Assembly: GCA_900618425.1 (NCBI GenBank)
Contig: UZAN01040107.1
Span: 27,768 to 91,767 of the forward strand
DNA length: 64,000 bases
Direction: 5' to 3'
Source: Echinostoma caproni
Taxonomy: Eukaryota > Platyhelminthes > Trematoda > Plagiorchiida > Echinostomatidae
Below are positions 1 through 64,000 of this stretch, in pieces. Numbering within the stretch: position 1 is the stretch's first letter; every line of letters begins with the position of its first letter. A program made the translations under genes and the position numbers. A model generated the notes under the pieces. It did not search any database. It had not been told where the DNA came from and saw only the letters and a program-made list of their open reading frames with translations.

Positions 1-3000
1 TAAGGGAACGATTAGTGAATAGTCCATTCAGGTGGTAATTGGGAATAGGGGATTTCGAAAAAAGTAAAGTTAGAAAAAAGTCAGGAAATCGATTCTTTGG
101 AGGCAGAAGTTGGTTAAATAAGAATGGTGACTAGAGAACTTAGGTCTGCTTTATGTGCACAGGTGGGACGAGTGAACAGAATCAAAGTTGAAACTGTAGA
201 TGCGAGTTTTTGAAAACGGAAACCACGAAAGTACAGATAAAACCTGGCGAATGAAGTAATAGCTCGATAGCCAGCTAGTAATTCCTTGGCGAAGGTCGGT
301 GTTCGATTATCAATGTGACGAATATCCTTAGGTGGAATTTGGTCAAAGGTGGATAGAAAAGCTGACAGAGCTTTATTCCCAGTGTGGTTATTATTCATTT
401 CAGGTTCCGGACATTTGACCTTTCCACGGAACTAAGAGTTTTGAAAAGTAAATGGAAGTTGATTTACGCGCCTGCTTCAAGGGTCGTTACATGCAGGAAT
501 CATAAGAGAGAGAGAAAAAGAAAGCTTGAAAAGAACTCAGAAATGCTGGAGAGATCGATGGTTGATCCTCATTTCACCCGGATTTCTATTGGAATGATTA
601 ATAGAGATAAGCGCAACCTATGAAAATAAACATGCATGGAATAGTTGTAAAACGTTTAAAATCATATGCTTAAAACCATGCCTATATACTTATACGTAAT
701 AATGTAGGTCTTGACTATACAACACCACCTCCCTCCGTATGTCGCACGTACTACTCCTTACTAACCTAGTCTTTGACTAATGTACAGGTTGACAATTGGC
801 TAACCAACATACACTGTTGCATTCAGCCAGTGATTTTTCACTTTGTGTGACGCGCACATGACAATATTTAATGAATAGTGCACCCCGTGTGAGGAAAGCA
901 CACACGTTCCAGCAGTTAGTGACAGTGTCTTTCGGTGTGCCTATGTGCAGGCGCCAATTGAGAAGCACGAAAAGTTGGAAACGGTGAACAAGCCAGTAGA
1001 TCTGAGGTCAAAATCACGCGATAGTTCAAGGAAAACTGTCTGCATACACCGCTATATCCTATCGAACATTTTTGGAGAATTTGTCAATGTTGGTGATGTT
1101 CGGGATGTGTGCCAATTGAAAAGTTACGATAATTTCACGGAGAAAATTGGGATAATCTTGGCATGGTTTGTTTTCATAAGCAAAATTCACGCTGTGTCCT
1201 GTGGTATTAAGCGCAGGTTTTAAGAACGCGCTTGAGCTAGCGCCTAACGTGCTTCATGGTGGCTTCCAAAGATTGGTTTCGCTCTCGGTCAAACAGATGC
1301 GGTATTTTTTCCTACAATTTAAGAGATAAGTAACTACTCTTGTCAAGTGTGACGGTAAGAGATGATGCAATGGACTACTTAGAGCAGCGTCACCACAGCT
1401 GATTCATACACACGACTGCGATATTTTCGGTGCAGATGAAATAGCACTAGCGCAAATGTGCAAATCGGTGAACGATAATCTCGCTTGATTCAGCTGGTAA
1501 ACGGTGCTGAGTAAGATGTCAGATTTCCAATTGATCAACAATGGGGTTGCAATGACAAGCGCGTTAGAGCATTGACAAAATTGAACAGGTCACCGGCTAA
1601 AGCTCATCGTAGCAATTGCAACCAGGGTCATATGGTTCCAATGACTCCCCGGATGTTTCTGAGAAATGCACTTCTAGTAAAATTAATCGGGTGATTAGAT
1701 CATGACTAATAACGGGGCATTGATGTTGACCAACACTGGCCATAACGATTTTATCAATCGTTTTCATTATACATTGACAAAACAAAAATGAACGAATAAA
1801 TAGATGTCTAGTGACACTATCTTCGCATTTTCATCACAAAAATATGTGGAGATTACGCAGCGAAAAATGAGAACTTTGAAAAGTATTCAATATAATGAGT
1901 TTATCCAGTAGCGGATAGTTCTCTTGTTTTCGAGTATGTGAATACGATTGCCACCGATTCAAGCACTAAATCACGTAGTGTCCTATTTTCGTGATAACGC
2001 TATAGTCAAAACTGTTGAAGATTATGTTGGACGCGGTGCATTCAATTAGTTGATCAGCATTTCATTGCAACCGAACGGGGAAATATTAAGATTTAAAATT
2101 CGGCATTGTGATGAAATGTATTTCCTCAAGGAAAGGTAATTAGATTCCGGATGAATATGTACTCTCAGCTGAAAGTGAACTACATGTTCAGTACATTGCT
2201 TTACTGCTGAAAAGAGACTTTAAATTTTTCGGTAGATTAGGCCTATGGGAGACCAGGTGCAAATTCCGTTTTCAACAAACATTAGTCAGTGATAACTAAT
2301 GGAAACAGTGGACGAAAGTTCAGTTTTCTTCGTTTCCTTTTNGTTTGTCGAAGGCAGTTTTTCATACAACTGAAACGTATGTACTACTGACTGACGTGTT
2401 ATGCCGCAGTGGTTGGAATTCCAACACTTTTTGAATCCTCCTGGGATGCGAAACAGCAAAAAATCGACAGTATTGACAATGAGGTAGGCAGTGAAACTTA
2501 TTTCAAAAATTAACTAAAACTTACTGAATGTCTACTGTGTGAATTGACGATGAACCCGGAAGAACTGTTTATTGTGGAATTTGTTAGTACTACTAACGTT
2601 TCGCGAATCTGCCATTTGTTCATTGCACAGTGCTTTTACAGCTGAGTTTCATTAGTTGGATGAACACTCGAATTATTATTTGGTAATACCAGCAAGGACT
2701 TTTTGTCTGGAGAATGAATTTGCTAAATCCTGGAGACTGCAAAAATCAATATCCAGCGGTATTTGGCAGTGGGGGAAGCAGACAAGCCATGCTATGAACC
2801 GCAAATAAATTAGAGATAATCTGGATTTCAGTTTTGCCGAAATACGGTCAACTGCACCGCGTTAGAACCAAGTGTGTCACAATATTTGGAGCTAATCAGC
2901 TCGGTAAACCAGAGAAACATGGCGGATGTTGAAAGGAAAAATTCTTTTTCAGTGCATTAAACAACCTCTTTGTAGACACGTCCATCCATTATTCATAAAA

Positions 3001-3473
3001 TACACAGAGCTTTTCAGTTCTGTCCGTTCAAATGCACCTATTTCAGACAGATTTCTACAGCATTGGTTTCTCTTATTTGAAAAATTTGTCTCTCTCTTTG
3101 CAAAAGAACCGCAAATTAAAGCAGGACAGGAGGATTGCGACCCAATAGATATAACAATAACACTGGTTTTAGGGAGCGGCATGAACGAAATTATAATTAT
3201 CGTATACTAAAAATCTCTCAGTGACATTGGGCAATGTGCAAATAGATCTTCGATTACCGTTTAGCATTCCGGCGTACGTGATCTCCCTCTCCCCCGACTA
3301 CAGTTTCATACATCCAATTCACTCAACCACAGTAGACATAGATGTCACGTACGAACTAAATTTTGTGTATTTTCATACAGTAAAATAGTACGTTATGACC
3401 TTACTGATTGTCCTCATTCCAGTGCACCCTGCCTCTTCTTTTTGTGCCGTTTGTGTTTTTTCTCTCGTCTCAG
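1..3473. other. Unassigned DNA, no supported gene
   Basis: AT-rich sequence without a recognisable gene or element. Short open stretches preceded by acceptor-like sites occur on the plus strand near 404 and 951 and one ATG-led 94-codon frame on the minus strand at 114-398, but none resembles a known family and chance cannot be excluded. A single n at 2342 marks an uncertain base or a join. Confidence 0.5.
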
Positions 3474-3632
3474 ATGGATGAAACTAATGCAGTTGGCATT
3501 CCGTTGTCGAGCACGTTCAAAGACGCTTTTGCAACAGCGCAGAGAGAGAGATGGAAGGAGAGAAAAAATGGCGCGCGGGACGTGATCGAAAGCAAGAGAA
3601 AAAAAAACAGAATAAACGACGGACATTTCTAG
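3474..3632 (+). CDS. Candidate terminal exon, unknown protein
   Basis: An open frame of 52 codons plus a stop follows a very good splice acceptor: a pyrimidine-rich run from about 3431 to 3470 ends in TCTCAG at 3468-3473. The translation enters in phase 0, starts MDETNAVGIPLSS and becomes strongly basic and charged (QRERWKERKNG, then KRKKNRINDGHF) before TAG. The basic C-terminal tail would suit a nuclear or nucleic-acid-contacting protein, but that is a guess from composition. No family is recognised. No upstream exon with a matching phase could be fixed, although an acceptor-like site at 951 in the same strand is a possible partner. It may be a chance open frame behind a chance acceptor. 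Confidence 0.25.
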   Translation: MDETNAVGIPLSSTFKDAFATAQRERWKERKNGARDVIESKRKKNRINDGHF

Positions 3633-4694
3633 TCTGTTCAAACAGTGCTGACACTTCATTTAATGTCTCGCATTAGGGAAACGTTTCAACATGTAACACG
3701 CCCGTATACCCCAAAAAGAAAGCCATAAACAGAATATCAGCTATAACAAACCATCGGCCGTATGAGTAACATACACCTGGAAATTCAACAAAAAACGGTA
3801 GCCCGTGCTACCAAAGCTCAAACAAATGAATTAAACAAACTTATAAAATATAAATCTAACTGACTCCATTTGGAAAACCGAAGGTGTTTCGCATGTTTAA
3901 AAGCAAATGTCATTGTCTTCATCTACTGGAACCTACGCAAGGCGGCAGCGACAGCATCAGGTGAAAATTGCTTCAGTCACTCTTGAAGAGAGGCAGTGCT
4001 GTTCTTTTCTGTTAAAGTATGCATTAGAAATTGTCTATTACTGGCGTAGTGCAGTCAATTCTGTGCAATGAAAAAATTAGAAAATAAAATTTTCCGTCTT
4101 CCTAATACGTAAAACTTCACAATTGTTTTGAGTTTAAACACCTAATATCGATTGAATCATTGTTTTATGTTAATTTTGGGTGGAACGTTTTACTGGGAAA
4201 TTAACTATTGCTGGCCCATTTTAGCCGTTAATTGAAAAGTATCTTATGCATTCCAAATGCAGTCGGGGCATTTGTTGCTATTTTTTCTAAAACTGTGTTT
4301 GGGAACAACAAACGGGAGAAACATATATTGCAAAATGCTAGTGGTTCACTAACTTCCATATGCAGCTCCATAAAAATACATTTTTGTGTGTTGCAGAGAA
4401 AATATACTACCCTAGGATTCAATAAAGTGACGATGGTTTCGTTTAAATAGATGTTGCGGGATTTGGTTGGGGTGGATGTGAAGGTAAAACAGTTGGACCT
4501 ACGAGTACATGCCTAACCTGGGCGTTAAAATTAAAACAGAAAACAAGTCATCAGTTTTCGGGACAGAAGCTGCACAATTGCAAGCAATCTGATCCGTCAG
4601 AACTGAATCAGCATTAAAAATTCATAATACTGTTAACTTCAACCCAATGGGGGTATTAGTTTATCGTTTTCACAGTCTTGTTTTGATTCGTCAC
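3633..4694. other. Unassigned DNA
   Basis: No coding, RNA or repeat signal that I can support. Confidence 0.5.
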
Positions 4695-4819
4695 CAATAT
4701 GCACGTGCCACTACGGATGCATGTTATGCGATGGGTGGCACAGAATGCTGGAATCTCGCTGTTGTTGTTTATTGTGGGACATGGAACTAGACCATCGAAT
4801 AAAGGGTGATTTTGAATTA
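4695..4819 (-). CDS. Candidate internal exon, cysteine-bearing
   Basis: On the minus strand a pyrimidine-rich stretch ending CCACACAG is followed by 125 open nucleotides (phase 1 in, phase 0 out) to a weak donor, TTG then GTGACG. The translation contains HPLFDGLVPCP, then SEIPAFCATHRITC and IRSGTCIL, with four cysteines in about 40 residues. The spacing is loosely like extracellular cysteine-rich modules such as LDL-receptor class A repeats, but the acidic calcium-binding end of such a repeat is not present here. No neighbouring exon with matching phase was identified. A chance open frame is a real alternative. Confidence 0.2.
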
Positions 4820-7800
4820 CTGTGTGGTAGAAACACACAAGAATGGTCACACACCTGAAAAGGTCAGAAACATTGAATTTGCCTATTTTCCCTCGATCTG
4901 TTTTAACACCAGTCGCTAGAAATATAATTCGACTGAAATTGAAACAATTGTAATGAATGCATGTTCACATTGCAATTTTAAAACAAACTAGGCCGCTTGG
5001 TGCACTAAGCAAGTATCAGCGCGAAAAAAAACAGTATAGAGGGTTCCTCTCGCTTCTATATTAAGTGTCTTTGGGAAAAGGGGAAACCCATTCGTGACCC
5101 AGGTGGTTCATTCCCTGTAAATATCAGCGCAAAACCAAATGAAACACATAACCACACTTTAGCTTCCCAAATAATTAGTGTGCATACTGAAGCCTGCTGT
5201 TTGAAAGAAGACAGAAACTAATGTATGGTACCCGAAAGGCAAATTTCCTAAATGCATTCTCTTGGAACCCTGTTGACTGTCTGTTCATCAGAAAATGAAT
5301 CCCTTCGATACAGTATTGCAGTTTTTGGAACATTTAGGAAAGAATCGTGATGGCTTATGTTTTGTCAATTAAATCTGCTGCACTGTCCTTAGGCCAAAAT
5401 ATTCAATACTGTACTTACGTCTAACTATGACAAAAATTCAAACAACAGAATGAAACAAACAACCACCGGTAGCAAGATCAATATTATTGGTTTTGGGTGC
5501 AGCAACACAGAGAGCGGTCGTGTTTATGCACGTATGGGTTCATTCAGTTAGGTTCAATCTTCTACAGACATAGGTAAATATCGACAGTAAATAATCATTT
5601 TTAACTCGCTTGCATAGTCAGAAGAAAGAACATTATTTCTAATAAAATCACTGCAATTTAATTGAAAAATATAACCTGGAGAAGAAAATCAACGAATAAT
5701 TTCATCATAAATCAGCGCTTACCGGCCTACCGCCGTTCTCCATATTTTTGATCGCAAACTGAATTGCATCCCCGTAAATGGAGACTTTTGACAAACGGAA
5801 TAAAACGAAATGTTGCTGTCTCATCCTAGTGGGATCCTTATTTGAAATACCTACAAATCGTTCACGTATTCACCTATTTAATCTGTCAGCGTTCGTCTAC
5901 ACAAACTAATTATACTGTTGAACTATAGAGACCGCGTTCAACAGAGCATCAAGCTTATCTGATTGACGTATATTGTGTTTGCTATCAGAAGAGAACTATT
6001 TTGCAAAAGAGTTACTTTATAAAAATAATAAGTGGTATATGAACAACTGAACCGATTCCCTAGAAGCCTTAGGTCAATTTCGCAGTTCCGCCCACTAGCC
6101 CCAGATAAGATTTGTGTTGCATAGTTTCTTTCAATTGTTGTAGCATCTGCAAAGTAACGTTCACTACAATTCTCTGATTACATATTCTGAAACACACAAT
6201 TATGTATGAAGACTAATTACCACCGAACAACCGATCAACAACAAAAGTATTTATAAAGTTAAATTTCAATTCATTTTATATTTGTCATATTTGTCTGAAG
6301 TGATTCAATCGGTGGAATTGTGGTTTAAGCAGGGAAAGCTTCCACGAGTATCCAGTTATGGCGCAAATCATAAGTGCATCTTACTGAGGAGTTTAAGTAC
6401 TCTAATTCCTCTAATGAGACAAGCAGTAGTGATTGAGTGTAACATCCACCATGTAAGTTTGACTCATAAGAAGTGATCTATTTAATTTACAAATGTGAAA
6501 CACAACAACAAAAGTCTCAGTATTTCCCAACCTCTAAAAAGGGACGGATAGTCAGTATCATTGTATTACTCAAGTGGCTTCTAGTTAATATCGAACCTCA
6601 TTGTCTCTTATGAAGGTAAAAACACTTATCACTGTGAGTTGATAGATCAATTAAAAACGTAATTGATAATTTGTAAGACCAACTTTGACAACACTGGTGA
6701 ATTTGAATTCTAACGTACATTAGTTTATTGATGTTCAGTTAACGAAACAGTGGTTATCAATAATGGCACTTCAGAAACGGAAGAGCTTTTCTAAGGTGTA
6801 AAATATTTGCATCCAAACTTACAACTTCCGTTGGTAGAGGAGTCAAACAACTGAATTTCAGGGGTATGTATTGGGTTTGCGCACAGGAGTATTTTAAACC
6901 TACACTAACGGAGATAAGTGAATAGAACTATCCAAACTAAAAATACCCTGAAAACGAAAGGTGATAATTCAAACTCCATTGGATTACCAAGGTCTTTTAT
7001 GCAAAGAAAATGCTGGGGTACCTCCAGTCAGATTTTCACCACTATAAAAGTGTAAAAATTGTATTGCAATGTTATGCAATCAAATGCTTAGGTTTCTGTG
7101 ATCACCCGCGTTGCATTTTGCGTCACTCCGGTATCATAACTGTCCGAATGAAACTTGTCTCTTTTTGTCTAGTGATAAAGAGATGAGGATTTTTTGACGT
7201 CGAAGTAACAATCAATTTAGCATGCAGCTGAGCATATTAAGAATGGACTTTAGCTCGGTGTACAGTGCATTGTGCTTCGCAAGAGCAACGTAATAACAAC
7301 TTAATGACACGGGATACTGAGATCTGTTAGCATTATGTATTCAATCCAATTACGAGAGCTAGTACTCCGTGTTCGTTCCAAGCGCTGGCGACATGTGACA
7401 TCAAAATCTTCAGTAAACATTCACCCTTTTTCAACACAAATACAAATAAATACTCTATAAACTCCTTTATGATAAGTGCTGAGATGATATCCTCTCTCTC
7501 ATGTTGTGACTACACGAATTGCTTTCCGGAATACAACGTGCAACCTCTGAACTTTGTGCTCCAATCACCACCGGGAAAAGAATGTTACTTTGTGCTTAGT
7601 TCTTACTTCTCACAGGAGCACAAAAAGTATATCATTGTGATTTTAGGCTGTCCGGTATTTATATAGTCTTTTCCAAAATTGGCGCCAATCTGGAACGATT
7701 GGAAAGCTTTAAATGGATCTAGCAAATAGCTTCTTCTTTTCTTACCTTTCCTTGTCAGCAATAGTTGCTCCCATCCTTGTTTGAGAAAGCTGATTTAATC

Positions 7801-7958
7801 ACTTGCCGCATACAAAAACCGTAGCTGTTGCAAATGAGAACAAGCAGATTATCAGTCAGGCTCCGAGGCAAGTTTATAACTGTCGAAAAAAACCGCAAGA
7901 CAATTCGTTCCTAAATCATCGGATTGGAAATTCATTTTCACAATTAACTCATACTTAC
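4820..7958. other. Unassigned DNA
   Basis: No gene, RNA or repeat that I can support. Probably intron or intergenic sequence. Confidence 0.5.
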
Positions 7959-8035
7959 TAATGAAAAGAGCTGGATGAATAATTTGAGTCATTTGAAATA
8001 ATTTTCTGAAACCGATTGGCTTTCCATTGATCATC
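7959..8035 (-). CDS. Candidate internal exon between good splice sites
   Basis: A 77-nt minus-strand block runs from an acceptor ending TATACAG to a near-consensus donor, ATTA then GTAAGTATG. Two reading frames are open across it: one beginning MINGKPIGFRKLF and one beginning DDQWKANRFQKII. That ambiguity, and the absence of a recognisable domain, keep confidence low. Near-consensus donors are expected dozens of times by chance in a window of this size. Confidence 0.15.
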
Positions 8036-9522
8036 CTGTATACGTCATCTACACATGCACAATGCTGAGTTCCTCTAGGTTACTGACTGGAGTTTCAGCG
8101 GATAAAAGATCCACTAACAAACTCAAACGATAGTGAAGCGAATGCCCGATGCTATGGGAGAGAATGGTTGACTAGAATATTTGAAGACTGTGCGTGAAGA
8201 TGGAGCCCGGGGGACGATTGCTCTAATCGATTCAGCTTCAACAAGTCCGTAAGAGGTCAGTGACATGAGGATGAAACGCGAAAGGGCTCGTGTGCTGACT
8301 GAAGAAGGTAACACAGCTAGGTTAAAGATTGATCCTATGTTTACGAAGCACAAAATTTGTCTAGGATTTCAAGGATTTCAACAGAACAGATTTATCCACA
8401 TAGTCTTCACAATTAGATCCCCTGATTATTATTTATATAGAACGTTTCTTTTAATTTTCGAACATATCATTGGGGACATTCATGGTTTGACTGGTTTTAC
8501 AAAATTGAAATAAAAGTAAATGCAATAAATGATGCTGGAATAAGCGCAGTATAATTCTCCTTGGGTGTTACCATGCCAGTCAGTTATATTGCGTAACGTA
8601 ACATTTGCGATTTAGGCGGTCAATACCGAAAGCACCTTACCCCTGATTGGTAACACATGAGACATGTTCAATATATCAACGATGTGGTGAACACTGATAT
8701 CGAATCGAAGTTGTGCCACTATCCTAGTGACTCTTCCAAGACAGGTGGTGTTTTTTAATATACGATGGGAGTGCAGTCGGTTTGTGAAAACTACTAAGTT
8801 TTTGCTGCTGCAGTTTTATATAGGGGAAACTTAACACCTATTTTCCTTATAAATTTCATTCAGGATTGGCTTTTGCATAAATCATCATAATCTGATCAGA
8901 TTTCAATATAATCATGCTTCTTGCCACCGGCGAAAATATTTATCGAAATTTCCGACGGCAATCAATAGGGTAGCAACATCTACTTTCTCTTAGACGTTGT
9001 ACGGTGAGCACATCTTGCCGCTAAATGCTCGTCCCAATACCTGGAGCATGTTCAGACCAGCTTGAAAAGAATGTTTTGTATATACACTGAACACCATTAC
9101 AATTTCTTGTTGGAACACTAATCGCGTGCGATTTCCAATTATCCCTGGACAATCTATTCTCACAAAAACTTAAAATGCAATTATTTTGTTAGTCTATGGG
9201 ACCAAGTGAAACAATAATAACCATGTTTCTCGGGAAACGACTGTAAGTGAAAAAGCGATAAGCGAAATAGAATCATCAATAGATTGACATAACCTGTATG
9301 TGTTCGTGTGTAAATGCGATATCATCATTGTTAATGCACCTGATGTCTAGTTTGTCGAATCGAAAGCGTTTTCATCCCGTCTCCGGGTGATCAATCATTG
9401 ATAAAGATATAAGAGTTTGGATTGATGACTGAGTTTTAGTGTACTGCTCGTTTTGTTGAAAAATTTGTGTGTACAAACCGAGACATCTGTACTGCTTTTA
9501 ATACACTCTAACTCACACACAG
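8036..9522. other. Unassigned DNA
   Basis: No supported feature. A protein-like plus-strand stretch near 8176-8255 (ending at a donor-like GTAAGAG) has no recognisable homology. Confidence 0.5.
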
Positions 9523-9610
9523 GTGGAGTAGCATCGAACAGAAGGGCAGCACCACTTGCAGGCACAAAAATTCTCATTTTTTCTTCTATCTTGTTTTCAA
9601 GTCTACTGAG
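9523..9610 (+). CDS. Candidate internal exon between good splice sites
   Basis: An 88-nt plus-strand block lies between an acceptor ending CTCACACACAG and a strong donor, CTGAG then GTATGTGAC. It is open in one frame (phase 1 in, phase 2 out), reading GVASNRRAAPLAGTKI followed by a hydrophobic stretch LIFSSILFSSLL, possibly part of a membrane segment. No partner exon or family was recognised, so this rests on splice-site quality alone. Confidence 0.18.
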
Positions 9611-11578
9611 GTATGTGACTGATCGTGAAATGAACTGAACGACGAATAAACAATAGAACGTAAGGCGATATTCCCCAAAACAAGATTGTGAACAAGCGAC
9701 TAATACCTCTGAAAGAAAAAAATGTTCACCTTAACTATATATCGCATTATTCGCTCCCCCTACACATCTAGCTTGAGAATATTGACAAATGCTTGGTTGT
9801 ATGTACTTGGACTGGTAGAAACTTTGGGTTATTCTGAAAATAAAGTAGATTTTGAAAAGTTCGCTGGATGCAGCACGAATAGACAAAAACTGGTAAAAAC
9901 AGTACCTCGAGCAAAGGGAATCGATAAGTTGAGTGACAAAATATCATCAAAAACAAATTGTGCATTTGAAAAGCATTCTCTTGGTTATCGGCGTGTGCGT
10001 TTGTAGCACACTGGTAACCGGTTAACATGTTAGAGATTATCGTACATATGAAATCAGTCACTGAATTTCGATGAAATTTGCCTCAGAACAGAGGAATTAT
10101 CAAGTGTTATATTAGGAACTATTTAGGAAATAAAAAAGCAAATTATATTATTTTAGGGAGAAAAAGATTATAATATATCAAAAGATACAAAAATAACAAG
10201 CTTTTTCAAATCGTGAATCGTTTTGATTAAACTTTTCAAAATCTCCCATAGCAACAAGAACGGCGGTTATTGGAAGATTTTGTCCGTTTTATTGAAGTAA
10301 TCTATCAGTTCATCGATTTACGACCGCAGCTTCGCAACCTGAGGTCCAAACGTGGGCAGCGTCAAGGAATTGTTTCATAACATGGCCTTTGTGCACATCA
10401 TACGGTTTTCAATTGCAGGGGTCACACAATTTTACATTCCAATACAAATTACAATTTACTTCATGCTCTCAGTATTAGTTTGGTGAAGTAATGATCGAAT
10501 TGGATGGTCGTTGCATCCGTTACCGTGGGAAAAGTAGTTAATTTGCGTTCCAACCACCATGGAGTAGACATGTTGGGACGGTTATCGACCGTTTGCTACT
10601 TAATTTAAATCACGTTGAACATCCTTTTTAAGCGATCATGGAGTGAATGTGTCTTGTCTTATCATTATAAAGGAAATCGTGCGACAGGAACGATCCGATT
10701 ACATTATTATCATCTGAAGGTAAAATGATCCGTTAGAAGAACTTCCGATGTGTTATTATAAAGTGTTAAGCAACAATATTGACTCACATTTAAACTGGAA
10801 ATCGGGTGGGTTGTTTTAAATATGGAATAAAACTGCACTTTTAAGGAAAACAGGTGATGCTTCTCAAAGACAAAACCGAGAACTGTCGAAATCATGCTCA
10901 TAATTATTAATTATCCATCGAGCCAGTTGAGATTCCCCTCCCCTCGCGGGGCAGAGTTCACAAACAGAATCCTACCCTTTTGGAACGCGGGATAACGGAT
11001 CCTACTTAAGCAATTTACAAACATCGCAATGTACATCAGAACCTATATTTCCAAAGAAACTGTAAATAACGGGAAGAATCAAAAACGAGATTCACACTTT
11101 CACATTTCCAATCACCAGACGTGAAACCATTTCGTGATTCCTCAAAATAATACTCCAGAACGGAGTGTCAATGTGGAAATCTCTATTCCGTCTCAATTAC
11201 CACATTTTATTTCTAGGTATTTGTTATGTATTCACATTTTAAAATGGTGATCGAAAATGCTTTGCAATATATAAACACAATTAGCGCTTCCTCACCTCGA
11301 TTCGCATCAACATCGATTAGATGTCATCATCACTATCCTCATCTGTGTTTTTTGCAATGAACTGTGACAAGAAGTAAATTTTGTGCCACTAGAAAAAAGA
11401 ACGGAAATATATAGTACTGAGTTAAAGTTCAGTGATAACGGGGTCTTATACTACGTTCACAATTTAGGTCAAAGCACAGCTCAGTGCACACACACTGATG
11501 ACAAAACAAGCTAATCTTCCGAAAGAGCATGTGGAAAGTAGTGTTGGGCTGAGTTTGTTGTTAAAATTATATTCAAAT
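9611..11578. other. Unassigned DNA
   Basis: AT-rich; no gene, RNA or repeat that I can support. Confidence 0.5.
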
Positions 11579-11709
11579 TGTTGTTTGACAGATTTGAAGT
11601 TTGTATGTCGATTGTGAAAGTTTCAATAGCCTCGATGGGATTCGAACCCACGCAGGGGAGGCCGCTTACGCTTTGTACGCGCACTCTTTACCAGCTGAGC
11701 TACGAGGCC
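11579..11709 (-). mobile_element. tRNA-derived SINE, family 1, copy 1
   Basis: Read on the minus strand, 11709-11627 is an 83-nt tRNA-like head followed by a body of about 48 nt. The head has a 7-bp acceptor stem (GGCCTCG with CGAGGCT), a D-arm GCTCAGCTGG that works as an A box, and a T-arm GTGGGTTCGAATCCCAT whose GGTTCGAATCC is a perfect Pol III B box. The anticodon arm folds poorly and no anticodon can be assigned with confidence. The body (CACAATCGACATACAAACTTC, then AAATCTGTCAAACAACA) is shared with the copy at 23.5 kb and partly with that at 48.1 kb. Head plus shared non-tRNA body in dispersed copies is the definition of a tRNA-derived SINE rather than a genuine tRNA gene. Confidence 0.75.
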
Positions 11710-14688
11710 ACACCCATAGCACTGATCTGTTTCATTACAAAAACTATATTCCTTAGAAGATCATGATTCTTATTCAACCCAGATGCTCGAAATGATCTAC
11801 TGCAAAACTGTAGGCGTAAAACCAACACTAGTGTAAACCCGTATTGATTAATGTTTTAAATACCCTTTAGTGGTTTTGTAGAAGTGAATTTATAATTCAG
11901 TGTAAGCGAGGTATGAGTAACTACGATTCGTGTTCATATGCACACCGGAGTAAACATAAGATAAACCTAGCCGATGAATGATGACCATAAACGCCGATTT
12001 CTTCATTAGAAAATGCCTGTTTCAGTCACTAGGTCAAGGAAATTTTTTCTACATTTGATGTAAAGTCAAGAAACATCAAACAATATGAAAACGGAAGGAC
12101 TCCATTAATGTTTGAAGTCACTGAGGTGATAACCGTGAAACGAAGAGAAAATAGCTAATCACAAGGGAAAACAGGACATCCTGACACAAAGAACGTTGGA
12201 GGGAGAGGAGGGTTAATTGCCTTCACCTTGGTGATTAACACTTACACTCTCACGCCCTTTGTGTTGATGTCTCATGTTATCTGTTAAGAGTAGCGGTCTT
12301 GCCTTCGTCTCACAATTTATAGAGGAACCCCAGAACTCCAAATATTGGGTCAGAGAGGAAACAATAGCTGTAAAGTAATCTGAATCCGTAGAGTGAATTA
12401 AAATAGACCCATTTCACAGTCATGTTTGCGTTATATTATATTTTAGTACATCACTCCTTGCCGAGATTACACCGTGAAAATGTGACTGAAAATGCTTGTT
12501 CATCCAAAAGTAAAAGTGACCACATTGCTTATCAGACTATTTTCCACCATTAAAGTTGAACGAAGGTCAGGTGCTCGGATTGTCTCATTGTCGCAGAATT
12601 CGTAGTTACGGTGAAAGCCAAGTTCATTAGTTTTGTGTCGCACTTGGCTAATGCTAATCATAAGTTACATAATTGCATTACAATTTCATTATAATGAAAT
12701 ACATTAGAATGTTTGCAGTATTAGTGTCCAGATTTGAAATAGATAGAACTCGAATCAAATTCAGGTTAACTGTGTTCCCTGATTAGTCCAGTTGGCAGCC
12801 CGGTGAAAAACTGGCGCAATTTATTTCACAACAGCCGCGAACAAATTTGAATGTTGATCGTATTCAACGTATTCATTTGAGTCGATTGTATACAGATTCA
12901 AGGTAGTATGACGAGTACTGTTTCTTCTAGTACGATACCTACGGCGAATTTTGATGTGCGTCAAGAAAGCCAATAGTTACCACAAATGTACGGAAAGCTC
13001 CCTCGTTTTATATTGTAGCACTACTTATAAACTAGATAAGGTGTGTCTGTGTCTTACTCCATATTTTGTAACATTTCAATAAACTTTACTGCGAGGGAGT
13101 GTATCATATACCAACAAGGCAAGCAGTACAATTCAAATATAACATAACCGAAAGTATGGTAGCGAACAAAATGTAAAATGAGATAAATTCGTCATTGGTC
13201 AGCTTAAATTCCCAATTATTGTTTGGAGAATTTTGAAAATGTCCCGCATCTGATCCAATAACGTGTGTTCGATTTACAAGAAATATGTATTATTGTATCT
13301 GCTTTTGATTCTTAGTTTTATTTTTGTTTTATTTCATTAAATAAAAATTTGAAGAAAATAGGTTACACAATACGAGCAACATTAATGCCACAATAATAAT
13401 ACCGTATATGGAAAATAATATAATTAGGTTGGTTCAAGCGGAGAAAAAAATGACGGTTGTTGAATCATTACCAAAGTCATTCGGAGATGACTGAACGAAT
13501 AAGAGTTGATAATTAAACAAATTCCGAAAAGATAAATGCTAGCAAAGAAACAATTAAGGTGATCGAAAGCGATCAACCACGTAGGAAGGAGGGTTGGAAA
13601 TGGTTACCTAATAGAAAAAAGACGATTAGAAATAAAATAGAAAAGTTAAAGTAAGGTGGTGGAATAGAAAATTGGTTAATCACATTGGTCAAAAGAATTG
13701 CACACTATGGAACTGAGAACTGGAATGGAACAATCGATGCTCTGACGTTCCAGCAAATGCCACTAAACGGTAAAAAATATCAGATTTTGTGGATTACCGA
13801 AAGTAGACAGAAGATGTTCCCTGAAAACCTATTCTACATATCTGTAACGCCCCGAAATACGCCATTTCAAAGTGGTTAGCAAGCGTACTGGAACCACTAA
13901 GACTCGCATTTTGCAAACAGTCTCCGAGACACTTCGTTTTGTAGAGAATTTAAAGGACGTAAACCTCAGGTAAACAGATGATGCCATTTCATATTGCCAT
14001 AGTGCATATCGTTCACAAACGTGCCAGTTGGTGAAGTTGTCAACCACATGTTGAGTTATTGAGGATAATAACGTCTCTGTGACCATTGCACACGCAGTCT
14101 GGATTTAGACGAATGTGAAAATATAATACATAAATATAGCATGACATATCATGATTTGCGGGGAAGAAGACTCGACCGATCATAAAGCGGCTATNCCTAT
14201 TGTTATTGGTAAGCAAACATAATGCCCAGTTTCAATTCAGTGGTGAATTATATCGCCAGAAGTAGGGGTTATAATGGAGTCATTTTTAGCAGCATTATTT
14301 TCTGGCACATTTATGACCAAACTTGAGACAGACCATTCTATACAGACCATACATTGAAAATGTATTCTGTGTAGCACATGCAAACGTGGATAGCAATCGG
14401 CTTCTTGAGGCGTTGAACAATGTGCATCCGACTGTAAACCTTACTATAGAAAAGAGGTCAACAGACGAGAATTTGTAGACATGTTCATAGGCCGCATAAG
14501 CCACATTTCTCTCTATTTATTGATGCATAGAAAAGCAGNGTCCTTCGGTTCATAGAGCGAGGAAAAGAAGCACGATGGGCGGGATTTTAGGTATGTTTTG
14601 CACAAAACGGCTGGCTAGAACGATTTATCGATACGTTAATGCTAAATCTCGAGGAATGGCCAAAGAAAATTAGAGCAGTTAGGATGTC
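11710..14688. other. Unassigned DNA
   Basis: No supported gene or repeat. A single n lies at 14194 and another at 14540. Confidence 0.5.
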
Positions 14689-14740
14689 TGTATATATATA
14701 TATATGTATATATATGAATATGTATGTATATATGTATATG
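14689..14740. repeat. TA-rich microsatellite
   Basis: About 50 nt of alternating TA interrupted by TGTA and GAATATG units, an imperfect (TA)n/(TATG)n tract. Confidence 0.9.
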
Positions 14741-14885
14741 CAACTACCTTTCAAGGGAGATAAAGGTGGGAATTATTCAAAGAAAGCTCACAGGTGCAGT
14801 AAAAGCTGCAAACATAAAAGTTGTATCCACATTTAAAACAATCGTGTTTCCGACTGAATTACAAGGTGCCAGATTCTGTAGTCTC

Positions 14886-15030
14886 ATTCTGTGTATAATC
14901 AGACACAAGCAAAAGACTGCCACTTCACAAGCACTGACGGTGTCACCTCGGCTGGCGATGAAACGTTTGAAAACAAATTTCCAAGCTCGGCAAACAGGCG
15001 AAATAGAATTCCGTTCGCCCGAGCTACGAG
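14886..15030 (+). mobile_element. Penelope-like element 3'-end fragment
   Basis: This block is closely similar to 62380-62500 on the plus strand and, more distantly, to the minus strand of 53697-53790. Shared landmarks are ACTGCCACTTCACAAGCACTGA, a hairpin GTCACCTCGGCTGG, GATGAAACGTTTG, CAAGCTCGGC and the end AACAGGCGAAATAGAATTC. At 53.7-54.3 kb the same sequence sits just downstream of a GIY-YIG endonuclease reading frame, so I assign it to the 3' region of a Penelope-like element. Upstream sequence is not shared, so the copy is 5'-truncated. Confidence 0.5.
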
Positions 15031-18000
15031 AACCGATTTTCAATACTTTTTCAACGTAATCCTTCGCTGTTTCTGTGGGACTGGGTATTTTTGCCGCCCA
15101 AACATGCGCTTTCCGATGGCATTCGTGAGCACATTCCGGTCTGACTAAGGACAGGAACAGTCAAGACAATTACAAGCGTGCTGTGTTCATACCTCGCTCT
15201 GGCAAACTACTGTGGATATGGTTAGCGATCGATGTGAGCAGACAAGTTCATCGATTATTGGTCACGTCCACAGCCGTTAGCTTTCGCATCAACAATCCAC
15301 CTTTGTGTGCCCAGAAGATGATGGCACATGATGGCACAGCCTCCCCTGGCCCATTTTATCTACAACAATAAGTGTTCGATCACTTGAACGTTTGGCACTA
15401 TGAATAATTTCACACGGCACAAACGCACACACCTTTGGAGCCAGGTTCGAACCATTGCAACTGAAATTTCTCATCACCTGCAGTTCTTGTTATTTGTCTT
15501 ATTCAATGTTATGTAATTACATGATTATGGATGACGAAAAGGAGCTAACACGTCATACTGTAGGTATTCGAAATAAGAAGGATGATTTGTGTCAGCAGTG
15601 GGGTGGGAAGGAGGTAAACACAACCATTAACACAGCAGTAGCAACTGCATCACGAAGAAATTTTGCAAGCAAAGTTTAGGCTTTAAACGGCTTATGCCAA
15701 TCGCTTCTGAACAGCTAAGCATTCCTAGGCTTCGAAGTTTTAGGCGGTGGCCGGATGAGAAAGGTCACCAAATTATCGCCGCGGTGGACGTGTGCTTGAA
15801 TCGTAACACCACCGCTTGGCTTCCCGTACTGTGTGCAATACATGGCAGCCTTTCAAATGAGCGATTTCCCCTTCCTGAAAATTAAATCATTATATGTTCC
15901 ATAAAAAGAAAAAAATGAAAACAAAAAATGAGAGAAAAGCTTTGAGTTTGTCAATGCGACATCCGGTAGCCAACAAAGGCAGTGCCACAGTGCTTACTGG
16001 AATTTTTCCCCTGGGAAATGCTCAGCTTTTCGGAACCCGATCATACACTCTGGTCGACAGCCGGCGTTTGAACCTTCCGACTAACCGCAAACGGCAAGTC
16101 CGAACTAGTAAGTTCATATTCCTCTGAATAACAATCCGCTTCGCGACAGGATACAGACTAATCTGTAATACGAAGCCAACGGCCAACTCGGGGAATTTTA
16201 TCGTCTATTTAAAGAACACAATATTGAAAACGGGTTTATTTACAATTTTTATGTACTTTGGCCTGGGGAAGATAGGGGTGCTATGTTTCTATGTCACGGA
16301 AGAAATTAGCCATTGTTGGGTGAAGCACGCGTCAACTCTGTTTTTCCACCAGAACCAACGTACTATCACAATTAGCTACGAACAAAATTCCAAACTAATA
16401 AATGTTCGTAGACAGCTGGTTGAGAGCATGCGAAATTGATGACCAAATTCAAGACCGTTTTTACTGTGTAACTAGTTTATTCCAATGGATCAAAGGAAAA
16501 CGGTGTTTCCGATATACATATGGTTGTAAAACCAATGTTATAGAAAGAACCCAGGCCAATAGAATGGCTATCATGCGACAGGTATGAAGAACAGCAAGTC
16601 TAGCAACGGTGCTCAGACTAGAATACAACTTCTCGGGCGATAAAATGGTGGCTTTACCGGCTACAATACCGTAGTGCGTAGGTCTAAATTTTGGAGGTAT
16701 TCACACCGAATCGGTTGGACGTTTTGGTTCAGTTGATGATTCCGGATTTCGCTTTTGTTTTCTCTCACTAAACCGTAGAGTTGAATATTTGCTTTGCTCA
16801 TATTTTTAATAGTTTAAAACTAAAGCTGAAGTACTCTATTCTTTCTTGCATTCCTACCATCACACTGAATAATGAAATAATCAAAATTCTCTCGCCGTAC
16901 AATGAAGATCATTCATAAAATAACGTATTCTGATTCCAAATACCGTTGATAACATATAGTGATCGTTCTTCCAGATTGAAAAAGCTTGCACAACCCGGCC
17001 TACCTTGGGATTTTCTGCATACCAAAGTGCTCAACTCTGTTGTTGCCCACCCATTTGGTTTCATCTTATTTTTTATTATTCTTTATTCTTCGAATGTATT
17101 CATTAAACATTAGCTTTAGAAGTCTTCGTATTCTTCCATTAAAAACTAACCTCCTCGGAATTCCCTTTAACCGGTGACATTTTTTTTAATTTCTTAGTGA
17201 CCCATGTGCCATTTTGATCCCTCAAAAATGTCGATCTTCATTTTGTCTCTACTATAGTTCCTCTTATTTCCGTCCAACCATCTTAAATCTATATTTCGAC
17301 GGGAATCTACTCCAGTCCTGAGAATATTCTCTGATTCGTTGTATATTCAATAAATAAAATAAATGAATTTGATTGATATAAATAACTCAAAGTCGTTAAA
17401 CGTCGCTCATGCTATATTCAATGCCGCAACTAGACGATTTGTTGTGCCAAGTTCACTGCTAATTATTTCGAATCAGTCACTGTCACAGGCATGCTTTTTT
17501 CCCAACGGCTCAAGGTTCGAACTCCGTTAACGTCACCCACGTTTTGGTGAACTGTCATTTTGTCATAGCCCGGCTCCCACGTAGGCCAATCTATTGGGAA
17601 CCCTGTGTTTTTCACCAATCCAAGTCCTGGAATTTTTATATACCGGTCACCGTGATTGAACAGGCGGTACTGTGACCATCGAGTTTATCCTGTCTGCTGT
17701 TCATTACACAAGGGTTTGTAATAAAAAAGCAATTGGCACATTCCGCGTGCAACAGATTGAAAGGGTACGGTGGGGAATAAGAGTATGATCAGAAAACACT
17801 GTGGTTTAGATAAAATCTAAGCACAATTTGCGTCATTAGCTGAACAGGGACTGTTCACTTTGTTTTCATTTGTATCAACAAACCGTTCTAACCTAGAAAA
17901 TGAACTCCGTCTCCGACGACAGGCAAAATTGTATGAAAAACTAATTGTAAAGATCAATCTGATTGAAAGACAAGGAACATAAATCAGTGTAAATGAAAAC

Positions 18001-21000
18001 AGAAAATGTGTTTCTAGCTCTGTTTAGTTGCCCCAAACAGTTCACGATAAAAGGTTATATGAATGAAATACCGTCATGTTACCTGGTCTTCCTTTACGAT
18101 TAGGAGAGTTTGGAAGAAATGAAACCAAATTTATTTAACTTCCCGAAATGAATTTTGCAATGTAGAAGGAAAGTGTGTGATACCTTATAAATTTGGAGGG
18201 GAAGGTAAAAGTAAACGGTATGGTTTTGAACTGTATTGGACAAAAGTGAGGGCGAAACCGCGGATGGTGGGATCAATGTAACTCGTGTGACACATGATTT
18301 TTACCACAGACAATTCAGAAAAAGGGAACAATTTAATACTACTTTAGCTGCTGATCAAATATGCGCACTGGTTTTGATTCAACCCACGCGAGGTTTGACG
18401 ATGTGGGTTTCCATATTGCGTTAACACATTGTTTCTGTTGATGCAACTAATAACTGGGCTAATTCCGGCAGACTGGTCGCCTTATACACATGATACACAT
18501 GATAAACTCACGGAGAATCACAAATGTAAACATTTAAGGTATTATTTTGTCTGATTCATTCTCTACTCTGTACCGAAAGCTAGTTCAGAGCTCTATTTGC
18601 ATGGTACGAGATTTCAAAAGCTGAATGCGAGATGTGATTATTGCGTTTAGACAGATGCAGCTTACAAACACGAATTATGAAATAGACAAACATCTGCACT
18701 ATCCCTCCGTTTGCAATACACAACAGGGAAAATAAAATATGATACAACACAAACCAAACCACGATTTATGAAAAACGAAGTAAGAATTGTTGAGATCAAT
18801 TGACTTTGCATCACATTTCGTTCAAGAGACATGATATCTTAGCTAAACGTTTACGACAATATTTATTGTGTTACATTACTTACATAAATGAAAACTTTGA
18901 TTTTAACTTTTGACAACTCTCAGTTTAAGGTGTCTAAACTTTGATATAAATCTTTGGAGTTGCGTGTTAGGAATAAGTTTGACTTTCAGCTCTTAATCCC
19001 ACGTAACGATAATTGACAGTTGTTCCTCCTGTTACTTTATTTTCATCGATTTGGGCTTTTAGCATGGTGAAATGTCTATTAGTGAGCCATGATGGTTCCG
19101 TGTGAGAGCTCTATTCCCGCTTGGACTACGGTTCATTTCACGAAAAGCGCAATTTTTGTCACTGCGTTACACCTATTGACTAGTCAAGCAAATCTATTTC
19201 TTGCAAAGATACCAATTCCAATCCTACTCAAACGTTTTCTTACTGGACTGACAAAACCACATTGTTCATTGTTGCACAAATTTCACTGGAGCCGTGTCCC
19301 AAAACGACAAAGGTTTCCGCGGCAGATGAGGTAGGCGAACTTTCGAAACATGTAAATTGACTGATCACAGTATTCTAACGTGCAATCAATAAAAATCAAG
19401 TTTTCAAATCCGAAATACCGAGTGCAGTTTTATGTGTTTCCGAATGAGTGTGCTGTAACTTGAAGAATCCAAGTCATATAAGGATAACCATCGTAAAAAT
19501 GAAAAACAGTTTTTTCGCTGGGATGAAAGAAACTAAATGAAGGAAGTCGGTTATGGGGTTCTCACAAACGTCAACCCTAATTGATCTAACAAATGTAAAA
19601 TGTCGATGACGTATATTTCTTGTAGTGTAGACTGCCTATATGTAGCTTTCCAAAGAAACATTTTTCGTTTTTAGGATCATCATATTCCTCAATCTATATA
19701 TGTTGTCCATTCTTGTTCCACTTGCCCAAATATTTACTATGTTGATTACATTCTGCTATTCTTGGTAGCATTGCTTGACGACTGCTTATGTTCCATTGGC
19801 GAACCTAACGCTTTAGATTCTCCTCCCTATAATAAAGGTTCTTTTCAAATTGGAGAAATAACTACTTTGGGTTCAATTCCCACTTACTCTAACAAATCTT
19901 GCTTGACTTCAGCGATCACAATAAACTTCGATTAGAACAAAAGATTGCTCTTTCAAAGAACATACTGAATTCTCTCAGGCTAAAATAGAAAACGCTGCTT
20001 GATGGCAACTTTGCTATCACGGTTTTACTGGCATGATTTAGAAATCAAAGAGCAATATCCTCGTCCATTGCTCATTATTTCCGAATAAACACTGTATTCT
20101 CAGCATGGTTGAATAGTGTGAAATTGTTTGAAACATTTTAAGCAAAGTAAATACCCAGAAAAAACAAAAATAACAGAAATGATTCTAGTTTCATAACTAC
20201 CAAGTATGATCAAATTCATTTGCATTGGCCCCGGTATTTGGCTATCCATCAAGTAAATTGAGCAGTCCGTTCAACAAGATGGCTATTTAAGCATACTTGG
20301 TTTGATTTTTGTACAATTTGTTAAGAGTGAATCACTTGCGAATATCACTTTTCCGGTCAACTTAATTTATGGTGTTCCCGAACCACAGTCAGAAGCTGTG
20401 CAAATCTGAACGCATACAAAAGTATAGAGGAAATTATTATTTTCATGTTGTGGCCGAGGCAAAGAGAGTAATTTTCAATCACTTCTCTGTCTGCTCTCAC
20501 ATATGAATCAATGTCTTTTTACCTTTCTCATAGATGGCAAAATGCACTTTTGTAATGATAGCTCCTTCAGTTCTCTTTCGTAGCAAATCCCTCAATGGTT
20601 CTTCGTTTACAACTCTATCTCTCTTTTCTGACTCCACACCAGCACTGGATTGAATTCCCCTCCCACTATGATTTAGATTCTGTTTGTTATCGTAATTAGT
20701 TATTTTATTTATTGGAGGACAATTGCTCTGCTCACTGAACTAAGGTCAGTGCAAGCATTCAAATCAACGAGCACTATATTCTAGTTACTTATCGCAATTC
20801 ACCCCATTGATGTTTATTATTCCTAACTGGATATTATAGTGTAACATCAAACGGTGCCAAGAAATACATTTTTCGGTTCAAATCCAGAACGCTGTCTTAA
20901 CGCACTCATAGCTCCGAATTCACTCATTCACGGGTTGTTCCTTTTATTCATGACACCAATGCCGTTAACTTGGTCACACACACACACATCATTCTATTCA

Positions 21001-21726
21001 TATGAATCATTTAACTTGTCAACCTGACATCCTGACTGTCTCGTGCATGTGTATTCCCGATTGTTTCTATCAATTTCTCCCTTTCGCTCAGGTCAATCAT
21101 CCCATGCCCGACCGTGTGATGTTGGTCGCCTGATTATTTGTCAGTGCCTCAGTGTTGATAGCCGATAAACTCTTTTGCCTTTCCAGTCGTGTTCCGGTAT
21201 GACTCATGGGACAGACGTTTGCCTCGCCTGGTTTAAGCAAATGACAGATGCTCGCTGATGCAAACCTTTGGTTGTCTGTAATTTACCTTTTACTCTAAAT
21301 TCTTATTTTTTGTACGTTGCATTGCTCGTTCCGATTACCACGAGAGGGACTTATTCGCCGATATTTCTTTGCCCTATCCGACTGGTTGTGGTACCTAGCC
21401 TGATTGCCCCTAATTTCAGATAATTGGAGTAATTGGTTTATGAATTAACAACTGATTAACCCATCCTTACAGATGTACATCCTAGCCTGGTTTCATTCTA
21501 CTGTGGCTTGGTGATTCAGTACCTGCGGGTCATTGGACAGAAATCAAGTATACACGATGTTTCCCATCAATCCGAGAACACCGAATTCTGGACTGTATCT
21601 TAAAGTCAAGGTCAAGGTTTCAGTATGGGAAATACAAGCGGTTGCTTTTCTAGTTCCATAGGATGAATTGGTTCACGGTTCATTAAAAGTAAACGAATGT
21701 CTCAATTTTTCTTTGCTTCATGCACT
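15031..21726. other. Unassigned DNA
   Basis: No gene I can support. Isolated B-box-like words (for example near 17510 and 20876) lack a paired A box. A T/C-rich stretch at 17.0-17.4 kb ends in TTCAATAAATAAAATAAATG, which could be a polyadenylation region of an unrecognised plus-strand unit. An open minus-strand frame near 20530-20690 (NEEPLRDLLRKRTEG) is protein-like but unidentified. Confidence 0.45.
20975..20989. repeat. Short CA microsatellite
   Basis: Seven CA units in a row. Confidence 0.85.
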
Positions 21727-21860
21727 GCTACGGACGATGCAATTTAGGACTCACCAAAGCTTCATCCAGTTTGGGCTTGAAGGAATCTACCGTGGGCACA
21801 GAAACAACGTGAAGTGGTAGAGAATTCCAAGTAGTACACACTCTAAACCTTTACGAATAT
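21727..21860 (-). pseudogene. CR1-like LINE, extreme 3' ORF fragment
   Basis: The minus strand encodes RFRVCTTWNSLPLHVV followed by SVPTVDSFKPKLDEAL, matching the conserved C-terminal tail of CR1-type reverse-transcriptase proteins (pattern: ..WNSLP..VV..P.VDSFK..LD..). Sequence before it on the same strand (to about 21960) is degenerate with an in-frame stop. This is a heavily 5'-truncated copy, the usual state of CR1 insertions. Confidence 0.65.
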
Positions 21861-22399
21861 TTCGAATGCTTGTTCCACACTATCCGTTCCCGTGATTTTG
21901 AATTAATTTCTACACAACGTTCCAATTCCTTTTTCAGAATTGACAACGCACAATGCATATGATTTGCTCTTCTAATCACTCGAACATGAACTGAACATAT
22001 TGAAAAGGCTATATTTATGATTTTTTGTCTTTCATTTTTTCATATTCATGGGTTTAAGTGGCTCATCGTAGGTCCAAAGATGATAGCCGTTTCAACCAAA
22101 GTTGTTTTTCTAATTTTTACATTTCTTCAATTTCTTCATTTCAAAACAGTTACTTCCAGCAAGTATTTATTGCTACCTAAACCAATTGATACGATAAATG
22201 GCTAGTGATAGCAGATAATGCAATCTGTTGACACAATGTTCTAACACTCAGACGTAAATTCGAGGTTTATAATGCACCTTAGGAGTTAGATCCCGTCCAA
22301 AGGGAAAGTGATCCGATGTGGAGGGGTGAACAAAGTTGATTAGTTTTCAATTTGAAGTGATAATCCATCGTATTCATAGCAAATGAATCGTTAAATTAA

Positions 22400-22530
22400 A
22401 AGCTAGGAAGCACGGGACAGCTGTTTCGACCTGGTTAGGTCTCATCAGCACTGTGAATCTATCGACCCAAATGGGGATTGTAGCCCGGGACTTCACTGGC
22501 AGAATGCAAGCATCCTACCCAACTAGGTTA
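22400..22530 (-). mobile_element. Hammerhead-bearing SINE, copy A
   Basis: Read on the minus strand it runs from a degraded tRNA-like head (AGTTGGGTAGGATGC as A-box region, GGGCTACAATCCCC as B-box region at 22473-22486) through GGGTCGATAGATT into a hammerhead ribozyme and ends in a T-rich tail, CTAGCTTTTAA. Order and sequence match copies at 37985-38100 and 38145-38287. The layout (Pol III head, hammerhead body, no coding capacity) is that of the schistosome Sm-alpha family; membership in the same family is inference. Confidence 0.75.
22411..22455 (-). ncRNA. Type I hammerhead ribozyme, damaged stem I
   Basis: On the minus strand: core CTGATGA (22448-22442), stem II GACC/GGTC closing a six-base loop TAACCA (22441-22428), GAA, then a minimal stem III ACA/TGT closed by GC (22424-22417), and the cleavage-site C at 22416. 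Core nucleotides are all canonical and stem II is a perfect 4-bp helix. Stem I is weak: the nucleotides next to the core pair (G with C), but two mismatches follow before an A-T and C-G pair. The fold may still form, but activity is doubtful compared with copy B. Confidence 0.6.
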
Positions 22531-23168
22531 AAACATATGAAACTTCCGTTTTCTTTTAGGGTAAGTGATCACTAATGTACTAAAACAATTGTAGCATCAG
22601 GAGTAATGTACTTGTACAGCAAGCACAGGAGGAATATGAAGATCCGCCGGTTAACTCTATTCACAATTATACAATATGAACCTTTTAGGTGGAACAAAAC
22701 TGCACCAAACACATCTTTTTTATTTTTTAAGTTTGCTTTGAATAATGTTATGTGACGAAATAAGCAAAGAGGTGCTCAATATGTTTTTCATTCTACGCAA
22801 CTCAGAATTTGATCTCGAGTTCAGCCCAGAAGAGAGACGTTACATCGGGGTCGAACGTTTTACTGAACAATGTGGATTTTAAATCACAACAGTTGTAAAA
22901 TGTTTAACGTAGTTCACGATGGTTGTTGCTCACTCCATTTGAAAGCAAATTGAATCATTCGTAATGACCTCAAATTATTGCTATATTCCAGTCTGTGAGA
23001 GGATGAGAGAAGAAAACGGTAGGATTTACATTTTTGTCTACTGGTCGCTTGTTAACTGACTTGAAAAGACCTTTCAAGAAGATCGAAACGTCATCAACCG
23101 AAAGGTTGTTATTTTTGGTTTTCTCTTGTTGAGGTTAATCTAAAAACTCCTTTAAGGATCTAAGATTC

Positions 23169-23518
23169 GTGTCAACACTGGAAATTAAACCGGAAGAGGA
23201 ACCTAATTCAACCCCATTAAATGGACGGTATCTTGATGATACACTAGGAAATGCGCTCAACGAGACAGATATTAAGACATTATTTCGCAAGTTGAACTTC
23301 AAGATTTACTGCCCTGTGGGATGCAAGCGTGGTTCGGTGCGCACTCTATTTCACTGGGTTAGCCGACTAAGTATTCCGCAAATCTTGCCAGATGACCGAT
23401 CGACCGATTGACCCATACTTTACTAGACAACGATTATCCCATCCCATTCATTCACAAGTACAGCAAGTCGATCAATGTCAAGTCTATTTCCCTACTGGCT
23501 AAGAACAAAGAGCAAAAT
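23169..23518 (+). pseudogene. Penelope-like element, RT C-terminal part
   Basis: The translation contains GRYLDDTLGNAL, with YLDD at 23229-23240 in the position of the reverse-transcriptase catalytic YxDD, then LFRKLN and, almost at once, CKRGSVRTLFHW. In Penelope-like proteins the segment between those two blocks is normally several tens of residues, so this copy carries an internal deletion. After a stop the family pattern resumes (LLDNDYPIPFIHKYSKS), and the frame is then interrupted by a SINE at 23519. Element proteins normally copy RNA by target-primed synthesis; this copy cannot encode an active enzyme. Confidence 0.7.
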
Positions 23519-23646
23519 GTTGTTTAGTAGATTTGAAGTTTGTATGTTGATTGTGAAAAGTTCAGTAGCCTCGATGGGAGTTGAACTCACGCGTGGACGC
23601 CTCCTGTGCTCTGTTCATGTGTGCTCTACCAGCTGAGGTATGAGAG
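23519..23646 (-). mobile_element. tRNA-derived SINE, family 1, copy 2
   Basis: On the minus strand CCTCAGCTGGTAGAGC (A-box region) and GTGAGTTCAACTCCCATCGAGGC (B-box and acceptor end) form a decayed tRNA-like head, followed by the same body as at 11.6 kb (CACAATCAACATACAAACTTC and AAATCTACTAAACAACA). It is inserted antisense into the Penelope reading frame, whose conserved blocks continue on both sides. No target-site duplication is visible by eye. Confidence 0.75.
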
Positions 23647-24000
23647 ATGCCAATCAAGGGAGACGATGTAACAACAAACATATCTCGACGTCTAACATAC
23701 GCCGTGGAAAGGACGTTGAATCCCACAAGATTAATGATTATCTACGGTACGTTTCGTCGCCTCACATTTAATAATCTGGGTAGTGAAGACGTTAGTGTTA
23801 CATCTGACCGTATCTATTCATTTCACTGTACCTGCGGTCAGCGGTATATCGAAAGGACTGAATGTCAATCATCAACCAGAATTTTTGAATATCCCGAAAC
23901 ACCTTGATCTTCGAGGATGGAAACTATCATCTAGTGCGACTGCCCGTCATTGGTTAGATTCCGGTCACCATGTTGACACACCCAAAGCGTTTTGAGTAAT
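23647..24000 (+). pseudogene. Penelope-like element, GIY-YIG endonuclease part
   Basis: After the SINE the plus strand resumes with IKGDDVTTNISRRL and AVERTLNPTRLMIIY, the linker typical of Penelope-like proteins, then SFHCTCGQRYIERT, corresponding to the GIY-YIG core (usually CGxRYIGRT; here the catalytic-motif G is E). After a frameshift near 23890 the other frame supplies WKLSSSATARHWLDSGH and HVDTPKAF, the conserved end of the domain. The domain would nick target DNA. The copy is broken by the frameshift and the G to E change, and it runs into the assembly gap. Confidence 0.7.
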
Positions 24001-24018
24001 TGCGTGGCCTCGAAGTTC

Positions 24019-24634
24019 NNNNNNNNNNNNNNNNNNNNNNNNNNNNNNNNNNNNNNNNNNNNNNNNNNNNNNNNNNNNNNNNNNNNNNNNNNNNNNNNNN
24101 NNNNNNNNNNNNNNNNNNNNNNNNNNNNNNNNNNNNNNNNNNNNNNNNNNNNNNNNNNNNNNNNNNNNNNNNNNNNNNNNNNNNNNNNNNNNNNNNNNNN
24201 NNNNNNNNNNNNNNNNNNNNNNNNNNNNNNNNNNNNNNNNNNNNNNNNNNNNNNNNNNNNNNNNNNNNNNNNNNNNNNNNNNNNNNNNNNNNNNNNNNNN
24301 NNNNNNNNNNNNNNNNNNNNNNNNNNNNNNNNNNNNNNNNNNNNNNNNNNNNNNNNNNNNNNNNNNNNNNNNNNNNNNNNNNNNNNNNNNNNNNNNNNNN
24401 NNNNNNNNNNNNNNNNNNNNNNNNNNNNNNNNNNNNNNNNNNNNNNNNNNNNNNNNNNNNNNNNNNNNNNNNNNNNNNNNNNNNNNNNNNNNNNNNNNNN
24501 NNNNNNNNNNNNNNNNNNNNNNNNNNNNNNNNNNNNNNNNNNNNNNNNNNNNNNNNNNNNNNNNNNNNNNNNNNNNNNNNNNNNNNNNNNNNNNNNNNNN
24601 NNNNNNNNNNNNNNNNNNNNNNNNNNNNNNNNNN
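24019..24634. other. Assembly gap (616 n)
   Basis: Run of n. The Penelope copy on its left is not seen on its right, so either its 3' end lies in the gap or the join is wrong. Confidence 0.99.
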
Positions 24635-27600
24635 TATGACACTTGACACCACCCTACCATAGAATGACATGAACTTCCTTCACCCTCCCTCCACCACATC
24701 CACCACATGTTTTGGACAGTTGACCTCCATATCACTTTTTGTCATCTAACTTAGCTTCAACCCCTAACCAAGCACAAATCCAGAAACTCAGTTGTCCATC
24801 ACCTTGTTCAAATAACTCACTTCAATTACTATGTTTCTTTGTTTTACATGATCATATAAATGTGCGTTTACAGCTGAATGAGTGCACACGAGATGGATGA
24901 TCAATATCAAATCTACCCACATATGTCTTCTTAAAATGATGAAAAAACTGAATTTTTCAGTGGAAAATCAGCATAATTTATTTATTCTTCTAAAATAGCT
25001 TTGCTTGATTGATTATGCCTGAGGAAGTATATGAAAGCAGGGGGCTCAAGTTCATGATCTGTAACTTTGAAGATCGTTGCATTGTGACAAGAAATTACCG
25101 ATGAAAAGTCACGCTTGAATTATCCGAATTACAAAAACATTAGATAACACCAAAACACCAAAAAGACTATTGTGTTGCGGATGTTAACCATCAAGAAGTA
25201 ATTAACCAACCTAAAGAGTTATCTTCTATTTAAGTTGTTTGGTCACTAGGCGGCTACAGGACATCACGATGAGTGGGATGATAAAAAACCACGGATTGTT
25301 CGTTTTGATCCGAAGCAGTTTTTGCCTAATTGGTACACATCCTCGTTACAATCTAGTGCACCGTTTATCAAAGCAGTACGTTGGAACAAAGAGACCGAGG
25401 GTAAATTTACAATCAGTCAAATCCATAAGAAATAAGGGTGGAAGTGTGCAAACAAATGCTTGCCGTCTTTTAGGTTTGCAGCGACTTCTGGATGCACATT
25501 ACGCCGTCTCTTTTGAGTAGCTTGGTTGGGTTGAGATCATTAGAGGAACCATCAAGATCTAATGATTTTGTGGAACGAACGAATGGAAAACTACATTTTC
25601 TGAACCATGTAATCTGTAAAATTGTGGCTAATCATTATGCAAAACAGACTAAACATGTGTGCGTTTTAAACATGTTTAGACAGAACGAGCGATAGTTGGT
25701 CTACGAATGTTGTTAGATAATTCACCTGAATTCAGTTAACTGTATTTCCGAAAAGAGTGAGTTTAGAGTGTATTAGAAATTTTCACGTATACAATTGTCC
25801 TTCATACATATCAATTATCATGTTATGTCTTTGTGTTTTACTTATTCTAATGATTTTTTACAGTACCAATTTCAATGGGTTTTCTTCTGATGATTAACCA
25901 TACCAGTAATACTCCTCGTCGATTGTGGATTAGAGGGGGGGGGAGGATGCAGTCGGTAGACTACCCACGCTTTATTCCACGATTGCATCCAGGATTGAGC
26001 AACAAACGTTCTGTATGCAGCAGAAATCCTTAGCGAGAAGCAATTAAGTTTTGGAGTTGAGTGTAAAATATGGTGTTTCAATTGTAACTCAATATATGTT
26101 GTGCCTAAGAGCATTTTGAGGAACTGTGACATGTGATCACCAAAGGGTTATGAAATTTATTACGCATTGTGAAGCCGATGTAGACAAAACAGCTTGGAAA
26201 AACCAAAACGCAATCAGCAAACGTGATACTAACTTGGATAAATGATGAAATAAAACACTCAATTGTGACTGCAAAATGCTTGGGCGATTTCATGGCTGAT
26301 TTCGAACTTGTGTTATTACAAAGCAAGGTGAATGAACATTGAGGTGTGAAGCCCATAATCAAAGAGACTATTGTCACGGGGACAACAAGGGACCAATCAT
26401 CCAAATCACAACCTTTTAGTACTCTGACCGGATACAGAAATGTTTTAGGAANAAAGAAATACAGCCAGGGGTCGCAGTTGAAAACCAGGATGTGAGCGCT
26501 CTCCCTCGACAAGCTTCAGGAGTCTTTTGTCATATAACGCTTGTGATTTGGTCATGTGAGCAATTAAAACTGATAGAACAACAGTATTGGTCAGTTCAGT
26601 GAATCACAATCTGTACAGATAATTGTGAAAACGGGACGAATAGATAAGTATATGGCAATTTCCACTTGCTTGAATTTTGATCTGTAGGAGCGGATTGGTG
26701 ATACGATGAATGACATAATCCAAATGAGCAAACGAGCAAGAACTTACCCCGTAAACATTATCATTACTATATTTCCTTATCAATTTTATTGGATTCTTGT
26801 AAAAAGATAGTAACAGTTTCATGAGAAAAGGTTAAGCAGGCTTGTTTGACGCACGCGATAAATGCTATGAAATATTTGGAAACAGCGATAAGACAGAGGA
26901 AAATTGAAGGCGAGGAGGAGAACCTTTGAACATGTGAAACAAAGTGGCGAATAGACGAAATACGTAATGGCAGCACGTTGATGACGGTTGAGGGATGCAG
27001 ACATACAGGAGTAGTCCAAGCCGCACTGACACTCGGATATGTGTTCAGTGAAACACAAACAGACCGTGCATACCAGGCCATTCGAGACCACCCATGTAGA
27101 ACACCCAAAACACTAAAACTGGATCCATCAACACAAAACTGGACTGAGAACTTACAAAATTGTTTTGTATCATTGGACTGGAAGTCGATATTGCTAGATT
27201 AGTTTGAACAAATTGTGCAAATCAAGGGATACTAGGTGCAACCCGCGGTGATGGTAACTACCTGGAGACTATGTGAGTGACATGTGCTAATAGGTTACCA
27301 TTAAATCTGCGGTAGCTCAAGGACTATTAGCGATTGCTGGGAGAGAGAGAGAGTTTTCTGACAAGAAAATAGACCTATTTGCTTCGAAAACAGTATAACG
27401 CAGTGTAGCGACGTTGTTTTGTAACAATCAGGCCCATAACATGATGGATGTAATATACGAGAAAAATATAACGATGATTCTTTGAAACACAAAAATATGA
27501 AGAATTTAAAGTTTCACAGAAACTGAAAAATAAATGACAGATTGAGGAAAGGAAAACAGACGATAGAAACAAGTTATGGAGCAAAGACTTGAGTAAAATT

Positions 27601-28359
27601 AATGCGAAGTTTTCTGAACGAGCGGTTTGGATTCCTATACAAAAAAACGTTTCTCAAATGATGAGCCGCTTTTTGGGGAAAATGTAGCTTATTATATATA
27701 TTGGACTGCACTGGTGCAGTATAGGAAAATAGGTTAGAATTGAAACTACAAGGAAAGATAGATATTACTGAACTGCGGAAACACTCAGACCAAATAAAGA
27801 TGTTTATTTTTAATGCGGCCATAGACAAAACGCAGCATTTTCGGAGAATTCCTTTTCCAGGGAAACAAATCGAGTTGCTACGGTTGGCGATTTTGTAGGC
27901 CTACGACAATCGCATTTATATTCAGCCTGATTGTGAATGCGATTGTCTTAGGACTATAAAATGATTGTTAGACATATGTTTTAAGCTAGTAACAATCAGA
28001 CGAGGCACTCTGAGAAAACGCCGAAGCTTTTGTTGTTATAAAATTGGGAGATAGAAATCAGGGTCTTTCAAAATGGTTTGTCCAACGTTGACTATTGAAG
28101 TAAGGCGGATAGGAAGGGTGAAGACATATAGGATAGGATCTAGGGCACTTTGATTTTAGGTCAGACATCCGATCAGCAGTATGTGCGTTGTAAAGGAAAT
28201 ATTCGAAGGAACAATGAGGAGCGTAAAAACCAAACTTTAGAAAACAATGAATGTTCCAGTGAACAAACTGTCGATGGGAATCAATCCAAAAAAAGAAAAG
28301 CGGGAGTAAATAATGTCAACTAGCTGGGAGCAATCCGGTACACGATTGAGCATACCGGT
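24635..28359. other. Unassigned DNA
   Basis: Begins with a C-rich stretch (ACCCTACC, CCTCCCTCCACC). Contains a run of nine G at 25935-25943, a single n at 26452 and a short GA microsatellite at 27341-27353. No coding or RNA feature that I can support. Confidence 0.5.
27341..27353. repeat. Short GA microsatellite
   Basis: Six GA units followed by TTTT. Confidence 0.8.
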
Positions 28360-28384
28360 GGGTGGGTGGGGGGATCACTTGGGG
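28360..28384 (+). other. Potential G-quadruplex
   Basis: Four G runs of at least three with loops T, T and ATCACTT (runs at 28360-28362, 28364-28366, 28368-28373, 28381-28384) meet the usual G3+N1-7 rule. No gene context is visible. Confidence 0.5.
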
Positions 28385-28455
28385 TGGATGGTCTGTTCAT
28401 AATACCAAACGCTTCTGCCTTGCGCCTGTTTCTGTGCTTATCGAGGTGTCTGCTG
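28385..28455 (+). repeat. Diverged dispersed repeat, copy 1
   Basis: About 70 nt beginning GATGGTCTGTTCATAATACC resembles 40279-40350 with roughly 70 percent identity by eye. The opposite strand reads RRKAEAFGIMNRPS here and GRKADAFEIVHRPS there, suggesting an old element or duplicated coding fragment on the minus strand. Family unknown. Confidence 0.3.
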
Positions 28456-31400
28456 AATGTTCAACCTTCACAGAATAGCAATCCACACTTTGGAATCCCA
28501 CTGGAAAAATTTTGTTTCATATGCTGCGGCACAATATCAAAGAGAATAAAGTCCTGACTTTTGGGAGAACTAAAAAGAACGAAAGACAGTCGATTTCGAA
28601 TGGGATACCAATAACAGGACAACTATAATCAGACGAACAAACTGTGAGTTAGTTAATAATGTGAACAATAGCAAACTGAATTATTGCGGTGCATTTATCT
28701 AGATTCTGCAATACATATTTATCGCATAGCAATTCTGAATTATGAGCAATATCAGACAGTCCTGATGTCTGTTTGTGTGTGTGTCTAATAAACAACTATG
28801 ACTTTATGTAACTACATGGTATCAAACAAAGCGAAACTGCAGTTAAGAATGATTTTTCACTATTAATCAACCAACGTGTGTAGTTTTAGAAGCTTCGTCT
28901 ACCAAAAAGATAACAATCACCGTTGCTAAACATATCAAACTTTCTAACTGACGAAGCGATTCAAGTTAGACCGGTTTCATTCATTATGATGAGATTAGCG
29001 TCACACTGCAAGGTGATGCTTTTCATGCATCCGTGTACGAGTACCTGGGTGCGAGAAGTCATAGTAGAAAACGTTTTGGAAGAGAATTCGTAGGCAATTA
29101 TTTCACTACCGAGTGCACACAGTGAAACATTTGTTATTAGTAAATTTATTGAACATGTAGACGCGGTTCGTTAATCTCTTTGAAGCACAACTCCAGATAT
29201 TCCTAGATGAATCTTTCAACCAAATGCAGCAAGACCGCAATCCAAACTTTTGCGCAATTCAGATAAAGCACTGTAAACGATTTATTCCCGTTGGTAAGCC
29301 CATAAACTACTGGGCACTTGTTAAGGTTCGCTTTGATCGATTACGTATTTCGCAATGTCGTTAGAATTGACCTTTCATAAATAGGTTTATAAACAGCTAG
29401 GACAATGACGCTAAGAGGATCACATCAAGGCCTTTTTTAAATAGTTGAATAGTTTTAAATACCATCGACGGTAGATCCCTATAGCCCAGCATAAAGCTTT
29501 TAATCATTTCACCTCAATAGCCTCGAATTATCCTATTTGATTTCATCTGCTGAACTGACTTGCTGCATGCAGTACTGATAAGAAAGGTATTCCACTATTT
29601 CTTCTAAAATTTGATTCAGAAAAGCCACACATTTGGTACTTCAGTGCGGTTTATCGTCTGCCAATTCCTCATCATCATAAACACAACTCGTTGTTCTTTT
29701 TTTGGATTTGTAGATATACTCTACGTTATTCAATCTTTAAATAACAACATTTTTAACTGTTAAAGGAATGCAATTACACTACCCCACAAAATTATCTTGA
29801 ATTTACAACAAGATGTTCAAATCAAACGTTGTAATGCTTTCCTACTCTAGATGCGACTTTTTGTTCCCATCTGCTTTGTTGATTCTCCACACCACAGTGA
29901 ACTAACGGATAAATAATTTGAGGTTATACTCTCCCACACAGACTGTTAGAGTGACGGACGAGCTCAAAGCTTATTGCGTGTGTGATTCAGGGGAAATCAT
30001 GTTTGTTGACCTCATGCTTACGTGGATAATTTTTTTCAGGTCAGTGACCGCATACTGTCGGAATATAAACGTTGAACTGTTTTTTATTCCGATTTCTTTC
30101 AGCGAATCTTGGGAATAATTTATGCTAGCGGATAGGGTATATAAATGCCTCAAACTGTACCATACTGACAGAATTAATTTTCAACACAGGCAAATCGTGC
30201 GCACAGTCAATCAGTCGAACGTGACTTTTAGACTCATGTGGTGCTATATTTTCGAACCGAAACCGTTCATATGGATTTCAAAATTTAAGTTTCTCGACTC
30301 ACCTTGCGGTCCAGTCATCGTAAGAATTCGTTAGCGCCTTGAATGCAAATAACCATCAATCTGTGGGGCTTTGGGCTATCCCACAAAGTCAATGCATGCC
30401 CAGCTTGCTTTTTTAGAACGATCAATTGAATAGAAACTTGATGAAAACTTTTAGTGAACCATTATAAATAATGTTGTACTCTGAGTGCTAGTTGTTCGAA
30501 AAGAGTCATTTATTCAACGCCTACTTGAAACAACTGTCTATTGAGCAAAATTGGTTTTGGCACACAGTTTCTTAAATAAAACTATCAAATTATTTTGTTT
30601 TCCACATAACTGACTCAATAATCAGTTTATTCAAATCGTGTATATTTATCGGATAAAGAAGGGAAATGTTCGCTTCTCCCCTATTGCGTATAGTCAAATT
30701 TGTTAAATGTACATTTAGGTCAATGGTAAACCTCACATAGATGTGACATAGAAAGTAAAAAGAATATGTTGTTTGTTTATTTATTCTATTTTTGGCCTTG
30801 ATAACAACAATAATACTCCACGAATGTATTCTGCGCTCACACAATATTTCATTTCATCATTTTTACGAACTCATTAAAAATCTACAGAACAGTTACACAA
30901 GAAGACTTAAGTGATCATTGTGATACAATCGGATGTTTCACTGCATCGAATATTGATCGACTGGAACTTGGGATCTTCGGCAACAATAACCTATGATATA
31001 TCCCACTCGCGCCTATCAATAAAGTTGTTGGCTAAAACTGCTACTGACCGTGAAGTTCACCAAGAAAACAATTGCGAATTGTGCGACTGAAAGTTTGAGG
31101 ATGATCTTCCTCTTTGAATCTCGTCTTCTGTTGTCCTGCCTAGTGAACACCCGACCAGACTGCATTAAACACAATAGGTGATACAGATGGGTTTTAGCCA
31201 TCCTGGCATGGTTACTTGAGCAACCTGTATTCTAATCAACAGACAAGCAAAATAAATGGGGGACTTCCAGTAATATGCAACCCGGTAGGCAGATCAGCAG
31301 CAAAGACGAGGGTTAAAATGACGTGCTTTATACAACCACTCTTTGAGTACGAGGACGATACAATTTAAAGGACTTTGTCAAGAAAAATAGGTACATCTTG

Positions 31401-34159
31401 TCGAGCAATGTACAAAACCAAAAACCGTTTTGAATATGCATTAAAACAAAACAAGATTATACTATGATCAAACATTTAACAGTGTTTCAATCATGCAATG
31501 TCAAATTATTAGTCATCAACAAAGTAGCAGAGGCGCAATACAATCATACTATCTTTTTTGACAATATTCCGTTCCCTACAGCTATAGAATTCACATGGAT
31601 TCGAAACTGATAAAATAAGCTTGTCTACCTACCGTTGCTAGCCACTTTGATTACCCAAACAACAACAAGTCCACTTGCGGACATTGCTAATTCTTTAAAT
31701 CAATAACAACAAAAACAAAATAGGGGCACAAACTTTCCATACTTCGCAGAAAATAGAAAATAAGAGTTAGTACGATATGACGAATACAACACAGGAAGCA
31801 AACAAAAAATCTCTAGCCCCTTTTTACTCTACCTAGCCTGTTTGCAATGAATTCCTGGATGCAAATAAGAACATTCCTCAGTGACCAATGCTGGTTTTAC
31901 CTCAAAATCTGGGATTCGCAACACAGCCCAGTTTATATGCCGATGAATTAACCCCCCCAATATGACCAACTCGAATGTTCATTCGGTCGCATTGTCGAAT
32001 ACGTCAACTAGTATTGTTTTTGTAAGTTGCTATTGTGAAGGCTGTTGTTGACCTTTGAATAAAACAACCTAGCGTGAAGCCAAGCATCAGCTTCCACATC
32101 CCAACACCTAGAATTTCACCGTATTTGTACCTCTCAACAACTAGCTTTCTGAACCTCATTCACGGAATTCAATAAGATATATTTCCTCACAATAGACGCA
32201 ACATATATGTTGTGTATTTTGCTTCTATCAGTTGAATTTAAAAATATACTTCTTCTCGATTTTGACGACGATGGGTTGAATCCCATACAGGAACAGTGTC
32301 ATTCACAGTCGCAGCCCCGAGGGAACATCTGCACCCTCAATGAAAGAGACTGGACTATTTCGATTGGCCCTATCAGTAACCGACAGACCTGACCTGACCT
32401 TGACATTTCACGTCATGAAAATTCAAACGGTGATACACGAAAACGAAGAGCATTGCGGTGGAAGTAAAGTTCGAAAATAATTACTTCCCATCCACAGCTA
32501 TCGATATGCACGTGTGTTTTTAAAATCTGAAATGCATTTCAAAAATGGGAGTCATGTTGCCCGGGTTCGATCAACACCTTAATTTGGGAGTGAACGATCT
32601 TACAAGCTCTAGCATGTTGGTTCTAATGGATTTGAGATTTGTGCATTGCATGGATTGAAGACATTCCGTTATCGAGACGGTGATATTTTGTTCTGTCTAC
32701 AACTATTGTAGGCAATTAGATGTCTATAGAAATATGAAAGAATAATCTAGAACAGTGCTCTTTTGAACTAGCTTATGGCTCCAATCCTAATTAACTTGCA
32801 GTACATTACTGATGATAAATGGTATTTGTTGTGATGCGAGCGAGGATGTGTCGAATACGGAAAGTTGAGAGAACGTTTTCTGTACGGTAGAAAGATGAAT
32901 TCAAAAATCATTATACTATCAAAATAGCTTTACTTTTTACTAATCTCTTTTGCAGATGCATTTTGATTAAGGGTTGTGTCCGAATGTAAAAAGAACTGTA
33001 AATTGGATTAGTGTATACAATATCGATCGAGGTAATGTTCTAACGGAGCTCCATAGAACTGCAGACAGGCAATTCTTTGAGATTAGTCAAAATTCAATGG
33101 CAAGCTCAGAGCTAACGAAACTGTGCCTGATTCGTCCTAATTTATCTCAATGCAGCAGATTCTGGTACACTAAATGGTTAGTCGTAGTGAAAGCTGAACG
33201 ACAATGTGATAACATTCAGTCTACAGAGCAAAACAATTGGAGCCTATTCCTTGCAGAAGGACTATATCAACTCGTGTAATCAACTCACAGTGCACCACAA
33301 AGGATGGTGCATACTATTCATTTGTCTGTTGTGTCCATTTATGGTGAAGATAATCCTTTTTTCATTTGCACTACACCTACTTACACATAACTGTTTGTTG
33401 TATTCCAGTAGTTCACTCTTAACACTGGAACAGTTTTTTTACCACCATGGTATATCACTTGCACATATGACGCATTAGAACCTGATTGCGGTGGTTTTGG
33501 TGTGAAATGCGGCTGCATCCCACTCCACCCCCACCCCCGGCCCCCTGTTCGCCCGACTCGTCCTTCATCTCTGAACGAAGCACTTTGACTGTTGAGCAAA
33601 TGAAAGAGCCCCTTTTTAACATGCCATTTCCTTAAAATATCTGTACAGATCGGCATATAAATGACTCACCAAGCACAACTATTTGCTTTCCAATGCGCCT
33701 ATGCATATCTATGTATGCGTCATCGCAACTTTAGATGAACTATTAGTCTGTTTTTAGGAGTCGGAAGTGGCTTGACAAACATTTCCCAAACAATTCCATC
33801 AATAGAGGCCATAGGTTTATGTAGAGCGGCGAAAATGTATGGTCTAGACGTGACTTGAACCACAACGTTAAGATGGTTGTCTATTTTGGATGCCAGCTTA
33901 ACACAGGCAGCATGTGAGGAGCAGTTTGAGATAGATACTAATACGTTTTTCTGGGTAACCCTTTCCTAGTGGAGTTTTCAGTTGCAAAACATATTGGTAA
34001 ACAAGCTCCTCTTCAGTGTGTCTTAATTATGCCATTACAACACAATATATGGGACAAATAACAGATAAAAATTTACGAGGGAGAAGGGAAAGTGACTTAA
34101 ATACAATTTAATTAAAGAACCATTTAATTATCATTTAAAGGCGTTAACCTAGCAGAGAT
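28456..34159. other. Unassigned DNA
   Basis: AT-rich, no supported gene, RNA or repeat apart from the C-rich tract at 33528-33554. A consensus-like minus-strand donor (CGCAAG then GTGAGTCG) near 30302 has no convincing exon upstream of it. Confidence 0.5.
33528..33554 (-). other. Potential G-quadruplex on minus strand
   Basis: C runs at 33528-33532, 33534-33538, 33541-33545 and 33552-33554 give four G runs on the minus strand with loops of 1, 2 and 6. Confidence 0.5.
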
Positions 34160-34390
34160 TGTGCATTGGTGGTTATCAAGTTCCATCAACAAAATATTCG
34201 ACGCAGCCAAGCCCCAAACACGATGCACATCTAGCTCGATGGTTTATCTACGGTTGAGAAATGAAACGCTCTACTCTTCAGTCTCGTTCTGTATTTACCC
34301 CTTCACTTTGGAGCAAAGTATGTTGGCCACGAACAGGCCAAGACCAGGCGTCTATCCGAGCGCATCCTTGAGCATCACCCTGCACGGTTG
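34160..34390 (+). pseudogene. Penelope-like element, GIY-YIG relic
   Basis: The first frame reads INKIFDAAKPQTRCTSSSM and YLRLRNETL, like the linker before the GIY-YIG domain (compare the family pattern ..FxAAKP..). One base is shifted around 34310, after which another frame gives FGAKYVGHEQAKTRRLSERI followed by LEHHPARLRIE, matching the family core CGARYVGRTxRxLSERIxEHHP. The relic is about 230 nt, has no RT part and lacks the rest of the endonuclease. It is a different subfamily from those at 23.8 and 54.2 kb. Confidence 0.6.
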
Positions 34391-37300
34391 AGAATTGAGG
34401 TAATTAAGTGATTCACAATACGATCTTGTCATACCCTATCGATACTGATCACACCCCATTAATAAAGAAAGAAGACATGTCGCGAGATGTTAACATTTAG
34501 TGTAAACTTCTCAACCACTGACTTAAAACACACAGGAACATATGTAAAACGGGACGGTATAGTCACCTGCAGTTTTGCTTTCTAGCCATAGTGCAGGTAG
34601 TTGGTATCCGTCTTCACACCAATCCTCTTTTTGTTCTCAAAAGGAATTCGTGTAAGCAATCGAGCTCCCATGGTTGGATTGCCGACAAGTGACCCATCTT
34701 GAAACATCCGAGCAAATGTTAATTATGGACCACTTATGTCACAAGCTGCTGAAGAACTTAAGTACGCTCCCTTTGTCCTCGTTATTTTTTACCTGTTACT
34801 GGTTATATGTATTGTGTCATAATGAAATGATTGGAACACACTGAAAGCTAGTTTGTTTACCAATTCGTGTTTTCATTATGTCCTCCTCCATGGGAATGTT
34901 TAAATATTTTGTTTAATAATTCTTCTCCGTGTAGTGCGTGTAAAGATCGAATGTTTTTGCTCGATGGAAAAGAGCTTATAATGTGTGCGTGTTGATCACA
35001 AAACGGAAAGTTGGTGATACGGACAGTGTCATGTTGCTGTTCGCTAAACTAAACTTTGTCACTGTTTATGAATAGCTAAAGGTAGAATATTTCAAAAGGG
35101 ATGAAAATTGTTCATCCTAGGTGGATGCAAAAATATCTGCCACCAGGTTTCTTTCAATTAATCCTGACAGGACATCTGCTAGCTCCGGGCCTAAAGGACT
35201 TTACATGGCTATCCCATTCCACAGTTTCAGAGGGGTCAGTATAAAACGCGACTAACTTCTGCCGTCGAAGTCACTCATCAGGCGTCAGTACTTTCTTCAC
35301 TTGGTTAACTTTGATTGATCGCGTTTACGGGTACACAATACTTTCATTATGAGTTTTAATGAGTGTTGTTCATGTAATTCATTCTCCTGTGGCAATGCTG
35401 GCAATGCTTTTGCCGGAAGTAAGCTCAAACCAGTTTCTCAACCCTGATGACTAGAAACTATTGCCTAACTTCTTCCATCCGATTCATTTATAAATCTACG
35501 CAATAAGCAGCTTTAAATAAATCTCAGCAAACAATGTTAAAGCAATGTTAATTGAAGAATATCTCGAAATCAGTAATCCTCGTCTGGTTCGTATTACCTT
35601 CATTGAAGTAAAACGATAAACAAAAAGTATTGTGGATTGCCCATATGTTTCTTCAATTGTAAATTAAGTCTTTTTGTGTTCGCCTCAACTCCTTTTGTAT
35701 TGATGGAATTAAGGTAAGTGCAAGCCCGACTATAACCGTAGAGCTTCGATTCTAAACTATTATTCCTATCTATACTTATGACCACAAGGGCTTCTCAAAG
35801 TTATTCTGTCACCTACATTTTTCCCGTTTCCCTTTAATCGATATTGCCTATGATCGATTGTCCCCTTCTACTCCACTCCGGTCAGACTTCTTAGGACGTT
35901 AAAATTCGACTCGTTTTCTACGCCACTTGAACCCATTGTGCCTGCATCCCACAAACGTAATCCCAATTGTCCCGATTGGCTCTTCCAGTTTTAGTCACTC
36001 TGCTACACATTTTCTGCAGGTTTACTTTGTCTCATTTTCCCCTCTCCACTTCCTTAATCATGATCCCATCATGTTGTTAAAACTCATATCGCGTACAGCA
36101 AAAATATTTCTCAACTTTTCTACACGAGACGGAGTTCCATCTAATTTGACCCCTTTATGCTTAAAAATAAACTAGTTCGTTCAATTGTAGATTTTTGTGT
36201 AGCCATATATCAAGGTTGTGGTATTCTCTGTTTAGTTTTGGAACATTCTGATCGTGTTCTGTGCAAATACAGCAGCTCTGTCGCCGATCATCGTCCCTAA
36301 AATTCATTATTTAGTGCAATTATCTGTTTCTCTATTATCTTATGGCGCTCTAACTAGTATAACTGCTTCTTAATTTGAATTACAAGCGAGATCGGGCCGT
36401 AAGTGTTAACTCAACTCCTCTAAGTGATTCCAAGATACTATAAAACCAGTGACCTTTGGATGAGTTTCCCTTTAACCCTTCTTCACGCTATTCTCCGAGA
36501 ATCTGATAAATTATTTAGTTCCTGTTAAAACCTAATACAATTTGAGGTTTTGAGGGGAAATTTGCACTTCGATTAACGGGGAATCAAAGTATTGTTATTG
36601 CTGACCGTATGCATGTCCATCCCTCCGTCCATTTGGTATTGTTCATTTCAAATAACTGCCAAACACTTCCCGCATCAGGTCCACTGATTTGGAAACAAAA
36701 ACTGATCGCAACCAATACAAACTCCGCTCGTCTCATCTGCTCCTGTACCTAAGCTTCTCCAATAAGCAGAAAATGTACTAGATTTTTCACTAATAGTTCA
36801 ACAGTTCAGCAACTCATGCGAAATAAACACAATCATCAATTTAATTGATCATTCCTATCATAATGTGCAATGTGTACAACACAGTCCATCGGGTTGTACT
36901 CTAGTAAGTAGTATGTATGCAAGTGTCACACGTTTGCCCGACTCAGAGTGACTCAGTCCTGTTTTATGCTTTCCTGTCTGAATGATTTAGATGGAGTTTT
37001 GAGAAAAATACTCATTCAATTAGAATGAACTTGCTCACATATCATTTTACAATTACCTTGCAATTGCATGATGCGAAGGGATAACACTTAAGCACAAACT
37101 TAAAATGAAGTTGTTTCATTTTGTCCACCCGGGCTACGGATAACCCAGACGACAATGAGTCAAAACAGTATTTAGGATGGATATTATCTTCATCTACTAC
37201 TTTTGATTATGGTGATAAAGGATGCTGATGCGATTCAAATTATGTCTTCTCCTGCTTTTGTAAACTATACAAATACAACCATAGGCATTAAACTGTAGGT

Positions 37301-37984
37301 TTAAAACTAGATGACCGCACTTTAAAACGGGACTTGCCACTTTTGTTTTTCTTTTCTGATTTGGCCAAACCATTAAAAATTTCGATAAAATTCCACTGAA
37401 GAAAGGCTGTAAGTATGATCAGACTTTTTAAGCTATCAGTCTGTTAAAATAATTACCATAACAACTAAAAATAACGAAAAGAAACTCTTGTATTTGGACA
37501 TTCAAAACAAATCCCTGAGCTAATGGAACTTCAGGCAAATTTGGTTTGTTTATAAGAAGCTGCGTTTTTCCTTGGGGCTAACCTTTCTCTAGTGACGTTT
37601 GCCAATTGAACTCATTCAGAACCTCCAGTATTTATTTATTTCATCAACAAAATAAATCATTCGACACATTTGCGTAACACGCGTAACCGAAACCTCCTTA
37701 GAGGTCCATTTTGAAGTGAATTCCGATTAATTTTTAGATTATTTCATTTTGTTTGGAAAATGAACCGCGTTCTTTGAATTATTTCCGCTCATCACCGTAC
37801 TGCTCATTTCATTACAACAACTCATCCATTTTCTACAACAATATTAAACTGCGCGTCGTAATTGACCACACTCATCGTGAAAACTTCAGTGAGTATTTGT
37901 GTAATAACATGACAGTAATTGAGGAGTTGATTCAATTTCAAAGGGGGAAATTTGTCGTGTATATATCTAACGAAGCTTGGGCTG
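34391..37984. other. Unassigned DNA
   Basis: No supported gene or RNA. A hairpin-forming stretch on the minus strand near 35250-35285 (CTGATGAG followed by ACTTC and GAAGT arms) resembles the 3' hairpins of retroelements but lacks a hammerhead GAAA. Confidence 0.5.
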
Positions 37985-38100
37985 AAAAGCTAAGAAACAC
38001 TGTTTCCACCTGGTTGGGTATCATCAGCAGCGCGAATCCATCGACCCAACTGGGGATAGAACCTGGGACCTCATGGGTGCAATGCCCTCGCAAAGATAGG
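37985..38100 (-). mobile_element. Hammerhead-bearing SINE, copy C (cleavage-dead)
   Basis: Minus-strand order is the same as in the other copies: a head with AGGTTCTATCCCC as B-box region, GGGTCGATGGATT, core CTGATGA (38027-38021), stem II TACC/GGTG, GAAA and a tail CTTAGCTTTTC. Compared with copy B about eight nucleotides following GAAACA are missing, which removes the stem III 3' strand and the cleavage-site triplet. The head is truncated upstream. It lies head to head with copy B, 44 nt away. Confidence 0.7.
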
Positions 38101-38144
38101 TTGTGCTATATCGTGTAAATTGAAAATGAAAAACGGTCTGATCA

Positions 38145-38287
38145 CCTGCTCGGTGGTCGAGTGGATGAGAAGCGTGAATTCTGCCTAAGAGGTCCCGGGT
38201 TTGACCCCCGGTCGGGTCGATAGATTAGCACTGCTGATGAGACCCAATCAGGTTGAAACAGGTGTCCAGTGTTCCCTAATTTTTTAG
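38145..38287 (+). mobile_element. Hammerhead-bearing SINE, copy B (best preserved)
   Basis: A complete short element. Its tRNA-like head has an A box TGGTCGAGTGG (38154-38164) that matches TRGYNNANNGG exactly and a T-arm CCGGG-TTTGACC-CCCGG containing a B box with one to two deviations (38198-38208). The body is a full hammerhead ribozyme (38222-38282), followed directly by a run of six T that could stop Pol III. There is no open frame. The design implies Pol III transcription and mobilisation in trans by a LINE or Penelope-type enzyme; that part is inference. Confidence 0.8.
38222..38282 (+). ncRNA. Type I hammerhead ribozyme, complete
   Basis: Self-cleaving RNA motif with every core base present. 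Stem I inner helix CACTG (38229-38233) pairs with CAGTG (38267-38271), and an outer helix AGATTAG (38222-38228) pairs with CTAATTT (38276-38282), with a TTCC bulge (38272-38275) between them on the 3' side. Core CTGATGA is 38234-38240. Stem II is GACC (38241-38244) with GGTT (38251-38254) around loop CAATCA. GAA is 38255-38257. Stem III is only ACA/TGT closed by GG (38258-38265), and the scissile C is 38266. A very short stem III with an open stem I that carries a bulge, able to dock with loop II, is the known layout of retroelement-borne hammerheads. Confidence 0.8.
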
Positions 38288-40278
38288 TTCATGCTCGATT
38301 TCTTATACATACGAAGTTCCCTGTTTGATATTTACGTAAATGATCTCATAAAACGTGATTCCATAGTGTAACATAACTTGTCCCTCTTTATCATTTATAT
38401 TCTTTACATTGAATTTATGATCGTAGAAGCAAGTCACAAAAAAGAGAAACGCGATCAATGAATGGGCTGCAATATGATTTAAAATGTTCCAATTTTTGAT
38501 GGCAATATGTGGGTCCTTTGTACCTTTCAGTCTTAGTGTATCTGATCAACGGTCAGTCACATATATTATTTCACTTAGAAGCTGCTTACCGAATATAAAG
38601 TTTCACTCCTTTGGAGAAAATTAATAGGAAAACAAATTCTCTCACATCTTGAATTTTAAGATATAATTTTCATTTAATTTGTTATTGTAACCACAGAAGA
38701 TGTGAACAGACAGGTGGAGTGCGTTCCCAATAGTAAAGCATTTAAAAAACACGTTTCAGAAGTTGCAATTTGCACGTGTTCTGCGTAACACGATTTTTCC
38801 CTACTGATTTTCTTGTTCTAGGAACAAATCCTCAGTTCGGTACTCGTCTAGTGAACTTAAAACATAAGCAGATCGTTTTCCAATAAAAATATGTAAATCA
38901 GTAAACGTAAATGTTTATGTTCTTTCTGAAATTCCTTTTGTCATATAATTTGTAATCCTCATGGCTGGATTTATTGGAAAATCTGTCAATAACATGCAGA
39001 GCAGCAAATAAATGAATAAACGTCAGCTGTTTTTTCACAAATGTATCACGCATCGCTTCTTTACAACAGCGGAATACAAACACGCAAGGTCATAGCATAA
39101 TTGAAAACGATATCAGAACATGGCTAGTGCAAAAGGAAATACAGAGAAGATTTTCTTGTCCTGTCTCAATAATACCAGTCTATCAGACCGCGTTTTATCG
39201 GTTCCATGGAAAAAGTCTATTGTGTATCCGTTTATTGCTATTATCGAATCATCATCTACTTTAGTAGTTTAATAGGAAGCACAGAAATTGAAGACGACGT
39301 TATAAACTCTCAACTGATAAAATTGAGTACAATTAAAAATAGAAATTTTGCATATTTTTCTGCTTTTCCAGGTTATATCATCGGAAAGTTTTGTATATTC
39401 GTCTGTTAAAACAGTTCATGAACCAAGAGAGGAAAATAAACCACAAACAGTAATTTTATCAATGACAGAATGAATCAGTGAAATACTGTACTGATAAATC
39501 TGGACAATCACATAATCACAGCGAATAGGAATTATCGCGTTCCTGAATCAATTAAACTACTGTGCCTCATTACTAACTGATGGATGCCTGATTTCAAAAA
39601 TTATCACCTTTTGAGTGAAATTCATTTCCACACCGGATTTTTATTTGCATATCAGTAAGATGCCCGTATTGCGTTTGATCGTAATTATCGATTGGATATC
39701 TGGATCTGGTGGTTTAAATGTATCTAACGAACGAAAAATGTGAATGCAAAATCATGAGGAAAGTTGGCATTTGATGATTCTCAGGACATACACGTCTGGC
39801 TTCGTTTTTCCGGGTGATTTTCTAGCATATGTTTGGAGAATAAACACCAGTAATGAGACTAGAGATTTGATTCCGCACACCAGGGGGGCAAATACTGTTC
39901 TATTTCTCGTTGACTGCGCGGGAGCGAGCATCCGTAAACCATTACAGATAGTGCAGTTTCTCGTGCTGATAAAAGCCAGGCTAAAATGTGCGTGGCCTAC
40001 AGTCCAACCTTCAAGACCGAAGTGGAGGGATCAAGAAAAACGGTACAATAGCGACGGGGATAGAATGCGAAAAGGTAAAAGAATGCCAGTCAATCAGCTA
40101 ACTTGTAACCCTGAAATGGGTGCCAAAAGCGCAGACTGAGTGCACAATGGAGTAAGTATGAAATGTGATAGTGCATAGATCAGTAGAGTCAAGTGCAGAA
40201 GATAAACGGGAAATAAATAATGTGGCAAATGTTTGAGTGCAATCCTTTGCACGACTGATGATACCTAGTGAACAGTTT

Positions 40279-40350
40279 CGATGGTCTGTGCACAATTTCA
40301 AATGCATCTGCTTTGCGGCCTATTGTTGTATTTATCAACGTGTACTTTAC
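40279..40350 (+). repeat. Diverged dispersed repeat, copy 2
   Basis: Resembles 28385-28455 (shared start GATGGTCTGT and shared TCTGCTTTGCG-like block). See that entry. Confidence 0.3.
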
Positions 40351-43345
40351 AAGCGTTTTCTTGAATGTTTTAATCACACAAAATGGTCATTTGAACGTCG
40401 GACTGGTGACTTGTGCGCAATTATATACAAATCCAAACACATCGGCCTTGAACAAATAAGATACGTAGATTATAATATTTTAGGAGACATATGTGTGCGA
40501 TCTCTTTTGAGAAGAAGAGTTGACTCTCAAAAAGAAAAGGAATTGGGTAATTTACAGATATTTTCTAATGGTCTACGAAATTATTGCCTTAATCAAGATC
40601 GCAAACGTCAGTAAAAGTGCCCAGAGATGACTTACTGGTGTTGGACTGTGAGACGGTTCACCGTGCAAACCTCTGATGAGTTACTTCATAGAAATCAGCA
40701 ATCCTCACCCATGGGTTGCTCGAAGGGAACCACTTGAAGCCGCTTTGCGAGAGTCATGAAATTGCAATGAGCAATGTCAACTTCCTGATAATTTCGAACG
40801 GTAATTTTCACGCAGTGCACGCTCAGTACCGAATCAGAAATGATACTGCCTGACTTACAATTGTATCACTCACGAATCGGTGTGAATGAAGTAAACACAA
40901 AATCAAAGGTGAGTGCGTTCAAAAAAAGGAGTATTATGTCAGTAATAAGGGTTGGTGGAAATGTGGTAAAATGGTGAATCGTTTGAAGCGAATAACGTAG
41001 AGTGATACGCATGGCATAACTGTATCAATGCGCCGAAATCCATCGAGAAACACTCTTGTTATTCACATAAGTAGCGCCATTTCTTCAATACTTTGTTTGT
41101 GTATAGTTCATTTTTTTTGAGACCCATAGAAATAGTTCTTCTTGATAGTTCCATTTAGAACTGACTGAGTGAAATCCACAAAAAGGATTTAAAAATACCG
41201 TAGTAGGAAAAACGTTTTCTCATCCAACCGTTAACCATAGTAACAAATGTAACGATATATTGAAGCTTCCATTCAAAACGTTTTCTCTATCTACAAGTAA
41301 GAGATGGATGACGAACAGAATGTTAGTTTTATGGTCATGAACGTGAGTGGTTGTATGGGTCTTATAACCTGATGAATGTACGATGTTGCTAACAACGCGA
41401 GTAGAGTTCCATAAGTTCATTGTCCAGGGAATTTCAGAAGATACGTTCCTTCTTTTTATTACTCGTTGACCATAGCGAGTCATCTTGATAATTTATTTAC
41501 CAATTTTAAGGATCATTGCAGAAACTTGCAATGTACTGTATTTCGGGTTTACGCATGGTTTAGCGAATAAAACACACACATTTGGCCAAAAACCACGTCA
41601 CTGTTGGATTGCTTGCAACTGCAACGATAAAACGCGAATCATTAGCCGAATTCTTCCTAGAATTCCGAACGATTTTTCATCGTATCAGTCAGGATACGGG
41701 AGGGCCAAGTTTACAAATAGCTGCTGTGTATGGATATACCAGAATTGGAATGAGCTGGTAGTTGGTTCGGGTAGAGAAATGGGATTACAGTGAAGCTAGG
41801 GTGAAGTATACTGGATTTGTTTACGAGCTACAAGTAAACACCAAGATATCCATCAAATATGTCCACAATTAATGATTAGCACACCGGACAGAGGAATTCG
41901 GCGATAAAGAGTTCTTTTTTCGCGGTTACACCTGAGCAATATGTGGGTCCAAGCTAATTTTACACACCGGATAGCCAAAAACCGTACGTTTTTTGCTTAT
42001 GATGAACTTTTCACGGATCGATATCTGTTACTTTCATTCAATATGTGAATTGCAAACTTTAGTGGTTGGAGTCACTCAACTACTTCCAATCTATCCACAA
42101 CCGATTGTATGCGTTTTGCTGAAAAGTAACACCTGGCCAACTGATTACTTTTTGATGGACTCAAATCGGTTGCAGGTCAACTGACTGCGCGAAGGAGTCG
42201 CTCCATTAACACTGTGAACTTTGGTAAATTTGAGTTCACAAACTAGCTTCAGAGCCAATCTTGAAACCTCAAGTACCGGATACCTGATTGGTAGAACGCT
42301 GTCTGTTACATTATGTGTTCTGTTAATCAATACATTTGATGGAGGAAACTCATTCTGTTCTCAAGATTTGCTAGCAAATCAATTTTAGTTGACGCTGCAA
42401 CTTCTTACATGGATTTGATGAACATTTAACGAATTAATTCAGTAAATCTAAATTGACTACCCATAACAATCAGTTAGTTGGTTCACTATTTATCATGTAG
42501 ATCTTCAAAACTGTTTGACACACTAAAAACTTTTACTTTCAGTAAACTCTAATGCCGCTTATGATATTTTTCAGTTTCCGCCATTAAAGTGTCGATTTTG
42601 TTCTTCTTCAAAAAATGAGTAAATCGTTTGGTTTATTCTAAATTATTACAAATTGGTTGATTCTATGTGGTTATTGAATAGAAATATACTCAGTCGAGCC
42701 ACACACAGATGTGTCTCACAATTGTTCAACTTAGCTGATTCCAAAGACCATTATGTGGTTTTATTTATCCAATAATTATCAATATCACCTCTGCAGGTCT
42801 GTGCAATAATAGAGCTGTTTTGTCGCAAGATGGTCACTGTCCTTTGACAAGTACCTCGTACCTCATTTAACGATCATTGGAGGCTATCATCATAATGACT
42901 TAAAAATATTGTTTATCACTTTTTACCTCAGGCAGTTTGATCGATTTTATTTCCTCCGTAAAATCTGTACGTGCGATTGTCTATTGCATCATGCTATTAG
43001 GGGTAAATATTGTCGAAACTAACTACATTTTTGTGCGTCGCAGAGCGGAGAACAGGGTGCGGTTCCTCATTGTTGTGAAGATTTGCATAAAGTGATCAAT
43101 ACATGATTTTATCATACACGGATGTTTCAGCTTGCTTTTGCACGGCTTCAGTGTGATTATAGTTGACTCTCACGTTTGAAATGAGGCAAAAGCCAGCATA
43201 TCAGTAGGGTTTTGCTTCAGCGGAAGGATTACATTTTTGGATGAGTGAACTGTTTTCGGCATCCCCGGAACACTGAGAATAACGAAGGTGACTAAAAAAC
43301 TGATTCTCAGTTAGTTGTCAACAGGCGAATATCATCAAATATATT

Positions 43346-43362
43346 CAACAACAACAACAACA
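43346..43362. repeat. Short CAA microsatellite
   Basis: Five to six CAA units. Confidence 0.8.
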
Positions 43363-43682
43363 GCACTGGAAGAGGATGAGTTACGATAGTAGTTGATCAC
43401 ACTATATTTCAATCGTGCGTCTGAGCTTCTGTATTTGTGCGAGAAATTGATAAGTTTCTAATGTTTGAGTGACTGCACACGTGGTGGATATGAGGAAATG
43501 TGTGTATCCAGTAGGTTCAGTTCTGTACACATTGATTGTAAACAGAATATAGTGAGTGCATTGTGAATTTCAATGATTACGGTCTTTTTTGCATACTTTA
43601 AGTTATGTATAGGGTCTAAACGCGTTTTTAATCAGCATAGGATGATTCAATGACATAACAACCGTTCCTCTAGTTATCTTAC

Positions 43683-43750
43683 TTGTTTCAGCGTTCCACT
43701 CATCCGAAACGTGTTCACCAACGCCAGTTGCACCATTCCCAAATAACTGT
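43683..43750 (-). CDS. Candidate exon, second of a phase-matched pair
   Basis: A 68-nt minus-strand block from an acceptor ending AATTGCAG to a strong donor, ACAA then GTAAGATAAC. It is open as QLFGNGATGVGEHVSD followed by EWNAET, phase 2 in and phase 1 out. The incoming phase equals the outgoing phase of the block at 43926-44050, giving a 175-nt intron. Protein family not recognised. Chance cannot be excluded, but two good splice sites plus phase agreement make it better than the orphan blocks. Confidence 0.3.
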
Positions 43751-43925
43751 CTGCAATTATACGTTATTCCGGTGCACTGGATCACATCCTGGTGCCTCAT
43801 AACACGGATGAAGTAATTATGAGTACGCTATCTTGTTTGCGAAACCGCTTGCGTTCAATAAAGTGCACCGTGTGATGTGCACAAAGTTAATCGATTTCAA
43901 TGATTCAATTGCGATCCTAGTTCAC

Positions 43926-44050
43926 CTGATGCCGAAGTCGCCTCGTATGACGTGCATACTCCCAACTAGTCCATCCTGGTTTCCCAAAGCCTTCACCTCA
44001 AAACAGTTAGTGATCACTGGTGAAACACACTCTTCTACAACCGCATAGAC
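43926..44050 (-). CDS. Candidate exon, first of a phase-matched pair
   Basis: A 125-nt minus-strand block from an acceptor ending GTTAGTCCAG (preceded by a T-rich 80-nt stretch) to a donor, CATCAG then GTGAAC. The frame reads VYAVVEECVSPVITNCF, EVKALGNQDGLVG and SMHVIRGDFGI, phase 0 in and phase 2 out. The open frame continues upstream to 44239, so the true 5' edge is uncertain. It would belong to a minus-strand gene; no function can be assigned. Confidence 0.3.
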
Positions 44051-45346
44051 CTGGACTAACAGCGTCCATCGCATACATGAAAATATTGGTGGAACACAAA
44101 ACACTAAGCTCGTTGAAGAGAAAAATATCAAAGAAACAGTTCCCAATTTGCCCGTAAGAAGTTCAAGTGCCTGATCCTCACTGTGATGCGACGAACAGAT
44201 TGACGAGACCTGTGTGAATTTGTCCGAACGCTCCTCCAAATGTAGTAGTAGGCGAAACCTCGGAACCCAATTTTATGAAACGAGAACACAAAACCCAACT
44301 TGAACAAAACTGGGCCGAAAAATATATCTTTGAGAGTGTGGTAGTTACCACTTATTAGTAAACCATTGTGTCAGCTATCAGCTGTTTATAAAGAACTAAA
44401 ATTTTGAAACTCATTCAGTAAAGTTGAAATGATACTAACTAATGAGTTACACAACACACAATTCAATGTCCCTGAGAAAAACATCGCATATGCTAATTAA
44501 GAGTATCAAGCTTGGATTAGCCCATTCGATTGTTCAGAGGCACCAGGCACTCTTGATGGTTCTCGCATATGCTAAATTTGGCCACACATTCCATCTAATT
44601 CGGTCTTCTCCGGTTATTAGATTCATTACGATTTTGTCTGTTTCTTCCGCAAAGAACAGTTTCCAAAATTGTACAGAGCTTACCGCTCAAACGGTTCACC
44701 CGCAGTGTTCAAACGTAGACAGACCAGTGGGAACCTGATGGACAGCATGCACAACAAACGTGGTGGATCTGTTTAACTTCTTCTGCAAAGTTGACTGAGG
44801 TAATTGGACTGTCGGAACACAATCTGTCATTCACTCTTCTCCGTTTGTTTTTCTCGCAAGAATGTTCACTGTGCAAAGGAATGTGGTTAGGTCATTACTT
44901 TTTCCTCCGTCGCACACATTACTATGGAAATTACAAAGCAAAGTATACTGTCGCTTGCTGAAACCACTGGAAGCATTTTTTAATCAGGGACTGCGTTTCC
45001 GCCGGGATTTTCATGAGAACCAAAATGTAGAATGAGAAACAGGTTAGATCGAGAGCAAGTATGACATTTAGGTAATAATGTCTTCTATCAGGCCTTACAT
45101 GTTTAATCCACCAGTATTCCGAGATTGTGAACTCCTGAAAATCGCCTTATCTCTTCCTATTTTGCAGTTGTTTCACGGTCACATCCATTTGAACTCCGTG
45201 TACACTATAATAATATTAGGGTTAACGTTTTGTTTCTGTGTTGATTTTTATTTTCACTGTAATCTAACACCCGCATTTACGTAGGATTGGAAATCAGGCC
45301 TCAAGGCTTCCGTTTTTTGGGAACTGTTCAGACGCCTGCTGCTGGA
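44051..45346. other. Unassigned DNA, probable intron or intergenic
   Basis: No supported feature beyond the upstream extension of the 43.9 kb open frame. Confidence 0.45.
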
Positions 45347-45490
45347 TCAAATGTAAAAGTTGAGGTCTTCTTCCTTTTGCATCATCGATTTAATCAACTC
45401 GAGTTGCTTATGTTTCCACGTGCGCATGAAATCACCCAACGATTGTCCACCATACTGCATATAATCATGTTCCTTCTGCATCGAAACTGT
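45347..45490 (-). CDS. Candidate terminal exon, coiled-coil-like tail
   Basis: Minus strand, after an acceptor ending CGTGGATCAG, 47 codons read TVSMQKEHDYMQYGGQSL, GDFMRTWKHKQLELIKS and MMQKEEDLNFYI before TGA. The charged, K/E/Q-rich, heptad-like end could form a short helix or coiled coil. The frame is also open upstream to an alternative acceptor (AATTAG) at 45513, which would add FLRFVDQ. If real it is the 3' coding exon of an unidentified minus-strand gene. No family is recognised. Confidence 0.3.
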   Translation of the reverse strand, partial: TVSMQKEHDYMQYGGQSLGDFMRTWKHKQLELIKSMMQKEEDLNFYI

Positions 45491-46792
45491 CTGATCCACG
45501 AAACGTAGGAAACCTAATTAAAGCTTTCGTAGAATCCACTTTCACATTCAGTGTATGAGTTGATATCATTCAGAACACTGTGAAAATGATCTGGAAGAAT
45601 TGCTCGCCATCGTATAGTTGAAAATTGGTCGAACAGCGGAGACCAATTAGACAGTGGTTTGAAAGGTGTCCGTGGACTCCACTCAGTTTCGCACTGTGAC
45701 TGCCCAATATCAAAACGGGCCTAGAGTGATGCCCTTAAGCTAAATATTTATTCACGGCTTTTTTGTCGCCAATTCCGCGGCCGAAGTGGACTAGATTTTC
45801 TGCATCATATGTTTTCTTAAGAAATAGTGAACAAGTCATTCATCAGTTTACTTTTCACCGTTTCCTCGTGCACCTACCTCAAACCAACGTATTCCAGATG
45901 ATTTTGTATGAAATTTGTATTACGAAACACATAAAAAACTCTACATGATGATGAAATCCATTTCTATTAAACTAAATAGTTCGCATTTGAACAACTTTTG
46001 CAACAAAAATGGGCTGTTTACGTTCCAAAGTAATTTGATTTCATTAAGGGAAAATGTGTAAGTAAGTAAGTGCAATTTTCCGGCATCACTAGGCTGCATC
46101 TCAATCCGTGTTTACTGGCGGAACAAAACAACCTGCATAGTGTTTGTGAATATAATGTCACAGAAAAGCGTGTCACTGACGTGTGGGCCGATTGAGACCT
46201 GCACAGATAGTCAGTCCCTCAAGACAGACACAAAGATAGAGGGTAACCACATTGTCATCTGTTTCTATTTTGCTGCTGTATTTAGGCCACCAGGCCAACC
46301 CAGAAGCACCGTGCCGATTTATTTACACAACTGCATATAGACGGTTGCCGAGGTTTGCGAACGCCATAGTAATCAAACATCAAAGCGTTTGTCCCGTCAG
46401 CAGAAGAAAAATGTATACACCAGTTCAGTTCTACCCTGATATTCCTCTAAACGGAACACGCAATCGGTATTGCTGGGTTACCATTACATGTAATGTATAG
46501 AGTATTTCATTTTATTTAATGCACTCGAGCTGAGATACAACAAGTACAACGTGTCCAGTAACAGTCCTCAATTCTCCGTCATTATTTCTCCCTAAATATT
46601 GGTTTACTTTCGCACCGGATTTGTCTCACGTAGGTTTCTCCACAGTCATGCAGACAAAGTCAAAGGTAAAGTTTTATTATGGGCATTACATACAATCAGA
46701 TTTTGTCTTGTCCCATACGGTTTTTACACGAATTCAACTGTAACGATAAGGAATAAAATTCTATGTGCTGTTTTCGGTTGTGTTATGCGTGC
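45491..46792. other. Unassigned DNA
   Basis: No gene, RNA or repeat that I can support. Confidence 0.5.
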
Positions 46793-47460
46793 TCATGGAT
46801 GTTGGAATGTAATGTGTGGTAATGATTCATAAAGTTTTACCTTGAAAGAATCAATCGTCTCGGCACATACAACATGAGATGGTAGGGAATTCCAGGCAGT
46901 GCACAATCTGACGGCAAAGGAATGACGTCGGCAGTCCAGTCGAGATTTTCGGATTACCAACTTGAATGGATGTCTCCGTAGATAAACGCTTCACGACAAC
47001 GTTAAAAGTGGGCGACAATGGTGGTTTGGGTTGCGCAATATTTGATGCAGCAAAACCAAGTCTCATCGAATCCGACGATGCTGAGCCAAGTATAGAGCCA
47101 ATGACTCCAGTCTCCCGATGTATAAATCGTAAAACAGGTCCTGTGACCATGTTCGCGGTGAGCCTTCGTGGAGGCTGCGAAATCTTACTATCACGTTGTA
47201 ACCATGGATTCCAGGTTAAGATGGCATACTCAATATGCGGACGGATTTATGCTGACAGCAGACATGGGAATAAAGATGGTTCAAAACGACCAAAAACACG
47301 TTTAAGTAGACCGACATGTTTGAGTGCGGTTGATAACGCCCTGGAACAGTTAGTAGAACAGCTCAGATCTTCGTGGACTAGAGCACCCAAGTCCTTTTCT
47401 GTTGATGCATGCGCCAGTAGTTCGTTTCGTTGGTAACCGTCTTGAAAATCTAGGTGATGT
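46793..47460 (-). pseudogene. CR1-like LINE, C-terminal third of RT ORF
   Basis: Read on the minus strand in shifting frames: FSQLIAIHHLDFQDGYQ, STEKDLGALVHEDLS, LKHVGLLKRVFGRFEP, IRPHIEYAILTWNPWLQR, then after frame changes RRHPFKLVIRKSR, TAWNSLPSHVV and ETIDSFKVKLYE before a stop near 46793. This is the ordered C-terminal signature of CR1-type RT proteins, after the catalytic domain. At least one in-frame stop (after CLLSA) and several frameshifts make it a pseudogene. The 5' side is truncated just beyond 47460. Confidence 0.75.
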
Positions 47461-48122
47461 ATTGCAATCAGTTGCGAAAAACTACACTAAAATAGTGAAT
47501 AACCGTGTAATCCACCAAAATTGATTTTCGATCAGCATTCGCTTTAAATTAGCGCATCTTCTTATCTTTTGTTTTTCTTGTCTATTTTGGGTGTGTCAGT
47601 AACAATGCGAACACTCGGTTCGTATGCACGTTTTGTGTGAGAATACTAGCTTTGTTCGCAAACAACACGGCAACTATGAGAACGTTAAATTTCATGTCAG
47701 ATTGAGTCAATACTACTGACTCGTATTTCCTTATCCATCCCGCAACAACTATGATGAAAATCCATTCACTTTGATGGACCTAAAAAACATTGCATTCGAC
47801 TACATCTTTAATATTATTGTGTTAAGGTCAAATAGATTGTTAAGCTTTAAACACTAATGGGTTGACTGCAGTTGTAATGAGAGCGGTCTTGCATTCCTGT
47901 GTTTGCATTCAATTGCCACTTTCCATCATCTCTATTTCAGCTTCTCTATACTCAGCCGTTGAACAACCATAATTATCTTTCTAAAAATAAAACCTGTCCC
48001 TTCATTTGGAATAAGTAAAACAGAAGTAAAAACATTGTATAATTTGCCCCACCTTTCAAATGAACAGCTATCTTGACATATGTGGTGGCATATTTCCCTT
48101 GTAGTCCTCTTCGCAATCATAA
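47461..48122. other. Unassigned DNA
   Basis: No supported feature. A minus-strand open frame at 47932-48120 has no recognisable domain. Confidence 0.5.
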
Positions 48123-48203
48123 AGATTTAAGTCGAGATTGTGAAAAGCTCAGTAGCCTCGGTGGGATTCGAACCAACGCATGAACGCCGCCTACGCTTTT
48201 TTA
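48123..48203 (-). mobile_element. tRNA-derived SINE, family 1, copy 3 (5'-truncated)
   Basis: The minus strand gives the second half of the tRNA-like head (AAGCGTAGGCGGCGTTCATGC, then GGTTCGAATCCCACCGAGGC, a perfect B box) and the start of the shared body (CTTTTCACAATC), with small deletions in the body. The A-box half is missing beyond a T/A run at 48198-48203. Truncation at the head end fits incomplete reverse transcription. Confidence 0.65.
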
Positions 48204-49093
48204 CAGCTTATTTTCAGCCAAATATGTTAAATGATACGCTCTCATCTTTCGTTTTAATTAGGTTTTAACGCCAGATTATCATCTGTTGGAATTCTGCACA
48301 ACTAATTCTGGTTGCTGTTTCCTTTAGAGATATACCATTCGACTGTCAAGATAGTCAAAACACTATCGGACGAATGGATCAGTAGTATAAATCCAAGAGA
48401 GACAACCGATTATTAGTCCTTCACAATCTAGTATATCTGTTGCACATAGGATAACCATTTACCTCATTACAGTCAGGGAGAAAATAAAGTTGTTTTGAAA
48501 CTGTATGCATGCCCCATATCACAGCTTCGCGGAATGTGTTCACTGACTGGCGACAAAAATGCCCATCGCACTGGAACATAGGGTATGAGTGCATCGATTG
48601 TACGAAGAGAAAGGTTTTTTCTACAATCGTGCATTGGTCACGTGGTCAGAACTTAACTAGGCAGCATCATGTTAGCACAATGACAGCAGCTGTCAACTAG
48701 CTAATTTTGAAATAGGCTTCCTTTTAAGCTGACATGTGATCCACTTTCTTTCCTTCAAAAAACGTCACTAATCCCGTCGTATCAGCTACTTTGTTTGGGG
48801 TATACAAAATGTCAAATGAGAACTTTTACACAATCCCCAAATGTATACACCAAATGAGCTGGTTTGCAATATTTATGCTGTTTTTCAGATCCCCTACTGG
48901 TTGGCGTTAATGACTTTTCGTGTTACCAAATCCCCACTATTTGCTACAGTGTCACTGAAGACGTTATTCAACGCGTTCTGTGGCTAGCTTATTGAAGTAC
49001 AGTTATTGCGAAGGAACAACGTCCCTGTCCATTTCTGACCGTACGCGAAGATCCTGCTGAACGTGGTTCGTGTAGTTTGCACGTTCAGAGCAG
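48204..49093. other. Unassigned DNA
   Basis: No supported feature. Confidence 0.5.
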
Positions 49094-49343
49094 ATCATCA
49101 TCATCGTTGTGCAACGTAATAAAGTGAAATTCACTGATCGCTTCCAAACTCATAGTGCAAACAAGGTAAGTGAGAATGTATAAGAAGGACAGGGATTGAG
49201 CCTATTTTTAAGGACGGGAAAAGAAAGCGAACCTCTATGGTCAACACACAGAGTACACAGCCCAACTGTGCATACATATTAGTCAAGTATTCTGGTCTGA
49301 TAAGAAGTGATAACATGATCGCCATTGCTGTCGGTTCGCAGTC

Positions 49344-49690
49344 ATGACCTTCAGTGTCTCCAACCATGCGAGAGAGAGCCTTTTGGGCCCCAACCCGGAA
49401 GAGGAGAGATATTCACTCTACCTAATCTCTCTGTGTATTTCTTTATGCCTGGTCTCCACGTCATCTGCTGGCCTCCACGTGGCCTTCTCTAGCCTGCAAC
49501 AGCCACCGCAGATAAGGCGCACTGCTGTAGACGACTGTCAGACATATCCAAAACGTGTCCTAACCAACTTAGCCTACTGAGCTGGATTCGATGCAGTAAT
49601 GAGTTCTTGTTTGATGTATTCTCAAACACCCGAAGACCTAGTTCTAAGTTACTAACCCGCTTACTCCATCCCACTTACGCCAGACTACGC
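49344..49690 (-). pseudogene. RTE-like element, C-terminal region of ORF
   Basis: The frame at 49674-49489 reads MGWSKRVSNLELGLRVFE and LSRLSWLGHVLDMSDSRLQQ; a neighbouring frame continues WRRPRGGQQMTW and LPGWGPKRLSLAWLETL. The LGHVLRM..R..  and GGQ..TW blocks are the conserved end of RTE-type proteins. It is broken by at least one frameshift near 49490. Confidence 0.7.
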
Positions 49691-49929
49691 AAGCATCGAT
49701 TGTTGAACACTGCTAAATGACGGAAGGCTTCTACCCGCAAGTTCAAGGTCTCACAACCATACAGTAGAACTGATCGTACAGTAGCGCAGTATACGCGACT
49801 TTTCAACTTCAGTGAAACGTCACGTCACCGCCACAGGTGTTTTAGTCATGCGTACGCTTCTCGAGCCTTGTAAATGCGAGCGGTTATCTACTTTGATGCG
49901 CTACCGTCGTTGGTCGTGCAGCTACCTAA

Positions 49930-50219
49930 GTACGAAAAGCAGTCAACCTCATCTTATTCCTGACCATCTAGTTTCAGAATGAAACTCGGCAACATCCAGT
50001 CTTACAGCATCTCTTTGCACTTTGAAACGACAAAGCACATGCCAAAAGGAGTGACAGAACTTGCTAATCTGTCAAGTAATCTTTGCGCATCCTCTATACA
50101 TTCGAACAGGCAAACGATTTCGTCAGCGTACTCCAAATCGCACAGCTTTTCTCCAGCTGCTCATTCAATACCTACATTTTGGAGGCCACTTAGTGTGCTC
50201 CCCAGTATTCCGTTTATGG
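49930..50219 (-). repeat. Second, diverged copy of the RT core segment
   Basis: This segment aligns with 50221-50480 in the same orientation, with scattered substitutions. It repeats the catalytic region, but the catalytic motif reads YADE (50119-50130) instead of YADD, and its frame is shifted. The two copies meet exactly at the single n at 50220, so they may be either a real tandem duplication or two different element copies joined in assembly. Confidence 0.75.
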
Positions 50220-50220
50220 N

Positions 50221-50720
50221 AAACAGTCAACTTCAGATAATTCCTGACCGTCTGGTTTCAGAACGGACCTCGGCGACACCGTCTTGTAGCATCACTTTGC
50301 ACTTTGAAGGTGCAAAGCACATGCCGGACAGAGCGACAAAACTTGCTAATCTGTCAAGTGCTCTTTGCCCACCATCCATAGATTCGAACAAGCAAACGAT
50401 GTCGTCAGCGTACTCCAAATCACAGCTTTTCTCCAGCTGCCCATTCAATACCTACATTTTGGAGACCACCAAGTACGTTCTCCAACAATTCGTCCATGAC
50501 GAACGGGAATGGTGAAAGAGGGCACCCTTGAAGAACATCACTAATAGTCGCGAACGACCTACTCAGCTTGCCGTAGACCCCTACGCTAGCAGAAATATGC
50601 GGGTGGAGTGAACTCAGTATGTTCACATACTTCTGCAGCATTCCTTTGCGAAGGAGCGAACCCATAAGGGATTCTTGGCCAACTGAGGCGAAGGCTCCTG
50701 TTAGGTCAAGGAACACGACA
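50221..50720 (-). pseudogene. RTE-like element, reverse transcriptase core
   Basis: Two overlapping frames hold the RT domain. The first (50716-50420) has FLDLTGAFASVGQESL, LLRKGMLQKYVNIL, VYGKLSRSFATISDVLQG and CPLSPFPFVMDELLE. The second (50448-50233) has EKSCDLEYADDIVCLFE, with catalytic YADD at 50401-50412, then LDRLASFVALSGMCFAPS and KCKVMLQD. One frameshift separates them. The catalytic aspartates are kept, so decay is recent relative to the CR1 relics. Confidence 0.8.
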
Positions 50721-51151
50721 ACCGTTGGTCGACGGTGCGTATGGCGTAGCTCGAGGACTTAACGCAGAGTGAAGATTTGGTCGATACAACCACGGCCTGG
50801 TCGAAATCCTGTTTGTTGTTCGCGGATGTTTGTCCCCCTAAACGGTGTTAGATGTCAAAGTATGATGGAGGCTAGTAACTTGGTGACGATTGGGATCAAA
50901 GTTAATCACGGTGGTTTGTGCAGTCGTTGTAAGATCCCTTCTTAAAAATTGGAACAATCAGTGATTCGCTCCATGATGGGGAAATGCGACCGTATATTAC
51001 GCATTAGATCAGTAATTGAGTCCACGAGGTCATCGCCTCCCAACTTGAAAAGAGTGGGAGAAAGCCCGTCAGGTCCTGCTGCTTTTCCTTTCTTCAGAGC
51101 TTGGATGCCAGATTAAAGTTCTACTACGCTAGGAGGTTCACATGACGCTTC

Positions 51152-51490
51152 TCATGGAGCCTCAACTATACCAGACGGGATATTCTGGCTACCTCCTGGC
51201 CAACTGAAATGTTCGTTGACGTACTCCGCCCACCGGTCAAGCCGTTGTTCCATATTATGAATAGCCTGTCCACTTTTGTTGCAGATTGTTTCGCTAACAG
51301 TGGCTCGCCAACCTCCCGTGTTGCTTGTCAGTTGGAACAGTCTTTGACTGTTGCTTGATGCAGCTGCTACTTCCATGTCATTAGCTATCTTTTCCCACCA
51401 GTTCGCACGGTCTTTCTTGAAGCTCTTTTTGAGTTGTCGTTGAAGACGCCACCTACCCCTACCTTGATCCCGGTTGGTGGGGATTTGTCG
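51152..51490 (-). pseudogene. RTE-like element, linker between EN and RT
   Basis: Reads RGRWRLQRQLKKSFKKDR, ANWWEKIANDMEVAAAS, LFQLTSNTGGWRATVSE and RLDRWAEYVNEHFSWPGG, the standard connector of RTE-type polyproteins. Its 5' side enters the gap. Confidence 0.7.
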
Positions 51491-52143
51491 NNNNNNNNNN
51501 NNNNNNNNNNNNNNNNNNNNNNNNNNNNNNNNNNNNNNNNNNNNNNNNNNNNNNNNNNNNNNNNNNNNNNNNNNNNNNNNNNNNNNNNNNNNNNNNNNNN
51601 NNNNNNNNNNNNNNNNNNNNNNNNNNNNNNNNNNNNNNNNNNNNNNNNNNNNNNNNNNNNNNNNNNNNNNNNNNNNNNNNNNNNNNNNNNNNNNNNNNNN
51701 NNNNNNNNNNNNNNNNNNNNNNNNNNNNNNNNNNNNNNNNNNNNNNNNNNNNNNNNNNNNNNNNNNNNNNNNNNNNNNNNNNNNNNNNNNNNNNNNNNNN
51801 NNNNNNNNNNNNNNNNNNNNNNNNNNNNNNNNNNNNNNNNNNNNNNNNNNNNNNNNNNNNNNNNNNNNNNNNNNNNNNNNNNNNNNNNNNNNNNNNNNNN
51901 NNNNNNNNNNNNNNNNNNNNNNNNNNNNNNNNNNNNNNNNNNNNNNNNNNNNNNNNNNNNNNNNNNNNNNNNNNNNNNNNNNNNNNNNNNNNNNNNNNNN
52001 NNNNNNNNNNNNNNNNNNNNNNNNNNNNNNNNNNNNNNNNNNNNNNNNNNNNNNNNNNNNNNNNNNNNNNNNNNNNNNNNNNNNNNNNNNNNNNNNNNNN
52101 NNNNNNNNNNNNNNNNNNNNNNNNNNNNNNNNNNNNNNNNNNN
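51491..52143. other. Assembly gap (653 n) inside the RTE-like element
   Basis: Run of n replacing most of the endonuclease domain. The same element continues on both sides in the expected order. Confidence 0.99.
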
Positions 52144-52590
52144 GAACAAACACCTTTTGGTGTTTCTTCCCTTTCGGACGCTGATAGACCCTTGGAGTCG
52201 TATTGCACATAAGCGACGGTTGATGGAGATCCAATCGAGTAGTTCAACTTCGCTTTTATCATTGAGTACAATGCCCACGCCACACTGGTTTACTAAACGG
52301 GCTTTGTCATCACCTGGCCCGCGGCGGAAGAACCTCGAAGTCAACCTTAATTCACTTTAGCGGCTTATAGTACTAGGATCCTGGATTCGCGTCTCCGATA
52401 TGCAGCAGACATCAATCCCCGAAACGTCCATTGTACGCGCCAGACACGCTTTTTGACCTACCTTCATCAAGGTCCCCACATTGAAGGCCGCCAGATTCAG
52501 TGTCTGACGCGGCCTCAGAATCTGCAATCTACTTTGTGGTAAACTACTTCCCGGGTTACCTGGCGCCGAATTTTGGCAAGTGACGAACAA
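52144..52590 (-). pseudogene. RTE-like element, AP endonuclease N-terminal half
   Basis: The upstream frame has RPRQTLNLAAFNVGTLMKVG and IDVCCISETRIQDPS, where the E of SETRI is the catalytic glutamate of the exonuclease/endonuclease/phosphatase fold. The next frame has GPGDDKARLVNQCGVGIVL, SEVELLDWISINRRLCAIRL and NTKRCLF before the gap. The two parts are in different frames near 52360. Confidence 0.75.
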
Positions 52591-52640
52591 GTTGTCTGAG
52601 GGAATGTCACGGGTTGGAAGAAGGGGTTGGGAATGGAAGA

Positions 52641-53696
52641 CAAAGAGTTAAACAAAGGTTGGGATATCAGGACAGATCGAATAGCATTAGATGTGGGTAA
52701 CCGTCACTAAGTGAATGAAGTCACCATCTGATGAATGGATTAGGTAGACAACCAGCTGAACAGCCACCTATTGTCGGTATTCTTGTCGAACATTTGTTAT
52801 TTAGGTTGCAGTTACACGTAATTATTCAGAATGATGTCGTTCCTGAATTATATAAAACGTACATTTCAACTGGCATATGATCCGATACGAGAAATTTGGA
52901 AGGCACTCTAACAACGTTATAGTTTCTTATTTAAGATTCGATGAGAAAACTGACACAGCTTAGTTATATTCGAATGACAACCAAAATGTATAAAATTTGA
53001 TCACTCATGATTTCAAGCTGAGGCCAATTTGCTACGAATCGCTACCGCGTGCGGGTGACTTCATTCTGTTCCACGCGTAAACACGTCTATCACAAATAGT
53101 GTGTATCCCCAACAGGCTCATTCTGTGATCTTCTGAGGTCCATGTTTCATCTTAAACAGATTAAGCGACTAGCGATCGAATTCTCAAACAATACGAATTG
53201 CATAGACTTGAAAAAGATGTGCTAGTTGTAAATGTGGAATATTAAATCCATGGAAGTTATTTTATGCAGTTTCTCAATGTGGGAGCTATTAATTCAAGAG
53301 AACTTATCTCCAGCACCTTTTATTGAACGCCTTTTCTCCGGCACTTACGTTTTAAGAAAGAGAGCACGTATGCTTTTCATTAGGTTGTATTCATCCTCCT
53401 GGCTGAGTTGTGAGACGGAATTTTTGTAAGTTGCCGGCTCCGCAATTACTGTGTAACAAGCACGGTCTTGGATGCGGAATCATGAGAACATTAGACGGAC
53501 GTTAGCCCGTCGAAATCCGTCTTCAAAATGTTCCGAGAAATCAACACCACCTTGAAATACGGTAAGAATTTCTGCTGATTTGCCCTAAGATGTGACCAGC
53601 AATCTAATTAAATCCTCGCCTTGGTGAACGATTCCACTAAGCCAAAAAAGTGAAACAGACCTTGACAACGCATTGGTAATCGGTTCTGGTAAAACG
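52641..53696. other. Unassigned DNA
   Basis: No supported feature between the RTE-like and Penelope-like elements. Confidence 0.5.
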
Positions 53697-54320
53697 GTTG
53701 AATTGAATTCTATTTCACCTGTTCGTCGAGCTGGGCAATTTGCCTACAATCTTTTCTTCACCATCCAAGTTGACAGCGTCCGTGCTTCTGAATTTGCAGT
53801 GTTCCGCTTGTACTCGTTCGCTAATACATGCCTTCTTCTCCACCGATTGGTTTTCCGTTGTTCTCAGTCTATTCGACTCGGTATGCCGTTGATCTGGTGC
53901 TAGGGGTAATGGTGGTGTTGGTAGGTGGTATTCCGTCTTGGCAGTCGTTTTTATCCGTTCTCAGGTCATTACAATACCTATATTTACGTCATGTGGTCCT
54001 TGAGTTGCATTGGCGTGTACACATGATCCAGTTTATCCTGTTTATTCAGTTGATGGAACAGTGTCAAGCCTCGAAAATTCTCTGGCTTGTTTTGGCCGGG
54101 CTTGATAGATGAGTTTCCCGACCCCAAAGTCGAACTGATGTTCTCCTTGATATTCGTAGAGGAAAGTCAACGATAGTAGGTCATGCCTCTTGACTGTTAA
54201 TTGATATTCACGGATCTTTATTGATAATTTTCCTCCAGTTTGTCCGATATAGTGTTTTGGGCAGTTCTTGTAGCCAGGCGATGGTAGGATTCCAACACAC
54301 GTCATCCGGGCTATCGACAA
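53697..54320 (-). mobile_element. Penelope-like element, GIY-YIG domain plus 3' region
   Basis: On the minus strand the endonuclease reads GYKNCPKHYIGQTGGKLSIK, EYQLTVKRHDLLSLTF, EYQGEHQFDFGVGKLIYQ and ARPKQAREFSRLDTVPSTE. CPKHYIGQTG is the GIY-YIG family core; after a frameshift near 54060 NKQDKLDHVYTPMQLKD matches the conserved end (NRHIDLDPVY). Downstream, 53905-53697 is the non-coding tail shared with 14.9 and 62.4 kb, ending AACAGGTGAAATAGAATTC. RT is absent, so this is a 5'-truncated copy. It ties the dispersed tail sequence to the Penelope class. Confidence 0.7.
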
Positions 54321-54958
54321 CAGAGTATTTGTCTATTTTGGCAATCCACTATTGTTCAACCTGGAGACAATTGATGCATCACTTGAAGAACGCGTAGCAA
54401 TGCTTTTGTAAACAGCCAATGCAGTAGGATTGATTTTGCTCATTTCAGGCATCATGAATACATTCAGTTGAATAAATGAATAGCTGTATATAGCCATGGA
54501 ATAAGTATTTCATGTATGTTGAACAGTAATGCAGCAATCAACACAATGAATCCATTTGAACTAATAACACCATTACACCAATGCACTAACAAAACAAACA
54601 GAATTAAGATGCACTGACAACAAAAATTTTGGGCAAAAATGGATGTGAGGAAAACGATTCTTCACGTTCGGTGTATTAGGGCAAAAGTGAATTGTATGTA
54701 GCTTAATTCCGGCAGAAATTACTACACGTGACGTGGGAGAGCATCATGTTAAAGAAACCGAAAACACGACCCGGCTGAACTAATGCATATATTTCAGCGC
54801 TTCACAATCAATTCTTCATCGCTCGTGGTGTGTAGGGTTAGTGATGATAGGGTATCTCCGCGCATTGCACTTTGCTTTTTTGCTCATGAACACGCCCTTT
54901 TAACGGAGATTAATTCATAGATGCATACAATCCCCGGTTAGGTCAACTCCGGTTTTAT
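54321..54958. other. Unassigned DNA, possible 3' UTR or downstream flank
   Basis: Lies downstream of the stop of the minus-strand candidate gene. No AATAAA was seen close to the stop; a GATAAAA immediately after it is the nearest A-rich word. Confidence 0.4.
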
Positions 54959-55169
54959 CTAAAAAGAACACTTAGAACATTGGTCTTGGAAACCAGCAAA
55001 TAATTCCATACTGTCTGTGTCTTTTGCACTGTGAGTTCCACTTGGACCAACGGAGGCGGTGGTCAAAAACGTTCCAACATGAGCAGCCACGTCGTTCAGC
55101 CGTTGCGTTCTATTTCGATCAAATCCGATCAATTTGCCTTGTAAGCACTTAATCACTGAGTCATGCGCA
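54959..55169 (-). CDS. Candidate gene X, terminal exon
   Basis: Minus strand, acceptor CTATTCACCCATTTGCAG, phase 2 in. The 69 codons read AHDSVIKCLQGKLIGFDRN, RTQRLNDVAAHVGTFL, TTASVGPSGTHSAKDTDSM and ELFAGFQDQCSKCSF, then TAG at 54959. It is the fifth of five blocks whose phases match in order (1-1, 1-1, 1-2, 2-2, 2-stop). The product is hydrophilic with no motif I recognise. An in-exon donor-like GTATGG after KDTD leaves open that the gene continues downstream. Confidence 0.4.
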
Positions 55170-56109
55170 CTGCAAATGGGTGAATAGAAAACCCAATGCA
55201 TAAAATTTTACATGCTCGGGACTTTATTCAACTACTACTTGCATACGTTAGTTCAGTTGTTATTAACCCAAAGTTATTTAGGGTGTTTTCGAAAACTTTA
55301 GATGCTATGTGTTCAGGGTAAAAACACAACGCTGATGCTCCTTGGTTCAGCCACAACAAACAGTTCTGTTATGAGAAACAATTTTATCCATCATAACTGA
55401 TTGGTTTATTTATTTCCTTTCTGATTCGCCGTGCGCTCTTTTTCAATAAACCAATGCAATTTACAAATGTCAAGCAATTTCTTATAATGTCCTACAACCA
55501 GACAAACATTTACGGCTTTCAAATTGCACGATAACTCCCATTGTATACTCAGAACGTCTTTGATGTGCATCTTGTTGGGCAAAAGTTGGCTCCTTATTTG
55601 TAACCTCTGTCAACGAATAAGGACATTCCTTAAATGCACCCTGATAAACTTTTAAACTCAGTTGTCCCTGTACATTAGTACAATTTAAATAGAATAATCT
55701 TCTCGAGAAAGATATCCTTATTCGGTTATTATCCATTGTATGATCACCTTTTTCTGGACATCTTTGAATCTAGCACGCATTTGTATAACATTTTGTCGGC
55801 AGTTCAGTGGAACATTTTTCAAAGCACCCAAAATACGCGTATACAGCTTTAATCACCTTTTAGCACACATACTATTTGGTATAAAAAAGGTTTATCTATT
55901 TTCGCTCCATGAATCACGTGCTCCATTAGATGGACGCTGCCCAAATTCATAGTCCATTTCCTCGGGCAGAAAAGTTCAAAACACTACGGGAATAAATAAC
56001 AACCGTAATCTAGTTTTTGTTTTGTCTGTCCGATGCAAATCACAATAGCCCTTTGCGAAGTTGATACATCGTGACATTTAGGCCGCTTGAATGCAACAAC
56101 TGTGAACAC
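55170..56109 (-). other. Candidate gene X, intron
   Basis: Starts GTGTTCACAG and ends in a good acceptor. It contains an 84-codon open frame (55482-55736) that is open only in phase 0, so it does not fit the chain and is treated as chance. Confidence 0.3.
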
Positions 56110-56229
56110 CTCACGATGCACCCAACCATCGTGTTCGACAACTGCCAACTGGTCTCGCATCCGCACACGGTGAAAACAAGGCCGGAACATACATTTCCCA
56201 TTATAGCCACCATTCCCTCTAAATGACGT
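56110..56229 (-). CDS. Candidate gene X, fourth exon
   Basis: Acceptor with a pyrimidine-rich tract, ATTCTCTCCCCTTCAG; donor GTGAG then GTGTTC (weak). In phase 2 the 120 nt read HLEGMVAIMGNVCSG, LVFTVCGCETSWQLSNT and MVGCIV, with five cysteines and a rather hydrophobic middle. A second frame (phase 0) is also open. Phase 2 was chosen because it joins the neighbouring exons on both sides. Function unknown. Confidence 0.4.
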
Positions 56230-56584
56230 CTGAAGGGGAGAGAATTTGTAAAATGAAAACCTACCTACACTGATCACAACAACTATTCCGAAAATTGCCT
56301 GTGTAATTTTACGTGATTCGCTATGGATCGTAAATTGTTATCAATCCTCGACTTAGGCAATTTTCCGAATGCTTTCAAGCGCACAACGGTTTTCCAGTTG
56401 TAGATTAATGTCAACGTTTATACGTTGTGATATTTTTTATCTAATATGTGTATCGAACTCAGTAAATTATGTTGAAAATGGAGAGAAACTTAACTGGTAA
56501 GTGCAAAATTTCTATTAATAACGAGTTAAACTGGTGCTACTCACAATCAGCAAATCTTTTGAGATCACTTTCGTGTGTACTAAC

Positions 56585-56759
56585 CTGGAGTTGCAAATGG
56601 TGTTCTTTTGTAAAGTAAACTTATTAATGATTTTCTGTGCAATCAGATATAAGAACTCTGCAAAGTTTTGCATTCCCTCATATCTCGGCATACCGCATAG
56701 CCAAATTGAGATATTTCGCATGAACTCTTTAACATTTCTCCTCCTAAAACAGTTGGTTA
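56585..56759 (-). CDS. Candidate gene X, third exon
   Basis: Donor AACTCCAG then GTTAGTAC is good; the acceptor used here (GTGAAACAG) has a modest pyrimidine tract, and a second acceptor (TGTTTTAG) 16 nt downstream has a better one but the wrong phase. The 175 nt read TNCFRRRNVKEFMRNISIW, LCGMPRYEGMQNFAEF and LYLIAQKIINKFTLQKNT, phase 1 in and phase 2 out. The helix-rich, mixed-charge sequence looks like part of a globular protein. Confidence 0.4.
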
Positions 56760-57294
56760 CTGTTTCACGGATATGATAATAATAATCAAAAGTCTAAAAT
56801 GGACGGCTGCGGTAGTCTACCGAGTGAAAAAAGAGGTAAAATATGGAATGTTTGTGAAGAGTTTATCAAAAAAGAGCAATCACCATCCCGCTCCACCTTC
56901 CTCCTTCATAGTTCACACCAGCAAATTAATTCCGAAAATTAGAGCTCCCTGTTTCTGGCTCATATTATAAAGTATACATCTAGGTGAAACTAACACTTCC
57001 GTAATTGATTCATTCAATTTTTCAAAGAGAAACCTTCATTTGAAACACATTATGTTCATTCAATTGATGAAACAATGCGCAGTCTTACTCAGTCGATTCC
57101 ACCGGAAATTTATAACTAATGCTTCCTTCAAAACTGTCATTCACTCATCCGGAAGTGTTAGTCTGATCGGTCCTTCTCTTCTATAATGCGCATATTTAGC
57201 TCTTCCTCACACCGCGTGCGAATTCGCAAAGGTTGAGCATTCAAAACTATGAATGACCGATATTTACACAAAGAAATAATCTCACAAAACTCAC

Positions 57295-57366
57295 CTGCAT
57301 GAACTAAAACGTATTCAGATTCGTCGAATAGGTCCACAAACAAAACCGTGTCTTGTCCATTTTTCT
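57295..57366 (-). CDS. Candidate gene X, second exon
   Basis: A 72-nt block with a near-perfect donor, CATGCAG then GTGAGTTTTG, and an acceptor ACTGAG behind a C-rich tract. It reads KNGQDTVLFVDLFDESEYV then LVHA, phase 1 in and out. VLFVDLFD faintly recalls the DxD region of glycosyltransferases, but nothing around it supports that and I do not propose it. Confidence 0.4.
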
Positions 57367-59429
57367 CTCAGTGATCCTCGGGAGGGGGTGTGGCAAGTGG
57401 TATTCTCGTATCACTCAGAGACCGACGATCTGCTCAAAAGTGCAATGTCTGAAACAACGTTTGAAGTTCGAACGCATGACTGATGGCATAAGCGGGAACC
57501 ACAGCACCGGGGTACCAGAACCGATCGGTCAACTGAACTTTTGCTACTCTGAATCCCGATTTTATTTGTGCAAAATCGAACAAAGTAATATTGACTAGAA
57601 GGATGAGAAATTGTAATCAAAAACATTCTCGTTAGTTATTTTTGATTTCGTTGTTTAACTCTAGGAGTTTAATATTCCACTTGGACGTCGGTGTCCGTGT
57701 TGTTACCGTATTTCATTTTCTTTCAGTTGTCTTCTGACTCCTATTTATCACTCACACTCAAATTGATTTCAGTTTTAGGCAGAATTCTGTTTCTTTAAAT
57801 ACCTAAATAAAATAATCCTTCTCATGGGCAGGAAGAAGCGAAGCCAAACTGAAATATAAGAAAGGATTCAGTGAAACATGAGAAGGTAAGATATTTGAGG
57901 CAGTATCGAAAATGTCAACCTGCTAGTCAAGGTGATGGTAGACCAATCCGCTTGTCTGCTAGCACGAGTATACTTTCCGATCTCAAAAGACTGATGATTT
58001 AATGGCTGTGCTGTCCATGAAGTAACATAAATAATCCCATTGAAGCGTATCCATTGTCCAAATAAATTAGCAAAATACCGGCACATCGATTCACGCAGAT
58101 ATGCAATGAACAAATTTTATTTTTGCCATATTTACGCTTTAAACTGCTTAAAGTAAGGTACTTATTTTAAAAACAAAATTAATTCTCTTCATGGTAATAG
58201 CCTTATTCTCTACCATTCATATTGTCCTGCTTCTTAGCGTAACTGTTCCAAAAACGATTCTTGCCAATATTCAACCTGTTTAACATGAAAGATTAGCCTC
58301 ATTTTATTGAGAAAACAAACCGAATAACCACCGAGCTCGTTGTTAAGAACTCAGTCTTCTGATCGATGGAGTTGATTGATAATTGCTAAAGGAGTCATAT
58401 GTGTGCGCACTGTTGGGAGTGAATGGGTTGTCATTGTCGAACAGAAGCACTAGGTGGTACTCCATCGTAATAAGTCTTACCGTAATCCATTTTCTTGAAT
58501 AAAATTTTCATTCGGATGGTTTTATCACAATGTCTTCATCTCACTTCGGTGACTGTTTCGATACGTAGCTGATTCTAACACGCAATGGATGGCTGAGATT
58601 GGGTGCTGGACAGCTGGTTTGTCCTTTTGAGGCGTGTTTTGATCGCGTGCACTTATGCTGTCACCGTTGGGACTCAAAACCGGAGCCAAGGAAGCCCAAG
58701 CGTATGGAAATACAAATTGAGCTCAGTATTATCTTTTATGCAAATTCATACGAAATCACATGCGCAATGTTGCCTTGTTCACACCCTAGATTCGCATGGG
58801 CCGTATACTACAATAACATCTGACCCACATTGATTCCGTGTTTTCTACTTCAAGTTCTTTATTTGGGCGTTTTGTTCGAACATAATAATCTGAAATGCAC
58901 CCGTCATCAGTTGTACGCATTTTTCAGTTGTTGTAAATATATTCCATTAAGCCAATGTTGAAGGTATCTGTGATGGCCTAACCAAATGTAGCCTAAAATG
59001 CCGCTGAGATATGATAGTTTAACCAGTAGATTGCATGCTGGGACGATAATGGATAGAATTCACACTGAAGTTCCGCTACTCATTCACCCCGTAATGCTTG
59101 CTGTGTGGCACGAATGTGCCGTCAGTGCCGAATTTGTGTAATCTTGCAACATAATGGACACAATTTTTTGAATGGGCTATTTGAGTTGACCACTTTTTTA
59201 TCATTCCCATTTGGGGTATAATTCAATTTAAGAATTCACTGATGATCTAATGAAATTTGGTTATAATGAGATTAAGTATTATATGATTCCATATTTGTCC
59301 TGCATCTATGAACGATTTTACCACTTTCAGTCTGCAAGTTAATTAAATTTGTGCCTTTGTTCTGCTGATCGTATCGTTCAGTTAAGTGCATCTATCTTGT
59401 TGTTGACAAAAACACTTGTTTAAATGAAG
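57367..59429. other. Unassigned DNA, candidate intron of gene X
   Basis: Part of the 5.8-kb interval between the first and second candidate exons. An open minus-strand frame at 57868-58113 (ends SRQADWSTITLTSR) has no clear splice sites. Confidence 0.4.
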
Positions 59430-60945
59430 CCTGTCGATTCGAGCCCACTGTCCCTCCTCTATGATGTGACGTTCTATCAGATCTAATCATTATCCCTCTT
59501 CACTTTTTTGAAAAGCGAAAATATTACCCATTCTTGTACAGTTCGACCTAGGTTTTGTACGCCGTTGTGTACCTCCTTTGTTCTGGAATATAATCTAATG
59601 CCCCAAAGTCTTCATCCAAACCACCTGGCATCCAACGAGACACTCAAGTTGTTAAATTTTTTTCTTCCAATGGAATAACGCAAACCATATCTGCGGTACT
59701 CACTAACTTTCTCACAAATCGATTACAGTTCTCACATTACTTGGTCGTTCCTCCTCTTTATTCATTTTTACACTAGGCATATTACAGGGTGCCAGTCTAT
59801 CCCCGTTTTTCTTCTACATTCATATTTCATGTATGCCTACTTTTAAAAATTCCCTGCTCATTAAATATGCGGACGATGTTGTGGTCGGAATTACCCACCC
59901 TGATGCATCTGTCACCCCCACCCTCCAATTTGACTTGGCTAACATTGCTGAGTGGTCCACTGAGCATAACTTAACTCTCAATCGCTCTAAATGCGTAGAC
60001 ATGCTTTTCTCATTTCACAGAGGGAATGGTTATTCTAATCTCCTGGACTGCTGTCCAACACTGAACACACGCAATGATACTATTATCCACAGGTATCCAC
60101 CAGGTATCTTGGTGTGTTAATAAGTCGAAATTTATGCTGGTCTGACCAAGTTATTTCTGTATTTGTAAAGGTTAGGAAATTATTGATAAGTTTCACAATA
60201 TAAGATCCAAATCTGGAACGGATGTTATTGAAGTAATTTTGCGTCATGCTCATAGTATTAGATCCGTGAAGGAAACCGTCTGGATTAGCTATGACGTAAA
60301 CTTATTTTTGGTTAGGAGATTATCTTTTTATATATCTCTTCTCAAAGTACCATCAGTCCCTCGCATCTTGAATAAACGTCTTCTCTTGGCTTGTTTTTTG
60401 GCCCTATGGTTTTACGGGTCCCTTATGATCTTTCCAAGGATACTTAAGAAGGACTTTAAATTGCTTTCGAAGTCCTTAACACTTTTATTTAGAAGTATTG
60501 GGATTTCGATTGAAACTCTCAATCACTTTATCATTTCACAGCATGGAACAAAGTCGTGCTTTTCGCTCTCAACAAAAAGTACTGGCAACCCTTCACATCC
60601 AATACATCAAGATCTTATCATATGTGTCCTCCCCTTCCACCCGGTCCCTATAACTGTATATTTGCTCGTACGACCGCCTATCGGTCTTCTGTGGTACCTT
60701 ATCTAGCCCGATTTCTTGTCAGCCCAAAACGCATCCTTTCAGAACTTTACCCACTCATATCTTGAAATGTTTTCTTTTCTCCTTGCTTACCCCAATTGTG
60801 CTATAATTTTGTTTCATAATTGTTGGTTGACTATGTGGATGCTGAATAACCACCACCACCTTTCAGGGTGTTTAAAATGCATACTTCACTTGACTTGACA
60901 ATATAGTAATGTAAGGTTTAATAATAATGATGATAATGAACATTA
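59430..60945 (+). pseudogene. CR1-like LINE, RT domain to 3' end
   Basis: Plus-strand relic with RT blocks LTNFLTNRLQFSHY, GILQGASLSPFFFYIH, LLIKYADDVVVGITHPDA (catalytic YADD at 59866-59877), EWSTEHNLTLNRSKCVDMLF, then in later frames LNKRLLLACFLALWFYGS, RILKKDFKLLSKSLTLLFRS, ISQHGTKSCF, HPIHQDL and RTTAYRSSVVPYLARFLV. The order is that of CR1/jockey-type proteins from the palm to the C-terminus. Several frameshifts separate the parts. It ends in a simple tail of TAA/TGA units at 60918-60939. It is inserted opposite in direction to candidate gene X. Confidence 0.8.
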
Positions 60946-62150
60946 CCAAATAGATACGGTGGACTACTTATGAATACCTGAGGTCCGTGGAGGATTTGAA
61001 TGGAATATTTTGTGAATTTCCTCCGATGTAGAGAGTAACGGAAACGTGCACTGAAAAGTATGAACGCATTGTATACAGGAAACTGATTTAATCCAACTGT
61101 GTTGGGCATGTTGCTTTCTGGCTTAGTATTTCACGTTTTGCTTATCCCCCACTCATTATAACTCATTATTTAGTGCATTAGTTCCCGTGCTGTTGGAACT
61201 ACAGCTTTACTAACCTATACTTTCACTATTTGTACTAGTAGTAGTACTAGTAGCTGCATTTACTGCCCTGAAACATGTCTTATTTGCCTGGAATTGTGGT
61301 GTCTCACGAAAGTAGCCGACAACGCGAGAGCAATAATAGTTACATGACAATGACCAGTGCATTTAACAGCTCAGATTTGTCGATATAATAAGAAAACATA
61401 ACTCCTAAGGCAGTTGATGTTCCCCCGAGTTCCGAGGTACCGGTAGTACTTAACCTCAAAAAAAGACGGCAGCAGTTCGGCGGACAGCAACTCATTGATG
61501 TTACTCGAAACCGTCAAACAGTGATAGCTCTCGGCTTATTGTCCATGAGCTGTTCATTAAGAATGCAGTCCAAAGTCTGGTTGATCAATAACTTACACTC
61601 TGACACGTCTGAAATTTTTGAAATGACTTACCGCTGGCTTAGGCTAGTATTTCGGCAACGAAAATCCGAAAGTATTTTCGATCGAAGCAGGGCGAGTATG
61701 GGAGCGAGAAAACTCACTGTGGAGGATTGTGCAGGGGATTAATCCAGCCCAATAACAAATCCAATGTCGTAAAAGTAAGGAACAACTTTGAAACTTGCAC
61801 AGTTCTTGTTCCTTTCAAGAAAATATCCCTGAAATATCGTCATTGTTTGGTGATGTTCTAACTTTGGAAGGTAAACTTCATAGACGAGAAATTTTATTAA
61901 TCCCAAAAAGGTAAAATTAATCTCTGGGTGGAATTAAAGTGAACCTTTTTGGTTCTGACAAGGGGTTCATGGTTAACAACTGTTCATGATAGACTATGGT
62001 TATTTACAGAAGCTGTTCTACTTCCTTCAACATCACTGTTTAGCGAATTTAATTCTTGGCCTTAATTTGATGGCCATTTTTATAGTATAGCAATCATCCA
62101 GGAAACCAGGGGAGAGAAAATAGACAAGAATATAAACATCTAGCTAGGGT
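60946..62150. other. Unassigned DNA, candidate intron of gene X
   Basis: Contains a short TAG-rich tract at 61232-61253 and no supported gene. Confidence 0.45.
61232..61253. repeat. Short TAG-rich microsatellite, partly palindromic
   Basis: TACTAGTAGTAGTACTAGTAG; the TACTAGTA-type units are self-complementary. Confidence 0.7.
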
Positions 62151-62500
62151 GAACTGAATTCCATTTCGCCTGTTCGCAACTGAAGGACCAAATGACGCAA
62201 CGAAGTTCACGCCGTGACCTGAGAACGGACGGAAACCGCAATCGGGACGAAAGGATAACTTCCTCCCCTCCCACCCCCACCCGCTCGCAGCAGTTCAACG
62301 GCGGACCGAGTCGAACACAGTGAGAACAGGGGACGAAAATAGCCGGTGGAGAACAACGCATATATAAACGAACGGGTACAGACAGAACACTGCCACTTCA
62401 CAAGCACTGATGATGTCACCTCGGCTGGTGATGAAACGTTTGCGAACAAATTGCCAAGCTCGGCGAACAGCCGAAATGAAGTAAACAACTCCATTGTGCA
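62151..62500 (+). mobile_element. Penelope-like 3' region with an inverted end fragment
   Basis: From about 62178 to 62500 the plus strand carries the tail sequence seen at 14.9 and 53.7 kb (GGACCGAGTCGAACACAG, CGGTGGAGAACAACGCATAT, CACTTCACAAGCACTGATG, GATGAAACGTTTGCGAAC, CAAGCTCGGCGAACAGCC). At its left edge, 62151-62176 is the reverse complement of the element's own terminal sequence (CGAACAGGCGAAATGGAATTC). Such inverted end fragments are a known feature of Penelope-like insertions. No endonuclease or RT part is present. Confidence 0.55.
62265..62282 (-). other. Potential G-quadruplex on minus strand
   Basis: CCCC, CCC, CCCCC and CCC separated by single T or A (62265-62282), a very compact four-run motif within the Penelope 3' region. 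Confidence 0.6.
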
Positions 62501-63129
62501 CCGGCCGATTAAAAAACCATTAAAGTGTTCCGGGAGGTTCATATTGCCTTAGCCTAATTAAACTAATGATAAAAGCTGTATCCATTAAAAAGATGACGCC
62601 TTTTCACAGATAACGACCAAGTTGGAGCATTGAAATTGACTCCGTATCCTCATCGGATAACTGAACAAAACAGGAACCATTGAGAATTCCACAGACAGTC
62701 CAAAGACGAAATTATCACCAAATAACCTATCATGGTAAAATTCCCTTTCCTGAAACAATTGTTTTGGGTTTTTATGGCTTTAACGTATATAAACAGCTTG
62801 ATATTTATTTTGATGTATTTGGCATGATTATAAATCACTGAAAACAAAATTGTTTGAAAAATTTTAAACATATTTGAACTTCATTCTTAAAACCATTTTG
62901 ATTCTGTCAGTTTTAGACAGAGAGAACAAAATTTCACCACGACGATGTTCATTGGTATGGGGTATGGGGTAATACTGTAAATAAAATTCCACGAATAATG
63001 TACCTCGTCTTCGGGCATCTAAACATAGGTAGAACGATCAGACAACGTCCACCAAGAATCAAAGAACATAAATCAGCCTAGTAAAGCACGGAATGCAAGA
63101 AAACAATAGCCAGTGTAATTGTGATTTAC
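62501..63129. other. Unassigned DNA, candidate intron of gene X
   Basis: No supported feature. Confidence 0.45.
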
Positions 63130-63249
63130 CTGGCCGATACCTGCTAAGCAACGGAATATTCAAAGTCATTCGTAAAGTGTCCCCCAAACGAATCAAAGTA
63201 TGTTCGGCAACGCCACTTGAAAACGGCGGAAGCTGTAACAATCCAAATC
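63130..63249 (-). CDS. Candidate gene X, first exon in the window
   Basis: Minus strand, acceptor TATTGATTTCAG, donor CGGCCAG then GTAAATCAC. The 120 nt read FGLLQLPPFSSGVAEHTL, IRLGDTLRMTLNIPLLSR and YRP, phase 1 in and out, joining the 57.3 kb block as codon GAG. Symmetrical phase-1 exons are common in extracellular modular proteins, and the alternating hydrophobic pattern could be beta-strand, but no domain is identified. Earlier exons would lie beyond 64 kb. Confidence 0.4.
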
Positions 63250-63550
63250 CTGAAATCAATACCGTGTAAACAGAAAAAGGTGAGTACCGCACTCCAGTTG
63301 CACTCGCTCCGCCCCAACGTACGTGTCGAGCACAATCATGACTATAGTCACATCTTGATGACGCAACACGGTGTGATGCGTCTCACTTGAAACAGGTCAT
63401 CGGAAATTCGCAAAAGTCACTTTCGTCTATCTCCGTTGTCCACATGATTCTATAGAACTTGAGAGGCATTGTTCCAGTCTTCAGTCTTCAGGATTGAGGG
63501 CAGAGGGAAGGGTGCCCGGGTCGAAGGTCCAATCGCAAGTGTTCTTTCCT

Positions 63551-64000
63551 TCATAGCCCCTTCAGGTGCTCATCCAGACGGCGTTTGAAAGCAGCATCTG
63601 TTTTCTCTTACACTACAATCACTGGAAGGGAATTCCAGAGTGTTACTGACCTACGCGAGAATCAGCAGACTAACGGAAGACCAACTGACTGAAGTTTCCG
63701 CAACGTGAGAGAGTGCCCCCGCGTACGGTGCTCTGTCCATAAAGGGAAGTAATGTTGCAGCTAGGGGGCCCGTATCACCTCTCAGGATCTTCCTCAGGTA
63801 GATGAGATATCCCCTAAGGCGTCGATACGCAATTGGGAACAGACCAGTAGCCTGTAGCCGACCTTCGTAGCTGGGCCCGCGTAGTCCAACAACGAGTCTA
63901 GTGGCAGCACGTTGTACACGCTCCAACTTAGCCAGTTCACCGGGCGTGCAGAGGTATGTCGCCGCACCACCGTACTCAAGTTTTGGTCTGACATGGGAAA
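63551..64000 (-). pseudogene. CR1-like LINE, 3' ORF fragment (runs off window)
   Basis: Minus strand: CTPGELAKLERVQRAATRLV, VGLRGPSYEGRLQATGLF, PIAYRRLRGYLIYLRKILRG, then after a frameshift EHRTRGHSLTLRKLQ, SRRSVTLWNSLPVIVV and DAAFKRRLDEHLKGL, with a stop at 63551-63553. These are the ordered C-terminal blocks of CR1-type RT proteins. Two in-frame stops plus the frameshift mark it as dead. It differs clearly from the CR1 tails at 21.8 and 47 kb, so several CR1 subfamilies are represented. Confidence 0.8.

Follow-up and report, generated by a model that had tools for sequence, protein, structure and literature searches.

Hammerhead-carrying tRNA-derived SINE copies in Echinostoma caproni and their probable insertion by Penelope-type machinery

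Results

Structure of the insertion in the window

The window, by which we mean the whole stretch of 64,000 nucleotides of the trematode Echinostoma caproni (contig UZAN01040107.1) that was analysed, harbors a composite insertion at 37908..38328, the right end being placed by eye. It consists of two diverged copies of one repeat lying head to head, with 9 nt between their 5′ ends. Positions within the repeat refer to a 363-nt reference unit derived from locus L008 and counted from the ribozyme cleavage site. Arm A (38087..38328, plus strand) extends from unit 184 onward via a tRNA head and a hammerhead to about unit 65 and shows about 80% identity to the L008 unit. Its right end at about 38328 was set by eye at ...TTTGA, local alignments stopping at 38341 and 38349. 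Arm B (37908..38077, minus strand) is a second copy in which the cleavage site is deleted and which ends near unit 93-97.

The original prediction described a single element of about 143 nt with a terminal T run as its end; this element is one arm of the pair, with the partner arm running from 38077 to 37908 on the minus strand. Homology on the plus arm spans 38087 to about 38328 and the family unit comprises 363 bp, and thus the predicted 143 nt make up the head and ribozyme portion of a longer unit. The T run, a T6 at 38280..38285 (plus strand), is not the element end, as the family continues beyond it and the reference unit has TTTT there, the only such run that it carries (unit 15-18). Among 29 distinct aligned copies, T6 is unique to the window copy and T5 occurs in one (L032).

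A covariance search of the window against 4,227 Rfam families identified a type I hammerhead ribozyme at 38228..38272 on the plus strand (RF00163, 36.7 bits with a cut-off of 34, E 1.4e-5). All core bases are in place, namely CTGATGA at 38234-38240, GAAA at 38255-38258 and GTC ending at 38266, and stems I and II as well as a minimal stem III are present, as had been proposed. By score and core bases the motif is a member of RF00163, and self-cleavage is predicted after 38266, in agreement between the core layout and the earlier placement. For the claimed two-helix stem I, the outer helix (TTAG/CTAA) fits the window copy but is not the usual sequence of the family. Folding energy was dropped as support for the hammerhead. 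The z-scores of the region are near zero (-0.31 and 0.25), and the hammerhead pairing is worse than the best fold (-4.1 versus -12.6 kcal/mol) under free-energy parameters that do not model the ribozyme core. Separately, a GGGTC located 5′ of the hammerhead is able to form a helix with GACCC in stem II, both in the window (38214-38245) and in family loci, and this rival helix is favoured by folding; the GGGTC/GACCC stretch is mostly kept across the 29 distinct copies.

The ribozyme is preceded by a decayed head derived from tRNA-Gln at 38146..38220 (plus strand), corresponding to unit 243-317. Alignment to the family unit leaves a gap of 7 nt between head and hammerhead. The position of the head was set via the L008 unit, in which ARAGORN calls a tRNA-Gln with anticodon ctg; in the window copy at 38145..38287, ARAGORN called no tRNA. 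The head contains the exact A box announced earlier (TGGTCGAGTGG, 38154-38164). The announced B box is B-box-like, since GGTTTGACCCC at 38198-38208 differs by one base from GGTTCGANNCC, which we take to be the B-box consensus, the A box being named by an assumed consensus as well.

An exact-match test found no target duplication around the window insertion. A possible decayed duplication is formed by TATTTGTGTAAT at 37894..37907 (plus strand) and a right partner TATTTACGTAAAT beginning at 38327, a pair whose score was matched by 97 of 5,000 random pairs.

A third copy of the family is located at 22346..22521 on the minus strand, running from unit 259 to about unit 65-70. Its hammerhead is decayed, with mismatches in stem I and an Rfam score of 32.9 bits, under the cut-off.

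The window also contains other repeats. A tRNA-like repeat lacking a hammerhead lies at 11627-11709 (minus strand; tRNA-Cys according to ARAGORN), and stretches at 11574-11663 and 23513-23601 are 84% identical. Further tRNA-like repeats of this kind occur in family locus L026 at 201-282 (minus) and 506-587 (plus), both called as tRNA-Phe; such repeats perhaps represent another tRNA-derived SINE. A near-tandem duplication of about 250 bp (49936-50189 and 50221-50469) is 84.6% identical, and another interspersed repeat is present in three copies (14905-15057, 53659-53907 and 62279-62480) of about 76-89% identity. Ten frames of the window compared with Pfam yielded two fragments of reverse transcriptase (RT) of the non-LTR type, one of them over the cut-off: 59707-60117 on the plus strand (RVT_1, 34.7 bits) and 50423-50758 on the minus strand (RVT_1, 23.8 bits, under the cut-off). 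A protein search with an RT fragment yielded 7 candidates, of which none reached significance.

A family with a 363-bp unit

In the home assembly of E. caproni (426.5 Mb, 12,689 contigs), the query 38100-38330 gave 43 scored matches from 3,007 first-look candidates. A search of this assembly for COX1 found no match. Thirty-six loci (8 + 28) were read, which as best matches to one query form a biased sample. A search with a 43-nt hammerhead pattern, allowing at most 3 mismatches, detected 1,671 family hammerheads in the assembly (806 + 865) and none with the reversed pattern as control; viral and prokaryote contigs held no exact-pattern relatives. The Rfam scan covered 28 of the 36 loci, L029-L036 being left out, and RF00163 was above the cut-off in all 28. 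Of the 41 hammerhead hits in these loci, 6 reached 54.2 bits and 25 reached 49.9 bits. A head called as tRNA-Gln(ctg) by ARAGORN was found in 20 of the 36 loci (4/8 + 16/28).

The dispersed copies with the head-ribozyme order that a SINE family would have are thus present. They also bear on the idea of a chance hammerhead-like motif next to a tRNA pseudogene, which might appeal to the closeness of the window score to its cut-off (36.7 versus 34) but would have to accommodate 1,671 relatives with the motif, a control of 0, and better-scoring relatives in the same arrangement. We rejected it on the Rfam score, the family loci and the pattern matches, and consider it wholly improbable.

In locus L008, where the tRNA lies at 1547-1621 and the ribozyme at 1629-1673, direct repeats are spaced by 363 bp, and L009 is a partial dimer with the same period. 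The unit comprises 363 nt from the cleavage site: a body (1-242), the tRNA-Gln head (243-317) and a hammerhead formed by 325-363 together with 1-6 of the next unit. Tandem copies with at least two hammerheads on the same strand occur in L009, L025, L026 and L028. They are compatible with the suggestion in the original prediction that self-cleavage would trim tandem transcripts to single units. Identity to the reference unit reaches 99-100% in several copies, which suggests recent activity of the family; the window arms are older, being about 80% identical to it. The family alignment (54 rows, 29 of them distinct, with the window copies counted twice through L001 and rows not within 8 nt of both ends left out) holds too little variation for a covariation analysis. 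Pairs are mostly kept, and one C-G to U-A change was seen in stem II of L022.

The family combines the features of a tRNA-derived SINE: a tRNA-like head, A and B boxes, short length, absence of coding capacity, dispersal and target duplications. The head derived from tRNA-Gln presumably serves as an internal Pol III promoter. The unit carries no open reading frame for an RT or a GIY-YIG endonuclease, the longest frame seen having about 80 codons, and therefore is not itself a Penelope-like element (PLE). This frame, read in the L008-derived unit, begins in the hammerhead region and stays open up to about unit 211, shortly ahead of the tRNA head. The CTGATGA core contains an ATG, and the frame could be due to chance or a relic of the start of a Penelope ORF.

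The unit may also be read as a retrozyme in the sense of PMC7229834, with a unit-length circular RNA as intermediate, transcription by read-through and the tRNA-like head as a promoterless relic. Tandem copies agree with this, as does a unit of 363 nt within the reported circRNA range of 170-400 nt, but in 20 of 36 loci ARAGORN can still call an intact tRNA-Gln fold, and we rate this reading as quite unlikely. PMC7229834 names PLEs as a strong candidate helper, and the retrozyme reading is compatible, as to the mover, with the Penelope-type insertion proposed below.

Ends, orientation and target duplications of the copies

Only pieces with 75% identity or more entered the counts of ends and insertions, which gave 52 pieces in 38 insertions; the weaker pieces in L005 and L021 were left out. 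Two 3′ end sites are favoured: 20 of the 52 ends fall at unit 64-71 (mostly ...TTTGA/AA) and another 20 at unit 90-102 (mostly ...CATGA/AA). The two sites, 65 and 96-97 nt past the cut and about 31 nt apart, hence account for 40 of 52 ends. Of the 12 placed elsewhere, three are not true ends: the L006 plus piece runs into the end of its contig, the L017 minus piece meets a gap, and a piece of L028 breaks off at an internal N. Two more belong to the diverged arms of the window insertion.

The minus-then-plus order, i.e. head to head, holds for each of the 13 multi-piece insertions in which both strands occur, and the reverse order for none. The same holds for all seven opposite-strand pairs within 2 kb among the pattern matches listed (C451, C520, C2048, C2477, C4853, C5508 and C6298), some of which overlap loci already counted. 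In adjacent pairs with both ends classed, the two arms end at different sites in eight of eight cases (L002, L014, L018, L019, L020, L022, L031 and L036); the pairs in L032 and L035 do not fit the two-site pattern, and those in L001, L006 and L017 are not classable for end sites. Two pairs split by N (L008 and L010) agree with unlike ends by alignment, the L008 minus arm, judged by its duplication, lying nearer to unit 57 and some 8 nt short of site 65. In the window, Arm A ends near site 65 and Arm B near site 97, and the window insertion fits the two-site head-to-head pattern.

Target duplications of at least 9 bp flank 11 of 38 insertions, corresponding to 11 of the 26 with clean flanks, compared with 12 of 3,380 random pairs; in the other 15 of 26, no exact match of this length was detected. 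Duplications of 11-12 bp enclose five adjacent head-to-head pairs (L002, L018, L019, L020 and L031), and 12-bp duplications enclose the N-split pairs L008 and L010, giving seven enclosed pairs in all. Since one duplication encloses both arms, a head-to-head pair was inserted as one event. The bases directly after the end are AAT in 8 of 18 cases at site 65 and in 6 of 16 at site 97, one of the latter (L036) being a misplaced match. Both start sites read TGAAA, and therefore base pairing with the target could play a part.

Copies of a single orientation that are flanked by a duplication often start near either site too, as seen in L011 (95 to 68), L027 (95 to 64), L007 (59 to 96) and L034 (88 to 99), while L009 (178 to 97) and L013 (27 to 97) are off that pattern. 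Those on the pattern look as if cDNA synthesis had halted where a second start site was occupied.

LINEs give duplications and inversions, and LINE-type RT fragments are present in the window (RVT_1, 34.7 and 23.8 bits). An explanation by LINE-driven movement of an ordinary tRNA SINE, with twin priming causing the head-to-head order and the ribozyme as a passenger or RNA trimmer, would draw on both points. This account is nevertheless unlikely, as it meets two fixed 3′ end sites that are unlike within pairs, a second arm that starts at a favoured site and not anywhere, tandem units, and insertion flanks that, where inspected, showed no poly(A) or simple-repeat tail.

Candidate Penelope-type sequences in the genome

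Searching the home genome for GIY-YIG produced 188 candidates, of which 150 were scored and 31 matched at E<=0.01. The domain is not specific to PLEs and was also matched in 12 of 14 prokaryote controls. In one locus at a contig end, L037, a single frame joins an RT piece carrying YVDD to a GIY-YIG domain after it, with marginal Pfam scores (22.8 versus a cut-off of 22.6 for GIY-YIG; 21.4 versus 29.6 for RVT_1). On this sequence, the genome appears to hold at least one RT/GIY-YIG sequence of the PLE type. A comparison of the unit with L037 gave chance-level matches only. L037 was the one such locus read; the part read includes no PLE 5′ end, and it showed no complete PLE with sequence in common with the unit. 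No PLE fragments were found by tblastn in the 36 loci and the window, and a PDB search with the PLE piece of L037 gave one irrelevant match (E 0.16).

Discussion

A model of Penelope-type insertion

The insertions described here show two 3′ end sites about 31 nt apart, a tail on one of the head-to-head arms and a short enclosing duplication, and thereby match the PLE signature (sites 30-40 bp apart) taken from the excerpts of PMC11167929 and PMC3846280. Spacing, unlike ends of paired arms, orientation and duplication agree specifically, and this agreement is good evidence, drawn from the genome sequence, that Penelope-type machinery inserted the copies. We therefore consider it probable that an Sm-alpha-like SINE family is moved by a PLE and, as part of this explanation as a whole, that the window insertion is a decayed member of a large family of non-autonomous retroelements, some of whose copies are young.

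According to this model, RNA that is one or several units long, and that may be a circle resulting from cleavage and ligation, would be taken by a PLE protein, which would cut both target strands. From each of the two target 3′ ends, reverse transcription would then begin at an internal position of the RNA, at 65 nt and at 96-97 nt downstream of the ribozyme cut. Where the two cDNAs meet 5′ to 5′, a head-to-head pair within one short duplication would result; where all cDNA comes from one strand, a single-orientation copy would be formed. The use of one site per strand is our reading of the paired ends; in the excerpts of PMC11167929, no start-site difference between strands was seen, and the start was not homologous to the cut DNA.

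Beyond the question of the mover, we see arguments evenly divided on whether these copies represent a SINE class parasitising PLEs, composed of a tRNA promoter, a hammerhead and an internal region for the PLE-type start of reverse transcription. In such a parasite, the PLE module from ribozyme to start site may, with equal chance for and against, have been kept and the gene replaced by a Pol III promoter.

Comparison with known systems

The core observation of the original prediction is real and its extent was misjudged, and its assignment to an Sm-alpha-like family is fair but incomplete. The label is reasonable because of the type I hammerhead with very short stem III, the head of the tRNA-Gln type and a unit of 363 bp compared with 335 bp; the unit of 143 nt ended by a terminator is not supported. 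The kinship was set by shared architecture and published descriptions, not by alignment. Within the excerpts consulted, tRNA-Gln-TTG-like genes of S. mansoni are reported as Sm-alpha-like SINEs (PMC2770079), and the Sm-alpha-like W36.2_W001 has 335 bp (PMC8490949). According to these descriptions, Sm-alpha and Sj-alpha of schistosomes share with the E. caproni family a tRNA-related head (of the tRNA-Gln type for S. mansoni), a high copy number, a type I hammerhead with a very short stem III and a unit of about 335-363 bp. In contrast to Sm-alpha, the called heads here have the anticodon ctg and not TTG, and the hammerhead stems depart from the Rfam consensus. For Sm-alpha or Sj-alpha, the excerpts of PMC2770079 and PMC8490949 do not mention paired insertions that use two end sites, as described here.

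For metazoan non-LTR retrozymes, the excerpts of PMC7229834 and PMC7761336 mention no tRNA head, whereas a clear tRNA-Gln head is present here. Retrozyme repeats are reported to lack a conserved motif revealing the helper (PMC7761336). PLEs are regarded as a strong candidate helper of animal hammerhead retroelements, since the two have type I hammerheads and tandem copies in common and are found together (PMC7229834). The retrozyme helper is given as unknown in these sources, whereas an insertion footprint is visible in the family described here. This footprint is a direct sequence test of the idea that PLEs move animal hammerhead retroelements; it can be applied wherever a genome carries elements of this kind, and it gives two exact positions at which priming is predicted. 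If true and general, Sm-alpha-type elements and animal retrozymes would depend on PLEs, and the tail signature would reveal this dependence from genome sequence alone.

For PLEs, the excerpts of PMC3846280 describe a 31-bp tail on one inverted repeat, duplications of 8-10 bp and repeats that are mostly head to head, explained by self-priming, with some insertions lacking duplications. In vitro, a PLE protein cuts and extends both strands with a preference for ATT, and reverse transcription starts internally at two adjacent sites whose spacing equals the tail, hammerhead activity being dispensable (PMC11167929). In the same source, the hammerhead cut of the Anolis element PAc falls after 26 nt of the ORF, and the main start of reverse transcription is found at 111-118 nt. 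The start thus follows the cut by about 85-92 nt in PAc and by 65 and 96-97 nt in the E. caproni family. Like the hammerhead-carrying PLEs so described, the family shows a ribozyme cut followed by two starts of reverse transcription, a tail of about 31 bp, a head-to-head partner, short duplications and tandem units. Unlike PLEs, it carries a tRNA head instead of RT or endonuclease coding, and its hammerhead is a full Rfam type I motif whereas that of PLEs is described as a minimal variant. In the one literature collection searched, as far as its texts were accessible, no hammerhead SINE was found to be described with the tail signature. The architecture of a hammerhead SINE itself resembles the known Sm-alpha, and the insertion mode of the copies is the new result.
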